Below are positions 1 to 64,000 of a stretch of DNA of 64,000 nucleotides, one piece after another. Source of the stretch: Bacteroidota bacterium (GTDB lineage Bacteria; Bacteroidota; Bacteroidia; Flavobacteriales_E; Vicingaceae); the NCBI GenBank assembly GCA_013112545.1, contig JABFGJ010000001.1, forward strand, positions 558,001 to 622,000, written 5' to 3'. Each line of letters begins with the position of its first letter. Positions within the stretch are counted from its first letter, which is position 1. Made by a program: the position numbers and the translations under genes. The notes beneath the pieces were generated by a model. The model did no database searches. It saw only the letters and a program-made list of their open reading frames with translations, and was not told the DNA's origin.

Positions 1-968
1 CCCTTAATTTGATACCCCCATTTAGAGTTTCTGTCTTCATAGCCAAGCAGCAAAGGAATTTCTACAAAATCGTATTGATTTGAGAAACGTTTTTCACCTT
101 TAAAGCTCATCTGCTCATAAATTTGAGTAAGGTTAATTCCTGTTTCAAAAAACTTATGATTTTTCAATTCATAATAAACGTTTGCTTGAAAAGTATATGC
201 AAGTCTAGTTTTTTCAGAGTTGTTTCTATGTTTTAAGTAATTAGAAGATAAGTTATAGTCAGCCGTCATAGTTTTGGTAATGGACTGGGGAGTAAATGCA
301 AATAAGAAGCTTGTTCTTTCTCTAAAAGGCTTTTTACTTGTTTCATAAGCCACATAATCGTATTCAAGTTCGCTCGCTTTCGGTTTATTTTCCAACTCGC
401 TATATTTGATTGATAACTGTGGCATTTTATCTAGTTCATACATACGCACAAAAGAAATAGGTTTTGCGCTTTCCCAACCGTCTAACTCATTGATTAAAAT
501 ATTTAATAAAGGGTCAGTTTTTATGACTGGTCTTGAAAATGCAGCTTGTTCAATTGATGCAAATAATTCGATGTCTGGAATATTCTCTAATTGCTCGTTT
601 AAATTTTTTGGATAAAAATCATGAATGGTTTTTGTTTTAATTGATTCTTGTTTGTTTTGAGGGTTAGCTGTTTCAAATGAATTTTCAGTTTTATTTTCTA
701 TTGTAGTAATTGGATTTACAGTTTCTTCTGGTGCTTTGTAATTTGCATGTTCTTCTCCTCCAAAAAGAATAGCAGAACTTCCACCACCGAGTAATAACAA
801 TAACATGGTTCCAAAAGTCCTCCAGTTAATTGATATTTTATTGGCTACTACATGACCGAAGGACCGTTTTGTCGCAATATTTTCCCATACTGAATCTGGA
901 GGAGAAACAGCGTGTTCACTGAGCTTGCTGTGGAACACTTCGTCAAATGAATTTATTTGATCAGACAT
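1..968 (-). CDS. Partial membrane-anchored protein with outer-membrane beta-barrel-like end (candidate anti-sigma partner)
   Basis: The reading frame opens at an ATG that overlaps the stop of the upstream sigma factor by 8 bases and runs off the window edge, so the C-terminus is missing. About 322 residues are visible. The N-terminus is a short acidic cytoplasmic-looking stretch with a VSPPDSVWENI motif, followed near residues 48-58 by one hydrophobic helix (TMLLLLLGGG), then a long polar linker. The last visible part (FVEIPLLLGYED) resembles the strands of PorT-like outer-membrane beta-barrels. In Bacteroidota, ECF sigma genes are often followed by such single-helix proteins, which may hold the sigma factor at the inner membrane. 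That role is inferred from position and overlap; no classical zinc anti-sigma motif is visible. Confidence 0.75.
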   Translation of the reverse strand, partial: MSDQINSFDEVFHSKLSEHAVSPPDSVWENIATKRSFGHVVANKISINWRTFGTMLLLLLGGGSSAILFGGEEHANYKAPEETVNPITTIENKTENSFETANPQNKQESIKTKTIHDFYPKNLNEQLENIPDIELFASIEQAAFSRPVIKTDPLLNILINELDGWESAKPISFVRMYELDKMPQLSIKYSELENKPKASELEYDYVAYETSKKPFRERTSFLFAFTPQSITKTMTADYNLSSNYLKHRNNSEKTRLAYTFQANVYYELKNHKFFETGINLTQIYEQMSFKGEKRFSNQYDFVEIPLLLGYEDRNSKWGYQIK

Positions 969-1500
969 TGTTCTTAAAATTTTGTTCCGTTAATACTTTT
1001 TGTATCCACTTTCTAGCTTTTGCTAGCTGTGAACGAGAAGTGCTTTCAGTTGTCTTAAGCAGTTCTCCTATTTCTTTGTGGCTATATCCCTCTATTACAT
1101 ATAAATTAAACACCATCCGATATCCATCTGGCAGCTGTTGTATTATTTTTAAAAGTTCTTGTTCGCTTAAATTGCTAATAGCCTTAGAAGAAACAACTGC
1201 ATCTTGATAATCTTCTATGCCAATATGCTCATTTTTAAAGCTTGATTTTCGACAGTAATTTAAAGAGGTATTTACCATAATTCTGCGAATCCAACCTTCG
1301 AAAGAGCCATTGTTCTTAAAAGCAGAAATGTTATCGAACACTTTAATGAACCCATCTTGTAACATGTCCTGAGCTTCTTGGTTATGGCGAGCATACCTCA
1401 AGCAAACAAAATACATTTTTGCTGAAAACCGTTCATACAAAGCTTTCTGAGCGTTTTTATTCTCAGCAATACAAGCTTGTATTAGTTGTTTTTCATCCAT
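961..1500 (-). CDS. ECF-type RNA polymerase sigma factor
   Basis: This protein of about 179 residues has the two conserved parts of sigma-70 family ECF factors. Region 2 holds YFVCLRYARHNQEAQDMLQDG and the SFEGWIRRI stretch for core binding and -10 recognition. Region 4 is a helix-turn-helix around YSHKEIGELLKTTESTSRSQL. I chose the ATG giving MDEKQLIQAC because family members start close to this helix; an in-frame ATG 12 codons upstream (base 1536) is possible. The stop overlaps the start of the downstream membrane protein, which suggests co-translation and a regulatory pair. The signal sensed is not evident. Confidence 0.9.
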   Translation of the reverse strand: MDEKQLIQACIAENKNAQKALYERFSAKMYFVCLRYARHNQEAQDMLQDGFIKVFDNISAFKNNGSFEGWIRRIMVNTSLNYCRKSSFKNEHIGIEDYQDAVVSSKAISNLSEQELLKIIQQLPDGYRMVFNLYVIEGYSHKEIGELLKTTESTSRSQLAKARKWIQKVLTEQNFKNNV

Positions 1501-1600
1501 TAAATAAAGAAAATTTGGTAAGATCTCTTTTTGCAAGACACAAGTAGTTGAAAATGTGCTGCCTCACAAGTTAAATATAACAAGAAAAAACTAGATGTAC

Positions 1601-2599
1601 TTAAACCAAGTTCTTGCTGATTAAATATTCAGCAATTTGAATGGCATTGGTTGCAGCCCCCTTTCTCAAGTTGTCGGCAACAATCCAAAGGTTTAAACTA
1701 TTCGCGTAGCTTTCGTCACGTCTAATTCTACCTACAAAAACCTCATCTTTTTGGTGTGCATTTTTAGGCATGGGGTAAATAGATTCTCTTGGATTATCCA
1801 GGACAATAACCCCAGACGTTTCTTTTAAGAGCCGAACTACGTTCTCTAGTTCGAAACTTTTTTCAAAACTTACATTAACCGATTCGGCATGACCACCTAC
1901 AACGGGAACTCTAACTGCAGTAGCCGAAACACGAATAGTATCATCACTTAATATCTTTTTGGTTTCATTTACCAACTTCATTTCTTCTTTAGTGTATCCG
2001 TTTGCTTCAAAAACATCACATTGCGGAATACAATTTCTATAAATGGAATGCGGATAAGCCATTTCTCCTTGTATTCCTTGTTCTTCATTTTCTAATTGTC
2101 GAACTGCTTTTACTCCAGTTCCCGTAATGGATTGATAAGTAGAAATAACAATTCTGTTAATTTGAAATGCTTTATGCAAATTCGATAATGCTAAAACCAT
2201 TTGAATAGTAGAGCAATTTGGATTAGCAATAATTTTATTTTCTCGGCTTAACTCCCAAGCATTTATTTCTGGAACGATAAGTTTTTTATTAGGATCCATT
2301 CTCCAAGCAGAAGAATTATCTATAACTGTTGTGCCTTTTTGAGCAAATTTTTCAGCATAAGCTAAGGAGATAGAACCACCAGCCGAGAATAGAGCAATTT
2401 CTGGAGACATTTTTATGGCATCTTCAATCGAAACAATGGTAATTTCTTTTCCATTAAAGGTGATTTTCTTTCCAACAGAATTTTCAGAAGCAACTGGAAT
2501 TAATTGATTTATAGGAAATTTTCTTTTTGCTAACAATTCTAGCATAACTGAGCCCACTAATCCAGTTGCTCCAACTAAGGCGACATTTACAGTTTTCAT
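1601..2599 (-). CDS. asd: Aspartate-semialdehyde dehydrogenase
   Basis: The enzyme reduces L-aspartyl-4-phosphate to aspartate-4-semialdehyde, the branch point to lysine/diaminopimelate, threonine and methionine. The 332 residues are a normal full length. Visible features are the N-terminal nucleotide-binding loop VGATGLVGS, the catalytic cysteine in NPNCSTIQ near residue 130, and the GGHAESVNV substrate-binding histidine segment near residue 238. It is divergent from the lamin-tail gene that starts 66 bases away, and 100 bases separate it from the downstream sigma factor start. No unusual residues were seen. Confidence 0.97.
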   Translation of the reverse strand: MKTVNVALVGATGLVGSVMLELLAKRKFPINQLIPVASENSVGKKITFNGKEITIVSIEDAIKMSPEIALFSAGGSISLAYAEKFAQKGTTVIDNSSAWRMDPNKKLIVPEINAWELSRENKIIANPNCSTIQMVLALSNLHKAFQINRIVISTYQSITGTGVKAVRQLENEEQGIQGEMAYPHSIYRNCIPQCDVFEANGYTKEEMKLVNETKKILSDDTIRVSATAVRVPVVGGHAESVNVSFEKSFELENVVRLLKETSGVIVLDNPRESIYPMPKNAHQKDEVFVGRIRRDESYANSLNLWIVADNLRKGAATNAIQIAEYLISKNLV

Positions 2600-2664
2600 T
2601 CTTAATAATTGCTTTACTTTAAGGCTTTGTAAATTTACTAACTTTAATCCCTAATGATTGAACT

Positions 2665-5274
2665 ATGCTAAACAGGTTATTTTTTACAGTTTGTTTTTTA
2701 TTTTCAAGCCTTTTGCTATGTAGCCAAGGCTTTAGCGATAATTTTTCGGATGGAGATTTTATCAACAACCCAACATGGGTTGGCGAAACCAGTAAATTTC
2801 AAGTGAATTCAGCTAAGCAATTGCAATTGAATGATGCAAGTAAGTCTTCCCCGGCCTATTTGGCGACCACCTCAACAGCGATTTCTAATGCAACTTGGGA
2901 GTTTTATGTGCATTTAGATTTTGCCCCCTCTACAAGCAATTATGGGCAAGTTTATTTGGTTTCTGATAAAGCTGACTTAACAGGTTCTTTAACTGGATAT
3001 TTTGTTAAAATAGGAGGAGTGTCTGGGACTGTTGATGATGTAAGTTTATATCGCCAAAATGGAACCACTTCAACTTTGTTGATTGATGGCTTAGATGGAA
3101 CAGCGGGCAACGACCCAGTTGATTTAAAGATAAAAGTAACAAGAGATAGCCTTGGGAAGTGGGAGTTATTTACAGATTTAACAGCTACTGGAAATTCTTA
3201 TACTTCAGAAGGGGTTTCTACAGATAATTCCATTAGTCAATCAAGTTTTTTTGGTGTTTTATGTACCTATACTTCTACTCGGTTTGATAAATTTTGGTTT
3301 GATGATTTCAATGTAATTGGTCTGGTTTATCAAGATACATTAGCTCCTAAATTACTTGCAGTTAACGTGGTTAATAACAACACAATTGAACTTGATTTTA
3401 ATGAAAACATAGACACAACAAGCGCTAAGTTAATTTCGAATTACACCGTTAACAAAGGCATAGGAAATCCTGCTAGTATCTCCTTTTTAGCTGACAGCAG
3501 TATGCTGCAAATGACGTTTATAAATTCCTTTTTAAATGGCGAAGAATATGAAATAGAAGTACAAAATATAAAAGATAGAAGTGGAAATTCTATGTTGAAA
3601 GACACCATGGAGTTTTTATATTTTATTCCTCAAGCTGCGGTGTATAGAGACATAGTTATAAATGAAATTATGGCCGACCCTAGCCCACAGGTTGGACTGC
3701 CAGATGCTGAATTTATTGAAATATACAATGCTTCAAATAAAGTGTTTGATTTAAATAATTGGACTTTTAGTGATAGATCAACATCTTTGAAACTGGGGAC
3801 TTATTTATTAAAACCAGGAGATTATTTGATTTTATGTAGCCAATCGAGTGAAATGGCTTTTGTGACTTATGGAAAGACGCTAGCACTGACATCTTTTCCA
3901 AGTTTAGGTAACTCTGATGATGACTTACTCTTAAAAGACGATAATGGAAATTTAATTGACCAAGTGTTTTATAATGACACCTGGTACAACAACAGTGTTA
4001 AAAAAGATGGGGGATATACTTTAGAACAAATTAATCCCTTGAAACCTTGCACTGGGCAAAACAATTTTCGAGCTTCCCTCGATCCAAGTGGTGGAACTCC
4101 AGGCACACAAAATTCGGTTTATAATACAACACCAGATTTAACACCACCTAAACTTGTAGAAGTGCAAGTACTTTCCGAAACTACTTTAATTTTAATGTTT
4201 GATGAGACCTTGGATGAGGCAAGTATTGACACAGCTTCTTATCTATTTTCTAACGGCGATACTATAGTAAGTAGAAGTGGTATTAAACCCGAACTAAGCA
4301 ACATATCGCTTGTGTTATCAAGTAAGCTTGATTCTGGACAAGTTGTTTATGTATCTGTTACTGGCTTGGCAGATTGTTCTGGAAATTTAATTGAAAACAA
4401 CTCCACGAGGTTTGCACTTTCAGAATTGGCAGAAGCTGGAGACATCGTTATCAACGAAGTTTTATTTAACCCCAAAACTGGCGGCAGCGATTTTGTAGAG
4501 TATTACAATCGATCTGAAAAAATTATAAGCCTTAAAGACTGGCAACTTGCAAACTATGCTTACGATAGCATATCTAATAAAACCAGCCTTTTCAAAGAGC
4601 CCTTTTTGCTTTACCCAAAAGAGTACGTAGTGCTAACTAAAAGCAAAAACTATGTTGTAGGTGCTTATCCAAATGCTAAAGCTGATCGGATTGTGGAAGT
4701 ATCGAGTATGCCATCTTATAATGATGACGAGGGACAAGTTTATTTCTTAGATAACAATAACCGAGTAATTGATTTTTTTAATTATACGGATGATATGCAC
4801 TTCCCACTTTTAAGCAATAAGGAGGGCGTAACCCTAGAGCGAGTGGATCCGAATAGAGGAACTAATGAGCAAGGAAACTTTCAGTCAGCTTCTGAAAGAG
4901 AGGGCTTTGGAACACCTGGCTATCTAAACTCACAATCGTTCACAAACACTTCTTTTGATGGTGATTTTACTGTTGATCCTGAGCTTTTTTCTCCAGACAA
5001 TGATGGATATCATGATGTTGTTAATTTCAATTATCAATTTAATGCTCCAGGTTTTGTAGCTAATGTTTCCATTTTTGACCGCCAAGGAAGACTAATAAAA
5101 GAGCTTATTAAAAATGAACTTCTTGGTTCTAAAGGAACTTTTACTTGGGACGGAATTAAAGACGACGGAACCAAAGCTAATATTGGAATTTACATCATCT
5201 TTTTTGAGGTGTTTAATATTTCTGGAGACCAAGAAATATATAAGAAAAGCTGTGTACTTGCAGGAAAAATATGA
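2665..5274 (+). CDS. Secreted lamin-tail-domain protein with gliding-motility-type C-terminal domain
   Basis: The 869-residue protein has a signal peptide (residues 1-20, ending LLLCSQG). A concanavalin-like N-terminal domain spans about 25-215. Then come a bacterial Ig-like domain (from about 223, DTLAPKLLAVNV), a lamin-tail domain (from about 327, IVINEIMADPS), a second Ig-like domain (from about 491, LTPPKLVEVQV) and a second lamin-tail domain (from about 592, IVINEVLFNP). The final 100 residues (ELFSPDNDGYHD, then FTWDGIKDDG) resemble the FlgD-like/gliding-motility C-terminal domain used for T9SS export, but they end in KKSCVLAGKI rather than a classic type A end. A role outside the cell is likely; substrate and partner are unknown. 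It converges on another lamin-tail protein across a shared terminator. Confidence 0.88.
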   Translation: MLNRLFFTVCFLFSSLLLCSQGFSDNFSDGDFINNPTWVGETSKFQVNSAKQLQLNDASKSSPAYLATTSTAISNATWEFYVHLDFAPSTSNYGQVYLVSDKADLTGSLTGYFVKIGGVSGTVDDVSLYRQNGTTSTLLIDGLDGTAGNDPVDLKIKVTRDSLGKWELFTDLTATGNSYTSEGVSTDNSISQSSFFGVLCTYTSTRFDKFWFDDFNVIGLVYQDTLAPKLLAVNVVNNNTIELDFNENIDTTSAKLISNYTVNKGIGNPASISFLADSSMLQMTFINSFLNGEEYEIEVQNIKDRSGNSMLKDTMEFLYFIPQAAVYRDIVINEIMADPSPQVGLPDAEFIEIYNASNKVFDLNNWTFSDRSTSLKLGTYLLKPGDYLILCSQSSEMAFVTYGKTLALTSFPSLGNSDDDLLLKDDNGNLIDQVFYNDTWYNNSVKKDGGYTLEQINPLKPCTGQNNFRASLDPSGGTPGTQNSVYNTTPDLTPPKLVEVQVLSETTLILMFDETLDEASIDTASYLFSNGDTIVSRSGIKPELSNISLVLSSKLDSGQVVYVSVTGLADCSGNLIENNSTRFALSELAEAGDIVINEVLFNPKTGGSDFVEYYNRSEKIISLKDWQLANYAYDSISNKTSLFKEPFLLYPKEYVVLTKSKNYVVGAYPNAKADRIVEVSSMPSYNDDEGQVYFLDNNNRVIDFFNYTDDMHFPLLSNKEGVTLERVDPNRGTNEQGNFQSASEREGFGTPGYLNSQSFTNTSFDGDFTVDPELFSPDNDGYHDVVNFNYQFNAPGFVANVSIFDRQGRLIKELIKNELLGSKGTFTWDGIKDDGTKANIGIYIIFFEVFNISGDQEIYKKSCVLAGKI

Positions 5275-5299
5275 AAGGGGGAATTAAAAACTCCCCCTT
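5275..5299. terminator. Bidirectional intrinsic terminator
   Basis: AAGGGGGA at 5275-5282 pairs perfectly with TCCCCCTT at 5292-5299 around a 9-base loop. The hairpin lies right after the stop of the plus-strand lamin-tail gene and just before the minus-strand gene ends. A/T-rich tracts on both sides fit termination in both directions. Confidence 0.8.
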
Positions 5300-5303
5300 C
5301 CAT

Positions 5304-8177
5304 TTATTTTGTTAATATAATTTTTTGTACTCCAAATCCACTATTCAAAAAGTAAATTCCACTTTCAAGGGGACTTAAATCAATTTTATTAAGGCCTTCA
5401 TTGATGTTTGTTTTGAAAATTAATTTTCCGGTGATGTCATTAATAAAAACAAATTTAGAATCCTTGTTAGGGTTTGCAATTGTGATTAAACCATTACTAG
5501 GGTTTGGGTAAATACTAAGTGTTTGCTTATCAATTTTTACCGCATTAATTCCGACAGACATGTTTGCAAAACCTGGACTTCCTAAAATTGCAAAACCATT
5601 TACAATTGCGCTGGTTAAAGTAGTAACAGAGGCTCTCCAATTTGAACCTAAATTGTTGTCGCTTAAAGAATCGATTAACTCAATAGAGGCTCCACCACCA
5701 CTTGGTTTTCCAGCACTAGTTCCAGAAGGCCATGGAGAAGAGGTTTTATAATCGACAGAGTCAATGGTTCTACCAAAGTTGTCGTGTAATACAATGTCTT
5801 CACCTCCATTGGACAACCCTCCAGAAGTCCATTGAGAATTAGCTGAAAATCCAAAAACATTTTTAAAAGCAGATGTGTCAACTGCGATGACATAAAACTC
5901 ACCTACTTGAATGGTTTCTTGACCAAAAGTATATGTAACTCCATCAGCGAATACGTAGCCATTCATTGGAACAGGATTATTTCCTGCATTTACAATTTCG
6001 ATGTATTCCAAAGAATCTACTCCACTTTCTGGTGGATTATACATAATTTCTGTGATGATTAAATTAGCAAGAGCCCCAGGGGCTTTTACCGTATCACAAA
6101 CAACATTTTGGCAGTTATTGGCATCGTTAATGGTCACACAATAAGCACCTGCAGCTAAGTTTGAAATAGATGCCGTAGTAGCACCATTGCTCCACATATA
6201 AGTATAAGTGGGCGTTCCACCTGATGTGGTTGCGACTATACTACCATCATTACAAGAAGTACAAGTTGTGCTGTTAGCTAGCAAAGTTGTACTTAATACT
6301 GGAGGCTCAGTTAAACTAGTAGAAAGCACAGAATCTGTTCCTATGGCATCTTCTACAGTAACCGTATAAGTTCCTGCAACTAGGTTAAATATAGAGTCAG
6401 TAATTGCTCCATTGCTCCATGTGTAGGTATATGGACTTGTTCCACCAGTAACACTAACTTTTATGTTACCATCTGAGAAACCATTGCAGGTAATATTGTT
6501 AAAAGTAATACTTGGGACTAAAGCTGAAGGGCCTGAAATGGTTGAACAATCAACAGCAGAGCAAGAATTAGCATCGCTAACAGTAACGCAATAAGTTCCA
6601 ACAACTAGTCCAGTCCTATTTTGACTAGTTGAACCATCAGACCATAAATAAGAATAAGGGCTTGTTCCACCACCTACTGTAATTGTTATGGTTCCGTTAG
6701 AACCTCCATTTGTTGTAACATTTGTTGAAGTCGAACCTATAGTAATAGCAGAGGGCTCTGAAATGGTAGTTGAGTTTACACTAGTTGTGCCATTAGCATC
6801 AGTTAAGGTAATGGCATATGTGCCTGCACATAAATTAGTTGTGCTGTCTGACATAGCCCCATTTGACCAAAGATAAGTGTAAGGGCTAGAGCCACCCGAG
6901 GCGTTTGCAACAGCTTTACCATCACAAACCCCATTACAAGAAGCATTTGTTGATACAATGTTTAAAGTAATAGGAGTAGGGCAGGTATTTGCAACACCTG
7001 GACTAGCATAGACTTGTTTACCATTGACAATTTTTCCAGTTACAACTTGAGTAGCTGCAGCCCAATTACTTCCAAGGCTATTGTCAGAACTTGTGTTACA
7101 CAAAACCAAAGAAGCTCCACCGCCATATACTTGACCTGCATTACCTCCATTTGGCCAAGGATTACTATTTTTATAATCAACAGAATCTATGGTTTTGCCT
7201 AAGTTATCAACTAGAATGATGTCTTCTCCACCATTAGACAAGCCACCAGAAGTCCAAATAAAGTCAGCATTTAAACCATAGGTATTTCTAAAAGCTGAAG
7301 AATCATAAGCAACTGTAAAGTATTGATTTGGAGTTATTATAGCTGAAGGGAAGGTGTGTATGACACCTTGAGTAAAATTAAATCCATTCAAGTCAACGGA
7401 AGTGCTTCCTGCATTAAAAAACTCGATAAATTCACTGGTGTCAGTTCCAGATTCTGGCCCATTATACATAATTTCTGTAATCACTAAATTTGGTGTAGCA
7501 GAGCTGTTTATAGTGTAAGTTATGTTTAATGTTGGATGAGTTGATGCAGTTGCATGCTCTCTTGTATTGAAACGCACAGCACTGCTAGGAGTGCTTTCAT
7601 CACCAATAATAATCCAACCAAAGTTTGATGAAGGGGAATTTACCCAGTTTTGAACATCATTAACTAGAGCTGTAGAAGATACCCAATTGACTGTTCCGAT
7701 GGTAACGGCAGCTGTTGCTGTAGGGGTTGAATTAAAATCACCACCTGAGCTTGTCCAGTTGCTTGTATTGTAAAAGGTATGAATCCAAGTCGCATCATTT
7801 GTTGTTGAACTTGTTCCACTACCTTCATTTCCCGGTGCATTAGAGTTCCCTTCACCCCAATCAGAATTTAATCGATGCAATGAAATATTAGTAGCAGAAG
7901 TTACCCCTTTGCTTGCTTCCATTTGTAAGCTAGCAGATGTAATTGTGATGTTGGCTGGAAGGCTTGATAAATTAAATTTTACCAAACCCCTTCTGATATA
8001 ATCACTTCCTTGGTTTGTTCTTCCTGCAAAAAGAAACTCCCCTACACTATTGCTTAGAGCTCCTGTTGATGATTCATATAGGGTATTATCTTTTTCTGCC
8101 GAAAAGCTAACGGTGGTTTGTGCATTTATAAGCAAATTGATAGAAAACAAAGCGGTAAGTAGTAGTAATTTATTCAT
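5304..8177 (-). CDS. Secreted protein with DNRLRE, two lamin-tail domains, four SprB-like repeats and type A T9SS sorting domain
   Basis: The 957-residue protein begins with a signal peptide (to about INAQ, residue 20). A DNRLRE-type beta domain spans about 28-220 (DNTLYESSTG, RRGLVKFNL). A lamin-tail domain spans about 229-392, four SprB-like repeats about 405-700, and a second lamin-tail domain about 705-869. The type A sorting domain starts near 882 (SIYPNPSNG, then LESGIYFL). The two lamin-tail domains are close copies of each other. Cysteine use in the four repeats is irregular: repeats 1 and 3 lack the GC partner, repeat 2 lacks the first cysteine. It probably reaches the cell surface through T9SS; its ligand cannot be told. 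The upstream gene's terminator lies only 25 bases before this ATG. Confidence 0.9.
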   Translation of the reverse strand: MNKLLLLTALFSINLLINAQTTVSFSAEKDNTLYESSTGALSNSVGEFLFAGRTNQGSDYIRRGLVKFNLSSLPANITITSASLQMEASKGVTSATNISLHRLNSDWGEGNSNAPGNEGSGTSSTTNDATWIHTFYNTSNWTSSGGDFNSTPTATAAVTIGTVNWVSSTALVNDVQNWVNSPSSNFGWIIIGDESTPSSAVRFNTREHATASTHPTLNITYTINSSATPNLVITEIMYNGPESGTDTSEFIEFFNAGSTSVDLNGFNFTQGVIHTFPSAIITPNQYFTVAYDSSAFRNTYGLNADFIWTSGGLSNGGEDIILVDNLGKTIDSVDYKNSNPWPNGGNAGQVYGGGASLVLCNTSSDNSLGSNWAAATQVVTGKIVNGKQVYASPGVANTCPTPITLNIVSTNASCNGVCDGKAVANASGGSSPYTYLWSNGAMSDSTTNLCAGTYAITLTDANGTTSVNSTTISEPSAITIGSTSTNVTTNGGSNGTITITVGGGTSPYSYLWSDGSTSQNRTGLVVGTYCVTVSDANSCSAVDCSTISGPSALVPSITFNNITCNGFSDGNIKVSVTGGTSPYTYTWSNGAITDSIFNLVAGTYTVTVEDAIGTDSVLSTSLTEPPVLSTTLLANSTTCTSCNDGSIVATTSGGTPTYTYMWSNGATTASISNLAAGAYCVTINDANNCQNVVCDTVKAPGALANLIITEIMYNPPESGVDSLEYIEIVNAGNNPVPMNGYVFADGVTYTFGQETIQVGEFYVIAVDTSAFKNVFGFSANSQWTSGGLSNGGEDIVLHDNFGRTIDSVDYKTSSPWPSGTSAGKPSGGGASIELIDSLSDNNLGSNWRASVTTLTSAIVNGFAILGSPGFANMSVGINAVKIDKQTLSIYPNPSNGLITIANPNKDSKFVFINDITGKLIFKTNINEGLNKIDLSPLESGIYFLNSGFGVQKIILTK
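5570..7493 (-). repeat. Intragenic duplication of a lamin-tail domain flanking SprB repeats
   Basis: The lamin-tail domain encoded around 7000-7493 and the one around 5570-6065 share long identical protein stretches such as WTSGGLSNGGEDI and TIDSVDYK. They sit symmetrically on either side of the four SprB-like repeats. This points to duplication of one domain inside the gene. Boundaries are approximate. Confidence 0.8.
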
Positions 8178-8202
8178 GTGTGTCTTTTATGATTATTGTA
8201 AT

Positions 8203-8233
8203 AAAAAAGAGGGAATAACTTTCCCTCTTTTTT
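8203..8233 (-). terminator. Strong intrinsic terminator between two SprB-repeat genes
   Basis: A 13-base perfect stem pairs 8203-8215 with 8221-8233 around a 5-base loop. On the minus strand it is followed by a T-tract. It sits six bases after the stop of the 878-residue gene and 25 bases before the start of the next minus-strand gene. Confidence 0.85.
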
Positions 8234-8238
8234 TAAAT

Positions 8239-10875
8239 TTATTGAATTATTAGTCGTTCAGTTTTTTGTCCATTAGTATTTGTCAATCTCACGATGTAAA
8301 TACCAGACTCAAGATTACTTAAGTCCACATATTCGGTATGTGAAGAAATTTTATTTTTTAACATAAGTTTTCCAACTGAATCAAACACTTCATAGCTTGC
8401 ACTTTCAATTGATACACTTTCTATAGTAATGCCGCCATTGCTAGGGTTAGGGTAAATGGAGAAAGCGGAGTTATAATTACCTAATTCTTCGAATTTTATT
8501 CTTTTTGGACCTGCTACTAGAGTGTCAGTTTTAAATGTGTTAATTGAACTCCACTTGTTACCAGAAGAATTGTATGCACACACAGACTTCATTTTCCATT
8601 CATAGTTTGTATTTGGAGTTAATCCAGTAATCCAAACTAAATCTCTACCATTATGTGTTATAGCACGTGTCCATGTTCCAGAACCAACTGCTCTATAGAC
8701 AATTCTATTGGAAATAGTGTTAGAACCAATTGTCCAAGTTAGTTTTGCTTGATCAGCATGTATTATTGCTGCTGTTTGATTTGTTGGGTTGCCACAAGGA
8801 GCACTTAGGGTCGAAAATCGCTCAGATTTTGTTAGACCAGACCAACCAGAACTTGTTCTAACCATCATAGCCCAATCGTATTTTGTGTCTGAAGTTAATC
8901 CAGTTAAAACATGTCTTTTAGAACTTCCTGTTTTAAATGTTCTACTTGCCCATGTTGGACTACCGGCAATTTTCCAAACTATTTTGTAAGAAATTGCACC
9001 AGCTACAGTATCCCAAGATAAAGTTGCGGCATTATCTTGTATAAAAATAGTTCTAAGTCTAGTAGGTAAAGCACATCCTGAGTTATTAGTTGAAACAGCA
9101 AAACTTTTAGTTGAGCTACAACCAGATGCATCTGAAACAGTTACTTGATAAGCACCTGCACTAAGGTTGTTTATACTGGAACGAGAAGTGTCGCTTGCAA
9201 CTTTTATTTTTACATTGTCAATTCCAGCCCAGTCGCTTCCATTTTGTTTCGCTTGAATTCTTAATCTCACATGGTTTGTTCCGTTAGGAATTGGTGTTGA
9301 AACGGTAGTCCATGCAGTCGTGTTTTTCTGAAGTGCTGTTCCATTGGTACTCCAACTTGTCCCATTATCAAAAACAACTTCAAATTCTATTTCGTCTGTG
9401 TTATCAAATCCTATTGTATGATAATCAAACTCTACAACTGCATTTGAGACTCCACTAACACTAACGGGGTCAAAAGTTAGGGTATGATAAAAAGCTCCCC
9501 CTCCATTCGAGTTTTCTAAATCTGACATTCCCCAAAATGAAGCTTGATCTACTGGGTTGATTGAACTTAAGCTAGTAACGATATCCCAAACATCACCACT
9601 CGTGTTATAAGCGGCTGGAGAAACTACATAATTCCATGTGTCACCTGCATTTCCTTCAAAACTTTGAGAAACGATGCTAGAACTAGCAACATAATTTGTT
9701 CCATTAGACCAATCAAAAGTTAATGTTCCTGTGCCTCCTGTTGCTTTTGCAGCAATACTTCCTAGGGCTCCGTTACAAGAAACATGAATGATAGAATCGG
9801 TTAAAACAGTAATGCCAGTAGGTTGGGTTATCGTTGCACTTACAGTGGTGAAACATCCCGCTGCATCTGTAGTAGTTAGGGTGTATGTACCAGCTGATAA
9901 ACCACTGATGTCAGCTGTAGTGCTTCCATTGCTCCAATTGTAAATGTAGTTTGGAGTTCCACCATTTGTTGAAGTGTTTATGCTTCCATCAGCTGAACCA
10001 TTGCAAGAAGCATCTGTAGTAGAAGTAATAGTAGTAATTAAAACAGAAGGTTCAATAATCGTTGCAGAAGCTGTTGTTGTATTTCCCCCGTTATCTGAAA
10101 CTGTAACTGTATATGTGCCGGCAGATAAGCCAGAAACTGTATTAGTTGCAGAAGGGGTATTGCTTGTTGCTACACCATTAGACCACAAGTAAGAATAATT
10201 GGCAAAACCATTTGAAACAGTAACTGTCATGCTTCCATCAGAACCTCCATTGCAAGTTACGTCCGTTGCATTTGTAATTTGTGCACTTAAAGAACCTGCA
10301 ACATCGCCAGTAACCAATACATTATCAAATCTAGTGTTTTCAGATCCAGAATTGTTTAACATAGAAATTCTAACAATCATTGTAGTTCCCGAAAGGCCAT
10401 TTTGTGAAATAGTTACTGAGGTGAAATCATCTATCAAGGTGTGATTCGCATCACCAAGCCCATTGTAATTTATAATTTTTGTAAAATTTTGTCCACCATC
10501 TGTAGAGTACTCAACGTCTAAATAATCTAGTGATTCCATAGTCCCGACTTCTGAAGCATCTAGCGATAAAGTAACGTTTATATAACCCGAAATATCAAAT
10601 GTATCAGAAATCCATTGTTGTTCATTTTCAGTATCTTGCCCTTCAAACATTTCATTTCGAACTTGAAACCAGTCAGAAGTAGCTATTAATCCAATTTCAT
10701 TTACATTTATTGTCCAGTTAACACCAGACGTGTCATAAACTGGTCCAGTAGAAGGACCTGTTCCCACCACACCTTTACCGTTTTGGCCTGTAAAATCTTC
10801 AGAATAAAGGGTAGTTTGTGAATAGCTTATAAATGCTAAGCAGATTGATAAACAAGAGAGGAATATTTTTTTCAT
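8239..10875 (-). CDS. Secreted SprB-repeat/fibronectin type III protein with type A T9SS sorting domain
   Basis: The 878-residue protein has a signal peptide (residues 1-19, ISYSQ). An N-terminal jelly-roll-like domain follows (about 20-190, ending FDNVLVTGD). Three SprB repeats start near residue 200 (VTCNGGSDG, ASCNGSADG, VSCNGALGS). The third repeat is split: between its WSNG strand and its NLSAG turn lies a second jelly-roll-like domain of about 150 residues (SFEGNAGDTW to GIDNVKI). Two fibronectin type III domains (from about 600 and 695) and a type A sorting domain (SIYPNPSNG, then LESGIYIVRL) complete it. It is probably a surface or released adhesin or sugar-binding protein; no catalytic motif is visible. 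Confidence 0.9.
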   Translation of the reverse strand: MKKIFLSCLSICLAFISYSQTTLYSEDFTGQNGKGVVGTGPSTGPVYDTSGVNWTINVNEIGLIATSDWFQVRNEMFEGQDTENEQQWISDTFDISGYINVTLSLDASEVGTMESLDYLDVEYSTDGGQNFTKIINYNGLGDANHTLIDDFTSVTISQNGLSGTTMIVRISMLNNSGSENTRFDNVLVTGDVAGSLSAQITNATDVTCNGGSDGSMTVTVSNGFANYSYLWSNGVATSNTPSATNTVSGLSAGTYTVTVSDNGGNTTTASATIIEPSVLITTITSTTDASCNGSADGSINTSTNGGTPNYIYNWSNGSTTADISGLSAGTYTLTTTDAAGCFTTVSATITQPTGITVLTDSIIHVSCNGALGSIAAKATGGTGTLTFDWSNGTNYVASSSIVSQSFEGNAGDTWNYVVSPAAYNTSGDVWDIVTSLSSINPVDQASFWGMSDLENSNGGGAFYHTLTFDPVSVSGVSNAVVEFDYHTIGFDNTDEIEFEVVFDNGTSWSTNGTALQKNTTAWTTVSTPIPNGTNHVRLRIQAKQNGSDWAGIDNVKIKVASDTSRSSINNLSAGAYQVTVSDASGCSSTKSFAVSTNNSGCALPTRLRTIFIQDNAATLSWDTVAGAISYKIVWKIAGSPTWASRTFKTGSSKRHVLTGLTSDTKYDWAMMVRTSSGWSGLTKSERFSTLSAPCGNPTNQTAAIIHADQAKLTWTIGSNTISNRIVYRAVGSGTWTRAITHNGRDLVWITGLTPNTNYEWKMKSVCAYNSSGNKWSSINTFKTDTLVAGPKRIKFEELGNYNSAFSIYPNPSNGGITIESVSIESASYEVFDSVGKLMLKNKISSHTEYVDLSNLESGIYIVRLTNTNGQKTERLIIQ

Positions 10876-10894
10876 AATGTTAAGGATTTTAGTT

Positions 10895-10902
10895 CAAAAA
10901 TA
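10895..10902 (-). promoter_or_regulatory. Candidate -7 promoter box for the 878-residue SprB-repeat gene
   Basis: On the minus strand TATTTTTG matches the Bacteroidota TAnnTTTG -7 box 19 bases before the ATG. No good -33 TTTG is seen at the usual distance. A short palindrome, TACCT-GTT-AGGTA (10932-10944), lies just upstream and could bind a regulator. Confidence 0.35.
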
Positions 10903-10993
10903 GCGTGTTTCATTCAATGATTAAAAAAGTACCTGTTAGGTATTTGATAAGAGAAAATTAAGAAAAATATGTCTTGTTTTAAAAAATGACAAG

Positions 10994-11458
10994 CTAAGTA
11001 TTAGTCTTAGCTGCTTCTTTAAAGTATTTAAAAGGAACGAGTAACATACCAAAACACTCCCCTTTTTCTTTTCCCAAGTGTTTATGGTGCACTTTATGCG
11101 CTTTTCTTATGGCTCTAAAATAGATGTTGTCTGTTCTTCGAAGCCAGCTAAAACGTTGATGAATAAAAATATCGTGAACAGCAAAATAGGCCATTCCATA
11201 AAGCAGAATTCCAAGCCCTATAGCTAAACCGTATTGAAAAAAACCTTCGGACCAACTCCAAAACAAACCTGTACTAATGAGGGCATAAAAGAGAAAAAAA
11301 GTGTCGTTTTTTTCAAACCAACCCTTTTCTGGTTGGTGATGGTCTTTGTGGAGCTTCCATAAAAAGCCATGCATGATGTATTTATGACTAAACCAAGCCA
11401 TGAATTCCATGAAACAAAAAGTTAGTAGAGTTATTAATATGTGAATAGCTATATTCAT
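10994..11458 (-). CDS. crtZ: Beta-carotene hydroxylase-like protein (fatty acid hydroxylase superfamily)
   Basis: This 154-residue integral membrane protein carries the histidine clusters of the di-iron carotenoid 3-hydroxylases: HKYIMHG, HKDHH, HDIFIHQ and HKVHHKH, plus the FGMLLVP segment. CrtZ hydroxylates the beta-rings of beta-carotene to cryptoxanthin and zeaxanthin, the usual yellow pigment of marine flavobacteria. About four hydrophobic segments surround the histidines. No other carotenoid gene lies in the window, so its pathway partners must be elsewhere. Another hydroxylase of the superfamily is possible but less likely given the length and motif order. Confidence 0.88.
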   Translation of the reverse strand: MNIAIHILITLLTFCFMEFMAWFSHKYIMHGFLWKLHKDHHQPEKGWFEKNDTFFLFYALISTGLFWSWSEGFFQYGLAIGLGILLYGMAYFAVHDIFIHQRFSWLRRTDNIYFRAIRKAHKVHHKHLGKEKGECFGMLLVPFKYFKEAAKTNT

Positions 11459-11658
11459 AAGGGTAAAGATAAACCTTTAACAAGTCTATTTATAAATTGT
11501 TGCTTTTATTAGGGGAAAACTAATTTTAGGGTATAAATACCTTTACAGAAAACAAATGGGTGTAATAAAGAACTATTACTTGATTTAATGATCAATATTT
11601 ATTGTTTTTAGTGGGTCACCTAAAAACTAAGTTCATAGAATAGTTATTTTTGGGAACT

Positions 11659-13284
11659 ATGAGTTATAAGTATATTACTTTTAGTATAGTAAGTTTGAGT
11701 TTTATATTCTTCGTGTATACTTTCACAACAATTGACAAATTTGTTCGAGTAGAAAATGAAGCTTTTACACTAGATAATAATCCTTTTTTTCCAATGATTC
11801 TTAACTATAGCGTTTCAGTTAGAACAATAAACAACTCAATAGTTATTGGGCCTAGTAGAGAATACGACCATCCAAGTGAATTTGATGCATATACAAAAGT
11901 AGGGGTAGAATTAAGGTTAGAAACTCATTTTAAACTAATTAAAAGCATGGGGTTTAATTCACTTAGAATTGTAGGTTTAAATGATCCAACTTATAGCGAC
12001 GATAGAATTGGTAGTCTTCAATTGGAAACCCATGACTCTCTAACCCTTATTCAAACTACTTATGAAAACAAGAGGGAAAGTTATCTGAAAGCACTTGGGG
12101 AACTTATAAAGATTGCAAAAAAGGAAGATTTAAAAGTGATGTTAATTCTACCAAGACCGCAAAAAGACTTTGTTAAAAACACAAGTCGAATCAACTATAT
12201 AAAAGATATATTAATGACATTTAGTAAAGAGCCAACAGTTTTTGCTTATGATTTTTTTAATGAACCCTTGTATTTTGATAACGCGGAATATACAGAATAC
12301 GATTTAGTGATTAGGGACAAATTAGATGCGTATAATCTTGTGAAGTTCTGGAAAGAATTAATGACTACTTACGCCCCGAATCAATTGTTTACTATCGGGT
12401 TTGCCGAACCATTGGAAGTAATGGAGTGGGACCCAACAATATTACCGCTAGACTTTGTTTCTTTTCATACATATCATCCGCTTAGGGTTGCTAGTGAAAT
12501 TTATTGGTTTAGTAAGTATGTTAATAAACCGTGGATTATTTCAGAAACTTCTTTACCTGCGGATAACGACTCAATTTCATACAAATCACAAGAAATTTTT
12601 ATGAAAGAGATTTTACAAAAGACGAAAGATTGCGGAGGAGTTGGTTTTGGATGGTGGCAATATCAAGAAGTAGATTGGAGAGTATTTGAACATGATTTTA
12701 CAGCTCTTGTAAACCTGGAAGGAAAAACATATGCAAGTAATGGGGAGTTTATTATTGGGTCTGTTAAACCTGCAGGGAGGGTAATTCCAAATTTTCAGTT
12801 TCAACCAATAGGGAATTGTAATTGCCCCGATAATTATTACAATATATTGGGCTATGAAAAGTATAAAATTACTGGTAAAGTAATCAATGAGAAAACGGGA
12901 GAGGGTATTGAGGGGGCGGTAATACGGAGCTGGAATCAAGATTGGAGTATTGGACTGAATACTTTTACCGATGAAAACGGGGTTTTTAATTTGTATTCTA
13001 ATCAGAAGTGTGTCCATTTTAATATTTCAGCACCAGGAATGTCTTTTGTATCAACTTCAAAAACACCCCAAGAGTTTCATTATTTAAAAAATAATGATGC
13101 TGATTTTACAGCTGCCATTGATACAACGCTAGAATACCATTCGATTCATTTCCAAACCTTTTTAAAAGATAAAGACCCTGAGAAGTCAACTCTAGAGTTT
13201 GATGAAAAATATTTTTCAAAGTTTAGGTTTTATACAGAAATGGAAGACGTTTTATTGCGAGAAGTTGAAATTAACCCACATTAA
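11659..13284 (+). CDS. Clan A glycoside-hydrolase-like protein with regulatory-like beta domain
   Basis: The 541-residue protein has one N-terminal hydrophobic helix (about residues 4-25), so it is membrane-anchored or exported. Residues 40-330 look like a (beta/alpha)8 hydrolase: YDFFNEPLYF supplies a likely acid/base glutamate near residue 202, SFHTYHP follows, and ISETSLP supplies a likely nucleophile near 296. This is the pattern of clan A families such as GH5. A carboxypeptidase-regulatory-like domain (ITGKVINEKTGEGIEGA) starts near residue 403. I chose the ATG; a TTG three codons upstream is also in frame. The substrate is unknown. The gene faces the glycosyltransferase genes, hinting at a shared glycan role. 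Confidence 0.7.
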   Translation: MSYKYITFSIVSLSFIFFVYTFTTIDKFVRVENEAFTLDNNPFFPMILNYSVSVRTINNSIVIGPSREYDHPSEFDAYTKVGVELRLETHFKLIKSMGFNSLRIVGLNDPTYSDDRIGSLQLETHDSLTLIQTTYENKRESYLKALGELIKIAKKEDLKVMLILPRPQKDFVKNTSRINYIKDILMTFSKEPTVFAYDFFNEPLYFDNAEYTEYDLVIRDKLDAYNLVKFWKELMTTYAPNQLFTIGFAEPLEVMEWDPTILPLDFVSFHTYHPLRVASEIYWFSKYVNKPWIISETSLPADNDSISYKSQEIFMKEILQKTKDCGGVGFGWWQYQEVDWRVFEHDFTALVNLEGKTYASNGEFIIGSVKPAGRVIPNFQFQPIGNCNCPDNYYNILGYEKYKITGKVINEKTGEGIEGAVIRSWNQDWSIGLNTFTDENGVFNLYSNQKCVHFNISAPGMSFVSTSKTPQEFHYLKNNDADFTAAIDTTLEYHSIHFQTFLKDKDPEKSTLEFDEKYFSKFRFYTEMEDVLLREVEINPH

Positions 13285-13326
13285 ACTAGTGCTTAATATA
13301 TTAAACTTCTTAAAAATGAACTTGTC

Positions 13327-14064
13327 TCATCGATACTTTAAATAGATTCTGATTAACTCAATAGGAACTTTGAGTAGGTAGCTTTTTTTAATTTTTGAAC
13401 CACCTTTTTCTTCCCATTGTTTGAGAGGAACCTCCACAATTGAGTTTTCTTTTAATTTTTCTGTTTTTTTAACTCTAAAGAGCAACTCAACGTCAAATAA
13501 CCATTTAGAGATAAAGGGTTCTTTAAATATTTTTTGAGAGATATCTGTTCTTATAAGCTTAGCCCCACATTGTGTATCATAGACAGACAGCTTGAGCATA
13601 TTGCTGACAATAGTTGCGAAGATTCGGCCTAAATAATGTCTTTTTAAGTCACGCTTAATTGATGAAAACCCAAGCAACTTGATTCTAGACCCCATAATTA
13701 GAAAAGGGTTGGCATTTATATTTCCATTCGAAATTAGGTTATGTATCTCGGATAATGGAGCTGCCAAATCTGCATCGAAATACCCAATGTAATTGTACTT
13801 TTGACTTTCTTTTGATAACATAGCAGCTCGAACTGCCTCGGCCTTCCCAACATTTTTAGTTAAATTCAGAACGGAAGCATTTGTGTTATTCAGGCTTAGT
13901 TCATTCAGGATATCAATCGTTTTATCTTTACTTCCGTCATTAACAAATAGAAAATCTATTGTTTGGTTTTTTAGAATAAAGTTATTGAATTCCTCAACTG
14001 GCAATCGAAACTCTTCATTATAACAAGGAAATACAATTAATATTTTTAGTTCTGTAGTTACCAT
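13327..14064 (-). CDS. Family 2 glycosyltransferase, polyprenyl-phosphate sugar synthase type
   Basis: This 245-residue enzyme has the GT-A motifs of dolichyl/polyprenyl-phosphate glycosyltransferases: VFPCYNEE at the N-terminus, FVNDGSKDKT, the metal-binding FDADLAAP, GSR, and YDTQCGAKL. There are no C-terminal membrane helices, so it probably acts at the inner face of the membrane. Its start overlaps the stop of the GT-C-like membrane protein by 7 bases. That coupling suggests it makes a lipid-linked sugar used by that protein. Sugar and lipid are inferred only by family resemblance. Confidence 0.88.
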   Translation of the reverse strand: MVTTELKILIVFPCYNEEFRLPVEEFNNFILKNQTIDFLFVNDGSKDKTIDILNELSLNNTNASVLNLTKNVGKAEAVRAAMLSKESQKYNYIGYFDADLAAPLSEIHNLISNGNINANPFLIMGSRIKLLGFSSIKRDLKRHYLGRIFATIVSNMLKLSVYDTQCGAKLIRTDISQKIFKEPFISKWLFDVELLFRVKKTEKLKENSIVEVPLKQWEEKGGSKIKKSYLLKVPIELIRIYLKYR

Positions 14065-15935
14065 TTCCTTTCGTATAATTCAATTTTAAAATCATCAATA
14101 TAAATTGGTTCTTGCCCTGTCAAGTAAATATAAATTTTGAAGACATCATTTTTGACAGATAGGGGGTATGGAGTTAAATAATCAACAGCAAAGCTATTCC
14201 AAGAGTTTGGAGTGAAATCATAATTTTTCAAATCCCAAGATCTTCTTTTTTCAACATATTGGCCATTATTATGATCCATTTCAATAACCAATTCTGCAGA
14301 GTGGTCTCTAATGTTGTATTCAGAAAGGTATTTAAAACTCACATTAATCCAAGCGTGTTCTTTGTCCGTTAATTTATAGTATGGGATTTTAAAAGTTGGA
14401 CTGAAGATCTTTTCTGTTGTTAATTTATAACTATAGGGTTTACTATATGCATAGTTGGTATCTTTATCAGCATGATCAAAAGGGATAGAATTTATTTCCT
14501 CAAAATTTAAAAAACCAAAAGTTCTATGATTATAGTCTTCTTGATTTTTAAAGACATCTACAGGTTTAAAGTCTCTAATAACCTCTTGAAACTTTCTATC
14601 TTCATCGGTCACTTTAGTTTTAAGGAAAATCCTCCAGTAAAATTCTTTAGTCATTGAGTAACCATCAAAAATGAAGTTATTAAATTGCCATGTTTGAAAA
14701 AGATTTAAAAAGATAAAAAAGGAGAAAAGGGGAATAAAAAACCACTTGATAATCTTTTTCTTCAGAATTTCTTGAATAAAATAGCCAAGTGGTAAACATA
14801 AAACAGCATAAGATTCCACAAAATACCTAGATCCGAAACTACCTCCTTGCCACCATGTTCCCCAAGAAGAAATCACATATACATTTACAGCAAAAAAGGT
14901 AAAACTTGCCCAGAAAATCTCTTTATTTTTTTTCTTTAGAAATATGAACCCTAGGAATACAAAAGCGATCATTGGCGTATATAGTAACCAGCCTTTCTTA
15001 TAGCTAAAAAAGACTTTCATAAAATGAGGATCTAACCAATCAAACCCTGGTGTTACTTGGTAGGTGTTAAAAATAAATTCGCCTGTAATTAATTTCCAAT
15101 AAATCATTTGAATTAAGGGAAAAAGAGATAAACCAACACAGCCAACAATAATGTGCTTCCAATTCGTTTTTAGGAGATTTAGCTTATTGATAATTGATTT
15201 TTTATCATATACATTCCAGAGAAGTGGGATAAGTGCTATAAAAATACCACTCCCTCGAGCAAGTATTGCCAATCCAATTATTAATCCTAATAAAAAAGCA
15301 GTTTTCTTCTTTGGTAAGTCATGCCATTTTTTATTAAGGTATAAAATGTAAACAAAGCTGGCGAACATCATCGCATGTGGGCCACATTCGTCTGCAATTG
15401 ATTCGTGAAATAGGGTAGTTCCCAATACAATACCCAACAAGGTAAGAACTGTGATTTTCTCAGAGAAAAATTCTTTTAGAAACTTACGTAGTATAAATAT
15501 TCCTGCCACAACATATAAAACCACCCCATTAGAAATACTAAATTGATAAGGATATGAAAAGCCATCTGCTGGGTAATCACTTAATAAAGCCCAAATATGA
15601 CCTATAATGAAGAAGGGGAAATAAAAAATGGCAAAACCAATGGTGTACATGGGTGACCAATTTCCATTTGGTAGTGGATATGCTTGGTAAAATGTTCCTG
15701 AAGGTTGATAAGTCTCAAAAATATATCGAACGATTTCTTGATTAGAGATACCTGGGTCAGAATAGATAAAAGTAAAAGGAAGATATAAATAATATGCCAA
15801 AACATCCCATCCAAGTACATTTTTAAAGTCTTGGTAATTATACTTTCTTAAATAGTAATGTACAATGATGATAAGAATAGACAAAAAAATTGCTACATTC
15901 TTGGATTTGAAAAAGTTTTTAGGAGATATTTTCAT
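14058..15935 (-). CDS. Multi-spanning GT-C-like glycosyltransferase membrane protein
   Basis: The 625-residue protein has about ten or more hydrophobic helices in residues 15-410 and a soluble C-terminal part of about 200 residues that looks like a beta-sandwich. The first external loop contains GWDVLAYYLYLP, placing an acidic residue where GT-C enzymes keep their catalytic aspartate. WGTWWQGGSFGSRYFVE lies in a later loop. Such proteins transfer sugars from polyprenyl-phosphate donors on the outer face of the membrane. It is translationally coupled to the downstream GT2 gene. I do not recognise a named family, so acceptor and sugar stay open. Confidence 0.7.
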   Translation of the reverse strand: MKISPKNFFKSKNVAIFLSILIIIVHYYLRKYNYQDFKNVLGWDVLAYYLYLPFTFIYSDPGISNQEIVRYIFETYQPSGTFYQAYPLPNGNWSPMYTIGFAIFYFPFFIIGHIWALLSDYPADGFSYPYQFSISNGVVLYVVAGIFILRKFLKEFFSEKITVLTLLGIVLGTTLFHESIADECGPHAMMFASFVYILYLNKKWHDLPKKKTAFLLGLIIGLAILARGSGIFIALIPLLWNVYDKKSIINKLNLLKTNWKHIIVGCVGLSLFPLIQMIYWKLITGEFIFNTYQVTPGFDWLDPHFMKVFFSYKKGWLLYTPMIAFVFLGFIFLKKKNKEIFWASFTFFAVNVYVISSWGTWWQGGSFGSRYFVESYAVLCLPLGYFIQEILKKKIIKWFFIPLFSFFIFLNLFQTWQFNNFIFDGYSMTKEFYWRIFLKTKVTDEDRKFQEVIRDFKPVDVFKNQEDYNHRTFGFLNFEEINSIPFDHADKDTNYAYSKPYSYKLTTEKIFSPTFKIPYYKLTDKEHAWINVSFKYLSEYNIRDHSAELVIEMDHNNGQYVEKRRSWDLKNYDFTPNSWNSFAVDYLTPYPLSVKNDVFKIYIYLTGQEPIYIDDFKIELYERKW

Positions 15936-16008
15936 TATTAAAATAGTTTGTCGAGTTAAATTCTTAACAGTATTAATATATTTTTTTCAAATCCTTTTGC
16001 ATTTAACT

Positions 16009-16023
16009 TATACAATCTGTATA
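16009..16023. promoter_or_regulatory. Palindrome upstream of the GT-C/GT2 gene pair
   Basis: TATACA-ATC-TGTATA is a perfect inverted repeat with six-base arms. It lies 74 bases before the start of the GT-C-like gene in a 106-base gap. It could be an operator, but in AT-rich DNA a chance match is possible. Confidence 0.3.
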
Positions 16024-16028
16024 GTAAA

Positions 16029-16053
16029 TTTAGCAATTTGCTTATTTGCTAAA
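16029..16053 (-). terminator. Possible weak terminator at the end of the holB-to-GT2 run
   Basis: TTTAGCAA (16029-16036) pairs with TTGCTAAA (16046-16053) around a 9-base loop. The hairpin straddles the stop codon of the minus-strand GT2 gene and is followed by a short T-rich tract on that strand. The A/T-rich stem makes it a weak case. Confidence 0.35.
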
Positions 16054-16755
16054 CACCCCATATTTTATTATACAATATATAGCCCTAACCCCATCTTTCC
16101 AGCCAATTTTTTTACCTTCTTCATAGGTTCTACCATAATAAGATATTCCAACTTCATAAATTCTAATTTTTGGAACTCTTGAAAGTTTGGCTGTTAGTTC
16201 AGGTTCAAAACCAAAACGTTTTTCTTTTAAGTCTAAGCTTTTTGCAATATCACTTCGAATCAATTTATAACAGGTTTCCATATCTGTTAAGTTTAGATTT
16301 GTAAACATGTTTGACAAAAAGGTTAAAAATTTATTTCCTAATGAGTGCCAAAAGAATAAAATGCGGTGGGGGTTTCCACTTATGAACCTGGACCCATATA
16401 CCACATCAGCAAACCCCTCAACAATAGGTTTTAATAAATCATTATATTCTCTGGGGTCATATTCAAGGTCTGCATCTTGAACGATTAAATAATCTCCAGT
16501 TGCTAAATTTATTGCTTTGTGTATGGCAGCACCTTTTCCCTGATTCTTTTCTTGGTTGTACAATTGAATATCCATCTCTGGGTTAGCTGCTGCGTATCGT
16601 TTAATAACTGCGACTGTATTATCAGAAGAGCAGTCATTTACAATTATAATCTCTTTCGAAGTGTTATTTATAAGTATAACATCCCTGATTTTATCCAAAA
16701 TTTGGTGTATAGTCCGCTCTTCATTATAAGCAGCAATTAAAATAGATAGTTTCAT
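16042..16755 (-). CDS. Family 2 glycosyltransferase, polyprenyl-phosphate sugar synthase type
   Basis: The 237-residue protein shows the DPM1-like signature: [33 protein letters not shown] (donor and metal site), YGSRF, and the [11 protein letters not shown] segment. It ends in [18 protein letters not shown], typical of bacterial dolichol-phosphate-mannose/glucose synthase homologues. It follows scoB after a single base, so it is probably transcribed with the upstream genes. It resembles the GT2 at 13327 but is not a close copy, so two lipid-linked sugars may be made here. Confidence 0.9.
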
Positions 16756-16756
16756 C

Positions 16757-17410
16757 TTAGACCTTCATTTCCGGAATATCGCCTTCTATAATTAGGTTGC
16801 CTTCTGTTGCTGCTTTGATCTCTTCTACACTTACCCCTGGAGCTCTTTCTAAAAGCTTAAACCCGTTTTCTGTAACATCTAATACTGCAAGGTTGGTTAC
16901 TATTTTTTTAACGCAATTTACTCCCGTTAATGGCAAGCTGCATTTTTTAAGCAATTTTGATTCTCCTGCTTTATTAGTGTGCATCATGGCAACGATAATA
17001 TTATCTGCTGAGGCAACTAGATCCATTGCTCCACCCATACCTTTTACCATTTTTCCGGGAATTTTCCAGTTGGCGATGTCACCATTTTCTGAAACTTCCA
17101 TTGCTCCCAAAACTGTCAATTGAACCTTACCTCCTCGAATCATAGCGAAGCTTGTTGCTGAATCAAAAAACGCAGAACCAGGCATGGTGGTTATGGTTTG
17201 TTTGCCAGCATTAATCAAATCGGCATCTATGTTTTCAGCCTTAGGAAATGGGCCCATTCCCAATAATCCATTTTCAGATTGTAGAGTTACGTCTATTCCT
17301 TCTGGAATGTAGTTGGCAACAAGAGTTGGTATTCCTATTCCGAGGTTTACATACCATCCATCTCTTAATTCTTGAGCTATGCGTTTTGCTATTTCGTTTT
17401 TTCCTATCAT
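16757..17410 (-). CDS. scoB: 3-oxoacid CoA-transferase, subunit B
   Basis: This is the catalytic B subunit of a succinyl-CoA:3-ketoacid CoA-transferase, which moves CoA between succinyl-CoA and acetoacetate or a similar acid. The 217 residues include the catalytic glutamate motif [10 protein letters not shown] near residue 40 and the GGAMDLV and [15 protein letters not shown] segments of the family. The A subunit lies 27 bases upstream on the same strand. The exact acid substrate cannot be read from sequence. Confidence 0.93.
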
Positions 17411-17437
17411 TTTATTGATTGCTACATTAAAAAATAA

Positions 17438-18139
17438 TTAACTAGAAACCGTTCTTTGTTCAATGCGCTTTTCATAGTTATTACCTTCAAAAATGCGATG
17501 TACAAAAATTCCAGGAGTATGGATTTCATTGGGGTCTAATTCGCCTGGTTGAACTAATTCTTCAACTTCTGCAATGGTAATTTTACCAGCTGTTGCCATT
17601 ACAGGATTAAAGTTTCTCGCTGTTGCTTTAAAAATTAAGTTTCCTTTGGTGTCGCCTTTCCATGCTTTTACTATGGCAAAATCGGCAACTAATGCATTTT
17701 CCAATACATACATTTTACCGTTATATTCTCTTGTTTCTTTTCCTTCTGCTACCTCTGTTCCATATCCTGCTGGCGTATAAAAAGCGGGAATTCCTGCTCC
17801 TCCAGCTCTACATTTTTCAGCTAAAGTGCCTTGAGGGGTTAATTCGACTTCTAGTTCTCCACTCAACATCTGTCTTTCAAACTCTGCGTTTTCTCCGACA
17901 TAAGAGGAAATCATTTTTTTAATTTGTTTGCTTTTTAATAACAAACCCAAGCCAAAATCATCAACTCCTGCATTGTTAGAAATACAAGTTAAATTAGTGA
18001 TTTCTGGTTTTTTTGCTAAAGCTCCTATACATTTTTCAGGGATTCCACACAAGCCAAATCCACCTAACATTAAGGTCATTCCGCTTTCTATTCCCAAAAT
18101 TGCTTCTTCAGCATTTGCTACAACTTTTTTCATATTCAT
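17438..18139 (-). CDS. scoA: 3-oxoacid CoA-transferase, subunit A
   Basis: This 233-residue A subunit pairs with the B subunit just downstream. The N-terminal [16 protein letters not shown] glycine-rich CoA-binding loop and the [18 protein letters not shown] and [14 protein letters not shown] segments are typical. The ATG directly follows the PBP1A stop codon without a gap, so both are likely translated from one message. An alternative start two codons later (MKKVV) is possible. A ketone-body-type transferase beside cell-wall genes has no obvious functional link. Confidence 0.93.
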
Positions 18140-20566
18140 TTAGTCAAAACTATGTTCAGAAGAATTGTCAAAGTTATTCTTCTTTTGATATTCATTACAA
18201 TCCAACTCAATTGTCAATGGCTTTTCTGGTTTTTCAAAATCACCTTTCGATATTTTAATTGTTGAGTCGGCGTAAATTTTATTCATATAATACCCAAAGA
18301 TAGGCAAACCAGTATTGGCTCCTTGTCCATAATAAGTAGTACTGAATCGAACACTTCGATCTTCGGCTCCAACCCAAACTCCGGTAACTAAATCTGGTGT
18401 TACACCCATAAACCAACCATCAGAATTGTTTTGGGTTGTACCTGTTTTTCCTGCTATTGGGTAAGTAATTCCACCGTAAGGTCTTTTATCAGTTTTTGGA
18501 AAAGTTAATCGAATACCTGTGCCTCCAACATTTTTACCTTTGAATTTATTGTAGTTGTAACTCGTAACTCCCTTTAATAAATCCAGCATTACATAGGCTG
18601 TTTGCTCGTTTAAGGCTTCTCTAGTTTCGGGGATATACTCTACGATTATGTTCCCGTCTTTATCTTCAATTCTTGTTAAATAAATTGGCTTAGTCCAAAA
18701 CCCTTTGTTTGCAAAAGTGGAAAAAGCACCAACCATTTCATAAACAGAAATATCGGCAACACCAAGAGCTAAAGCAGGCACAGGGTCTAAATGAGAGGTT
18801 ATTCCCATTGAACGTGCCATTTCTATGACTCTTTCAGGGCCAAACAATTGCATTAATTTCGAAGTTACTGTATTTAAAGAATTAGCTAAACCATACTTTA
18901 AACTAACCGTTCCACCATATTCTCCATCACTATTTTGTGGCGCCCAATCTTTTAACAATCCAAATTGTCCTTTTTTAAAGACCACAGGCACATTGGGCAC
19001 TTCATAACAAGGAGAATAACCTTCGTCAACTGCAACAGCATAAACAAATGGTTTAAAAGTAGATCCAACTTGTCTTTTTCCTTGCATAACATGGTCGTAA
19101 GCAAAATGCTCATAGTCTATTCCTCCAACCCAGGCTTTGATATAACCTGTTTGTGGGTCCATTGACATTAAGCCTGCTTGAAGGAAACTTTTATAATATC
19201 GTATAGAGTCCATCGGACTTAACACCGTATCGATTTTTCCTCTCCAAGAAAACACTTTCATAGGAACAGGAACATCAAAGGTTTTCCATATTTCTGCCTC
19301 TTCATATACTTTTGTATCATGTTCACAGTCTTCAGCCGTGCAATGCACATATTTTTGGCCGTCTATTTCAATTTCCTCCAATATTTTCCCTCTTCTTCCA
19401 CAATTTCCACATTGTTTGCCACTCATTATTAAAAAGCGTTCACTTCTTTTAACAGCGGCATTTAATATGTTTTCAACTTCTTTATCAGTTAAATCTGATG
19501 AGAATGGAGGGTTTTTCCTTTTTTTCAAATTATTAAAAAAGTCATTTTGAAGTTCATTGCCTAAGTGTGCTTTCACTGCAAACTCGGCGTATTCTTGAAG
19601 TTTATAGTTTAAAGTTGTAAAAATCTTTAATCCATCCTTATACATATCATAAGGATCTCCATTCTCTTTGCTTAAAATAAAATTCCCATCTTTATCTTTT
19701 TCACTAAATAGAGTTCTCAAGTCGGCCCTAAGTACTTCTCTAAAATATGGTGCAATTCCATCTTTATGGTCAACTTTCGAATAATTTAAGGTTAAGGGGA
19801 TTTGTTTTAAACTATCAAATTCTACGTCAGAAATAACTTTATTTCTTTTCATTTGGAAAAGCACAACATTCCTTCTTTCTTGAGTTCTTTCTGGAAATCT
19901 AAGGGGGTTATACAGCGAAGGGTTCTTTAACATACCTACTAAACAAGCAGCTTCTTCAAGCTTTAATTCGGCTGGACTTACTCCAAAATATACGCTTGCA
20001 CCAGATTTAATTCCTACAGCATTATTTATAAAATCAAATCGATTGAAGTACATAGCTATGATCTCCTCTTTGGTATATCTTCGTTCTAACTGAGCAGCAA
20101 TTATCCACTCTTGCAACTTTTGTTTTATTCTTCCCCAACCAGACTTTGGAGTTTCATTAAAAAGCATTTTAGCTAATTGTTGTGTAATGGTGCTTGCCCC
20201 ACCACTTTTTCCCAAATTGAGTATTGCTCTGGCTAGACCTCTAATGTCTATTCCAGAATGGTCATGAAACCGTTCGTCCTCTGTAGAAATAAGTGCATTT
20301 ACTAAATTCGGTGATATTTCTTCAAATTGAACATTTACCCTGTTTTGGTAAAAATATTTGCCTAATATTTTTCCATCAGAAGTATAGACTTCCGATGCTA
20401 AATTGCTTTTTGGGTTTTCTAATTCCTCAAATGATGGCAAAGGAGGGAAGCCTGCCCATGAGTTTGCGGCAGCGTACATTAACAAAACAACAAAAAGCAC
20501 TGGAACAATCACCGCTGTCCAGAATAACATTACAAATTTGGTATAACTTTTCTTTTGTGAGCTCAA
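18140..20566 (-). CDS. Class A penicillin-binding protein (PBP1A-like), TTG start
   Basis: The enzyme polymerises and cross-links peptidoglycan in the periplasm. The 808 residues hold a membrane anchor (12-33) and a GT51 transglycosylase domain with ISTEDERFHDHSG (catalytic glutamate near 96) and GGASTITQQLAK. The transpeptidase domain has its serine in GSTFKPF near 503, an SLN motif, and KTGTT near 705. Between the domains (about 384-415) sits a CGNC...C-x4-C stretch that looks like a small zinc ribbon. The start is a TTG whose bases overlap the gldH stop (TTGA); the next ATG would cut into the membrane anchor. Translational coupling to gldH is likely. Confidence 0.93.
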   Translation of the reverse strand: MSSQKKSYTKFVMLFWTAVIVPVLFVVLLMYAAANSWAGFPPLPSFEELENPKSNLASEVYTSDGKILGKYFYQNRVNVQFEEISPNLVNALISTEDERFHDHSGIDIRGLARAILNLGKSGGASTITQQLAKMLFNETPKSGWGRIKQKLQEWIIAAQLERRYTKEEIIAMYFNRFDFINNAVGIKSGASVYFGVSPAELKLEEAACLVGMLKNPSLYNPLRFPERTQERRNVVLFQMKRNKVISDVEFDSLKQIPLTLNYSKVDHKDGIAPYFREVLRADLRTLFSEKDKDGNFILSKENGDPYDMYKDGLKIFTTLNYKLQEYAEFAVKAHLGNELQNDFFNNLKKRKNPPFSSDLTDKEVENILNAAVKRSERFLIMSGKQCGNCGRRGKILEEIEIDGQKYVHCTAEDCEHDTKVYEEAEIWKTFDVPVPMKVFSWRGKIDTVLSPMDSIRYYKSFLQAGLMSMDPQTGYIKAWVGGIDYEHFAYDHVMQGKRQVGSTFKPFVYAVAVDEGYSPCYEVPNVPVVFKKGQFGLLKDWAPQNSDGEYGGTVSLKYGLANSLNTVTSKLMQLFGPERVIEMARSMGITSHLDPVPALALGVADISVYEMVGAFSTFANKGFWTKPIYLTRIEDKDGNIIVEYIPETREALNEQTAYVMLDLLKGVTSYNYNKFKGKNVGGTGIRLTFPKTDKRPYGGITYPIAGKTGTTQNNSDGWFMGVTPDLVTGVWVGAEDRSVRFSTTYYGQGANTGLPIFGYYMNKIYADSTIKISKGDFEKPEKPLTIELDCNEYQKKNNFDNSSEHSFD

Positions 20567-21036
20567 TTCTTATTTTTTATCTTTTCTACTCTTATTCCAA
20601 TATCAGTCACATTAACTAGCGTTTTTTCACGCATAGCTTGTTCTATTTCTACCGAATATTCTCCATTTCTTGGAAACATAAATGCTTCTTTAAACTTAAA
20701 TTGGTAATCATAAATGTCTCCAATACCTTTTCCAAGCCATCTGCCTTTTTTATCAGCAAAAATCATTTGAGCGGTATCTCTTGCGACTTTCCCTTCAGGA
20801 CTTCTTAATTTGGTGAATAAATATAAATTATTATATGGATAATCACCAGCATGTCTAAAGTTTAAATACAAATTATATAAACTAGTTGTGTCGCTAATAG
20901 TAAATTGAAATATTGCTTTTTCATTTCTTTCCCATTGAGCATTACTTATACTGAGATTCTTTTCATAAACTTTTTGCTCATCACAACCAATTAAGAAAAA
21001 AGCAATAAATATAAATAACCCACTAATTTTTAGCAT
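20563..21036 (-). CDS. gldH: Gliding motility lipoprotein GldH
   Basis: GldH is a lipoprotein needed for gliding in Flavobacterium. The 157 residues begin with a lipoprotein signal (FIAFFLIGCDEQ, cysteine near residue 17). They match the family pattern in NLYLNFRHAGDYPYNNLYLF, SPEGKVARDT and GKGIGDIYDYQFKF. I chose the ATG that gives MLKISGLFIF; a longer frame from 21117 would add a basic stretch that is a shadow of the ricT tail. It overlaps ricT by 14 bases and PBP1A by 4. That gldH sits in this run with PBP1A and ricT suggests co-expression with cell-wall growth. Confidence 0.92.
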   Translation of the reverse strand: MLKISGLFIFIAFFLIGCDEQKVYEKNLSISNAQWERNEKAIFQFTISDTTSLYNLYLNFRHAGDYPYNNLYLFTKLRSPEGKVARDTAQMIFADKKGRWLGKGIGDIYDYQFKFKEAFMFPRNGEYSVEIEQAMREKTLVNVTDIGIRVEKIKNKN

Positions 21037-22195
21037 TGTCAGTTGGTTTTTTACGATTTCTATTTTTGTTCCTTTTTTTATTTCTTTTCTTATTTCCTTT
21101 TTTATTTTGACCGTCAAATCGAGTTAAATCATCTTGTCCAACAACATTGGCGTAATCAGGCTTTACTTCAACAGGTATGTCTTTATAATCTTTAAGTTCA
21201 GCAACAGGCTCATCTTTTTTGTTTAACTCTATTATTTCATTAACCCGCTCTAAGCTAAGCTCAATAAATTCATAGGGTTCGTCTCGATATGAATACCACA
21301 TTTTGTTGCCAAAAATGTCCATTTTTTGAAAGAAGGCCTCGCCCTTTTTAGTTTTAAGTTTTTTCTTTGTGTCTGGGAATTTTTTTAATTCATCTACATA
21401 CACATCAAGCTCATAATTCAAACAACATTTAAGTTTGCCGCATTGGCCTGCGAGTTTTGTAGGGTTTAAAGATAATTGTTGGTATCGTGCTGCTGAGGTT
21501 GATACCGATCTAAAGTCGGTTAGCCAAGTTGAACAACACAACTCTCTTCCGCAAGAACCAATTCCGCCTAATCGACTAGCTTCTTGTCGCATACCGATTT
21601 GCTTCATTTCTATTCGAGTCTTAAAACTCTCAGCTAATTTTCTTACCAACTCTCTAAAATCAACTCGCTCTTCAGCAGTATAATAAAAAGTAGCCTTGCT
21701 TAAATCACCTTGATATTCAACATCTGAGATTTTCATTCTCAAATTTAATGCAATGGCTATTTGTCGCCCTTTCAGCATTGCTTCTGTTTCTTTAGCCCTT
21801 CCTTCTTGCCATTTATTTATATCTTCTTCGCTTGCTTTTCTCAACACTTCCAGAATCTCTTTAGACTTCGGAAAAACACCTTTTTTTTGCATTTGAAGCC
21901 TAACTAACTCTCCTGTTAGTGATACAAGACCGACATCATAACCAGGATTTGCATCTATGGCAATCGCCTCACCTTCATACAAAGTGAGGTTTTTAGTGTT
22001 TCTATAAAAAGACTTTCTTCCATTTTTAAAACGAACTTCTACACAGTCAAAAGCTTTTTGATTTGCAGGAAGCTCCATATTAGAAAGCCAATTAAATACT
22101 GTTAGTTTATTGCATCCGCTGGTACCACAAGTTCCATTGTTATTGCATCCTGCGGGGGTTCCCCCTCCCTTATTAGTGCATGTTGCACAGCCCAT
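21023..22195 (-). CDS. ricT: PSP1-domain protein, RicT-like iron-sulfur regulatory subunit
   Basis: The 390-residue protein opens with a cysteine-rich leader (MGCATCTNKGGG, then NGTCGTSGCN). The PSP1 domain follows, including GGIGSCGRELCCSTWL, LAGQCGKLKCCLNYEL and KKLKTKKGEAFFQKMD. In Bacillus, RicT/YaaT forms a complex with RicA and RicF that binds iron-sulfur clusters and affects RNA processing and phosphorelay. In Bacteroidota its partner and task are less clear. The last 30 residues are very rich in Lys, Asn and Arg, which suggests RNA or ribosome contact. The start lies 65 bases after holB. Confidence 0.88.
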   Translation of the reverse strand: MGCATCTNKGGGTPAGCNNNGTCGTSGCNKLTVFNWLSNMELPANQKAFDCVEVRFKNGRKSFYRNTKNLTLYEGEAIAIDANPGYDVGLVSLTGELVRLQMQKKGVFPKSKEILEVLRKASEEDINKWQEGRAKETEAMLKGRQIAIALNLRMKISDVEYQGDLSKATFYYTAEERVDFRELVRKLAESFKTRIEMKQIGMRQEASRLGGIGSCGRELCCSTWLTDFRSVSTSAARYQQLSLNPTKLAGQCGKLKCCLNYELDVYVDELKKFPDTKKKLKTKKGEAFFQKMDIFGNKMWYSYRDEPYEFIELSLERVNEIIELNKKDEPVAELKDYKDIPVEVKPDYANVVGQDDLTRFDGQNKKGNKKRNKKRNKNRNRKKPTDNAKN

Positions 22196-22260
22196 ATTAT
22201 ATCTATATTTTCAGCGTTAAAACGCTGTAAGGTTAAACATTGCTGGAATAAATCCAGTGC

Positions 22261-23409
22261 TCACAAATGTACGTTTTTGACGTGTAATAAATTGGCAAAC
22301 TTCATTGACAAATCCATAAATAAAATTTTAGGATTCGCATTTCTAGAAATATGAATGTGAGCTTCATTTAATATTTCATTCATCTCTAACACATTTCTAG
22401 CATGAACAAAAGGTGCAAAATTCTTTACAAACTTTTTTTCTTCTCCTAAATACTCTTCTAATTGCTCTCCAGCATAGTTTAAAATAATTCCTTCACGCAT
22501 AGTATCTATGGCATATAAAACAAAGCGTTTTCTTTCTTCTCTACCATATTTGCTAGAAGAAATATCTTCAACCCATTTGTTCATTGCCCGAATGTCAGCT
22601 TTATAGCAAGCCCGCATCCATGTCTTAAAAAACTCAAAAAAGACTAAATTCTCTTCTTTTTGTTTGGCTTTTTCTTCAGCATATATAACATCGCCAAGAG
22701 CTGTAGCAGCAATTTTTTCTGCTGTTTGTTGATCAGAAAAGTTGTTTTGAATCAAGTATTTAACAATAGACGTTTGTTCAATTGGTGGTATTCGAATAAT
22801 TTGAGTTCTAGAAGTAATTGTTTTTAACAATTGCTCTTCGTCATCAGCTATTAAAAACAAAAGTGTTTTGTCAGTAGGCTCTTCTATAAGTTTTAGTAAC
22901 TTGTTTGAAGTTTGCAGGTTCATTGTCCCTGCATTCCAGATAATTAAAAACTTATATTCTGATTCATAAGCTTTTAAACTTAGTTTTTTTAGAATGTTTT
23001 TAGCCTCGTGTACACTGATGATACCTTGCTTATTGTCAATGTCAATGGACTTATACCAATGAGAGGTTTCGAAGTAAGGTGATTCTAGAATTAAATTTCT
23101 CCATTCGCTTAAAAAATCATCAGAAACAGGGTTGTTTGTTACATTTTCGTTTTTGTTTATAGGAAAAGAGAAATGCAAATCTGGGTGAATTAATTTTTCA
23201 AATTTGATACATGATACACATTCTCCACAGGAGTCGGAGTCTTTTTTATGTTGGCATGAGATATATTGAGCATAAGCAATAGCCAACAATAATGCACCAT
23301 AGCCATTTTTTCCTAAAAAAAGCTGTGCATGGCCTATTCTACCATTTTCAACGGTTTCAATTAGTCTTTGTTTTAAGGATTCTTGCCCGATGATTTTCTT
23401 AAACTGCAT
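22261..23409 (-). CDS. holB: DNA polymerase III delta' subunit
   Basis: This clamp-loader subunit helps place the beta clamp on DNA. The 382 residues contain the N-terminal AAA+ part starting QFKKIIGQESLKQRL, GRIGHAQLFLG, the sensor-region segment NKLLKLIEEPTDKTLLFL, and TSRTQIIRIPP. The P-loop is degenerate (GKNGYGALLLA), as expected for delta', which does not bind ATP. A CGECVSC zinc module follows at about residue 60. It is the first gene of a minus-strand run that goes on to ricT, gldH and PBP1A. Confidence 0.9.
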   Translation of the reverse strand: MQFKKIIGQESLKQRLIETVENGRIGHAQLFLGKNGYGALLLAIAYAQYISCQHKKDSDSCGECVSCIKFEKLIHPDLHFSFPINKNENVTNNPVSDDFLSEWRNLILESPYFETSHWYKSIDIDNKQGIISVHEAKNILKKLSLKAYESEYKFLIIWNAGTMNLQTSNKLLKLIEEPTDKTLLFLIADDEEQLLKTITSRTQIIRIPPIEQTSIVKYLIQNNFSDQQTAEKIAATALGDVIYAEEKAKQKEENLVFFEFFKTWMRACYKADIRAMNKWVEDISSSKYGREERKRFVLYAIDTMREGIILNYAGEQLEEYLGEEKKFVKNFAPFVHARNVLEMNEILNEAHIHISRNANPKILFMDLSMKFANLLHVKNVHL

Positions 23410-23513
23410 GCTTCAAATTTAAACGAATTTGTGCTGTTTTTCTAAGGGAAATATTAATAATTAAATTTCAAAAGAATAGAGAATTCAAGTAATATATTAA
23501 TCTTAGATAGTGT

Positions 23514-23521
23514 TACTTTTG
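23514..23521 (+). promoter_or_regulatory. Candidate -7 promoter box for pgk
   Basis: TACTTTTG fits the Bacteroidota TAnnTTTG box and ends 17 bases before the pgk ATG. No clear -33 TTTG lies at the normal spacing, so support is partial. Confidence 0.45.
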
Positions 23522-23538
23522 CCATTAAAATTATAAAG

Positions 23539-24729
23539 ATGCAAAACATTTCTACTTACAACTTTAAAAACAAGAAAGCGATTATTCGCGTTGACTTTAA
23601 TGTGCCTTTAAACGAACTTTTTCAGATTACTGATGAAACTCGAATAGATGCTGCAATTCCAACCATTAAAAAAGTTTTAAGCGAAGGTGGTTCTGTGGTA
23701 TTAATGTCTCATTTAGGCAGGCCAAAAGGCTCTGCCGAAGAGAAATATTCATTGAAACATTTACTTCCTTCTCTTTCAGAAAAAATAGGCTTGCAAGTGA
23801 AATTTGCTGCCGATTGCATCAATGAGCCAGCACAACAGGCTGCAGATTCATTAAAGGTTGGTGAAGTATTGTTATTGGAAAATTTAAGATTTTATAATGA
23901 AGAAACTTCAGGTGATGCCTCCTTTGCTAAAAAGCTAGCTGACTTAGCAGATGTGTATATCAATGATGCATTTGGGACAGCGCACCGAGCTCATGCTTCA
24001 ACTGCAATTATTGCATCATATTTTCCAAACGACAAAATGTTTGGTTATGTTATAGAAAATGAGTTGGAGGCAGTCAAAAAAGTAATAGAAAAAAATGAAC
24101 GTCCGTTTACAGCGATTATGGGTGGGGCAAAGATTTCAGACAAAATACTTTTGATTGAGAAAATGTTGGACAAAGTGGATCATTTAATTATCGGAGGAGG
24201 AATGAGCTATACATTTTTTAAAGCATTAGGTGGTGAAGTTGGAAGTTCTTTGGTAGAAGAAGACAAGCTAAACTTAGCTAAAACTATTTTAGAGTTAGCA
24301 AAAGAAAAGCAAGTAAACTTATTACTGCCAACAGACTCAATAATTGCACCTAGTTTTAGCAATGAAGTAGAAACTCAAACAGCAGAAAACACAAGCATAG
24401 AAAAAGGTTGGATGGGGCTTGATATTGGCCCTCATGCTATTGAAGATTTTTCGAATGTGATTAAAAAGTCGAAAACAATCATGTGGAATGGACCAATGGG
24501 TGTTTTTGAAATGTCAAACTTTGAAAATGGGACTAAGAAAATTGCTGAAGCAATTGCTGAAGCAACCAAAGCTGGCGCATATTCTTTAATAGGAGGTGGC
24601 GATTCTGCTGCTGCTATTACTAAGTTCGGCTTTACCGAAAAAGTTAGCTATATATCAACCGGAGGAGGAGCACTATTAGAATTCTTAGAAGGAAAAGTGT
24701 TGCCTGGAATTAAGGCAATTCAAGATTAA
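23539..24729 (+). CDS. pgk: Phosphoglycerate kinase
   Basis: The glycolytic enzyme interconverts 1,3-bisphosphoglycerate plus ADP with 3-phosphoglycerate plus ATP. The 396 residues are full length. Visible motifs are [49 protein letters not shown], and the C-terminal [13 protein letters not shown] and [13 protein letters not shown]. It converges on cvpA with a 20-base overlap of the 3' ends, so there is no separate terminator space. Confidence 0.98.
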
Positions 24730-25237
24730 AATCTTCAGCTTTTATACTTTCAAGGCTCACTGCATCCAGCATGGGACGTATAGGTGCTGTTATTACTTTT
24801 ATCGGGGTGTATAGTATAGAGACTTCTGCAAGGTTTGATTTAGTTATGTGAACTTTACTGTTAATATTGTCAAAAAAGAACAGGCCTACACTTACAAGCA
24901 AAGCGTATTTTAAAATGCCAAAAAACATCCCTAATATTCGATTAACTAAGCCAAGCGCCACCAGTTTGAGTGTTTTGTCTAACATTTTACCCAAAATAAA
25001 AACGGCAATTACAATTCCTATGAAAGTAACTAGAAAACTGATTAAACCAATCCAGTTTTCAGCGATTTCAAAAGTTTGATTGAGGTAGGTAGCTGTTAGA
25101 CCTGAAAATTTTATTGCACCCACTATACCTAATATTAAAGCTGCAATTGTTGCTAATTCAAGCACTAAGCCTTTTTTAAAGCCCATAAATGCCCCCCAAA
25201 GTAGAGGAATAGCCAAGATGAAGTCAATGTATTTCAT
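24710..25237 (-). CDS. CvpA family membrane protein
   Basis: The 175-residue protein has four hydrophobic helices in its first 125 residues and begins with [21 protein letters not shown], which is the CvpA-type N-terminus. Enterobacterial CvpA is linked to colicin V production and bile or envelope stress. In Bacteroidota its role is not established. It overlaps pgk at the 3' end by 20 bases and is divergent from a small conserved gene. Confidence 0.88.
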
Positions 25238-25257
25238 TTATCCAGCTAAACTATAAT

Positions 25258-25265
25258 TAATTTTG
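25258..25265 (+). promoter_or_regulatory. Candidate -7 box immediately before the 108-residue gene
   Basis: TAATTTTG ends five bases before the ATG at 25270. If it is used, transcription would start at or next to the start codon, giving a leaderless message. No clear -33 box was seen. Confidence 0.3.
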
Positions 25266-25269
25266 TTTT

Positions 25270-25596
25270 ATGGATATTGAATTTCAAAAAAAATGGGATA
25301 CCTTGAATCAAAAAATGATTGAAAGGTTTGGAGAGAAAATAGATGTACAAGCGATTCTGTTTATTATTGGGCTTCAAGAATTGGGTATAAATGCTACAAA
25401 ATTTACAAAAGATCAAAAACTTGAAGTGATGCATGTTGCAGTTTGCACTATACTTGAACCTTATGGATATTATGAATACGACGGAAGGGATAAAGATGGT
25501 TGGCCACATTGGAAAGCAAAAGAAAAATTGCCCAACTTAAATACTTTAGAGCAAGAGCAATTAATAAAACAAAGCATTATTGAATACTTTAATTGA
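25270..25596 (+). CDS. Conserved hypothetical protein, 108 residues
   Basis: I do not recognise a named family. The small soluble protein is rich in charged residues and has no signal peptide or membrane segment. Notable parts are LFIIGLQELGINATKFTKDQK and EPYGYYEYDGRDKDGWPHWKAKEKLP. It is divergent from cvpA by 32 bases and overlaps the 3' end of the next minus-strand lipoprotein gene by 8 bases. The length, regular composition and compact gene fit support it as real. Confidence 0.78.
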   Translation: MDIEFQKKWDTLNQKMIERFGEKIDVQAILFIIGLQELGINATKFTKDQKLEVMHVAVCTILEPYGYYEYDGRDKDGWPHWKAKEKLPNLNTLEQEQLIKQSIIEYFN

Positions 25597-25954
25597 ATGT
25601 CATCGTACGTTCAATAACGTTTTTTTCATTTCTTTTTAGACGTTTTGTTTCACACAATACACTTGTAGAATCTACAATTGCACCCTTGTCACCATAGAGG
25701 TAAACGTCAACTAAAATGGTGTTGTCAAATTTAAAATAAGCTTTACCAAACGCATCTGTTTTGGCAGAGTCAATGGCTTTAGCATTAAATACTCGATACT
25801 GATCGCCTGTGACAAAAATTTTTACCTTTTTGCTTTTTGCTGGTCCACCTTTTGCTTCAAATACAGTTAACTCTAGTTCAGGAGATACTTCCTTTTTGCA
25901 AGAAGTAAAGACAATGCTTATAGTTACAGCCAATAGGAGGCTTAATTTTTTCAT
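25589..25954 (-). CDS. Hypothetical lipoprotein
   Basis: The 121-residue protein has a lipoprotein signal ending VFTSCKKE (cysteine near residue 19). The mature part of about 100 residues, with LELTVFEAKGGPAKSKKVKIFV and TDAFGKAYFKF, looks like a small beta-sandwich with carboxypeptidase-regulatory-like character. Function is unknown. It is divergent from the cyclophilin gene 47 bases away. Confidence 0.75.
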   Translation of the reverse strand: MKKLSLLLAVTISIVFTSCKKEVSPELELTVFEAKGGPAKSKKVKIFVTGDQYRVFNAKAIDSAKTDAFGKAYFKFDNTILVDVYLYGDKGAIVDSTSVLCETKRLKRNEKNVIERTMTFN

Positions 25955-26001
25955 ATTTTTGCCAAATTATAAAAACAAGATTTTACAAACATAATTATAT
26001 T

Positions 26002-26655
26002 TTGAACAAGAAAAGCTTATCTCTACTTATACTCGTATTTGGATTGTATTTTTCGATTAATGCTCAACAACGGGTAACAATGCTTACATCCATGGGTCAA
26101 ATTGACATAATACTATATGATGAAACCCCAAAACACAAAGCAAATTTTATAAAACTAGTACAGGAAAAGTTTTATGATAGCCTCTTGTTTCATCGAGTTA
26201 TTCCAAACTTTATGATTCAAGGAGGAGATCCTGAATCTAAAGGAGCTAGAAGCTCAAAAGTATTGGGAAATGGTGGCCCAGGATATACTATTCCCGCTGA
26301 AATCAATTCAAAATATATTCATAAAAAAGGAGCATTGGCTGCAGCAAGACTAAGCGATGACCTAAATCCTGAAAAAAGAAGTTCAGGCTCTCAATTTTAT
26401 ATCGTACAAGGCCAAAAATACTTAAGGAAATACATGCCACGCTTTGAAGACCGAAGAGGTGAAAAATATACTGAAAAACAATTGATTAATTATGAAACTT
26501 TAGGTGGGACACCCCACTTAGATGGAGAATACACCGTATTTGGAGAAGTAATAAGAGGATTAGATGTAATTGAAAAAATATCCAACACAAAAACTGGGAA
26601 AGCTGATAGACCAGTTGAAGATGTTTATATTATTAGTGTAAAATTGCTAAAGTAA
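26002..26655 (+). CDS. Exported cyclophilin-type peptidyl-prolyl cis-trans isomerase, TTG start
   Basis: The 217-residue protein has a signal peptide (SLLILVFGLYFSINAQ) and a cyclophilin domain. The domain holds GQIDIILYDETPKHKANFIKLV, FHRVIPNFMIQGGDP, GSQFYIVQG and HLDGEYTVFGEV. It speeds proline isomerisation, probably in the periplasm. The start must be the TTG at 26002, because the next ATG lies after the signal peptide. Its stop overlaps the pheS ATG (TAATG), so the two are coupled. A 40-residue insert around KYLRKYMPRFEDRRGEKY lengthens the usual core. Confidence 0.92.
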   Translation: MNKKSLSLLILVFGLYFSINAQQRVTMLTSMGQIDIILYDETPKHKANFIKLVQEKFYDSLLFHRVIPNFMIQGGDPESKGARSSKVLGNGGPGYTIPAEINSKYIHKKGALAAARLSDDLNPEKRSSGSQFYIVQGQKYLRKYMPRFEDRRGEKYTEKQLINYETLGGTPHLDGEYTVFGEVIRGLDVIEKISNTKTGKADRPVEDVYIISVKLLK

Positions 26656-27680
26656 TGTTAGAAAGAGCTAAAGAATTATTAGAAGAGACTATTGCTTTTG
26701 TATCGAAAGATGCACAACAGATAGAAGAATTTAGAATTAAAATTTTAGGTTCAAAAGGGGAGCTCAAAAAACTTTTTGCTGAATTTAGAAATGTTCCTGC
26801 TGAACAGAAAAAAGAATTTGGTCTTGTTTTAAATGATTTAAGGGAAAAAGCAGAAGCTAAAATCGCAGAATTAAAAGCTGAAATCGCAAACTCTGAAGGA
26901 AACACAAGCCAAAAACGGGAAGATTATACCAGACCAACAAACTTAAATGAACTTGGTAGTCGCCATCCTATTTCCCTTGTCAAAAATGAAATAATAGAAA
27001 TCTTTAAAAGAATTGGGTTTTCAGTTTCTGAAGGTCCTGAAATTGAAGATGACTGGCATAATTTTTCTGCTTTAAACTTCCCGCCAGAACATCCAGCAAG
27101 GGACATGCAAGACACTTTTTTTGTTGAAAAAGATCCAGACATTGCTTTAAGAACTCACACTTCTTCTGTTCAAGTTCGTGTAATGGAGAATTCTAATCCA
27201 CCCATTCGAACTATTTCACCAGGAAGAGTTTACCGAAATGAGGCAATCTCAGCTAGGGCACATTGCTTTTTTCATCAAGTTGAAGGCTTGTATATAGACA
27301 AAGGCGTGTCATTTGCCGATTTAAAACAAACATTATTGTTCTTTGCTCAAGAAATGTTTGGAAAAGAAACAAAAATTAGACTACGGCCTTCCTATTTTCC
27401 ATTTACAGAGCCATCTGCCGAAATGGATGTTTCGTGTAGCATTTGTTCAGGAAAAGGGTGTAACGTTTGTAAATATACTGGCTATTTAGAAATATTAGGA
27501 TGTGGAATGGTTGACCCCAATGTATTGGAAAACTGCGGAATTGATAGCAAAGTTTATACAGGATTTGCTTTTGGAATGGGTGTTGAGCGAATTACTCAAC
27601 TAAAATACAATGTAAACGATTTGCGTTTGTATTCTGAAAACGACAAAGAGTTTTTAGATCAATTTAAAGGGTCGTTTTAA
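26655..27680 (+). CDS. pheS: Phenylalanyl-tRNA synthetase alpha subunit
   Basis: The catalytic subunit of PheRS charges tRNA-Phe. The 341 residues include an N-terminal coiled coil (about 1-90, EEFRIKILGSKGELKKLF), DDWHNFSALNFPPEHPARD, motif 2 as ISPGRVYRNE, and motif 3 as GFAFGMGVERI. A CSICSGKGCNVCKYTG cysteine cluster near residue 260 may bind zinc; it is seen in some PheS proteins. The start overlaps the cyclophilin stop; the end overlaps the M42 peptidase gene by 4 bases. Confidence 0.97.
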   Translation: MLERAKELLEETIAFVSKDAQQIEEFRIKILGSKGELKKLFAEFRNVPAEQKKEFGLVLNDLREKAEAKIAELKAEIANSEGNTSQKREDYTRPTNLNELGSRHPISLVKNEIIEIFKRIGFSVSEGPEIEDDWHNFSALNFPPEHPARDMQDTFFVEKDPDIALRTHTSSVQVRVMENSNPPIRTISPGRVYRNEAISARAHCFFHQVEGLYIDKGVSFADLKQTLLFFAQEMFGKETKIRLRPSYFPFTEPSAEMDVSCSICSGKGCNVCKYTGYLEILGCGMVDPNVLENCGIDSKVYTGFAFGMGVERITQLKYNVNDLRLYSENDKEFLDQFKGSF

Positions 27681-28729
27681 CTAAAACTCCAATCAAACTT
27701 ATCTAAATCTAAAAGGCAGTTTTCAAGCAAATCAATAGATGCTTTAATGTCAGATTTATCAGCCATTTCTATCACTTGATGTAAATGTCTTGTAGGAATA
27801 GAAACAGCTCCTGAAATAGCTCCACCGTCATTCATGCGCTGTATTCCCGCTGTATCAGTACCTCCAGCAGTTAATATTTCTGCTTGCCACTTTATATTAT
27901 GTTTGTTAGCGGTTTGTTTCATAAACTCTACCATCCTATAATCAGATATTGTTGAAGCATCCATAATTTTTATGGCAGTTCCCATTCCCAAACTAGTGAT
28001 TTTTTCATGTGCCTGAGCACCTGGTACATCATAGGCTATGGTTGTGTCTAATCCAAAGCCAAAATAAGGCTGTATGTCCATTGAAGATACATTCGCACCT
28101 CTAATTCCAACTTCTTCTTGCACAGTAAAAACACCGTAAATATCATAAGGAACCTCTTTGTCTTTTAGCGATCTTAAAGTTTCAATTAAAATAAAAACAG
28201 AGACACGGTTGTCGATTGATTTACAATTAACACAGTTGCCCATTTCAATTAATTCCCCTGCTCGTGTAATTGGATTGCCTATTTCCACCAGCTTTTCAAC
28301 CTCTTCTTTACTCAGGCCCAAATCAATAAAATAATCAGTTGTTTTTGGATTTTTTGCTCTTTCTTCCGTTGTCATTACATGTATGGGTTTAGCACCCATT
28401 ACACCCATTACATCCTTTTTGCCGTGTATAATAACTCGTTGAGCTGTTAAAGTTTTTGGGTCAAAACCGCCAAGAGTATGAAACCTTACAAATCCATTAT
28501 CGTCTATATGGGTTACTATAAAGCCTATTTCATCCATGTGGGCACCAACCATTACTCGTTTTGGATTCTTTCCCTTTTTAATCGCATATACATTTCCCAT
28601 ATTGTTGATTTTAATTTCATCAACCAAGGGACTCACTTCATTTATTATGTATTGTCTAATTCTTTGTTCGTAACCAGGAGCACCGGCGGTTTCACAAATT
28701 TCTTTTAATAGGCTTACGTTTATTGGCAT
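27677..28729 (-). CDS. M42 family metallo-aminopeptidase
   Basis: The 350-residue protein is a tetrahedral-type (TET) aminopeptidase or endoglucanase-like member of M42. Metal and catalytic sites are visible as GAHMDEIGFIV, CKSIDNRVSV, QEEVGIRGAN, FGLDTT and the late PTRHLHQVIEM histidines. It has no signal peptide, so it trims peptides in the cytoplasm. It lies 65 bases downstream of pyk and may be read through from it. Confidence 0.93.
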   Translation of the reverse strand: MPINVSLLKEICETAGAPGYEQRIRQYIINEVSPLVDEIKINNMGNVYAIKKGKNPKRVMVGAHMDEIGFIVTHIDDNGFVRFHTLGGFDPKTLTAQRVIIHGKKDVMGVMGAKPIHVMTTEERAKNPKTTDYFIDLGLSKEEVEKLVEIGNPITRAGELIEMGNCVNCKSIDNRVSVFILIETLRSLKDKEVPYDIYGVFTVQEEVGIRGANVSSMDIQPYFGFGLDTTIAYDVPGAQAHEKITSLGMGTAIKIMDASTISDYRMVEFMKQTANKHNIKWQAEILTAGGTDTAGIQRMNDGGAISGAVSIPTRHLHQVIEMADKSDIKASIDLLENCLLDLDKFDWSFS

Positions 28730-28794
28730 AATAGATCATTTGGGGTTCGAAAATACTAAATTATTTGAATTCAGAAGATTAACTCAAAATACTT

Positions 28795-30222
28795 TTATTC
28801 AACATAACTTAATTTAATCATATTGGATTGGCCTAGTGAATTGATAGGCATACTTGCAATGTTGATGATAAGGTCTTTTTCTTTGACAAGATTCTTTTTC
28901 TTTAAAAGATACTTAATGTCGGCTATGGTGTGATCGGTGCTAACATATTTATCATAATAAAAACCTTCAACTCCCCAAACGATACTTAATTTGTTCAGTA
29001 AAGAATGGTTTCCTGTAAACGCAAAAATGGCAGCTTTAGGCCTAAAACTTGAGATTTTTGTTGCAGTATAACCAGAATGAGTCATCGTAACAATGGCGCT
29101 AGTATCTGTACGTTGAGATAACCTGCAAGCATTATAACAAATTGAGTCAGAAATAAATCGCTCTTCATTTAGCTCTGGAGGATATTCACGATGATAAATC
29201 GTTTCAGACTCTTCTATTTGTAGTATAATCTTTGTCATCGCTTTAATGACTTGAACAGGATATCTACCTACAGAAGTTTCTGCACTTAACATTACAGCGT
29301 CTGCTCCATCTAGAACGGCATTAGCTACATCAGTTACCTCTGCCCTTGTAGGGCTAATATTGGTAATCATGCTTTCCATCATTTGAGTGGCTATAATTAC
29401 TGGCTTTGAGGCAGTTAAGCATTTTTTAACCAATTCCTTTTGCAATAAAGGCACTTGTTCCATAGGAATCTCAACACCCAAATCACCTCTTGCAACCATC
29501 AATACATCAGTGTGTTCTATGATTCCGTCAATTTCTCTTACGGCCTCTGGTTTTTCAATTTTTGCTACCACTAAAGCAGTTTTTCCTTGAGCTTGAATGA
29601 TGTGTTTTAATTCAATAATATCTCTAGCTGTTCTAACAAAAGACAAACCGATGTATTCAATATCATGCTCTAATGCAAAATCTAAATCCTCTTTATCTTT
29701 TTTTGTTAAACTTGGAAGAGATATTTTGGTTTCAGGTAAATTCACCCCTTTATTCGATGAAAACTTTCCAGCGTTTAAAAACTTTGCTTTAACGGTCGAT
29801 TTCTTATCTGTTGAAATAATTTCGACCTTTAATTTTCCATCGTCAATTAACACAACTTCTCCAACCTTTACATCTTTAGCAAAATGCGCATAACTCATAT
29901 AAACGCGTTGTTGGTTTCCAATGATTTTTTCAGCAGTAAACTCAATCTCTTGACCTTCTTCTACGTTGACTGAACCATTTTCTATTTCTCCAATTCGAAT
30001 TTTAGGGCCTTGTAAATCAGCTAGTAACGCAATGTGTCTGTTCTCTTCTTTGTTAATTTCTCTAACTCTTTCTATTACTGGTAGGTGGTCTTCATAACTT
30101 CCATGAGAAAAATTTATTCGTATAACATTAACTCCTTCATTGATTATTGTTTTCAACATTTCCTTGCTTGATGTTGCAGGGCCTATGGTTGCAATAATTT
30201 TTGTTTTTTTATTTCTATACAT
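28795..30222 (-). CDS. pyk: Pyruvate kinase
   Basis: The glycolytic enzyme makes pyruvate and ATP from phosphoenolpyruvate. The 475 residues are full length. Motifs include KIIATIGPATSS, RINFSHGSYEDH, ALLADLQGPKIRIG, the signature region VVAKIEKPEAV and VARGDLGVEIP, and TDVANAVLDGADAVMLSAETSVG. It follows the IPExxxVDY gene after one base, in an acpP-fabF-rnc-IPExxxVDY-pyk order that I recall as common in flavobacteria. Confidence 0.97.
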   Translation of the reverse strand: MYRNKKTKIIATIGPATSSKEMLKTIINEGVNVIRINFSHGSYEDHLPVIERVREINKEENRHIALLADLQGPKIRIGEIENGSVNVEEGQEIEFTAEKIIGNQQRVYMSYAHFAKDVKVGEVVLIDDGKLKVEIISTDKKSTVKAKFLNAGKFSSNKGVNLPETKISLPSLTKKDKEDLDFALEHDIEYIGLSFVRTARDIIELKHIIQAQGKTALVVAKIEKPEAVREIDGIIEHTDVLMVARGDLGVEIPMEQVPLLQKELVKKCLTASKPVIIATQMMESMITNISPTRAEVTDVANAVLDGADAVMLSAETSVGRYPVQVIKAMTKIILQIEESETIYHREYPPELNEERFISDSICYNACRLSQRTDTSAIVTMTHSGYTATKISSFRPKAAIFAFTGNHSLLNKLSIVWGVEGFYYDKYVSTDHTIADIKYLLKKKNLVKEKDLIINIASMPINSLGQSNMIKLSYVE

Positions 30223-30223
30223 C

Positions 30224-30634
30224 TTAAAAAATTAAGTTTTCTTTCGATTTTAATTGTTCGACTTCGATTTCTGCCGTTGCTAGCACTAGGTTCAGTTCTT
30301 TTATTCTTTTTATTAGCAGTTCGAATGCGCGGTCTTTAATGATTCCCTTTATTAATAAAAAATAATCGCATTTTTCTTCAGGTATTAAAGTCCCATACTC
30401 ACTCCTGTTGGCTATTAAGTAATAATCCAACATATCCTCTTCATTCGTGTATTCAAAAAACGAATACATTTGATTATTTCCTTTAAAGGTGATTGTTAAA
30501 TTTTCAGATTTTTGAAAATCAAAAGAAAGTGCTTTGTTTATTTCCCAACACAGTCTGTAATCTTTAACATGACTAAAAATACCAATCAGCTTAAAATCAA
30601 AAACATCTTCAAATTCTAAGGTAAACTTTGCCAT
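30224..30634 (-). CDS. IPExxxVDY family protein
   Basis: This 136-residue soluble protein belongs to a small Bacteroidota family named for a motif seen here as IPEEKCDYFLLIKG near residue 77; the usual V is C in this copy. It begins with FTLEFEDVFDFKLIGIFS. Function is unknown. Its conserved position between rnc and pyk and the one-base gap to pyk suggest a housekeeping role. A TACCTTTG box at 30656-30663 (minus strand) may give it its own promoter. Confidence 0.87.
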   Translation of the reverse strand: MAKFTLEFEDVFDFKLIGIFSHVKDYRLCWEINKALSFDFQKSENLTITFKGNNQMYSFFEYTNEEDMLDYYLIANRSEYGTLIPEEKCDYFLLIKGIIKDRAFELLIKRIKELNLVLATAEIEVEQLKSKENLIF

Positions 30635-30655
30635 TTATTTTTTTGAAAATCAGTC

Positions 30656-30663
30656 CAAAGGTA
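30656..30663 (-). promoter_or_regulatory. Candidate -7 box for the IPExxxVDY-pyk pair
   Basis: On the minus strand TACCTTTG matches TAnnTTTG 21 bases before the ATG. A -33 box at the normal distance is not evident. Confidence 0.4.
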
Positions 30664-30701
30664 ATAAATGATTTCTGGCTTATAGTTAAAACAAGTTAAG
30701 C

Positions 30702-31415
30702 TTAGATGGAATTTTCAATAAAATAGACGGAGCATGCATTTTGTTCGGCGAGCTTCTTAGATTTACCTTCCGCTGTGGTTTGCAATTGTTTGTTTATCAT
30801 GAGTTGGCAGCGATAATATTTGCCATTTCCATTCTCTAATTCTTGGACAATAAATTCAAATCGCTTTTTGTTTTTTTGACACCATTCAACTAGTTTACTC
30901 TTGAAGTCGGTTTCCATGTGAACCAATTGCTCCACATCAACATAATCTTTGATGATTTTGTTAATCACAAATTTTCTACATGTGCTGTAGCCTTTGTCTA
31001 AATATATGGCTCCTACTAATGCTTCAAAAGCATCGCCAAAAATAGACTTGGTGCGACTTGTATCTGCTGAAGTCTCCAAAAAAGTATCTAAACCTATATC
31101 GATAGAAAGATCGTTCAAATAAGTCCTGTTAACTAATTTCGAACGCATTTTGGTTAAAAAACCTTCTTCTTGATAGGGGTATTTATTAAAGAAAAACTCA
31201 GCAACAATTGCCCCTAAGATAGCATCCCCTAAATATTCTAAACGTTCATTGCTTACCTTATTATCCTCATTTGTCTCATTAACAATTGATTTATGGGTAA
31301 AGGCTTGTTCATACAATGCCATATTTGAGGGAGAAAAACCTAGAATATTTTTGAGCGTTCGATTCTTACTTTTATCTGGAAGTAAAAAAAATCGAATTCC
31401 CTTAAATAAACTCAA
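30702..31415 (-). CDS. rnc: Ribonuclease III
   Basis: The enzyme cuts double-stranded RNA in rRNA processing and decay. The 237 residues hold the catalytic signature NERLEYLGDAILGAIV near residue 58, the second acidic site FGDAFEALVGAIYLD, and a C-terminal dsRNA-binding domain (DFKSKLVEWCQK, then GKSKKLAEQNAC). It starts 3 bases after the fabF stop, so it is in the acpP-fabF operon. Confidence 0.96.
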   Translation of the reverse strand: MSLFKGIRFFLLPDKSKNRTLKNILGFSPSNMALYEQAFTHKSIVNETNEDNKVSNERLEYLGDAILGAIVAEFFFNKYPYQEEGFLTKMRSKLVNRTYLNDLSIDIGLDTFLETSADTSRTKSIFGDAFEALVGAIYLDKGYSTCRKFVINKIIKDYVDVEQLVHMETDFKSKLVEWCQKNKKRFEFIVQELENGNGKYYRCQLMINKQLQTTAEGKSKKLAEQNACSVYFIENSI

Positions 31416-31418
31416 GTT

Positions 31419-32666
31419 TTATATTTTTTTGAAAATAGCTGATGCGTTATGGCCACCAAAACCAAAAGTATTACTCAATGCAGCTCTTACGATTCTTTTT
31501 TGTGCTTTATTAAAAGTAAAATTTAGCTTGGGGTCAAATTCTGGGTCATCATTAAAATGATTAATAGTTGGAGGAACAATATCATTTTTAACTGCTAAAA
31601 TACAAGCAATCGCTTCAACTACTCCAGCTGCACCTAAAAGGTGGCCAGTCATTGATTTGGTAGAGCTTATATTTAATTGATACGCATGTTCTCCAAACAC
31701 GTGCTTTATAGCTTTTGATTCGGCTATATCACCCAGCGGTGTTGAGGTGCCATGAACATTAATGTAATCAATGTCTTCAGGGTTTAACCCACTATCAGTT
31801 AGAGCGTTCTTCATAACATTATTGGCACCAAGTCCTTCAGGGTGCGGAGCAGTCATATGATGCGCATCAGCAGAAAGTCCAGATCCTACAATCTCGGCAT
31901 AAATCTTAGCCCCTCTTGCTTTAGCATGCTCATATTCTTCCAATATAAGAGTTCCGCCACCATCACCTAAAACGAAACCATCTCGATCAACATCAAATGG
32001 TCGGGAGGCGGTTTTTGGGTCGTCATTTCTTTTAGAAAGTGCATTTAAAGCATTGAAACCTCCAATGCCCGCTTCGCATACTGCTGCTTCAGAACCACCT
32101 GCAACACATAAATCCATTTTACCCAATTGAATATAGGTAAAAGCATCTATAATGGCATTTGTAGATGAGGCACAAGCAGAAACTGTGGCAAAATTTGGGC
32201 CTCTAAGCCCATATTTGATTGAGATATGCCCGGGAGCTATATCTGAAATCATTTTAGGTATAAAGAATGGGTTAAACCTAGGGGTTCCGTCGCCTTGAAT
32301 AAAGGAAGTGCATTCTTCTTGGAAGGTTTTTAAACCACCAACACCAGAGCCCCAAATAACTCCAAAACGATCTAAATCTACTTTATCTAGTTCAATTTTT
32401 GAATCAAGCATTGCTTCATCAGTTGCAATCATTGCATACTGAGCAAACAAATCTAGTTTCCTTCCTTCCTTTCGGTCAAAATGGTCTTCTACATTATAAC
32501 CCTTTACTTCGCAAGCAAACTGGGTTTTAAATTTAGAAGCATCGAATTGGGTAATCGGTGCAGCACCGCTGACACCGTTTATTAACCCATTCCAATACTC
32601 TTGAACATTATTTCCTAAGGGAGTAATGGCTCCCAGTCCGGTAACAACTACTCTCTTTAACTCCAT
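31419..32666 (-). CDS. fabF: 3-oxoacyl-[acyl-carrier-protein] synthase II
   Basis: The condensing enzyme extends acyl-ACP with malonyl-ACP in fatty acid synthesis. The 415 residues are full length. The catalytic triad shows as cysteine in SACASSTNAI, histidine in NVHGTSTPLGD, and histidine in STKSMTGHLLGAAG. It starts 13 bases after acpP and is followed closely by rnc. Confidence 0.97.
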   Translation of the reverse strand: MELKRVVVTGLGAITPLGNNVQEYWNGLINGVSGAAPITQFDASKFKTQFACEVKGYNVEDHFDRKEGRKLDLFAQYAMIATDEAMLDSKIELDKVDLDRFGVIWGSGVGGLKTFQEECTSFIQGDGTPRFNPFFIPKMISDIAPGHISIKYGLRGPNFATVSACASSTNAIIDAFTYIQLGKMDLCVAGGSEAAVCEAGIGGFNALNALSKRNDDPKTASRPFDVDRDGFVLGDGGGTLILEEYEHAKARGAKIYAEIVGSGLSADAHHMTAPHPEGLGANNVMKNALTDSGLNPEDIDYINVHGTSTPLGDIAESKAIKHVFGEHAYQLNISSTKSMTGHLLGAAGVVEAIACILAVKNDIVPPTINHFNDDPEFDPKLNFTFNKAQKRIVRAALSNTFGFGGHNASAIFKKI

Positions 32667-32679
32667 TTTTTGCAGAGAT

Positions 32680-32916
32680 TTATTTAGTATTCTCTTCGAT
32701 ATAACTTATCGCGTTACCTACGGTTGCAATTTTTTCTGCTTGATCATCAGGAATTGCAATGTTGAATTCTTTTTCGAATTCCATAATTAACTCAACTGTA
32801 TCTAATGAGTCTGCACCTAAATCATTGGTGAAGCTTGCTTCTGGAGTAACTTCGCTTTCTTCTACTCCTAACTTATCTACGATAATTGCTTTTACTCTTG
32901 ACGCTGTATCTGCCAT
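32680..32916 (-). CDS. acpP: Acyl carrier protein
   Basis: This acidic 78-residue protein carries growing fatty acids on a phosphopantetheine arm attached to the serine of [12 protein letters not shown]. It is the first gene of the acpP-fabF-rnc group. The upstream gap holds a promoter-like pair of boxes and a long palindrome. Confidence 0.97.
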
Positions 32917-32941
32917 GTTTTTATGTTTAAATTTTAAGTTG

Positions 32942-32973
32942 CAAAGAAAATTGATATTCAGTCAATATCAAAA
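32942..32973 (-). promoter_or_regulatory. acpP promoter with palindrome in its spacer
   Basis: On the minus strand TTTTG (32969-32973) and TTTCTTTG (32942-32949) are 19 bases apart, the normal spacing of the Bacteroidota -33 and -7 boxes. The -7 box has one mismatch to TAnnTTTG. Inside the spacer lies TTGATATT-N5-AATATCAA (32951-32971), a good candidate operator. It could alternatively be a weak terminator for the upstream nitroreductase gene, which ends 15 bases before it. Confidence 0.55.
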
Positions 32974-32985
32974 TTTATTTTACAA

Positions 32986-33663
32986 TTAGTAATAATACAA
33001 AATTTCTGATAATTCTTTTCTTTTCAAGCAAGGAATTTGTGTGTTTTTTTCTGGATACCCAACAGGGATTAATAAATAGGGTTTCTCATTTTCAGGCCTT
33101 TTCAAGAGTTTTGCTAAAAAATTAAGCGGGCTAGGCGTGTGTGTTAAAGCTACCAAACCAGCATTGTGAATTGCGGCTAATAACATTCCAGTTGCTATTC
33201 CAACCGATTCATTAACGTAATAATTTTTCTTTTTATCTCCATTTTCGACATCAAACGTCTTTTTAAATACAATAATTAAGACAGGGGCTTTTTCTAAAAA
33301 GGGCTTCTCCCAGTTGGTGTCAAATTTTTTTAAATCACTCAACCATTCATCACTCATTCTTCCATGGTAATTTTCATATTCTTCTTTTTCGGCCGCTATT
33401 CTAATATCTCTTTTTATCTGTTTAGATTTTACAACACAAAACACCCATGGTTGTTTGTGAGCACCTGAAGGAGCTGTTGAAGCAGTTTTTACAATGTTCT
33501 CAATCAACTCATTAGGCAACTCTTTTGAAGAAAATTCCCTCACCGACCTCCGTTTATTTAATGATTCATAAAAAAGTTCGCTTTTTTGGATTTGTTCAAT
33601 GGCTTTTAATTCTTCAAATTCTAATAATTTGAATCCTGGTTTTATCACATTTTTATTCTCCAC
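32986..33663 (-). CDS. Nitroreductase family flavoprotein, iodotyrosine deiodinase-like
   Basis: The 225-residue FMN enzyme has the nitroreductase core (RRSVREFSSKELP, TAPSGAHKQPW, LLIPVGYP). The lid segment EYENYHGRMSDEW...LKKFDTNWEK aligns without gaps to my recollection of vertebrate iodotyrosine deiodinase. It retains the three residues that grip the amino acid part of halotyrosine: Glu95, Tyr99 and Lys120. Family members with these residues remove iodine or other halogens from tyrosine. Bacterial homologues occur in Bacteroidota. The substrate in this cell is inferred. It is divergent from purN. Confidence 0.85.
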   Translation of the reverse strand: MENKNVIKPGFKLLEFEELKAIEQIQKSELFYESLNKRRSVREFSSKELPNELIENIVKTASTAPSGAHKQPWVFCVVKSKQIKRDIRIAAEKEEYENYHGRMSDEWLSDLKKFDTNWEKPFLEKAPVLIIVFKKTFDVENGDKKKNYYVNESVGIATGMLLAAIHNAGLVALTHTPSPLNFLAKLLKRPENEKPYLLIPVGYPEKNTQIPCLKRKELSEILYYY

Positions 33664-33678
33664 TAGGTTTTATTCGTT

Positions 33679-33686
33679 TAAATTTG
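33679..33686 (+). promoter_or_regulatory. Candidate -7 box for purN
   Basis: TAAATTTG matches TAnnTTTG 16 bases before the purN ATG at 33703. No -33 box was seen. Confidence 0.35.
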
Positions 33687-33702
33687 AATTTTGAAAAAAG
33701 TT

Positions 33703-34278
33703 ATGCCTAAAATAGCCATTTTTGCCTCAGGCGCAGGAACAAATGCTAGAGAAATTATTAATTATTTAACTCAATCCCAATCCTCGGTTCGTGTTGAATT
33801 ATTAATAACTAATAATAAAAACTCAGGGCTTGTTCACATTGCAAAAAGAGAAAAAATTCCATGTGTAATAATCGATAACTCGTTTCATTCAAATGGAGTG
33901 AACACGCTTACTATTTTAAAACAACATGCTATTCAATGGGTTATTTTGGCAGGTTTTTTAAGAAAAATACCATTGGAATTAATTAGGGGATTTTCGAATA
34001 GAATAATTAACTTGCATCCTTCTTTGTTACCAAAATATGGCGGAAAAGGAATGTATGGAAAACACGTTCATGAAGCTGTCCTATTGAACAATGAAATTGA
34101 ATCTGGTATAACCATTCACATTGTAAATGAAGAATATGATCAGGGGGCAATTCTATTTCAAGCAAAGTGTAAGATAGAATCAGGTGAAACGATAACATCT
34201 TTGGCATTAAAAATACAAAAGTTAGAACACCAGTATTATCCTATTATAATAGAAAAACAAATATTAAACGCAAAGTAG
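33703..34278 (+). CDS. purN: Phosphoribosylglycinamide formyltransferase
   Basis: This purine-synthesis enzyme transfers a formyl group from 10-formyl-tetrahydrofolate to GAR. The 191 residues open with KIAIFASGAGTNAREI. The catalytic part is INLHPSLLPKYGGKGMYGKHVHEAV (asparagine and histidine), and SGITIHIVNEEYDQGAILFQ follows. I chose the ATG; a TTG four codons upstream would add only MKKV. It is the first gene of a compact run with dCMP deaminase and an S41 protease. Confidence 0.95.
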   Translation: MPKIAIFASGAGTNAREIINYLTQSQSSVRVELLITNNKNSGLVHIAKREKIPCVIIDNSFHSNGVNTLTILKQHAIQWVILAGFLRKIPLELIRGFSNRIINLHPSLLPKYGGKGMYGKHVHEAVLLNNEIESGITIHIVNEEYDQGAILFQAKCKIESGETITSLALKIQKLEHQYYPIIIEKQILNAK

Positions 34279-34284
34279 CTTTCT

Positions 34285-34734
34285 ATGGAGATAAAATACG
34301 GAAGTGAGGAAAAACAAAAAAGATACGACATTGCTTATCTACGCATGGCAAGAGAGTGGGGAAATTTATCTCATTGTAAAAGAAAGCAGGTGGGAGCAAT
34401 CATTGTAAAAGACAGCATGATTATTTCAGATGGTTATAATGGGGCCCCTTCTGGATTTGATAATTGCTGTGAGGATGAGAACCAAAAAACCTTATGGTAT
34501 GTTCTACATGCTGAAGCTAATGCTATTATGAAAGTTGCAAAATCTACAAATAACTCAAATGGAGCAACATTATATATCACCTTATCTCCCTGCAAAGAAT
34601 GCAGTAAATTAGTATATCAAGCAGGGATTAAAAGAGTTGTTTATATGAATAAGTATAAGGATAATTCAGGATTGGATTTCCTTGAAAAAGCTGGGGTTGA
34701 GCTTATGCATATTAAAAACATTGATGACGAATGA
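34285..34734 (+). CDS. dCMP deaminase family protein
   Basis: The 149-residue zinc enzyme has HAEANAIMK (zinc histidine and catalytic glutamate) and SPCKECSKLV (two zinc cysteines). An N-terminal part, KRKQVGAIIVKD...YNGAPSGFDNCCEDE, is typical of deoxycytidylate deaminases, which supply dUMP for thymidylate. Its stop overlaps the start of the S41 protease gene (ATGA). Confidence 0.93.
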   Translation: MEIKYGSEEKQKRYDIAYLRMAREWGNLSHCKRKQVGAIIVKDSMIISDGYNGAPSGFDNCCEDENQKTLWYVLHAEANAIMKVAKSTNNSNGATLYITLSPCKECSKLVYQAGIKRVVYMNKYKDNSGLDFLEKAGVELMHIKNIDDE

Positions 34735-36350
34735 AGAATAGGAATATAATAGTTTTTTTGCCCATAATTATTGCAGTTACTTTAATTATAGGCGTTTTTT
34801 TAGGGCAAAGAATGGCTATTGTTTCATTTGCTTCAGTTTTTAATACTGAAAAATCAAATCAAACAAACAAACTTAACCAAGTCATTAATTTTATAAAAAG
34901 CGACTATGTTGATTCTGTTAAAGAGAACTGGATTGTTGAAGAGACTATCAATGGCATACTGCATAAGTTAGACCCACACTCTGCTTATATTCCAGGGGAG
35001 CAATTTCACGAAGCGAATGACCCATTAGAAGGTAATTTTGACGGGATTGGAGTAGAGTTTAGAATTCAATCAGACACCGTAGTAGTTGTAAAGCCGATTT
35101 CTGGAGGCCCTTCAGAAAAGGTTGGTTTAATGGCTGGGGATAGAATTGTCAAAGTTGAAGATGAAGAAATTTCAGGGAAAGAACTAAACAATGCGAAAGT
35201 AATGAAGTTGCTTAAGGGTCCTAAAGGAACAAAAGTTAATGTTGGAGTGAAAAGAAGTGGGGTGGAAAACATTTTAAACTTTATTATTAAAAGAGATGAG
35301 ATTCCTATAAATAGCTTAGAATCATCTTATATGATAAACGACACAGTTGGTTATATAAAGATAATTCGATTTGCAAAAACCACCTACGATGAGTTTATGG
35401 ATGCAGCTGAAAATCTTAGACAAAACGGGATGAAGTGTTTGGTTCTAGATTTAAGGAGTAATAGTGGGGGCTATTTAAATGCTGCTACAAAACTAGCTGA
35501 TGAATTTTTGCCAAAGGGAAAACTGATTGTTTACACAGAAGGTAAAGCAAGAGCTAGAGAAGATTTTTATGCAAGTTCAAAAGGGGAATATGAAAAAACA
35601 CCACTCATTGTTTTAATAAATGAAGGATCCGCGTCTGCAAGTGAAATTTTAGCAGGGGCTTTACAAGATAATGACCGTGGTTTAATTGTAGGTAGAAGAT
35701 CTTTTGGAAAAGGCTTGGTTCAAGAACCTATGCAATGGTCTGATGGCTCGCAAATAAGGTTAACCGTGGCTAGATATTACACACCAACCGGTAGATGTAT
35801 TCAAAGACCATATACTGAAGGAATGGAAGCGTACAACGATGATTACTACAGTCGAATAGAATCAGGAGAGTTATTTTCAGCTGACAGTATTCATTTTTCT
35901 GACTCTTTAAAGTTTTATACTAAAGCAGGTAAAGTTGTTTATGGTGGAGGTGGAATTATGCCAGACGTGTTTATTCCAATTGATACAATTGGCAGTTCGA
36001 ACTATTATGCTAGGCTAAACTACTCAGGCTTATTTTACTTATTTGGATTTGAATACACGGATAAACATAGAGAGGAGTTAATGTCAAGCCTAAAAGAGAA
36101 TACATTTATTAAAAAGTATCAAGTAGATGAAAAAACATTCCAAGAATTTGTTGAACTAGCCGCAAAGAATGGCATAGAATATAATAATAAAGAAGCTATA
36201 GATTCAAAGGAGATAATTAAAAATAGAATTAAAGCAGCAATAGGTAGGAATCTATTTGGAAATAATATTTATTATCAAATAATTAACAAAGAAGACAATA
36301 GCTTGCAAAAAAGTGTTCAATTGTTTAAAAAAGAAAAGCTCGCTATTTAA
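34731..36350 (+). CDS. S41 family C-terminal processing peptidase
   Basis: The 539-residue protein has one N-terminal membrane helix (about 5-25), an S41 cap, a PDZ domain (about 95-185, VVKPISGGPSEKVGLMAGDRI) and the protease core. The catalytic serine is in NEGSASASEI and the lysine in GRRSFGKGLVQ. It is likely periplasmic and cleaves C-terminal tails of envelope proteins. The gene is coupled to the dCMP deaminase gene by a 4-base overlap. A strong hairpin begins within its last codons. Confidence 0.94.
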   Translation: MKNRNIIVFLPIIIAVTLIIGVFLGQRMAIVSFASVFNTEKSNQTNKLNQVINFIKSDYVDSVKENWIVEETINGILHKLDPHSAYIPGEQFHEANDPLEGNFDGIGVEFRIQSDTVVVVKPISGGPSEKVGLMAGDRIVKVEDEEISGKELNNAKVMKLLKGPKGTKVNVGVKRSGVENILNFIIKRDEIPINSLESSYMINDTVGYIKIIRFAKTTYDEFMDAAENLRQNGMKCLVLDLRSNSGGYLNAATKLADEFLPKGKLIVYTEGKARAREDFYASSKGEYEKTPLIVLINEGSASASEILAGALQDNDRGLIVGRRSFGKGLVQEPMQWSDGSQIRLTVARYYTPTGRCIQRPYTEGMEAYNDDYYSRIESGELFSADSIHFSDSLKFYTKAGKVVYGGGGIMPDVFIPIDTIGSSNYYARLNYSGLFYLFGFEYTDKHREELMSSLKENTFIKKYQVDEKTFQEFVELAAKNGIEYNNKEAIDSKEIIKNRIKAAIGRNLFGNNIYYQIINKEDNSLQKSVQLFKKEKLAI

Positions 36351-36367
36351 AAAAATAGCGAGCTTTT
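36334..36367. terminator. Bidirectional intrinsic terminator
   Basis: A 15-base perfect stem pairs 36334-36348 with 36353-36367 (core GCTCGCTA/TAGCGAGC) around AAAA. It includes the S41 stop codon and lies 20 bases from the end of the converging lipoprotein gene. T-tracts occur on both strands. Confidence 0.88.
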
Positions 36368-36386
36368 AATTAAAAAGGTAAAGGAA

Positions 36387-36620
36387 TTATTTTACTTCTT
36401 TTACAACTTCTTCTACTTTAGTCACAACAGTGTCAGCCACAGCTTTAATGGTTGAGTCAGTAGTTTCAACCACCTCTTCCATTTCGCTATTCATGTCTTC
36501 CATCATTTCAGCTGCTTCTTCAGTTGCAGTTTCTTCAGTTTTTGATTCTTCTGAAGCACTATTACAAGCTGTTACAGAAAATAAACCAGCAATAGCCAGT
36601 GTTAAAAATACTTTTTTCAT
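36387..36620 (-). CDS. Small acidic lipoprotein
   Basis: The 77-residue protein has a lipoprotein signal (LFSVTACNS, cysteine near residue 19). The short mature chain is almost entirely Glu, Thr, Val, Ala and Met, likely a helix or coiled coil. No known domain is visible. The clear promoter-like boxes and flanking terminator support expression. It may be an abundant envelope spacer peptide, but that is only a guess. Confidence 0.78.
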   Translation of the reverse strand: MKKVFLTLAIAGLFSVTACNSASEESKTEETATEEAAEMMEDMNSEMEEVVETTDSTIKAVADTVVTKVEEVVKEVK

Positions 36621-36648
36621 ATCATTTAGATGTTAATGTTTTGCGGCG

Positions 36649-36679
36649 CAAAAGTATAAAAACTTAATGGTTTGCAAAA
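36649..36679 (-). promoter_or_regulatory. Promoter of the small acidic lipoprotein gene
   Basis: On the minus strand TTTTG (36675-36679) and TACTTTTG (36649-36656) match the -33 and -7 boxes of Bacteroidota promoters with an 18-base spacer. The -7 box lies 28 bases before the ATG. Confidence 0.6.
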
Positions 36680-36767
36680 CAAGTTAAAAAAATTTTTGTT
36701 TCTCTATATAAAACACTTAGAAGGGTTACCTTTGAGTAGAATAATTTATAAACTTAAAATAAAAATT

Positions 36768-37373
36768 ATGGCTTTTGAATTACCAAAATTACCTTATGAA
36801 TACAAGGCTTTAGAACCACACATCGATGCTAAAACGATGGAAATTCATCACTCTAAACACCATGCTGGATATACGTCAAAACTTAATGATGCAATTGCAG
36901 GAACTAGTTTAGAAGGTAAAACAATTGAAGAAATACTTGCAAATATTTCTTCACAATCAGCTGGAGTTAGAAATAATGGGGGTGGTTTTTACAATCATTG
37001 TTTATTTTGGGAAGTAATGTCGCCAAATGGAGGTGGAAAACCAAGTGGTGAGTTAGCAGAAATGATTAATTCAGCCTTTGGCTCGTTTGAAGAATTTAAA
37101 ACCTTATTTAGCAATGCTGCTGCTACTCAATTTGGTTCAGGATGGGCATGGTTATGTCTAAAAGATGGCAAACTAGTTGTGTGCTCTACACCTAACCAAG
37201 ACAACCCATTAATGGATAACGTTGGTTGCAATGGAACGCCAATATTGGGGATTGATGTTTGGGAACATGCTTATTATTTAAATTATCAAAACCGAAGACC
37301 TGATTATATTGAAGCATTCTTTAATGTAGTAGATTGGAATAAAGTAGCTGAAAAGTTGAATAAAGCAAAATAA
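36768..37373 (+). CDS. Iron/manganese superoxide dismutase
   Basis: The enzyme disproportionates superoxide to oxygen and hydrogen peroxide. The 201 residues begin [16 protein letters not shown]. Metal ligands and signature residues are [18 protein letters not shown], and [20 protein letters not shown] chose the ATG giving MAFELP; a longer frame from 36672 would add 32 unlikely residues. Fe or Mn preference cannot be set by eye. A TACCTTTG box at 36727-36734 is a possible -7 element. Confidence 0.96.
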
Positions 37374-37374
37374 A

Positions 37375-37758
37375 ATGCGCTTACTCTTTTTAGGGTTATT
37401 ACTGATATCTGCTTGTGTAGTTTATTCATCAAACTACCAAGCAGATATTTTTATTTTAGAAGATTCTTCTATCTTAATCGAAATGAATACTAATTCGTTT
37501 CAAGATACTGACAATACAACTTTTATTCCCAAACATAGAAAACTAAAAGCAGTTTTATTAGCTGTTTTTTTGGGACATTTTGGTGTCCATAGAATTTATT
37601 TAGGCACTAGTCCAAATGTTCCAATAGTTTACTCCCTCACCTTAGGTGGAGGGCTTGGTTTGCTTCCACTAATAGATGTATATGCAATTTTAAAATCAAA
37701 AAACCTGAATGAGTTTAAAGATTCTCAACAGGTTTTTATGTGGACTACTCCACGGTAA
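37375..37758 (+). CDS. TM2-domain protein with N-terminal export signal
   Basis: The 127-residue protein has a signal-like N-terminus (LFLGLLLISACVVY, whose ISAC could be a lipobox). A linker follows, then a TM2 domain at about 57-110: KLKAVLLAVFLGHFGVHRIYLG, then GGLGLLPLIDVYAI. TM2 proteins are small membrane proteins of unclear role. It begins one base after the superoxide dismutase stop and overlaps the 3' end of glmS by 14 bases. Confidence 0.82.
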   Translation: MRLLFLGLLLISACVVYSSNYQADIFILEDSSILIEMNTNSFQDTDNTTFIPKHRKLKAVLLAVFLGHFGVHRIYLGTSPNVPIVYSLTLGGGLGLLPLIDVYAILKSKNLNEFKDSQQVFMWTTPR

Positions 37759-39583
37759 CAGATTTTGCTAAATTTCTAGGTTGGTCAACATTACAGCCTC
37801 TCATTACGGCAATATGATATGAAAGCAATTGCAATGGAATCACAGTCAATAGAGGGTCTAAGAACTCATCAACCAAAGGTATTTCTATTGTAAATTGAGA
37901 CATCTCTTTAACCTCTACATCTCCTTCAGTTACAATTGCAATGATGTTCCCATTTCTAGCTTTTATCTCTTGAATATTGCTAACTACCTTTGGGTAATTA
38001 CTAACCTTTGTAGCTATAACCACTACAGGCATGTTTTCATCAATTAAAGCAATTGGTCCATGTTTCATTTCAGCAGCAGGGTAACCTTCGGCGTGGATAT
38101 AAGAGATTTCTTTCAGCTTAAGAGCCCCTTCTAAGGCCACAGGAAAATTGTATCCTCGGCCTAAATATAAAAAGTTTGAAACATCTTTATATAAGTCGGC
38201 AATGTATTTTATTTGATCGTTTGTTTTTAAAACTTTCTCAACCATTTCTGGAATACATTTCAATTGACTAACAAGTGCATGATACCTTGTTTTACTGATT
38301 GTGCCTTTTTTATTAGCTAAGGATAAAGCCATTAAAGCTAAAATTGTTATTTGAGCAGTAAATGCTTTAGTAGAGGCAACCCCTATTTCTGGCCCGGCAT
38401 GTGTATAAGACCCAGCATCGGTTGCTCTAGAAATGGATGAACCAACTACATTACATATTCCATAAATCGTTGCTCCTTTTTCTTTGGCAAGCTCTAAAGC
38501 CGCTAAAGTGTCTGCGGTTTCTCCTGATTGACTTATCGCTATTACGATATCTCTTTCGTCGATAATGGGGTTTCTATATCTAAATTCAGAAGCATATTCT
38601 ACTTCAACTGGAATTCGAGCTAAATCCTCAAACATATATTCAGCAACTAATGCAGAATGCCAAGAAGTACCACAGGCAACAAAGATAATTCGATTTGCAT
38701 TTAGAAATTTTGATTCAAACTCCTCAATACCACCCATAGTAACAATGCCAGATTCTAAGTTTAACCTACCAAGCATACTATTTCTAATAGACTGTGGTTG
38801 TTCATAAATCTCTTTTAGCATAAAGTGCTCATAACCGCCTTTTTCAATGGCCTCAAGGTTCATCTCTAATTGGTGTAAATAGGGTGTAACCGCTTGATTT
38901 TTAATGTTGGTTATTTTTATTTCTTTACCTTTTTCTATAATAGCTACCTCTTCATCTTCAAGGTAAATTACATTTTTAGTGTATTCTATGATTGGAGTAG
39001 CATCAGACGCTATAAAATATTCGTTATTCCCTACACCAATTACTAAAGGGCTACTTTTTCTGGCAGCAACCAAAACGTCTGGGTTTGTTTTGTCTAAAAT
39101 TACTATCGCATACGCCCCAACAACCTCACGAAGTGCTATCCTAACGGCAGTGTCTAAGCTAACCTTTTCATTTGTTCTAATGTCTTCAATTAAATGGATT
39201 AGAACTTCAGTATCAGTTTCACTTTTAAAGGTATGCCCACGTTTAGTTAATTCTTTTTTTAAGGAGTCATAATTCTCAATTATACCATTGTGAATGATAG
39301 CTAATTCACTATCCCCGCTTAAGTGTGGATGAGCATTCTCATCGTTTGGAGCCCCGTGGGTAGCCCAGCGAGTGTGTCCAATTCCAATGGTTGAATTCAA
39401 ATCTTGATTCTCTGCATAAGCTTCAAGCACACTTACTTTCCCAGCTTTTTTATAAAGGTTTATTTGATCACCTAGTAGTGCAATTCCAGCACTGTCATAA
39501 CCTCTATATTCTAGTCTTTTAAGACCCTTTAAGATAATAGGATATGCTTGTTTTTCGCCTATATATGCAACTATTCCACACAT
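37745..39583 (-). CDS. glmS: Glutamine--fructose-6-phosphate aminotransferase (isomerizing)
   Basis: The enzyme makes glucosamine-6-phosphate for peptidoglycan and lipid A sugars. The 612 residues include the N-terminal glutaminase with catalytic Cys2 (MCGIVAYIG) and GHTRWATHG, and two SIS sugar-isomerase domains with FVACGTSWHSALV, ISQSGETADT and the C-terminal PRNLAKSVTVE. It starts two bases after the DUF4270 gene, so it is the last gene of a three-gene operon. I saw no ribozyme-like leader. Confidence 0.97.
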   Translation of the reverse strand: MCGIVAYIGEKQAYPIILKGLKRLEYRGYDSAGIALLGDQINLYKKAGKVSVLEAYAENQDLNSTIGIGHTRWATHGAPNDENAHPHLSGDSELAIIHNGIIENYDSLKKELTKRGHTFKSETDTEVLIHLIEDIRTNEKVSLDTAVRIALREVVGAYAIVILDKTNPDVLVAARKSSPLVIGVGNNEYFIASDATPIIEYTKNVIYLEDEEVAIIEKGKEIKITNIKNQAVTPYLHQLEMNLEAIEKGGYEHFMLKEIYEQPQSIRNSMLGRLNLESGIVTMGGIEEFESKFLNANRIIFVACGTSWHSALVAEYMFEDLARIPVEVEYASEFRYRNPIIDERDIVIAISQSGETADTLAALELAKEKGATIYGICNVVGSSISRATDAGSYTHAGPEIGVASTKAFTAQITILALMALSLANKKGTISKTRYHALVSQLKCIPEMVEKVLKTNDQIKYIADLYKDVSNFLYLGRGYNFPVALEGALKLKEISYIHAEGYPAAEMKHGPIALIDENMPVVVIATKVSNYPKVVSNIQEIKARNGNIIAIVTEGDVEVKEMSQFTIEIPLVDEFLDPLLTVIPLQLLSYHIAVMRGCNVDQPRNLAKSVTVE

Positions 39584-39585
39584 AA

Positions 39586-40938
39586 TTAATTCGTTTTAGA
39601 ATAATATAAATTTAGTTTTAAATTGTTAATTGGGTTGGTTGGGCCGTAAATTGCCGCCCGATTGGCTTTTACTGCACTTCCAGATACAAGTAGTATAAGG
39701 CCATTTGTGTTTTGAGATCCGTTTATTAAGCCTTGTATATAACGAGTAATGTTGAACTTATAAGAATTACTTGCTGCATCAAATTGTCCGCCGAAGTAGC
39801 CCGAGCCTTCAAAGAAATCGGGAATGAATTGTAAAACGCCAGATTCGTCTTTAGATGCCAAGATTAAACTTTGAGCAAAACCAAACTCAGAATAACTCCC
39901 AGTAGCCACTGGGATAAATAGCTCTGCTTTATTAATAACAGATTGCTTGTCTTTAAATGTGTTTTTGATGGTTGGAAAAGTGATTTTTGTTTGCACGCCA
40001 GCCATAGCTAAAGTGTATGTAAATGAAGAATCAGTATGTTGTAATGCTTTCTCAACTTCTGAATTGGTATAGTTGTGACTAAAGGTATTAAACCTAGCAC
40101 TAGAAGAGTTTATTGGAAAATCTATTGATTTACTAACACTTGCCGATTGACTTGTTGCTGTATAATAAATAGTCATTTTAGTATTGCTAGAAGTAAGTGC
40201 AAAATATAAAATAGCTTTTTCGTTATTTGAAATTCCACTTGTATCTCTGGGTCTTATTTTTAAACCATTTAGGAGTTTAACAAAGTTCTCACTATTAGCT
40301 ACAGCACTTTTCCCAGATTCTGCTAAAATCTCATCACCTAACGAATTGTCTAGTTTTATTCTAAGCTGAGGGTCTAAGTTTATTTGATTTGTACCTCCAA
40401 CTCCATTCGGAACGGTGATTCGAACAGTTGAATCAAAGTTTGGAATAAATGTTTTACTCCCTAAAATGGATGGAATAGTTTGTACATTGGTGTTAGAATA
40501 ATAACTTGTAGAATTATCTAGCAGTTCATTAATTCGATAGACATCTATAGTTTGAGAAATGTTTTTATCTCCATAATAGCCATTATATTCTAAACTTAAA
40601 ATAACTGAGTCAGTAGTTAGGGTTTCACTTGAAGTGCCGAAAACTAATGAGTTTGAAGGTAATAAAGCTTGAACATGAGTAGAAGCAACGGTAATACCAA
40701 AAACAGAATCTCTAAACACCCCAGCTAAGCCGGTAGAGATTTTATCAGCTAAAATTGTATCGCCAATTTCAGTAATTGCAACTATTTTAGTTGTATCAGT
40801 AAAAGTGGCACTAGAAAAGTCTTCAGCAAATTCTGGGTTTAAAACACCTTCCTTTTTACAAGATTGAAATAACAGTAAAAAAGAAGCGGAAAGGAGTAAA
40901 ACTTTCCGCAATCGTTTTGAAAAATTTATTTTTATCAT
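39586..40938 (-). CDS. DUF4270 family lipoprotein
   Basis: The 450-residue protein has a lipoprotein signal (LLLFQSCKKEG, cysteine near residue 27) and a long beta-rich chain. Conserved parts include DSVILSLEYNGYYGD and the C-terminal ITRYIQGLINGSQNTNGLIL. DUF4270 proteins are outer-membrane-associated lipoproteins of Bacteroidota with no firmly known role. It lies between the glycogen-synthase-like gene and glmS, 3 and 2 bases apart. Confidence 0.85.
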   Translation of the reverse strand: MIKINFSKRLRKVLLLSASFLLLFQSCKKEGVLNPEFAEDFSSATFTDTTKIVAITEIGDTILADKISTGLAGVFRDSVFGITVASTHVQALLPSNSLVFGTSSETLTTDSVILSLEYNGYYGDKNISQTIDVYRINELLDNSTSYYSNTNVQTIPSILGSKTFIPNFDSTVRITVPNGVGGTNQINLDPQLRIKLDNSLGDEILAESGKSAVANSENFVKLLNGLKIRPRDTSGISNNEKAILYFALTSSNTKMTIYYTATSQSASVSKSIDFPINSSSARFNTFSHNYTNSEVEKALQHTDSSFTYTLAMAGVQTKITFPTIKNTFKDKQSVINKAELFIPVATGSYSEFGFAQSLILASKDESGVLQFIPDFFEGSGYFGGQFDAASNSYKFNITRYIQGLINGSQNTNGLILLVSGSAVKANRAAIYGPTNPINNLKLNLYYSKTN

Positions 40939-40941
40939 AAG

Positions 40942-41754
40942 TTAATCAGCAAGTACTTCTTGTTCTAACAATATTTCATCGTAAAAATTGCTATAAGCAT
41001 CAATATAATCTGTTCCTTGAAACTCTAGTACGGGGACAGAAAGATTTTCAGCAAAAGCACTTGATTTTTCAGAACCAATAATAACTCCATCAGACCATTT
41101 TGCAGCTGCTAAACACAAATTATTGTGAGTTGGGTCAATATAACTATGAATATCTTCTTCTGTAACACCATCCATTAGCGCTTTTTGAGCAAAGTTTTTG
41201 TCTAAACTACCTTTAAAACAATCATTGTAGATAGAGGTGATAACTTTAGATTTTTCAAATAAAGGTTCATTTTTATAAGAGGTTTTTAAGTATAGTGGAA
41301 TTAAGCTTGTCATCCAACCATGGCAGTGAATTAAGTCAGGAGCCCAGCCTAGTTTTTTTACTGTTTCAAGGACTCCACGGCAAAAGAAAATTGCTCTTTC
41401 ATCATTATCGCTAAAGAAATTTCCTTCTTTATCTTTCAAAACCGCTTTTCTTTGAAAATAATCTTCATTGTCAATAAAATAAACTTGCATTCTAGCTGGT
41501 TGAATCGAGGCAACTTTAATAATTAAGGGATGATCATTGTCGTTGATAATTAAGTTCATTCCAGAAAGACGAATTACTTCGTGAAGCTGATTTCTTCTTT
41601 CGTTAATACAGCCAAATTTTGGCATAAAAGTCCGTATTTCACGGCCTTTTTCTTGAGCGCCTTGGGGAAGATGGCGACCAACATTTGCGATTTCTGATAC
41701 GGGAAGATAAGGAGTTATTTCTTGAGAAATGTAGAGAATTCTTTTTTTACTCAT
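40942..41754 (-). CDS. Short glycogen/starch synthase-like protein (GT5 N-terminal domain only)
   Basis: This 270-residue protein matches the N-terminal Rossmann half of glycogen/starch synthases: RILYISQEITPYLPVSEIANVGRHLPQ, then PDLIHCHGWMTSLIPLYLK. Full GT5 enzymes are about 480 residues, so the C-terminal nucleotide-sugar half is missing. The K-x-G-G-like ADP-glucose loop is not evident here. It may therefore be a binding or regulatory form instead of a full synthase. I chose the ATG giving MSKKRI; 11 extra codons upstream are possible. It is divergent from panC. Confidence 0.83.
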   Translation of the reverse strand: MSKKRILYISQEITPYLPVSEIANVGRHLPQGAQEKGREIRTFMPKFGCINERRNQLHEVIRLSGMNLIINDNDHPLIIKVASIQPARMQVYFIDNEDYFQRKAVLKDKEGNFFSDNDERAIFFCRGVLETVKKLGWAPDLIHCHGWMTSLIPLYLKTSYKNEPLFEKSKVITSIYNDCFKGSLDKNFAQKALMDGVTEEDIHSYIDPTHNNLCLAAAKWSDGVIIGSEKSSAFAENLSVPVLEFQGTDYIDAYSNFYDEILLEQEVLAD

Positions 41755-41784
41755 AAGAGGATAAAGATTAGTGTGTAAGCCACA

Positions 41785-41815
41785 CAAAATTAAGGATTTT
41801 TTGGCAAGTTTGCAA
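41785..41815 (-). promoter_or_regulatory. Candidate promoter of the glycogen-synthase-like/DUF4270/glmS operon
   Basis: On the minus strand TAATTTTG (41785-41792) fits the -7 box, with a TTG (41813-41815) about 20 bases upstream as a partial -33 box. It lies 30 bases before the ATG. Confidence 0.5.
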
Positions 41816-41844
41816 TGAATTCAATTGTCAAAGCCACTCTATGC

Positions 41845-41873
41845 TTGAATTCCATCTACAAGTATTACTTTTG
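41845..41873 (+). promoter_or_regulatory. Candidate panC promoter
   Basis: TACTTTTG (41866-41873) fits the -7 box. A TTG at 41845-41847 sits 18 bases upstream as a partial -33 box. The ATG is 17 bases downstream. Confidence 0.5.
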
Positions 41874-41890
41874 AATTCGAATTTTGATAT

Positions 41891-42730
41891 ATGATTGAAT
41901 TTATTTCTCAAAAAACCCTCAGTGATTTTTTACACAAAAAAAGAAAAACCGGCAAAACGATTGGGTTTGTTCCAACAATGGGAGCGCTTCATGATGGACA
42001 TTTTTCTTTGATAGAAAAAAGCAAGTTAGAGAATGATATTGTCGTATGTTCGATTTATATAAATGATTTACAATTTAACCAGCAAGAAGATTTTATCAAT
42101 TACCCTAAAACGTTAAAGGAGGATAAATTAGGTTTAAATAAAGTGGGCTGTGATGTCTTGTATCTCCCATTAAAGGAAGAGTTATTCCCAAGTCAGCACC
42201 AATTGAATTATCAAATTGGACGATTAGGAGAGGTAATGGAAGGACAGTTTAGACCAGGGCACTTTCAAGGAATGTTGGCCGTTGTTGAACGATTTTTAAC
42301 CTTAATAAAACCAGATAAAGCTTATTTCGGAGAAAAAGATTATCAACAATTAGCTTTGATAAGGTGGTTGGCCAATGAAAAAAGATTAAAAACAACTATT
42401 GTTGGAATTGCAACTAAAAGAAATGCTCAAGGCCTAGCCATGAGCTCAAGAAATGCAAGATTAAACGAGGAAGAAAAGGTTTTAGCAACTATGATTTACG
42501 AAACACTTTTATTTTGTAAGCTTAATTATAAACAGCTTAAACCTGAAGAACTAATTACAGAAGCAAAGCGAAAATTAAGGCATGCTTTTGAAGTAGAATA
42601 CATTTCCATTGCAGATGAAAAAACATTAAATCCAATTTTTGATTGGTCAGAATCAGACAAGCCAAGAGTTTTTATTGCCGCATACATTTCTGGTGTTAGA
42701 TTAATAGACAATCTATCCTTAATTGATTAA
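41891..42730 (+). CDS. panC: Pantothenate synthetase (pantoate--beta-alanine ligase)
   Basis: The enzyme joins pantoate and beta-alanine using ATP, a step to coenzyme A. The 279 residues show FVPTMGALHDGHFSLI with the HDGH nucleotide-binding motif, GQFRPGHFQGMLAVV, YFGEKDYQQL and the KMSKS-like MSSRNARL. In many relatives panD lies next to panC; here the next gene is a membrane protein and panD is not in the window. Confidence 0.97.
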   Translation: MIEFISQKTLSDFLHKKRKTGKTIGFVPTMGALHDGHFSLIEKSKLENDIVVCSIYINDLQFNQQEDFINYPKTLKEDKLGLNKVGCDVLYLPLKEELFPSQHQLNYQIGRLGEVMEGQFRPGHFQGMLAVVERFLTLIKPDKAYFGEKDYQQLALIRWLANEKRLKTTIVGIATKRNAQGLAMSSRNARLNEEEKVLATMIYETLLFCKLNYKQLKPEELITEAKRKLRHAFEVEYISIADEKTLNPIFDWSESDKPRVFIAAYISGVRLIDNLSLID

Positions 42731-42754
42731 TTTTCGCATTTAATAAACAACTTA

Positions 42755-43753
42755 ATGAAATCCATTTTTTCGATTCTAAAGGTTCTATTGCCCCTAGCAT
42801 TTGGGGTATTTTTAATTTGGTATGTATTTAAAGACTTAACAGTACAAGAAAAGGATGACTTGTATTTTTCTTTTTCTCATGCTAATTATTTTTGGATTTC
42901 TATTTCTGTTTTGTTTGGAATATTAAGTCATGTAAGCAGAGCATTTCGATGGAAGTATAGCATAGAGCCATTAGGTAAAACCCCGAAATTCTTAAATAGT
43001 TTTTTTACGGTTATGATAGGCTATGTTGCCAATTTAGCTTTGCCAAGATTAGGTGAAGTTACGCGCCCTGGATTGCTTGCAAAATATGAAGATTTGCCCT
43101 TTCAGAAACTTTTTGGAACAATTGTCGCTGAACGAGTAGCTGATTTATTGGTTTTATCTTTAATCATGGCTTCAATCGTGTTTATTGAGTTTGATATGAT
43201 ACGGGATATGCTAACCAACTATTTGAACACTGGCTCGGGTAACATTTCAACTGGAAAGATTGTGAGTTTATTGATTATTGCTTTAATAGGCATTTCTGCA
43301 TTTTTGTTTTTAATGAAGTCAAAATCTCAAAATACATTATTGGTAAAGATAAGAGAGTTTATAAGAGGGATTTTAGAGGGTGTGCAATCAATCATGAAGA
43401 TGGAAAAGAAACTATACTTCTTATTGCATACTGTTTTTATATGGGTAATGTATATTGGAATGTTTTGGCTATGCTTTTATAGTATAGAAGAAACATCAAC
43501 AGCATCTTTTGGAGCTATTTTAGCATCTTTTGTTATGGGAAGTTTAGCTATTGTGTTTGTTCAGGGAGGCTTAGGTGTTTTTCCGATTGCAATCATGGAA
43601 ACACTCATGCTTTATGGCTTTTCTAAAACATCTGCATTGGCTTTAGGTTGGATTTTATGGACATCACAAACTCTAATGGTTATTGTATTAGGAGTAATAA
43701 GCCTCATGCTAATTCGAATTTATAATAAAAAAAGAAACCATGCAGTCTCTTGA
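42755..43753 (+). CDS. Lysylphosphatidylglycerol synthase-like/flippase-like integral membrane protein
   Basis: The 332-residue protein has about eight hydrophobic segments and belongs to the UPF0104/LPG-synthase transmembrane group: HVSRAFRWKYSIEPLG, GYVANLALPRLGEVTRPGLLAKYE, then FVQGGLGVFPIAIME. It lacks the soluble transferase domain of MprF, so it may be a lipid flippase or a membrane protein of unknown role. It overlaps the heptose adenylyltransferase gene by 14 bases, which hints at envelope lipid or LPS work. Confidence 0.85.
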   Translation: MKSIFSILKVLLPLAFGVFLIWYVFKDLTVQEKDDLYFSFSHANYFWISISVLFGILSHVSRAFRWKYSIEPLGKTPKFLNSFFTVMIGYVANLALPRLGEVTRPGLLAKYEDLPFQKLFGTIVAERVADLLVLSLIMASIVFIEFDMIRDMLTNYLNTGSGNISTGKIVSLLIIALIGISAFLFLMKSKSQNTLLVKIREFIRGILEGVQSIMKMEKKLYFLLHTVFIWVMYIGMFWLCFYSIEETSTASFGAILASFVMGSLAIVFVQGGLGVFPIAIMETLMLYGFSKTSALALGWILWTSQTLMVIVLGVISLMLIRIYNKKRNHAVS

Positions 43754-44234
43754 AGTAATCGGAAATAAAATCAAGAATAAGGATGAACTTGCTTTAATTT
43801 TAAATCGATGGAGGTTTAAAGATGAAAAAGTTGTATTTACAAATGGATGTTTTGATATTTTACACTTAGGGCACATAGACTATTTGTCAAAAGCAGCCGA
43901 CCTGGGAACTAAATTAATAGTAGGGCTGAATTCTGACGCTTCAGTAAAAACATTAAATAAAGGAGTAAATAGGCCATTGCAAGACGAAAAATCAAGAGCT
44001 TACATTATATCGGCGCTTCAGTTCGTCGATTTAGTAGTTATTTTTAATGAATCTACTCCTTATGAATTAATTAAGCTTGTACAACCTGATGTTTTGGTCA
44101 AAGGGAGTGATTATAAAATAGAGCAAATAGTGGGCTATGATATACTTGAGGCCAAAGGAGGAGAGGTTAGAACAATTGACTTTTTAGAAGGGTTTTCTAC
44201 AAGCAGTATCGTACAAAAAGCACAACAACAATGA
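43740..44234 (+). CDS. rfaE2: D-glycero-beta-D-manno-heptose 1-phosphate adenylyltransferase
   Basis: This 164-residue nucleotidyltransferase corresponds to the C-terminal half of HldE and adds AMP to heptose-1-phosphate for LPS or glycan heptose. Motifs are FTNGCFDILHLGHIDYL (HxGH), VGLNSDASV, KGVNRPLQDEKSRAYII and the LEGFSTSSIVQKAQ end. The kinase half is not in the window. Its stop overlaps the TPR gene start. Confidence 0.93.
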   Translation: MQSLEVIGNKIKNKDELALILNRWRFKDEKVVFTNGCFDILHLGHIDYLSKAADLGTKLIVGLNSDASVKTLNKGVNRPLQDEKSRAYIISALQFVDLVVIFNESTPYELIKLVQPDVLVKGSDYKIEQIVGYDILEAKGGEVRTIDFLEGFSTSSIVQKAQQQ

Positions 44235-45091
44235 AAAGAATATTAATATTTTACTTTACTTTTTTTATCTCAATCATTACTATAGCTCAAGATTCATTGG
44301 GCTATTATAAAACAATTGCAAAAGAGAAATACCTCGCTGAGAATTATGTTGAAGCCATGCAATCTTATAAAAAAGCAGTTACTATAGATGCTAATGACTA
44401 TGAAGCACAAATGGGTTTGGCAGATTGTAAGCACAAATTAGACTTATTTAAACCAGCTATAGAAAATTACAATATCGCAGAGGCAATTAATGATAAAGAT
44501 GCAAAGTTGTTTTTTAACAGGGGAGCAGCTTTAATATTTATTGAAGAATATAAAAAAGCCATTAAAGATTTAAATAAATGTTTGGAAATAGATTCAGAAT
44601 TTAATGATGCATATTATTATTTGGGATATGCTAGTGCATCTTTAAATCGGTATAACGAAGCAATAAAGTACTACACAAAGGCCATATCTTTTAATCCTGA
44701 TTATGCTGCAGCATACTACAACAGAGGAGCTGCGAAAGCTGAATTGAAAAAGTATGAAGAAGGGATGTCAGACTTTGAAATTGCTCTAAAAAAAGACCCT
44801 CAACTAGAGAATGGGAAGATAAACCTAGCGCTTACTAAGCTAGGTATGAAAAAGTACAATGAAGCTATTTCTGCTTTAACAGAAATAATCGATGAGAAAG
44901 GAGAAAACCTAGCCAAAGCGTTTTATTATCGAGCAGAAGCAAATTATGAAATAAAGAAGAAAGATTTGGCTTGTGAAGATTGGGTTAAAGCAGCTAAGCT
45001 TGGTCATCAACAAGCTGGTGAAAACGCAAACACTTTTTGTGGGTCTAATTTGAATAACAAAGGCAAACGAGCTATCGAAATCGTTTTTTAA
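44231..45091 (+). CDS. Secreted tetratricopeptide repeat protein
   Basis: The 286-residue protein has a signal peptide (ILIFYFTFFISIITIAQ) and six or more TPR units, such as AMQSYKKAVTIDANDYEAQMGLADC and AIKYYTKAISFNPDYAAAYYNRGAA. The C-terminal part (KDLACEDWVKAAKLGHQQAGE) resembles Sel1/TPR ends common in Bacteroidota. It probably scaffolds a periplasmic or outer-membrane complex; the partner is unknown. It overlaps rfaE2 by four bases. Confidence 0.88.
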   Translation: MKRILIFYFTFFISIITIAQDSLGYYKTIAKEKYLAENYVEAMQSYKKAVTIDANDYEAQMGLADCKHKLDLFKPAIENYNIAEAINDKDAKLFFNRGAALIFIEEYKKAIKDLNKCLEIDSEFNDAYYYLGYASASLNRYNEAIKYYTKAISFNPDYAAAYYNRGAAKAELKKYEEGMSDFEIALKKDPQLENGKINLALTKLGMKKYNEAISALTEIIDEKGENLAKAFYYRAEANYEIKKKDLACEDWVKAAKLGHQQAGENANTFCGSNLNNKGKRAIEIVF

Positions 45092-45100
45092 CCTAATAAA

Positions 45101-46459
45101 TTGGCAAAACTTAAAAAAGCATATTTCTGTCAAAACTGTGGAGCACAAGCCAGTAAATGGATTGGGAAATGCCCTTCTTGTAACGAATGGAATACTTATG
45201 TAGAGGAAATAATACAAAAAGACAATACTTCATCAACAAGATCAAGCAAACGTATTTCAAAGCCGATACTTATTTCTGAAATCCAAGAAACTAAAGACAT
45301 AAGGTATAGAACACCAGATAATGAATTAAATAGAGTGCTTGGAGGTGGGCTTGTTCCAGGTTCTTTAGTTTTATTTGGAGGAGAACCGGGAATAGGAAAG
45401 TCAACATTATTGTTGCAAGTCGCATTGGCATGGAGTGGGATTAAGGTTTTATATATTTCAGGTGAAGAAAGTGAACAGCAAATAAAAATGCGAGCAGAAA
45501 GGTTGGGCATAGATAATAACTTGAGTTATTTACTTTCAGAAACATCTATTCAAAACATCTTAACTCATTTAGAAAAGGTCGAAGCTGATGTTGTTGTGGT
45601 TGATAGTATTCAAACCCTTCATTCATCTTTAATTGAATCTTCAGCGGGCAGTATCTCTCAAATTAGGGAGTGTTCTGGCGAGCTAATGCGATTTGCAAAA
45701 GAAACTAATACACCAGTTTTTCTTATAGGACACATCAACAAAGAAGGCAGTATAGCAGGGCCAAAAGTGTTAGAACATATGGTTGATGTTGTGTTGCAAT
45801 TTGAAGGAGACCGAAATCATATGTATCGTTTATTACGCTCTTCTAAAAATAGGTTTGGGCCAACGAATGAAATAGGTATCTATGAAATGCAAGGATCTGG
45901 ATTGCGTGAAGTTGCGAACCCTTCAGAGATTCTAATTTCTAATCGGGACGAGCAGTTGAGCGGTTCGGCTATCTCGTCTAGCTTAGAAGGTTTAAGACCT
46001 ATGCTGATAGAAATACAATCTTTGGTAAGCTCTGCAGCTTATGGAACTCCTCAACGCTCTTCAACTGGATTTGACTTAAGAAGGTTGAATATGCTATTAG
46101 CAGTATTAGAAAAACGTTGTGGGTTTAAGCTAGGAGCAAAAGATGTATTCTTAAATATCGCAGGGGGTATTAAAGTTGAAGATCCAGCAATAGATTTAGC
46201 TGTTGTTTGTGCTGTTTTATCATCTAATGAAGATTTTCCTATTCCCTCTAAAGTATGTTTTGCAGCAGAAGTAGGGCTTTCAGGAGAAATTAGACCAGTC
46301 AATAAAATAGACCAAAGAATAATAGAAGCTCAAAAACTTGGTTTCGAAAAGATTTTCATATCAAAATACAACCTTAAAGGGATTGATCAAGCTAATTTTA
46401 GTATAGAGTTAATTGCAGTTAGCAAAATTGAAGAAGTGTTTAATCAATTGTTTGGCTGA
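45101..46459 (+). CDS. radA: DNA repair protein RadA, TTG start
   Basis: RadA is a RecA-like ATPase that aids branch migration in homologous recombination. The 452 residues start AKLKKAYFCQNCG with a zinc finger (CQNC and CPSC). The Walker A motif is GGEPGIGKST, the RadA motif is KNRFGPTNEIG, and a Lon-protease-like C-terminal domain follows. The TTG start is supported because the next residues match the family N-terminus exactly. Its stop overlaps the next ATG (TGATG). Confidence 0.96.
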   Translation: MAKLKKAYFCQNCGAQASKWIGKCPSCNEWNTYVEEIIQKDNTSSTRSSKRISKPILISEIQETKDIRYRTPDNELNRVLGGGLVPGSLVLFGGEPGIGKSTLLLQVALAWSGIKVLYISGEESEQQIKMRAERLGIDNNLSYLLSETSIQNILTHLEKVEADVVVVDSIQTLHSSLIESSAGSISQIRECSGELMRFAKETNTPVFLIGHINKEGSIAGPKVLEHMVDVVLQFEGDRNHMYRLLRSSKNRFGPTNEIGIYEMQGSGLREVANPSEILISNRDEQLSGSAISSSLEGLRPMLIEIQSLVSSAAYGTPQRSSTGFDLRRLNMLLAVLEKRCGFKLGAKDVFLNIAGGIKVEDPAIDLAVVCAVLSSNEDFPIPSKVCFAAEVGLSGEIRPVNKIDQRIIEAQKLGFEKIFISKYNLKGIDQANFSIELIAVSKIEEVFNQLFG

Positions 46460-47070
46460 TGTTATTGTCTCACCCCCCAAAGTTTTTACAACGCATTTAT
46501 TCATCCCTTCTTTGGTTTATCCCAAATCAAGAATCAGGTATATACCTAACTTTCGACGACGGGCCAACTCCTTTAGTTACTCCAAAAGTTTTAGCATTAT
46601 TGAAAAAATACAATGCCAAAGCAACTTTTTTTTGTTTAGGTAAGAATATAGAGTCAAATCCCAATTTATTTCAATTAATATTGGACGCTGGGCACCAAAT
46701 AGGTAATCACACCTATTCACATTTAAATGGCTGGAAAACAAACAACTCAGTTTACTTAAAAGATATAGAGGCCTGTCAAAAACTTGTAAAATCAAACTTA
46801 TTTAGGCCACCTTATGGCAAAATAAACTCTGCTCAGATTAAGAGGCTGCGAACTAGGTATAAAATTATCATGTGGAGTATTTTAACCAGAGATTACGATC
46901 CTAGAATAACTAAAGAAAAGTGTTTAAAATTAAGTTTACACCAATTAAAACCAGGCTCTATATTGGTGTTTCACGACAGTATAAAAGCAGAGAATAACAT
47001 GCTTTATGCTTTAGAAGGTGTTTTGAAATACGCTCAAAAGCACGAGCTCAAGTGTGAAATAATCCAATAA
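46459..47070 (+). CDS. Polysaccharide deacetylase family protein
   Basis: The 203-residue protein is a NodB-type carbohydrate esterase (CE4) with YLTFDDGPTP (catalytic and metal aspartates), GNHTYSHLNGW (metal histidines), RPPYGKIN and LVFHDSIKAE. Such enzymes remove acetyl groups from chitin-like, peptidoglycan or capsule sugars. No strong signal peptide is present. It is coupled to radA by a one-base overlap and ends immediately against the converging PorP/SprF gene. Confidence 0.92.
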   Translation: MLLSHPPKFLQRIYSSLLWFIPNQESGIYLTFDDGPTPLVTPKVLALLKKYNAKATFFCLGKNIESNPNLFQLILDAGHQIGNHTYSHLNGWKTNNSVYLKDIEACQKLVKSNLFRPPYGKINSAQIKRLRTRYKIIMWSILTRDYDPRITKEKCLKLSLHQLKPGSILVFHDSIKAENNMLYALEGVLKYAQKHELKCEIIQ

Positions 47071-47991
47071 TTACTCTTCCTCTTCTACTTTTTCTCGATC
47101 GCGTTTATTAAACTTGATCGAAAGCATAATTTCATGAGTTCCGGTACTATAGTTTTTAATTCCAGATTGTAGAATATCATAGGAATAACCTAATGAAAAG
47201 CTATCTTGAAAAGTATATCCGCCTAATAAAACAATAGCATCATCTTGTCTATAAGAAAGCCCTAGCCAAACAGATTTTTGATAGATTCCTCTGAGGCTAG
47301 CCTCATATTGAACTGGAGTTGGTTTTACATATTTAACAAGAAAAGAAGGTTCAATATTTAAATTATTCCCAAGGTCTATCGTATAACCTCCCATAGCAAA
47401 ATAATGATTTACTAGTCTCCCGGTAGGATCTTTTATCGAGCTTTTAAAATCTAGTTGATTTTGAATAAGCTGTGGAGCTGAACCACCAAAGAAAAATTTT
47501 GGCCCATAAAGATAGAAGCTAAAGCCTGCATCTGGATAAAGGTTGGACTCCTGCGCTCTACTAATTACATTATCTGTTTGATCTTTAAAAAAGATTTCTG
47601 TTCCATCAACCGTATAGCTTAATATTCCAGCATTTATTGCAAACGAAAGCTTAATCTCGCTTGATAATTTTACATGATAGGAGTAGGATAAATTAAACCC
47701 ATTTCTTCGAGTTGGCCCAGTAACATCGACAAACATATACCCACCAATTCCCATCTTTTGATTAGCGATTGGGCCGTTTACACTTAAAATATATGTTCTA
47801 GGAGCGTCTTTAATTCCTTCCCACTGGCTTCTATAATTAGATTGACCAACAAAGTAGTTTTCACTACCTGCAGAAGCTGGATTAATTACATATCGGTTTA
47901 AGATATACTGACTATATTGAGGTAATTGCTGAGCCATGATTCCACTTACAAGCAGAATAGAACACGCAATATATAAAATAATTTTTTTCAT
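47071..47991 (-). CDS. PorP/SprF family type IX secretion membrane protein
   Basis: The 306-residue protein has a signal peptide (IILYIACSILLVSGIMAQ) and the PorP/SprF pattern: QLPQYSQYILNRYVINPASAGSENY, YRSQWEGIKDAPRTYILS, GIGGYMFVDVTGP, and a beta-barrel C-terminus (FSLGYSYDI). SprF is needed for secretion of SprB in Flavobacterium johnsoniae, and homologues are commonly paired with type B T9SS substrates. It starts one base after the giant repeat gene's stop, so it is almost surely the dedicated partner. I chose the second ATG (MKKII). Confidence 0.93.
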   Translation of the reverse strand: MKKIILYIACSILLVSGIMAQQLPQYSQYILNRYVINPASAGSENYFVGQSNYRSQWEGIKDAPRTYILSVNGPIANQKMGIGGYMFVDVTGPTRRNGFNLSYSYHVKLSSEIKLSFAINAGILSYTVDGTEIFFKDQTDNVISRAQESNLYPDAGFSFYLYGPKFFFGGSAPQLIQNQLDFKSSIKDPTGRLVNHYFAMGGYTIDLGNNLNIEPSFLVKYVKPTPVQYEASLRGIYQKSVWLGLSYRQDDAIVLLGGYTFQDSFSLGYSYDILQSGIKNYSTGTHEIMLSIKFNKRDREKVEEEE

Positions 47992-47992
47992 A

Positions 47993-50900
47993 CTATTTAA
48001 CAATTGTTATTGGTCCTGTAAATGGCTCAAAGCGTTTGCTATTTAAATCAATCACGTAATAATAAGTACCAATAGGAAGTGCTTTACCTTCATATGTACC
48101 ATCCCAAGCAACTTTATATCCATTAGATTGCTCAAAGACTAATGCTCCCCATCTGTTGTAAATCATAACTTTAGCATTTGGGAATTCTTCTAAGAAATCA
48201 ATTTCCCACTTATCGTTTACACCATCGCCATTTGGAGTTATACCTGAAGGAATTTTAATTTCAGGAGTATAATCTACCAAGATAGAGTCAACAAAGCTAC
48301 AACCTGTTGTGTCAGTTACGGTTAAAGTATATAGTAAAGTTTTCTTAGGTGCAGCAAAAGGTTCTGCAATTGTACTGTCGTTTAACCCAAAACCTGGAGT
48401 CCATAAATAGCTATATTGACTTTTTGTACCACTTAGTTTAAATGCTGCTATTTCATCTTTAAATATTTTAATAGAAGAGGCAAGACCAACTACTGGGTTT
48501 GAAACCACCGATACAAGATATTCACTAGTGTCAGTGCAAGAACCATTGCTTGCAATTAAATAAAATTTATAATCACCTATAGATCTATATATAGTGGTGT
48601 CCTCACTTTTCGTGAATAATGTTGAGGTGTTATCTATATACCAAGCAAAGTTTGTTACAGTAGAGCCAATAATTGTTCCGTCTAAATAGATGCTATCACC
48701 AGAACAAACAATACCAGATGCAGGTACTTGAGCAACAACTGTATCCGTTGCAGAGATATTTACAGTAGCAATGTTAGAACATCCAGTTGCGTCTGTAACT
48801 GTGACAGTGTTAAGGCCAAAACATAAAGTGTTTGGGGTAGTTCCAATTTGTCCGCCACTCCAATTGAAAGTATATGGAGAGCTACCACCAGATGCTGATA
48901 CATTAGCACTTGCATCACAATCTGAACTACATGATAAATTAGTAGATGATAGAATATTAACCGTTAAAGCAGGAGGATCTGTAAGAGTAACAGAAGTTGT
49001 TGCAGTACAACCATTAGCGTCAGTAGCTGTTAATGCGTATGTTCCAGCACACAGTCCACTTACAGGTATTCCATCCATATTAGGATCATTCCAAGAGTAT
49101 TGATAAAGAATATTTCCACCGGTTGTTGAGATAAATATTTCTCCATCACAAGCTCCGTTACAAGAGATGTTTTTCACAATTGATGAGCCAAGTAAAATGG
49201 AATCTGGTTCTTCAACAGTTGCATCTATGTATGTTTTACAACCACTTGTAATATCTGTTATTTCAAGATAGTAATCACCAGCACAAGCAGCATTAATTAA
49301 ATCTGAATTTATAGGAGACACCGCTAGTCCACGATCATTAAACCACTGGAATGTAACTCCAGTTATAATTGGCCCAATATTGCTAATCAATGAGCCGTCA
49401 CAACTGCTATTACAAGTTACATCAGTTATACTAGGAATAGTGCTATATTGATTGCCATTATTTGGTAGAGTAAGTGTCTTTTCTAACTGACAGCCATTTG
49501 CATCACTTACTGTTAAATAATAGATTCCTGCACACAGTCCATTTTGTACGTTTGAATTAGACAATGCCGATGGACCCCAAGTGTATGAGTATGGTTTAGT
49601 GCCACCTTTTACGTCAAGTCTAATTGAACCATCACAAGGGATAGAATTACATGTTTGTGCGATAATGTTTGATTGCAAACTCATAGCGGCAGGGCTATTA
49701 ATTTCTATATTAACGACCCTAGAACATCCTTTTACATCTGATACTTGGAGGGTATAATTCCCAGGGCATAAATTATTTTGTGTATTGCTAGTAGCTCCAT
49801 TATGTAGCCATAAATAGGTGTAAGGCGCTATTCCACCAATAGGAGTTACAGTAGCTCTTCCATCGCAACTTGAAGCACAAGAAGCAGGAGTAATACTTAC
49901 GGATTCCCCTGTTGGGCCACCAGTTGTATTAATAGTAATGTTTACAGTTTTGCTACATCCAATTGCATCTGTTACAACTGCCGTATAAACTCCACCACAT
50001 AAAGCAGTAGCACTGTCTAAAGTTGAGCCATTACTCCACAAGTATGTGTATGGAGCTGTACCACCTGTAACATTAAGTTTAGCTTCTCCATTACATAAAC
50101 CACAGTTAGCTTCTTTATATGCGATATTAACTAATATCTCATCCGGACCAGTTACAGTAGCAGTATCAAATGCAACACAGCCTAGGTTATCAGATACGCT
50201 TATGGTATAAGAGCCAGCTTTTAAATTTTGAATATCTCCAGTTGTATGGCCAAATGGCAACCAGTTATATGTAAAAGGGTTATTTGCGCCAGTTACTGTA
50301 GTATAAATTGCACCGTCTTGATCACCTAAACAAGTTACATTGTTGATAGAGTCAACAGTTATTGTTGGGCCATTCGTATTGCCAAGTGTTGTAAGGAACG
50401 TTTCTTCACAACCGTTGTCATCTGTTACTCTTAGATAATAAATGCCTGCTGCAACATTGCTAATGTTTGGATTGATTTGACCAACCAATAAAACACTTGC
50501 AGCATCAAACCATTGGTAATCGTAATCGAATATTACAGTACCGCCTGTTATTACTGCATTAATAAACCCATCAGCTTGTCCGCAAGTTGCGTCAATGGTG
50601 CTAAAGGTTGCTTTTATTTGCGCAGGACCAGTTAAAGTGTAAGTTAAAGTAGTATCACAACCATTTGCATCAGAAATAACAACGGTGTATTTTCCAGCTA
50701 GTAATTGCGAAGCATTAGCTGTGCCCTGACCAGCAATAGGTCCAGGACTCCAAACATAACTATAAGTACCAGAACCTCCACTAACATTTAAGTTAATGCT
50801 ACCGTTAAAAGCACCAAAACAACTAGGGTTAGTCAAATTAGCAGAAACTAAGAATTGATTTGCTTGACCAATGCTGATGGTCTCAATAGCTTTACATCCG

Positions 50901-53900
50901 CTATTATTGGTTACAATTACATAATAATCACCTGCACAAAGATTGTTTGCAGTTGATGTTGTAATACCCAGAGATGTTGAAGTTGTTGCATTAAACCACT
51001 CAATAGTACAGCTAGGGTCTAAGCATACAAAAGAGGCCGTAGCTTGTCCATCGCAAGCTCCAAAGCAACTAGCATCATTTTTAGTAATTGTAACTGCTTC
51101 TGAACCAATATCGCTTACAGCTACACTAAAACGGTCGAAGCAACCAGTTCCATCAGCAATATCAACATAATAAAGTCCAGAAGAAATAGAGTTTATGGAA
51201 TTTGTATTTCCAATAGAAGTTAAACTACTATTAAACCACTCGAATGTATAATTACTGGAAGAGCCACCACTAGCAATAACTGTTACCGCTCCATTAGGAA
51301 TATTACACGCAGGTTGAGTGATGTTGAAATTAGCTACAATTGGAGGTGGGCCGTTGATTGTGTAATTTTTTACAAGCTCACACCCACTTGCGTCCGAAAT
51401 AGTAACTGCATAATTTCCAACACAAAGAGATTTGGCCGTATCGCTAGTCACGCCAGTTATGGTTCCTGAAGGCCAGCTAAAGGTATAAGGTGCAAGTCCA
51501 CCACTTGGGGTAACATAGGCTTCTCCATCGCAAACAGTTAGATTAGTACAACTTTGATCAAAAGTGCTTACTACTGCAGTTAATGGGCTATTTGAATTAA
51601 TTGTTAATGAAATAGTAGTATCACAGTTTCCACCATCAGATATTGTAACTGTGTATGTTCCTCCACATAAATTAGTACGAATTCTTGTTGTTTCTCCTGT
51701 ATTCCAAGAATAAGTATATATCCCTGTTCCACCGCTTGGGTTAAGAGTTATAGAGCCATCACAGTTTCCTGAACAAGTTTCATCTGTAACAAATTCATTG
51801 GGTAAAATTGGGCTTCCACCTTGAATACTGAAAGTTTGTGAGGTAGTACAACCATTGTCATCCGTAACTGTTACAGAGTAATTGCCCGCAGCGAGATTAT
51901 TGATGTTTGGACCTGTTGCCCCAGTGGACCAATTATAAGTGTAATTAGCGGACACTGTTCCGCCTGTTGCAGAAGCACTAGCGGTACCATCATTTCCTGG
52001 AGAGCAAGTTTCATTGGTTTTATTTACAGATAAAATAATTCTAGTTGGTTCATTAACTCGAATTGATTTAACAACAAAACAGGCTGAAACAGGATCTGTA
52101 ACTGTTACGGTGTAAATTCCTGCAGATAATCCAGAAATAGTGTCCGTATTTCCTCCATTAGACCAGTTATAAGTTACTCCAGTTTTAGAAACTGTAGCAT
52201 AAGCTTTTCCATTAGATAAGCCAAAACAAGTAATGTTAATTGAATCTAAATCTAAGTTAAATGGGGCATTTTGGTTAATGATGTAGTTTTCAACTCCCAT
52301 ACATCCTTTACTATCTGTAATTGTTACTGTAAAAGCACCTGCGTTTAAGTTATTATTAGAATTATTAGTCGTGTTGCCTGCTCCCCAATTATACACAAAA
52401 GGAGATTTTCCTCCTACAACAGTATTTATAGTAGCAGACCCATCATTACCAGGAATACAAGAAGCTGGCTTAGTAATTATGTTTGCACTTATACCTGCTG
52501 GTTCATTTACAATGATAGAAGCTGTTTCTGTACAACCCGATATTGGGTCAGTAACAGTAACAGTATATGTGCCTGCACCTATATTTTTTATAGTATCAGT
52601 TATGCCACCATTAGACCAACTATAGGTAACGCCACTTATGGAAACTGTTGCATAGGCTTTACCATCAGTGAATCCATTACAAGTAGGATCAACTGCATTT
52701 AAAGTAACATTGTATGGAGCATTACTATTAATGGTATAAGTTTCTATTACACTACAGTTGTTTTTATCTGAAATTGTTACTGTGTATGTTCCAGCACTTA
52801 AATTGTTGCTAAAATTATTAGACGTATTTCCTGCGCCCCAATTATATGTATAAGGAAGGGTGCCTCCACTAATTGTTAATGTGCTTACTGACCCATCATT
52901 TCCTGGAGTGCAAGTCTCAGGGTTAGTTGCAAGTGTAACAACAATTGGGTTGGGTTCGTTTACAACTATTGATTTAGTTTCTACACAGCCACTAAATGGG
53001 TCGCTAACAGTTACTGTGTATGTTCCTGCAACGAGGTTGCGAATTGTATCTGTGTTACCACCATTAGACCATGTATAGGTTAACCCTACAAATGAGGCAG
53101 TTGCGTATGCCTTACCGTCAGATAGACCGTTGCAAGTAACATCTATAGAGTCTAAATCAAGTGTAAATGGTGCATCACTATTTATAATGAAAGGCTCATT
53201 AACAGAACATTGTGAAGCATCAGTAATGGTTAGCATATATGCACCAGCACTTAGATTATTTCTAAAATTATTAGAAGTATTTCCTGCTCCCCAATTAAAA
53301 GTATAGGGTGCATTTCCTCCAATTGTATTTATAGCTGTTACTGACCCATCACCTCCAGGAACACATGACTCTGGATTAGTAGTTATAATAGTTTGTATTT
53401 GCAAAGGCTCATTTACTACAATTGATTTGCTTCCAATACAGCCTGAGACTGGGTCGCTAACAGTAACAGTATAAGTTCCTGCTGTAAGGTTAAATATTGT
53501 ATCAGAAACACCACCATTAGACCAGTTATAAGTAACCCCACCAATTGAAGCGGTTACATATGCTTTTCCGTCATTTAAACCAAAGCAACTTACATCAATT
53601 GAATCTAGGTCTATATCAAATGGGGCTTTGTTGTCAATTACATAATTTTTAACAATGCTGCAACCAGATGCGTCTGTAACAGTTAAATTATAATTACCTG
53701 CAATTAAGTTGTTATTTGAATTGGTTGATGTGTTTCCAGCCCCCCAGTTATAGGTGTATGGGACTATACCTCCATTGATAGTGGAAACAGTAGCAGATCC
53801 ATCTGCACCTGGACTACATGACTCGGCGACTAAAGTTAATCCAACTGTTATTTGAATGGGTTGGTTAACTATAATGGAAGCGGTTTCTGAACAGCCATTA

Positions 53901-56900
53901 ACAGGGTCAGTAACAGTAACACGATAAGTGCCCGCTATCAAATTTGAAATAGTATCAGTTATACCTCCATTCGACCACCTAAAAGTTAATCCTGGATCAG
54001 ATGCAGTAACGTAGGCTTTACCATCAGCTAAACCAAAGCAAGACACGTTTACTGAATCTAAATCTATTGTAAATGCGGCATTACTGTTAATTGTGTAGTT
54101 ATTAACGACAGAACAATTATCATCATCAGTTAAAGTATAGGTATAATTACCAGCACTTAAATTAAGATTAAAATTATTAGTTGTATTTCCAGCACCCCAA
54201 TCATATGTATATGGGGTCTTGCCTCCAGAAACGCTTATTATTGATGCAGAACCATCATTACCAGGGGAGCAACTTTCTGGAGTTAAGGCAATCTGAGGTA
54301 TAATTTGTGCAGGTTGATTAACTTTTATAGATCCTGTTGAAACACAACCACTACCTGGATCAGTAACGGTAACACGGTAAGTTCCAGCAGTAAGATTTCT
54401 TATAGTATCCGTATTTCCTCCATTTGACCAATTAAATGTAAGCCCTGAAGTAGAAACTGTAACATATGCTTTTCCGTCATTTAAACCAAAGCAACTTACA
54501 TCAATTGAATCTAGATTTGCGCTAAAAGGAGCTGTGTTGTCTATTGTATAATTTTCGACAGTTATACATGATTTCGAATCTGTAATTGTAACATTGTAAT
54601 TGCCTGCAACTAAATTGTTGTTTGTATTGATTGTTGTGTTTCCAGCTCCCCAGTTATACGTATATGGGCCTGTTCCTCCTATAGGATTAGAAGTAACAGA
54701 TCCATCATTACCAGGACTACAAGATTCATTAACAATTACAAATCCACCATTTATTTGCGCAGGCTCATTAACTATGATAGAACCTGTTGAGATACAACCA
54801 CTCACAGGGTCAGTTACAGTTAATCTATATGTTCCGGCAATTAAATTCTTAATAGTATCTGTAGTTCCACCAGTTGACCACAAATAAGTTACACCAGGCA
54901 ACGAGACTGTTGCATATGCTTTACCATTGCTTAATCCGAAACAAGTAACGTCAACTGAATCAATGTCAACAGTAAAAGGAGCAGTATTATTAATGGTAAA
55001 TGTACTTACAACAGAACAGTTGTTGTTGTCAGAAATAGTAACCCTATAATTTCCTGCAGTTAAATTATTAAGCGTATTGTTACTTGTATTGCCGCTTCCC
55101 CAATTATAAGTGTAGGCTCCAGTTCCACCTGTAGGGTTAGCAGTTACACTTCCATCATTTCCTGGCGAACAGCTTTCGGGTGTTGTAGCTAAAACTGGAT
55201 TTATAACACTGGGTTCGGTTATTGTTTTACATTCAGACTGAACACAACCTGTAGCTAGATCAGTAACTGTAACACAATATAACCCAGGTGAAAGACCAGT
55301 GTGAACTTTATTTGGAGCTAGCCCATTATTCCAACTGTAAACAGGGTTTGTTGCATTATTCGTCGCTGTTAATCCACCATTGTTTAATCCATTACATGTT
55401 GAATTTGAAGTGGTTAAATTCAAGTTGAAAATAGTGGCTGAGTTAACTGTTATCGTTATTGTTGAAGAACAATTATTATCATCAAAAACGGTTACATTGT
55501 AGTTGCCTGCAGTTAATCCAGTTTGATTCTTTTGTGCTGGTAATCCGCTATCCCAAGCATAAGTATAATTGTTAGGGACGGCAACGGTTCCTCCACTAGG
55601 GTTTAAGGTAATAGATCCATCGTTTCCAGGACTGCATGTTTCAACTTGTGTTGTAAATGCTATAACAATAGGGCTTGGGTCTGATAAATTAAAACGAGCT
55701 GTTTCAATACAACCACTTCCTGCATCAGTTATAGTAACATTGTATGTATTTGCTGTTAAGTTGGTCAGGTCTTCCGAAGTACTTCCATTATCCCAAAGGT
55801 AAGTAACCGTACCGCTAGCACCTGTTACTGTTAAATCAATAGCTCCGTCAGAAAGTCCGTTGCATGAAATAGGAGTGACAATGGATGTTAAATTAAAAGG
55901 AGCATCTTGATTGATAAAGTAAGGTATAGCTTGAGAGCAACCAGCACTGTCCGTAATCGTTACAGTATAATTTCCAGTTGCTAAACCGCTGTTTGAATTA
56001 TTAGATGTGTTTCCGCTTCCCCAATTAAATGTATGAGGCCCTTTTCCACCTGAAGTACTTGTGGCGGTAACTGTACCATCATTTCCTGGTGAACAACTTT
56101 CACCAGTTATGCTAAAAGTTGCCGTGATTTCGGATCCTTCGCCGATAATAAATGTCTCGGTAACTGTACATCCTTGTCGATCGGTAACTACAAGATTATA
56201 AGTACCTGCAGCTACATTTGAGGGATTGGCTCCTGAAATAGTTGATGGGGACCAATCATAGCTTAAAGGATTAGCACCACCCGTGGCAGAAGTAAAGATG
56301 TTTCCATCGCTTCCACCAAAACAAGTTGCATCTTTAAAACTTGAGGAAATAGTAGGGGGAACACTTTTAGGAATATTTATAGACTTCGTTGTTGAACAAC
56401 CATTAATATCACTAACTGTAATTGTATAATTGCCTGATGAAAGTAAATAAATATCACCTTGAAAAACAGTCCCAAATGCAGCAGCAACTGTATATGGCCC
56501 TGTACCACCTTTTGGAGTTAAAAAGGCAGCTCCATCATTTCCAGGTGAACAAGACTCCCATCCTTCAACAACATCTACAGTAATTGGGTTTGGAGACAAG
56601 ACAGTATATGTTTCTACTTTAGTACATGGAGGACTTGCATTGTCTGAAATGGTAACGGTATAGTTTCCTCTGCACAAACCTGTTTGAGTCGCTTGAGCAG
56701 GCAATCCAAGTCCCCAATTATAAACATAACCAGTCGTAATTGTTCCTCCAGTTGGATTTAACGTAATGGTACCATCGCAACTACTAAAACAAGATGTGCT
56801 ATCTAGTGTAGGGTTTCCTTCAATGTCTGAACCAGCTCCAATTGCAAAAGCTTGAATTCTTGTACATCCTCTTGCGTCAGTAACTGTAACCGAATAAACA

Positions 56901-59900
56901 CCCTTTGTTAGGTTAGCAACAGAATCATTAAAGATAACTCCTGTTCCTATTTGCCAATTATAAGTATATGGTTCAAGCCCCTTGGTTGCTAATACTACAG
57001 CATAGCCATCATTTCCAGGGTTACAGGACTCATCTTCAGTGTCCATGTGAACTTCAATAGGGGATTCTTCAAGGACATTATAAGTTTTAACTTCACTACA
57101 GTTATTTCCATCAGTAATAGTCACTTTATAAATTCCTTGTATAAGGTTGTTTCTATCTTCGGTATTTGCATTATTATTCCAATGAAAAGTAAGGGGTTGC
57201 ACTCCACCAATAATAGTTAAGTCAATTATTCCATCAGATCCACCATTACAACTAGGCCGGGTTATAGTGTCTCGTACTGTGAATGGAGCAACCTTGTTGA
57301 TTTCATATGTTTCAACAACTGAACAATTATTCGAATCGCTTACAGTAACATTATAAATCCCTGAATTAAGGCCTGTATTTATTGAGTTCGTGGTATTACC
57401 ATTTCCCCAATTAAAGGTATAGGGACTCGTTCCTCCAATTATAAATGCACTAGCTGATCCATCATTGCCAGGAATACAATTTTCTCCTGTTGTTATGATA
57501 GTATCTACTTCTAAAACACCTGGCTCTGGGACAACTATAGTAGATATTTCTGCGCATCCAGCATTATCTGTAACAGTTATAGTGTAAGTGCCACCTACAA
57601 GATTCTTTGGGTTTGAACCTACCATCCAGCCTTTAGACCAATTATAGGTTACTGGATTCACTCCTCCAGTTGTAGAAATAAAAATTTCACCATCATTTCT
57701 ACCATTACAAGTTACACCTATTACAGAGTCAGTAATTGCAAGCGCAGAATAATTTTGAATTGTAAAAGGGACTGAAATGCTACAACCATTAGCGTCTTCA
57801 ATAAGAACTGAGTAGGTGTTGGCTTGAAGCCCAATTATAAAATTTAAGCTATTAGCTAGCTTTGTTGGCCAAGTGTATGTGTATGGTGATTGACCTCCAC
57901 TTGTAGTTGCAGTTGCTGATCCTATTCCCGATAAGCAAGTGTCTTTTCTAGTTGATATTGTTGCTGTTAAAGCATTTGGTTCGCTAATCGTATAGTTTAG
58001 TATTGTGTCGCAACCATTGGCATCAGCAATAGTAACACTATAATTACCCATGCATAGATTTGGATTTATTGGGGTATTTCCAATTGCATTACTCCAAGTG
58101 TAAGTCAATGGTAATGAGCCTCCTGTGATGTTTTGAATTTCAATGTAGCCGTCGCATAAACCATTGCATGAAACCTGCTCGATTGAATCAGTAAAGGTAT
58201 AATTTACAGAACCATCTAAAATGGTGTATGTAGATACAGAATCACAACCTAAAGCATCACTAATAGTTAAAGTATAATTCCCCGGACATAAATTTGAAGC
58301 AATTGGTCCTGTAACACCATTTGACCAATTGTAAGTAACCACTGGACTACCGCCAGTTAAATTCTTAATTTCTATATAACCATCACATGAACCTCCGCAT
58401 GAAGTACTCACTAGAGAATCTCTATAGGAATAGGCTGGACTTCCAGCATTTATTGTAAAACTTGTTACGGTATCACATCCATTTTCATCGAATACTGTAA
58501 GTGAGTATGTACCAGATGTCAGGTTGTTTATTGTACTTGTTGTTCCGTTTGTTTGAGCAGGGCTTGTTGTTGACCACTCAAACGTGTAAGTACTTCCAGT
58601 ACCTCCAATTGGGGTAGAAGTGGCAGAACCATTTCCAGTATTATTACAAGTTTCATCTGTTTTAGAAAAAACAGGGTCAACTTTTGTTAACGGTTGTCCT
58701 ACTGTTACAGTCCTTGTTTCAAAACATTGATTTGCATCCTCGATTGTCACTGTATATGAACCAGCAAGTAGATTTTGATTATTAATTCCAACAAATCCAT
58801 TTGACCAAGTGTAAGTAATTGGGGCTACTCCACCAATTGCAGCTACAATTGCAGAACCAGAGTTTTCTCCAAAACATTGAGCGTCAAATGCCGTTGCACC
58901 TATTACTATAAGCGGAGTAGTAGGAGTCAACAAAACATTATCTGTAGCAACACAGCCATTTGCATCTGTAACAGTTACAGTATGTAAGCCAGGTGCTAAT
59001 CCATTAACTGTTTTAGTAGTTTGTGCAGTGCCACTCCACGCGTAAGTATATGGACTAGTCCCACCAGATTCGTTAGCAGTTAATTTACCATCATTCGTTC
59101 CACTACATGGTCGTTTATCTAGATTGAGATTTACAGCTAGCAATGCAGGTTCAGTAATGGTTGTAGAAAACACTACGCTACAGTTATTTTGGTCAGATAT
59201 AGTTACACTATAACTTCCAGCAGTTAAGTTATCATTTAGCCCACTATTTGCAGCAGCAGGATTCCAGTTATAGGTATAAGCTCCAGTTCCTCCTACGCCT
59301 ACTACTTCTATTAAGCCATTACTTTGGCCATTACACGAAACATTTTCTTTGCGAACTAAGTTAAAATTTAGAGCATTGGCAGAGCCAATAGTAACACTTG
59401 CGCTATCTGTACAACCATTCGCATCTGTAACGGTTACGGTATAATTTCCAGCCGAAAGCCCGGTGAGAGTTGTTCCAGTCAAAGTAGATGGTGTCCAGTC
59501 AAAAGTGTAATTTGTTGTTCCTCCAGCAGCAGATATATTCGCTGTTCCATCTGCAGTACCAAAACAAGTAACATCTGTGAAACTATCTACTGTTAATACT
59601 AGTGTTTGGGGTTCAGGAATATTAAAAGACTCTATTAAGGTACACCCATTATCATCTGTAATTGTTACATCATAATTTCCACCTGCTAACCCAGTACGAG
59701 AATTAGTAAACACACCATCAGGCCAAGTGTATGTTAAAGGATTTGTTCCACCAGTGATATTTAAGGTTGCACTCCCTGTTAAATTCCCATTACAATCAAC
59801 ACCAGTAATTGTGGTGCCATTTGAAGTTAAACCAATAGCAGGCTCTGAAATATTGTATGTTTTAATGTCTTCGCATCCCGTATTATCCGATACTGTTAAT

Positions 59901-62900
59901 GTGTATGTTCCCGAAGTTAAATTTTGATTAATATTTGTAATTCCAGCTCCGTTTGACCAAGTATAAGTGTAGGGTAAATTTCCACCAGCAACGTTGACAC
60001 CTATATAACCATTATTGCCACCTTTGCAATCGACTTGATGGGTAGAGTCGGTTGTAATTACAACTGAACTTGGGGCAATTAGTATAGTGTCGGCAGTAAT
60101 TGAACATCCATTATCGTCTGTGATAGTCACGGTGTAGGTGCCTCCTCCTTTGTTGTTTATAGTTGAAGTCGTTTCACCATCAGGAGACCACAAATAAGTA
60201 TAATTACCTGCAACTGTTCCTCCACCTGCTAAAACAGTCACAACTCCATCATTGATTCCATTACACCTTGGGTTTGAAGCTAAAGTAATACTGGCAGTTA
60301 GTTGTGTTGGTTGAGAAACCACTGCTGAATCAACTTTAGTACAAGCTTTACTGTCGGTAATGGTAACAAAATATTTCCCTACAGTTAAGTTTTTAATGGT
60401 ATCTGAGTTACCTCCGTTAGACCAATTATAGTTTACAAAAACACCTGAACCACCAGATGCAGTTACATAAACTTCACCGTCATTACCACCATTACAACTA
60501 ACATTGGTAACAGTAGTGTCTGATAAGATTTCAATACCAGGGAGTATTGTAATGCTTTCAACTTTCTGACAATTGTTGCCATCAGTAACCGTAACTGTAT
60601 ATAAGCCCGCACTAAGATTACTTCTATTTTGAGCAGTTGAGCCATTATTCCAAAGGAAGGAATAATTTGGAACACTAGTGCCGCCATTCACAACAGTTGT
60701 AATTGAACCAGTAGAGCTACCAAAACAGTCAACATCTGTTTTATTTAAAGTAACCGAAAGAGCTGCTAAAGGTTGATCGATAGAAAAGGGTTCTACAATA
60801 AAACACCCATTATTATCTGTTATAGTTACATTATAATTTCCTTTGACTAAACCGCCTTCTGTAGCAGTTGTGTTAGCAGAGCCTGTTGACCATGCATAGG
60901 TGTAAGGATTAGCGCCATTTATAGGATTAGCAGTAGCAGAACCAGTGGCATCTCCAAAACATTTAACATCAACGGTGCTGACATTTGGAACAATGGCAAT
61001 TGGGTCTGTTAGTGTAATTGATTTAGTATTTGAGCAATTGTTTGCGTCGGTAACGGTAACGACATAATTTCCAGAAGGTAAGTTGGTAATGTTGGTTGAG
61101 TTGTTTACTCCATTAGACCAATCAAAAGTATAAGGTGCAGTTCCTCCGTTAGCATTGGCGGTTAATGCTCCAGTACTTGATCCAAAACAAGTTATAAAGG
61201 TAGTGTCAGAAAAAAATGGGATTAATGAGTCTGGCTCACTTACATAAGCTGAATCGATTTTAGTACAACTGGAAGAATTAGTAACTGTAACATAGTAGTA
61301 TTGATCGCCATCTAAATTAGAAATGGTGCTTGTGTAAGGAACTGAATTATCAGTTGTTCTTGCACCTGTTGACCAATCGAATGTAGTTGCTCCAGGTGTT
61401 CCACCTGTAACCGTAACTGTAATTTCTCCATCTTGAGCGTCTTTACAAGATACATCAATTACAGTAGAATCAACTTCAATTTTGGTAGGTGAAAAAACAG
61501 TTCTAGCGTCAACTATTTGACAACCTTTATTGTCCGTAACGGTGAAGCTATAACTAATTCCTGTTGGTGAGCCGAAAAGATTATTTCGATTTGGACCAAC
61601 AGTGGAACCATCACTCCAAGCATACGTATAATTTGGAGTGCCACCACCTGGATTAATGTTAATTGACCCATTATTGGATGAAAAACAGGAGGCATCACTT
61701 TTAGTTGGGTTGACTGTTAATGCAGTGGGTTGATTAATAGTAAAGGCTTCCACGCTAGTACACCCGTCTTTATCGGTTACAGTTACATCGTAATTCCCTT
61801 GAGATAAGCCATTTTCAGTGTCGGTTGTATTTGGAGAACCAGTTGACCAAGAATAGGTATAAGGAGCAGCTCCATTGATTGGACTAGAAGTTGCAGATCC
61901 CGTTGATCCACCAAAGCATTTAACATTTGAAACACTAACATTTGGGATAATTGCTACAGGGTCTGCTAAATTAATAGAAGTAAAATTTGTACAACCGTTT
62001 GCATCTACAACAGTAACGACATAATTACCAGAAGGGAGATTAGTAATATTTGTTGAATTATTAATCCCATTAGACCAATTAAAAGTATAAGGTGAGGTAC
62101 CTCCATTTGCATCAGCAGTTAAAGCACCTGAGCTAGAACCAAAACAAGCGACAAAAGTGGTGTCTGAAAAGAATGGAATGACAGAATCTGGCTCATTTAC
62201 ATAAGCCGAATCGATTTTAGTACAAACTGAAGAGTTGGTTACTGTAACATAGTAATATTGATCACCATCTAAATTTGAAATAGTGCTTGTGTAAGGAACT
62301 GTATTGTCAGTTGTTCTTGCACCTGTTGACCAATCGAATGTAGTTGTTCCAGGTGTTCCACCAGTAACCGTAACTGTAATTTCTCCATCTTGTGCATTTT
62401 TACAAGAAACATCTACCACGGTAGAGTCAACTTCAATTTTTGTTGGCGAGAAAACAGTTCTTGAGTCATTTGCTTGACATCCATTATTGTCCGTTACTGT
62501 GAATGAGTAAGTAATTCCAGTAGGTGAGCCAAATAGGTTATTTCTGATTGGGCCAGCAGTAGAACCATCATTCCAAGCATATGTATAGTTAGGAGAACCT
62601 CCATTTGGGTTTATGTTTATGGAGCCATTGTTTGATGAAAAGCAAAAAGCGTCACTTTTAGTTGGGTTGACGGTAAGGAGTGGTGGTTGACTGATTGTAA
62701 AAGATTGAACACCTTCGCAGCCTTTATCATCAATTACAGTAACTGTATAAACCCCTGCAACTAAGCCTGATTCTGTATCAGTGTTATTAGCTAAATTAGA
62801 AGACCACTTATAAGTTGTATAATTTCCAGACCCCCCTGTTGGTAATGCAGTAACAGAGCCATTAGCGTCACCAAAACATAAAAGTGACTTGTTTTGTACA

Positions 62901-63469
62901 TTAGGTAGAATAGTGTCTGGTTGAACAACAGTTGAAGAGTCAATAGCAGTACAAGCATTTCCATCTGTAATTGTAACATAATATTTTCCATCGCAAATAT
63001 TTGTAATGTTAGCTGTTGTTTGTCCATTTGCATTTGGACTCCATGTGTAAGTAAAGTTTTCATCACCGCCGCCCGCTACAACAGTTACTGAACCATCACA
63101 AACATTATAACACGATGGAGGATTATTAAAAGTAAAGCTTACAACCTGAGAGGGTTCAATAATAGTAAATGTTTTAAATCGAGTAGAGTTATCAGCATGG
63201 TCAAAAACGGTAATGGTATAATTTCCAGTTTTTAAGTTTCGAATAGTATCTCCAACATTAAAAAATTGGATAGGGTTTGTATTTACTCGTATAGTATATG
63301 GGCCTGAAGCACCAATAGTTGTTAAGCTGTTTATAACTACTAAACCATCAGTAGAGCCAAAACAAGTTGGATTTTGAGAATAAATATTTACAACACCCAC
63401 TAAACCAAATGAATTTAGTGAAAAAGTAGATAAAGAAATAAAAATAAAAAGTCTAAAAAAAACTTTCAT
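47993..63469 (-). CDS. Giant SprB-repeat surface protein (5,158 residues) with gliding-motility-type C-terminal domain
   Basis: The protein has a signal peptide (residues 1-22). I count about 63 SprB-type repeats of 70-80 residues with the pattern C-x-G-x-x-[DN]G, GG-x-x-PYTY-x-WSNG, NL-x-AG-x-Y-x-VTVTD, and GC. A Cys-poor Ig-like section follows near residues 4900-5060. The last 90 residues (PSGITPNGDGVNDKWEI to TGPITIVK) form the type B/gliding-motility sorting domain. Repeats near 263-902 are tandem duplicates; those near 1990-3900 alternate between two classes; the last 13 are rich in extra cysteine pairs. No enzyme motif is seen. It is likely a long extracellular adhesin moved or anchored by T9SS, as SprB is. 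Confidence 0.93.
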   Translation of the reverse strand: MKVFFRLFIFISLSTFSLNSFGLVGVVNIYSQNPTCFGSTDGLVVINSLTTIGASGPYTIRVNTNPIQFFNVGDTIRNLKTGNYTITVFDHADNSTRFKTFTIIEPSQVVSFTFNNPPSCYNVCDGSVTVVAGGGDENFTYTWSPNANGQTTANITNICDGKYYVTITDGNACTAIDSSTVVQPDTILPNVQNKSLLCFGDANGSVTALPTGGSGNYTTYKWSSNLANNTDTESGLVAGVYTVTVIDDKGCEGVQSFTISQPPLLTVNPTKSDAFCFSSNNGSININPNGGSPNYTYAWNDGSTAGPIRNNLFGSPTGITYSFTVTDNNGCQANDSRTVFSPTKIEVDSTVVDVSCKNAQDGEITVTVTGGTPGTTTFDWSTGARTTDNTVPYTSTISNLDGDQYYYVTVTNSSVCTKIDSAYVNEPDSVIPFFSDTTFVACFGSSSGALTADANGGTSPYTFNWSNGINNSTNITNLPSGNYVVTVVDANGCTNFTSINLADPVAIIPNVSVSNVKCFGGSTGSATSSPINGAAPYTYSWSTGSPNTTDTENGLSQGNYDVTVTDKDGCTSVEAFTINQPTALTVNPTKSDASCFSSNNGSININPGGGTPNYTYAWSDGSTVGPNRNNLFGSPTGISYSFTVTDNKGCQIVDARTVFSPTKIEVDSTVIDVSCKDAQDGEITVTVTGGTPGATTFDWSTGARTTDNSVPYTSTISNLDGDQYYYVTVTNSSSCTKIDSAYVSEPDSLIPFFSDTTFITCFGSSTGALTANANGGTAPYTFDWSNGVNNSTNITNLPSGNYVVTVTDANNCSNTKSITLTDPIAIVPNVSTVDVKCFGDATGSATANPINGANPYTYAWSTGSANTTATEGGLVKGNYNVTITDNNGCFIVEPFSIDQPLAALSVTLNKTDVDCFGSSTGSITTVVNGGTSVPNYSFLWNNGSTAQNRSNLSAGLYTVTVTDGNNCQKVESITILPGIEILSDTTVTNVSCNGGNDGEVYVTASGGSGVFVNYNWSNGGNSDTIKNLTVGKYFVTITDSKACTKVDSAVVSQPTQLTASITLASNPRCNGINDGVVTVLAGGGTVAGNYTYLWSPDGETTSTINNKGGGTYTVTITDDNGCSITADTILIAPSSVVITTDSTHQVDCKGGNNGYIGVNVAGGNLPYTYTWSNGAGITNINQNLTSGTYTLTVSDNTGCEDIKTYNISEPAIGLTSNGTTITGVDCNGNLTGSATLNITGGTNPLTYTWPDGVFTNSRTGLAGGNYDVTITDDNGCTLIESFNIPEPQTLVLTVDSFTDVTCFGTADGTANISAAGGTTNYTFDWTPSTLTGTTLTGLSAGNYTVTVTDANGCTDSASVTIGSANALNFNLVRKENVSCNGQSNGLIEVVGVGGTGAYTYNWNPAAANSGLNDNLTAGSYSVTISDQNNCSVVFSTTITEPALLAVNLNLDKRPCSGTNDGKLTANESGGTSPYTYAWSGTAQTTKTVNGLAPGLHTVTVTDANGCVATDNVLLTPTTPLIVIGATAFDAQCFGENSGSAIVAAIGGVAPITYTWSNGFVGINNQNLLAGSYTVTIEDANQCFETRTVTVGQPLTKVDPVFSKTDETCNNTGNGSATSTPIGGTGSTYTFEWSTTSPAQTNGTTSTINNLTSGTYSLTVFDENGCDTVTSFTINAGSPAYSYRDSLVSTSCGGSCDGYIEIKNLTGGSPVVTYNWSNGVTGPIASNLCPGNYTLTISDALGCDSVSTYTILDGSVNYTFTDSIEQVSCNGLCDGYIEIQNITGGSLPLTYTWSNAIGNTPINPNLCMGNYSVTIADANGCDTILNYTISEPNALTATISTRKDTCLSGIGSATATTSGGQSPYTYTWPTKLANSLNFIIGLQANTYSVLIEDANGCSISVPFTIQNYSALAITDSVIGVTCNGRNDGEIFISTTGGVNPVTYNWSKGWMVGSNPKNLVGGTYTITVTDNAGCAEISTIVVPEPGVLEVDTIITTGENCIPGNDGSASAFIIGGTSPYTFNWGNGNTTNSINTGLNSGIYNVTVSDSNNCSVVETYEINKVAPFTVRDTITRPSCNGGSDGIIDLTIIGGVQPLTFHWNNNANTEDRNNLIQGIYKVTITDGNNCSEVKTYNVLEESPIEVHMDTEDESCNPGNDGYAVVLATKGLEPYTYNWQIGTGVIFNDSVANLTKGVYSVTVTDARGCTRIQAFAIGAGSDIEGNPTLDSTSCFSSCDGTITLNPTGGTITTGYVYNWGLGLPAQATQTGLCRGNYTVTISDNASPPCTKVETYTVLSPNPITVDVVEGWESCSPGNDGAAFLTPKGGTGPYTVAAAFGTVFQGDIYLLSSGNYTITVSDINGCSTTKSINIPKSVPPTISSSFKDATCFGGSDGNIFTSATGGANPLSYDWSPSTISGANPSNVAAGTYNLVVTDRQGCTVTETFIIGEGSEITATFSITGESCSPGNDGTVTATSTSGGKGPHTFNWGSGNTSNNSNSGLATGNYTVTITDSAGCSQAIPYFINQDAPFNLTSIVTPISCNGLSDGAIDLTVTGASGTVTYLWDNGSTSEDLTNLTANTYNVTITDAGSGCIETARFNLSDPSPIVIAFTTQVETCSPGNDGSITLNPSGGTVAVPNNYTYAWDSGLPAQKNQTGLTAGNYNVTVFDDNNCSSTITITVNSATIFNLNLTTSNSTCNGLNNGGLTATNNATNPVYSWNNGLAPNKVHTGLSPGLYCVTVTDLATGCVQSECKTITEPSVINPVLATTPESCSPGNDGSVTANPTGGTGAYTYNWGSGNTSNNTLNNLTAGNYRVTISDNNNCSVVSTFTINNTAPFTVDIDSVDVTCFGLSNGKAYATVSLPGVTYLWSTGGTTDTIKNLIAGTYRLTVTDPVSGCISTGSIIVNEPAQINGGFVIVNESCSPGNDGSVTSNPIGGTGPYTYNWGAGNTTINTNNNLVAGNYNVTITDSKSCITVENYTIDNTAPFSANLDSIDVSCFGLNDGKAYVTVSTSGLTFNWSNGGNTDTIRNLTAGTYRVTVTDPGSGCVSTGSIKVNQPAQIIPQIALTPESCSPGNDGSASIISVSGGKTPYTYDWGAGNTTNNFNLNLSAGNYTYTLTDDDNCSVVNNYTINSNAAFTIDLDSVNVSCFGLADGKAYVTASDPGLTFRWSNGGITDTISNLIAGTYRVTVTDPVNGCSETASIIVNQPIQITVGLTLVAESCSPGADGSATVSTINGGIVPYTYNWGAGNTSTNSNNNLIAGNYNLTVTDASGCSIVKNYVIDNKAPFDIDLDSIDVSCFGLNDGKAYVTASIGGVTYNWSNGGVSDTIFNLTAGTYTVTVSDPVSGCIGSKSIVVNEPLQIQTIITTNPESCVPGGDGSVTAINTIGGNAPYTFNWGAGNTSNNFRNNLSAGAYMLTITDASQCSVNEPFIINSDAPFTLDLDSIDVTCNGLSDGKAYATASFVGLTYTWSNGGNTDTIRNLVAGTYTVTVSDPFSGCVETKSIVVNEPNPIVVTLATNPETCTPGNDGSVSTLTISGGTLPYTYNWGAGNTSNNFSNNLSAGTYTVTISDKNNCSVIETYTINSNAPYNVTLNAVDPTCNGFTDGKAYATVSISGVTYSWSNGGITDTIKNIGAGTYTVTVTDPISGCTETASIIVNEPAGISANIITKPASCIPGNDGSATINTVVGGKSPFVYNWGAGNTTNNSNNNLNAGAFTVTITDSKGCMGVENYIINQNAPFNLDLDSINITCFGLSNGKAYATVSKTGVTYNWSNGGNTDTISGLSAGIYTVTVTDPVSACFVVKSIRVNEPTRIILSVNKTNETCSPGNDGTASASATGGTVSANYTYNWSTGATGPNINNLAAGNYSVTVTDDNGCTTSQTFSIQGGSPILPNEFVTDETCSGNCDGSITLNPSGGTGIYTYSWNTGETTRIRTNLCGGTYTVTISDGGNCDTTISLTINSNSPLTAVVSTFDQSCTNLTVCDGEAYVTPSGGLAPYTFSWPSGTITGVTSDTAKSLCVGNYAVTISDASGCELVKNYTINGPPPIVANFNITQPACNIPNGAVTVIASGGSSSNYTFEWFNSSLTSIGNTNSINSISSGLYYVDIADGTGCFDRFSVAVSDIGSEAVTITKNDASCFGACDGQATASFVCLDPSCTIEWFNATTSTSLGITTSTANNLCAGDYYVIVTNNSGCKAIETISIGQANQFLVSANLTNPSCFGAFNGSINLNVSGGSGTYSYVWSPGPIAGQGTANASQLLAGKYTVVISDANGCDTTLTYTLTGPAQIKATFSTIDATCGQADGFINAVITGGTVIFDYDYQWFDAASVLLVGQINPNISNVAAGIYYLRVTDDNGCEETFLTTLGNTNGPTITVDSINNVTCLGDQDGAIYTTVTGANNPFTYNWLPFGHTTGDIQNLKAGSYTISVSDNLGCVAFDTATVTGPDEILVNIAYKEANCGLCNGEAKLNVTGGTAPYTYLWSNGSTLDSATALCGGVYTAVVTDAIGCSKTVNITINTTGGPTGESVSITPASCASSCDGRATVTPIGGIAPYTYLWLHNGATSNTQNNLCPGNYTLQVSDVKGCSRVVNIEINSPAAMSLQSNIIAQTCNSIPCDGSIRLDVKGGTKPYSYTWGPSALSNSNVQNGLCAGIYYLTVSDANGCQLEKTLTLPNNGNQYSTIPSITDVTCNSSCDGSLISNIGPIITGVTFQWFNDRGLAVSPINSDLINAACAGDYYLEITDITSGCKTYIDATVEEPDSILLGSSIVKNISCNGACDGEIFISTTGGNILYQYSWNDPNMDGIPVSGLCAGTYALTATDANGCTATTSVTLTDPPALTVNILSSTNLSCSSDCDASANVSASGGSSPYTFNWSGGQIGTTPNTLCFGLNTVTVTDATGCSNIATVNISATDTVVAQVPASGIVCSGDSIYLDGTIIGSTVTNFAWYIDNTSTLFTKSEDTTIYRSIGDYKFYLIASNGSCTDTSEYLVSVVSNPVVGLASSIKIFKDEIAAFKLSGTKSQYSYLWTPGFGLNDSTIAEPFAAPKKTLLYTLTVTDTTGCSFVDSILVDYTPEIKIPSGITPNGDGVNDKWEIDFLEEFPNAKVMIYNRWGALVFEQSNGYKVAWDGTYEGKALPIGTYYYVIDLNSKRFEPFTGPITIVK
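51840..57490 (-). repeat. Alternating two-class SprB repeat array (PG-x-DG units every second position)
   Basis: Repeat units 26 to 50 alternate strictly. Even units carry C-x-PG-x-DG, as in CSPGNDG, and 'NWGxGNT'-like strands. Odd units carry forms such as SCFGLxDGKAY. Seven central pairs are spaced close to 452 bases: the PG-x-DG codons recur near 55150, 54702, 54248, 53798, 53342, 52890 and 52438. Boundaries are approximate. Confidence 0.88.
60763..62677 (-). repeat. 957-base tandem duplication of four SprB units
   Basis: The segment beginning at the codon for Leu in LTVNPTKSDA (62677) recurs at 61720, exactly 957 bases (319 residues) later. Units 4-7 and 8-11 keep the same order and near-identical protein, for example SCK-AQDGEITVTVTGGTPG and DGDQYYYVTVTNSS. 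DNA differs mostly at silent positions. Confidence 0.88.
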
Positions 63470-63541
63470 AGATATATATGTTTTGTTTGCTAGTGCTGCA
63501 TCCAGAGAGCATTTTGCATCGGTTTATTGTCGTTTGTGTAA

Positions 63542-63580
63542 CTTAACAAATATAGTGAATTCTTGTTAAGAGATGTTAAG
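63542..63580 (-). promoter_or_regulatory. Regulatory region of the giant gene with TTAACA repeats
   Basis: CTTAACAA (63542-63549) and TTGTTAAG (63563-63570) form a perfect inverted repeat with a 13-base spacer. A third half-site, TGTTAAG (63574-63580), is phased 11 bases from the second. On the minus strand TATATTTG (63547-63554) is a good -7 box overlapping the first half-site. Its position is 78 bases before the start codon. No -33 TTTG is present, so activation by a bound protein is plausible. Confidence 0.5.
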
Positions 63581-63654
63581 TTCCACCTATCAATTACATA
63601 TGACGTTATGAAACTATTAAAAGTTGTTCTAAATGAAATTAAATGTGAAGTGGC

Positions 63655-64000
63655 TTATCCAATTACACTTCCACTATCTGTTTTTTGTTGGGGACTCATC
63701 AACTCTAGCTTTCCTGTTCTACTTTCGGCCATCAAAATCATTCCATTAGATTCAATTCCCATCATTTTTCTTGGCGGTAAATTGCATAAAACTTGCACTT
63801 GTTTTCCTACTAATTCTTCAGGGGAATATGCTTTAGCTATACCAGATAAAATTGTTCTAACTTCATTGCCTAAATCCACCTCTAATTGTAACAATTTATC
63901 ACTTTTTTTAACTGGTATGGCCGTTTTGATTTCTCCTACACGTATGTCGAGTTTCATGAAATCATCAAAACTTATAAATTCTTTAAATTCAGGAATTTCA
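63655..64000 (-). CDS. metG: Methionyl-tRNA synthetase, C-terminal tRNA-binding domain (partial)
   Basis: The frame continues to the window edge, so only the last about 115 residues are seen. Upstream of the internal ATG at 63957 the frame reads EIPEFKEFISFDDF, the usual linker before the C-terminal dimerisation and tRNA-binding OB domain of MetRS. The domain follows with MKLDIRVGEIKTA, LLQLEVDLG, TILSGIAKAYSPEELVGKQV and MGIESNGMILMA. Only a look at the full gene could rule out a stand-alone tRNA-binding protein, but the linker argues for MetG. Confidence 0.88.
   Translation of the reverse strand, partial: EIPEFKEFISFDDFMKLDIRVGEIKTAIPVKKSDKLLQLEVDLGNEVRTILSGIAKAYSPEELVGKQVQVLCNLPPRKMMGIESNGMILMAESRTGKLELMSPQQKTDSGSVIG

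Follow-up and report, generated by a model that had tools for sequence, protein, structure and literature searches.

SprB-like proteins, which transmit force when cells glide or adhere, rank among the largest surface proteins of bacteria. The closest solved relatives of the SprB repeats described here, by sequence (hmmsearch E 4e-59) and by fold (VIA Z 10.4, rmsd 14.2 over 225 residues), are found in GhpA, the grappling hook protein of Aureispira (PDB 9FLP, 9FLW and others). In F. johnsoniae, a twin-cysteine motif in the C-terminal tail of SprF attaches SprF to GldK by a disulfide (PMC12635249). A literature search found no description of disulfides in the SprB repeats themselves; an earlier description in the structural work on GhpA is possible.

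The window, a stretch of 64,000 nucleotides from a Vicingaceae genome, contains an open reading frame for a T9SS-exported protein of 5158 residues (47993..63469, on the minus strand, as are all window features below). The SprB repeat profile PF13573 gave matches of 484.6 and 306.5 bits (curated cut-off 28), and an HMM derived from the units of this protein found 63 full SprB units plus a degenerate 64th, in exact agreement with the unit numbering of the initial annotation. The units are followed by two terminal Ig-like domains (aa 4906–5066; 48272..48754) and a C-terminal CHU_C sorting domain (48005..48259; PF13585 E 4e-25, TIGR04131 E 6e-20), which identifies the protein as a T9SS type B substrate. 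Weak Pfam matches within the repeats, such as BiPBP_C and Por_Secre_tail, were attributed to cross-matching by Thr/Val-rich strands. Directly downstream of the adhesin lies a PorP/SprF-family outer-membrane protein (47071..48003; PF11751 E 2e-77, TIGR03519), its likely carrier, with no cysteine in its C-terminal tail. Units 8–11 of the giant protein are an almost unchanged copy of the four-unit block 4–7, representing a recent duplication, and units 36–49 form a two-unit super-repeat in which CSPGNDG-type and CFGLxDGKAY-type units strictly alternate. A related genome carries an SprB-type open frame of 10,249 residues (L083; G002:C9, around 372000–391900).

Four recurrent cysteines were named by their alignment columns: C1 near the unit start (column 21), C2 in the CDG motif (column 25), C3 in NL-C-xG (column 58, or 59 in the wider model) and C4 in TDxxGC (column 73). 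The initial annotation had noticed that C2 and C3 occur together, and tabulation of the columns over the 63 units bore this out: both are present in unit 2 (aa 100–181; 62927..63172), units 22–23 (aa 1670–1828; 57986..58462), unit 29 (aa 2208–2290; 56600..56848), units 51, 52 and 54 (within the block of units 51–54, aa 3880–4200; 50870..51832) and all six of units 58–63 (aa 4437–4905; 48755..50161), and neither is present in the other 50. Nine of the last 13 units carry the pair, as claimed. A second pair, YC with another cysteine 14 residues on (YC/C+14; columns 63/77 here, 64/78 in the wider model), was likewise found where it had been reported, as YCVT…SEC in unit 35 (aa 2672–2751; 55217..55456) and in repeats 2 and 4 of a 957-residue protein (P0002) encoded in the same window. 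Unit 54 contains an additional pair, FVCLDPSC, at columns 35/40. The 957-residue protein, whose four SprB repeats lie at 6102..6983, follows the C2/C3 rule in repeat 1, which has both cysteines, but breaks it in repeat 4 (CTSCNDG), which has C2 without C3.

The common cysteines C1 and C4 had been read as one pair within each unit. Covariation instead most likely links C1 of one unit (n) with C4 of the following unit (n+1). In the giant protein, units 1–63 have C1 and units 2–64 have C4, an offset of one: unit 1 (aa 27–103; 63161..63391), with no unit before it, has C1 but no TDxxGC cysteine, and C4 without C1 is found in the 64th, terminal Ig domain. Counted in this way, and including the intervening Ig domain (IVC4922 and GSC4978), the 158 cysteines of the protein resolve into 79 pairs: 64 lie at junctions, 13 are C2/C3 pairs, and the last two are a YC/C and a 35/40 pair. 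The chain is closed by TDTTGC5057, the only cysteine of the second Ig domain. All junctions of the 957-residue protein also balance under inter-unit pairing: C1 is missing in repeat 2 and C4 in repeat 3, C1 is present in repeats 1 and 3, and C4 is present in repeats 2 and 4. Repeat 1 has no C4 because no repeat precedes it.

Two samples, together roughly 2 Mb of DNA, were surveyed for the same patterns. Sample 1 comprised 59 SprB-bearing stretches from genomes of the same order and phylum (1571 units), and sample 2 comprised 80 loci from named GTDB genomes (1365 units); removal of three redundant proteins from the merged set left 2301 complete non-redundant units. Junctions were classified as having C1(n) and C4(n+1) both present, C1 only, C4 only, or neither. 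The counts were 1324, 7, 1 and 18 in sample 1 (OR 3405, p=3e-34) and 1098, 4, 18 and 6 in the named sample (p=1e-8), and in the combined non-redundant set they were 2347, 11, 19 and 24 (p=1.6e-37). Within a unit, C1 and C4 were not associated: p=1 in sample 1, where joint loss did not occur in any unit, p=1 in the named sample and p=0.64 in the combined set. The 30 discordant junctions compare with 66.9 (minimum 52) in shuffles within each protein, and the junctions lacking both cysteines are spread over 14 proteins. C4(n) and C1(n+1) show little or no association, although they are only about 25 residues apart, as against about 128 residues for C1(n) and C4(n+1), so that proximity in the chain does not explain the pattern.

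The 19 junctions at which C1 was lost and C4 kept (18 from the named sample and one from sample 1) were read individually. At 18 of them, a replacement cysteine was present in the inter-unit linker, in much the same position (TVTVxxxxC). The linker window of a coarser combined test also picks up other cysteine pairs (L209, L121), so a cysteine in the linker is not in itself unusual, and the strict result is the 18 of 19. The compensation, which had not been predicted beforehand, is difficult to account for unless the two units are physically bonded there. The converse case, in which C1 is kept and the C4 of the next unit is missing, was found at eleven junctions. Some of these are explained by a CxxC self-pair (L155) or by a displaced or truncated C4; junctions of the L107/L137/L103 type are not covered by these explanations and count against a clamp at every junction.

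Among the 2301 units of the survey, C2 and C3 were both present in 350 and both absent in 1939, with C2 alone in 4 and C3 alone in 8. Shuffling the labels within each protein gave a mean of 279 discordant units (minimum 246), compared to the 12 observed. Units with the pair came from Flavobacteriales, Saprospira, Aureispira, Bacteroidales and Chitinophagales records. The exceptions mostly appear to make sense: six units with an orphan C3 (five in sample 1, one in L147) have a cysteine in the C-E loop alongside (SWVGTC, SGPC, VPAC), and some orphan C2 cysteines, such as CTSCNDG in the 957-residue protein and CYGCNNG in L155, belong to CxxC motifs, with the downstream partner absent. In L155 and in repeat 4 of the 957-residue protein (6102–6317), a C1 without a downstream partner sits in the CxxC, as if the neighboring cysteine capped the orphan.

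The proposed partnership of C2 and C3 thus holds across Bacteroidota, both in covariation and as the strongest coupling in the direct-coupling analysis described below. Other parts of the original picture, which had envisaged two mutually exclusive optional staples with the first concentrated at the C-terminal end, did not carry over unchanged. The YC/C+14 pair is real (15 units with both cysteines, 5 with a single one) but rare. It never co-occurred with C2/C3, against about 2.3 co-occurrences expected, and with so few units this does not establish mutual exclusivity (p=0.15). Two staples are also too few, since there are at least two further optional pairs, at columns 12/77 and 35/40; a scan of all cysteine columns returned five significant extra pairs (25/59, 12/77, 64/78, 35/40 and 14/77). 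The 12/77 pair recurs at most junctions of a 5366-residue Saprospiraceae open frame (L209), with the linker xCxVxIxEPxxLxC. C-terminal enrichment of the C2/C3 pair was seen in the giant protein (p=0.001) and in six proteins of the same family, some of which are probably orthologues; it was absent or reversed in other proteins, and was rejected as a general rule.

Mean-field direct coupling was calculated over 12,720 column pairs from 2476 pairs of neighboring units, with an effective number of about 1710. The C2–C3 pair (25–59) was the strongest true coupling, the few higher ranks being artefacts of overlapping seam columns and of the duplicate copy of each unit. C21(n)–C73(n+1) ranked 10 of 12,720, compared to 221 for C73(n)–C21(n+1) and 723 for C21–C73 in the same unit, and the 64–78 (YC/C+14) pair ranked 46. 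The remaining top couplings (44–55, 30–54, 42–65 and 33–42) look like contacts between neighboring strands, which supports the method.

AlphaFold2 models were made of units 58–60 of the giant protein and of the four repeats of the 957-residue protein. Both models had a mean pLDDT of 94.9 and six strands per unit, and the predicted fold is an Ig-like β-sandwich, all-β and with Ig/FnIII structural neighbors. The inter-domain pTM was moderate (0.73 and 0.76), which counts against the junction clamp. In the models, the strand order assigns C1 and C2 to the A-B turn, C3 to the E-F turn and C4 to the F-G turn. An Ig domain has its A-B and E-F turns at one pole, toward the following domain, and its F-G turn at the other, toward the preceding one. 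From the strand order and this topology, we infer that C1 would face the C4 of the next domain and that C2–C3 would span two turns of the same pole.

The presence of both C1 and C4 in nearly all units might suggest that they form a disulfide within each unit, as in a classical Ig domain, with C2/C3 as a second intra-unit disulfide. The classical core disulfide joins the B and F strands, and these units have no conserved cysteine in either strand, only in the A-B and F-G turns, which by strand order would lie at opposite poles. Since, in addition, neither sample shows a within-unit association, the direct coupling within the unit is weak, and the losses match up across the junction instead, we regard intra-unit C1–C4 pairing as very improbable.

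Nor do we give much credence to the idea that the co-occurrences simply reflect unit subtypes inherited through duplication, with no physical pairing. The arrays do contain recent duplications, such as the 4–7 and 8–11 blocks noted above, and units with the C2/C3 pair cluster in some proteins. But the pair-bearing units have a mean identity of 38% and fall into 282 clusters at 60% identity, so the pair is not one unit copied many times. Inheritance of subtypes would also have to link the distant C1(n) and C4(n+1) while leaving the nearby C4(n) and C1(n+1) with little or no association, and to supply a linker cysteine at nearly every junction where C1 was lost. The within-protein shuffles, the identity clustering and the linker compensation led us to reject both chance and copying as the cause.

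We consider it very likely that the giant protein, exported by the T9SS and carried by SprF, forms a filament of Ig-like SprB domains, each clamped to the next by a disulfide, with optional staples inside individual domains. C1 in the A-B turn of unit n would bond to C4 (TDxxGC) in the F-G turn of unit n+1, and the chain of clamps would run from unit 1 through the last Ig domain. The commonest staple would connect the A-B turn (CDG) to the E-F turn (NL-C-xG). It would sit at the pole of the clamped junction and might stiffen the joint further; rarer ones would connect the F-G strands (64/78), the B-C hairpin (35/40) and the A-G strands (12/77). Together, clamps and staples may make a long extracellular stalk stiffer and better protected, with the highest density toward the membrane end in the giant protein and its near relatives. 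The pairing of the cysteines is seen in covariation and coupling, and the all-β fold is predicted with high confidence; disulfide formation, its geometry and its mechanical role are what we infer from them.

No match to DsbB (PF02600) or VKOR (PF07884) was found in the same genome, which counts against a disulfide chain, and the DsbA family gave one weak match (L237). The lack of DsbB and VKOR would fit paired cysteines that serve as metal ligands or redox thiols, but such a role is hardly credible for an extracellular protein whose cysteines form strict pairs, in twos rather than fours, at several structural positions (12/77, 35/40, 64/78), and disulfides do occur in envelope proteins of F. 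johnsoniae (PMC12635249).

SprB-type filaments across Bacteroidota are probably continuous disulfide daisy-chains with all joints clamped, in which modular staples, placed unit by unit, tune stiffness or resistance to proteases and redox conditions. Such filaments would behave as semi-rigid rods sensitive to redox conditions, not as flexible strings, and the joints that naturally lack both cysteines, such as the one between repeats 2 and 3 of the 957-residue protein and those in L083 and L112, should be hinges. An oxidation step would be needed, either in the course of T9SS export or after it, and the genome has no recognized DsbB or VKOR. The rule by which the cysteines pair also offers a way to infer from sequence alone which domains touch.

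Compared to the described systems, the giant protein resembles the SprB gliding adhesin in its Pfam repeat (PF13573), its T9SS type B sorting domain and its adjacent PorP/SprF gene. It differs in that the C-terminal tail of the PorP/SprF neighbor (P0003) lacks the Cys-X-Cys that ties SprF to GldK, so that a part in gliding does not follow from the likeness. GldK is present in the genome, and a tail cysteine occurs in several further PorP/SprF paralogues encoded there (PCAKF, SCPSF, LCPKF and PCPKF; L230, L231, L234, L235). The SprF–GldK disulfide (PMC12635249) is a precedent for a disulfide within the same export and gliding apparatus, but it joins the carrier to the periplasmic track, whereas the proposed SprB clamps would lie in the extracellular stalk. 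The GhpA domains have CEGD…NGC cysteines at matching places by sequence alignment; their structures are cryo-EM fragments of a hook apparatus, unlike the SprB-type protein here. The larger result is the pairing of cysteines across junctions, which the initial annotation had missed.
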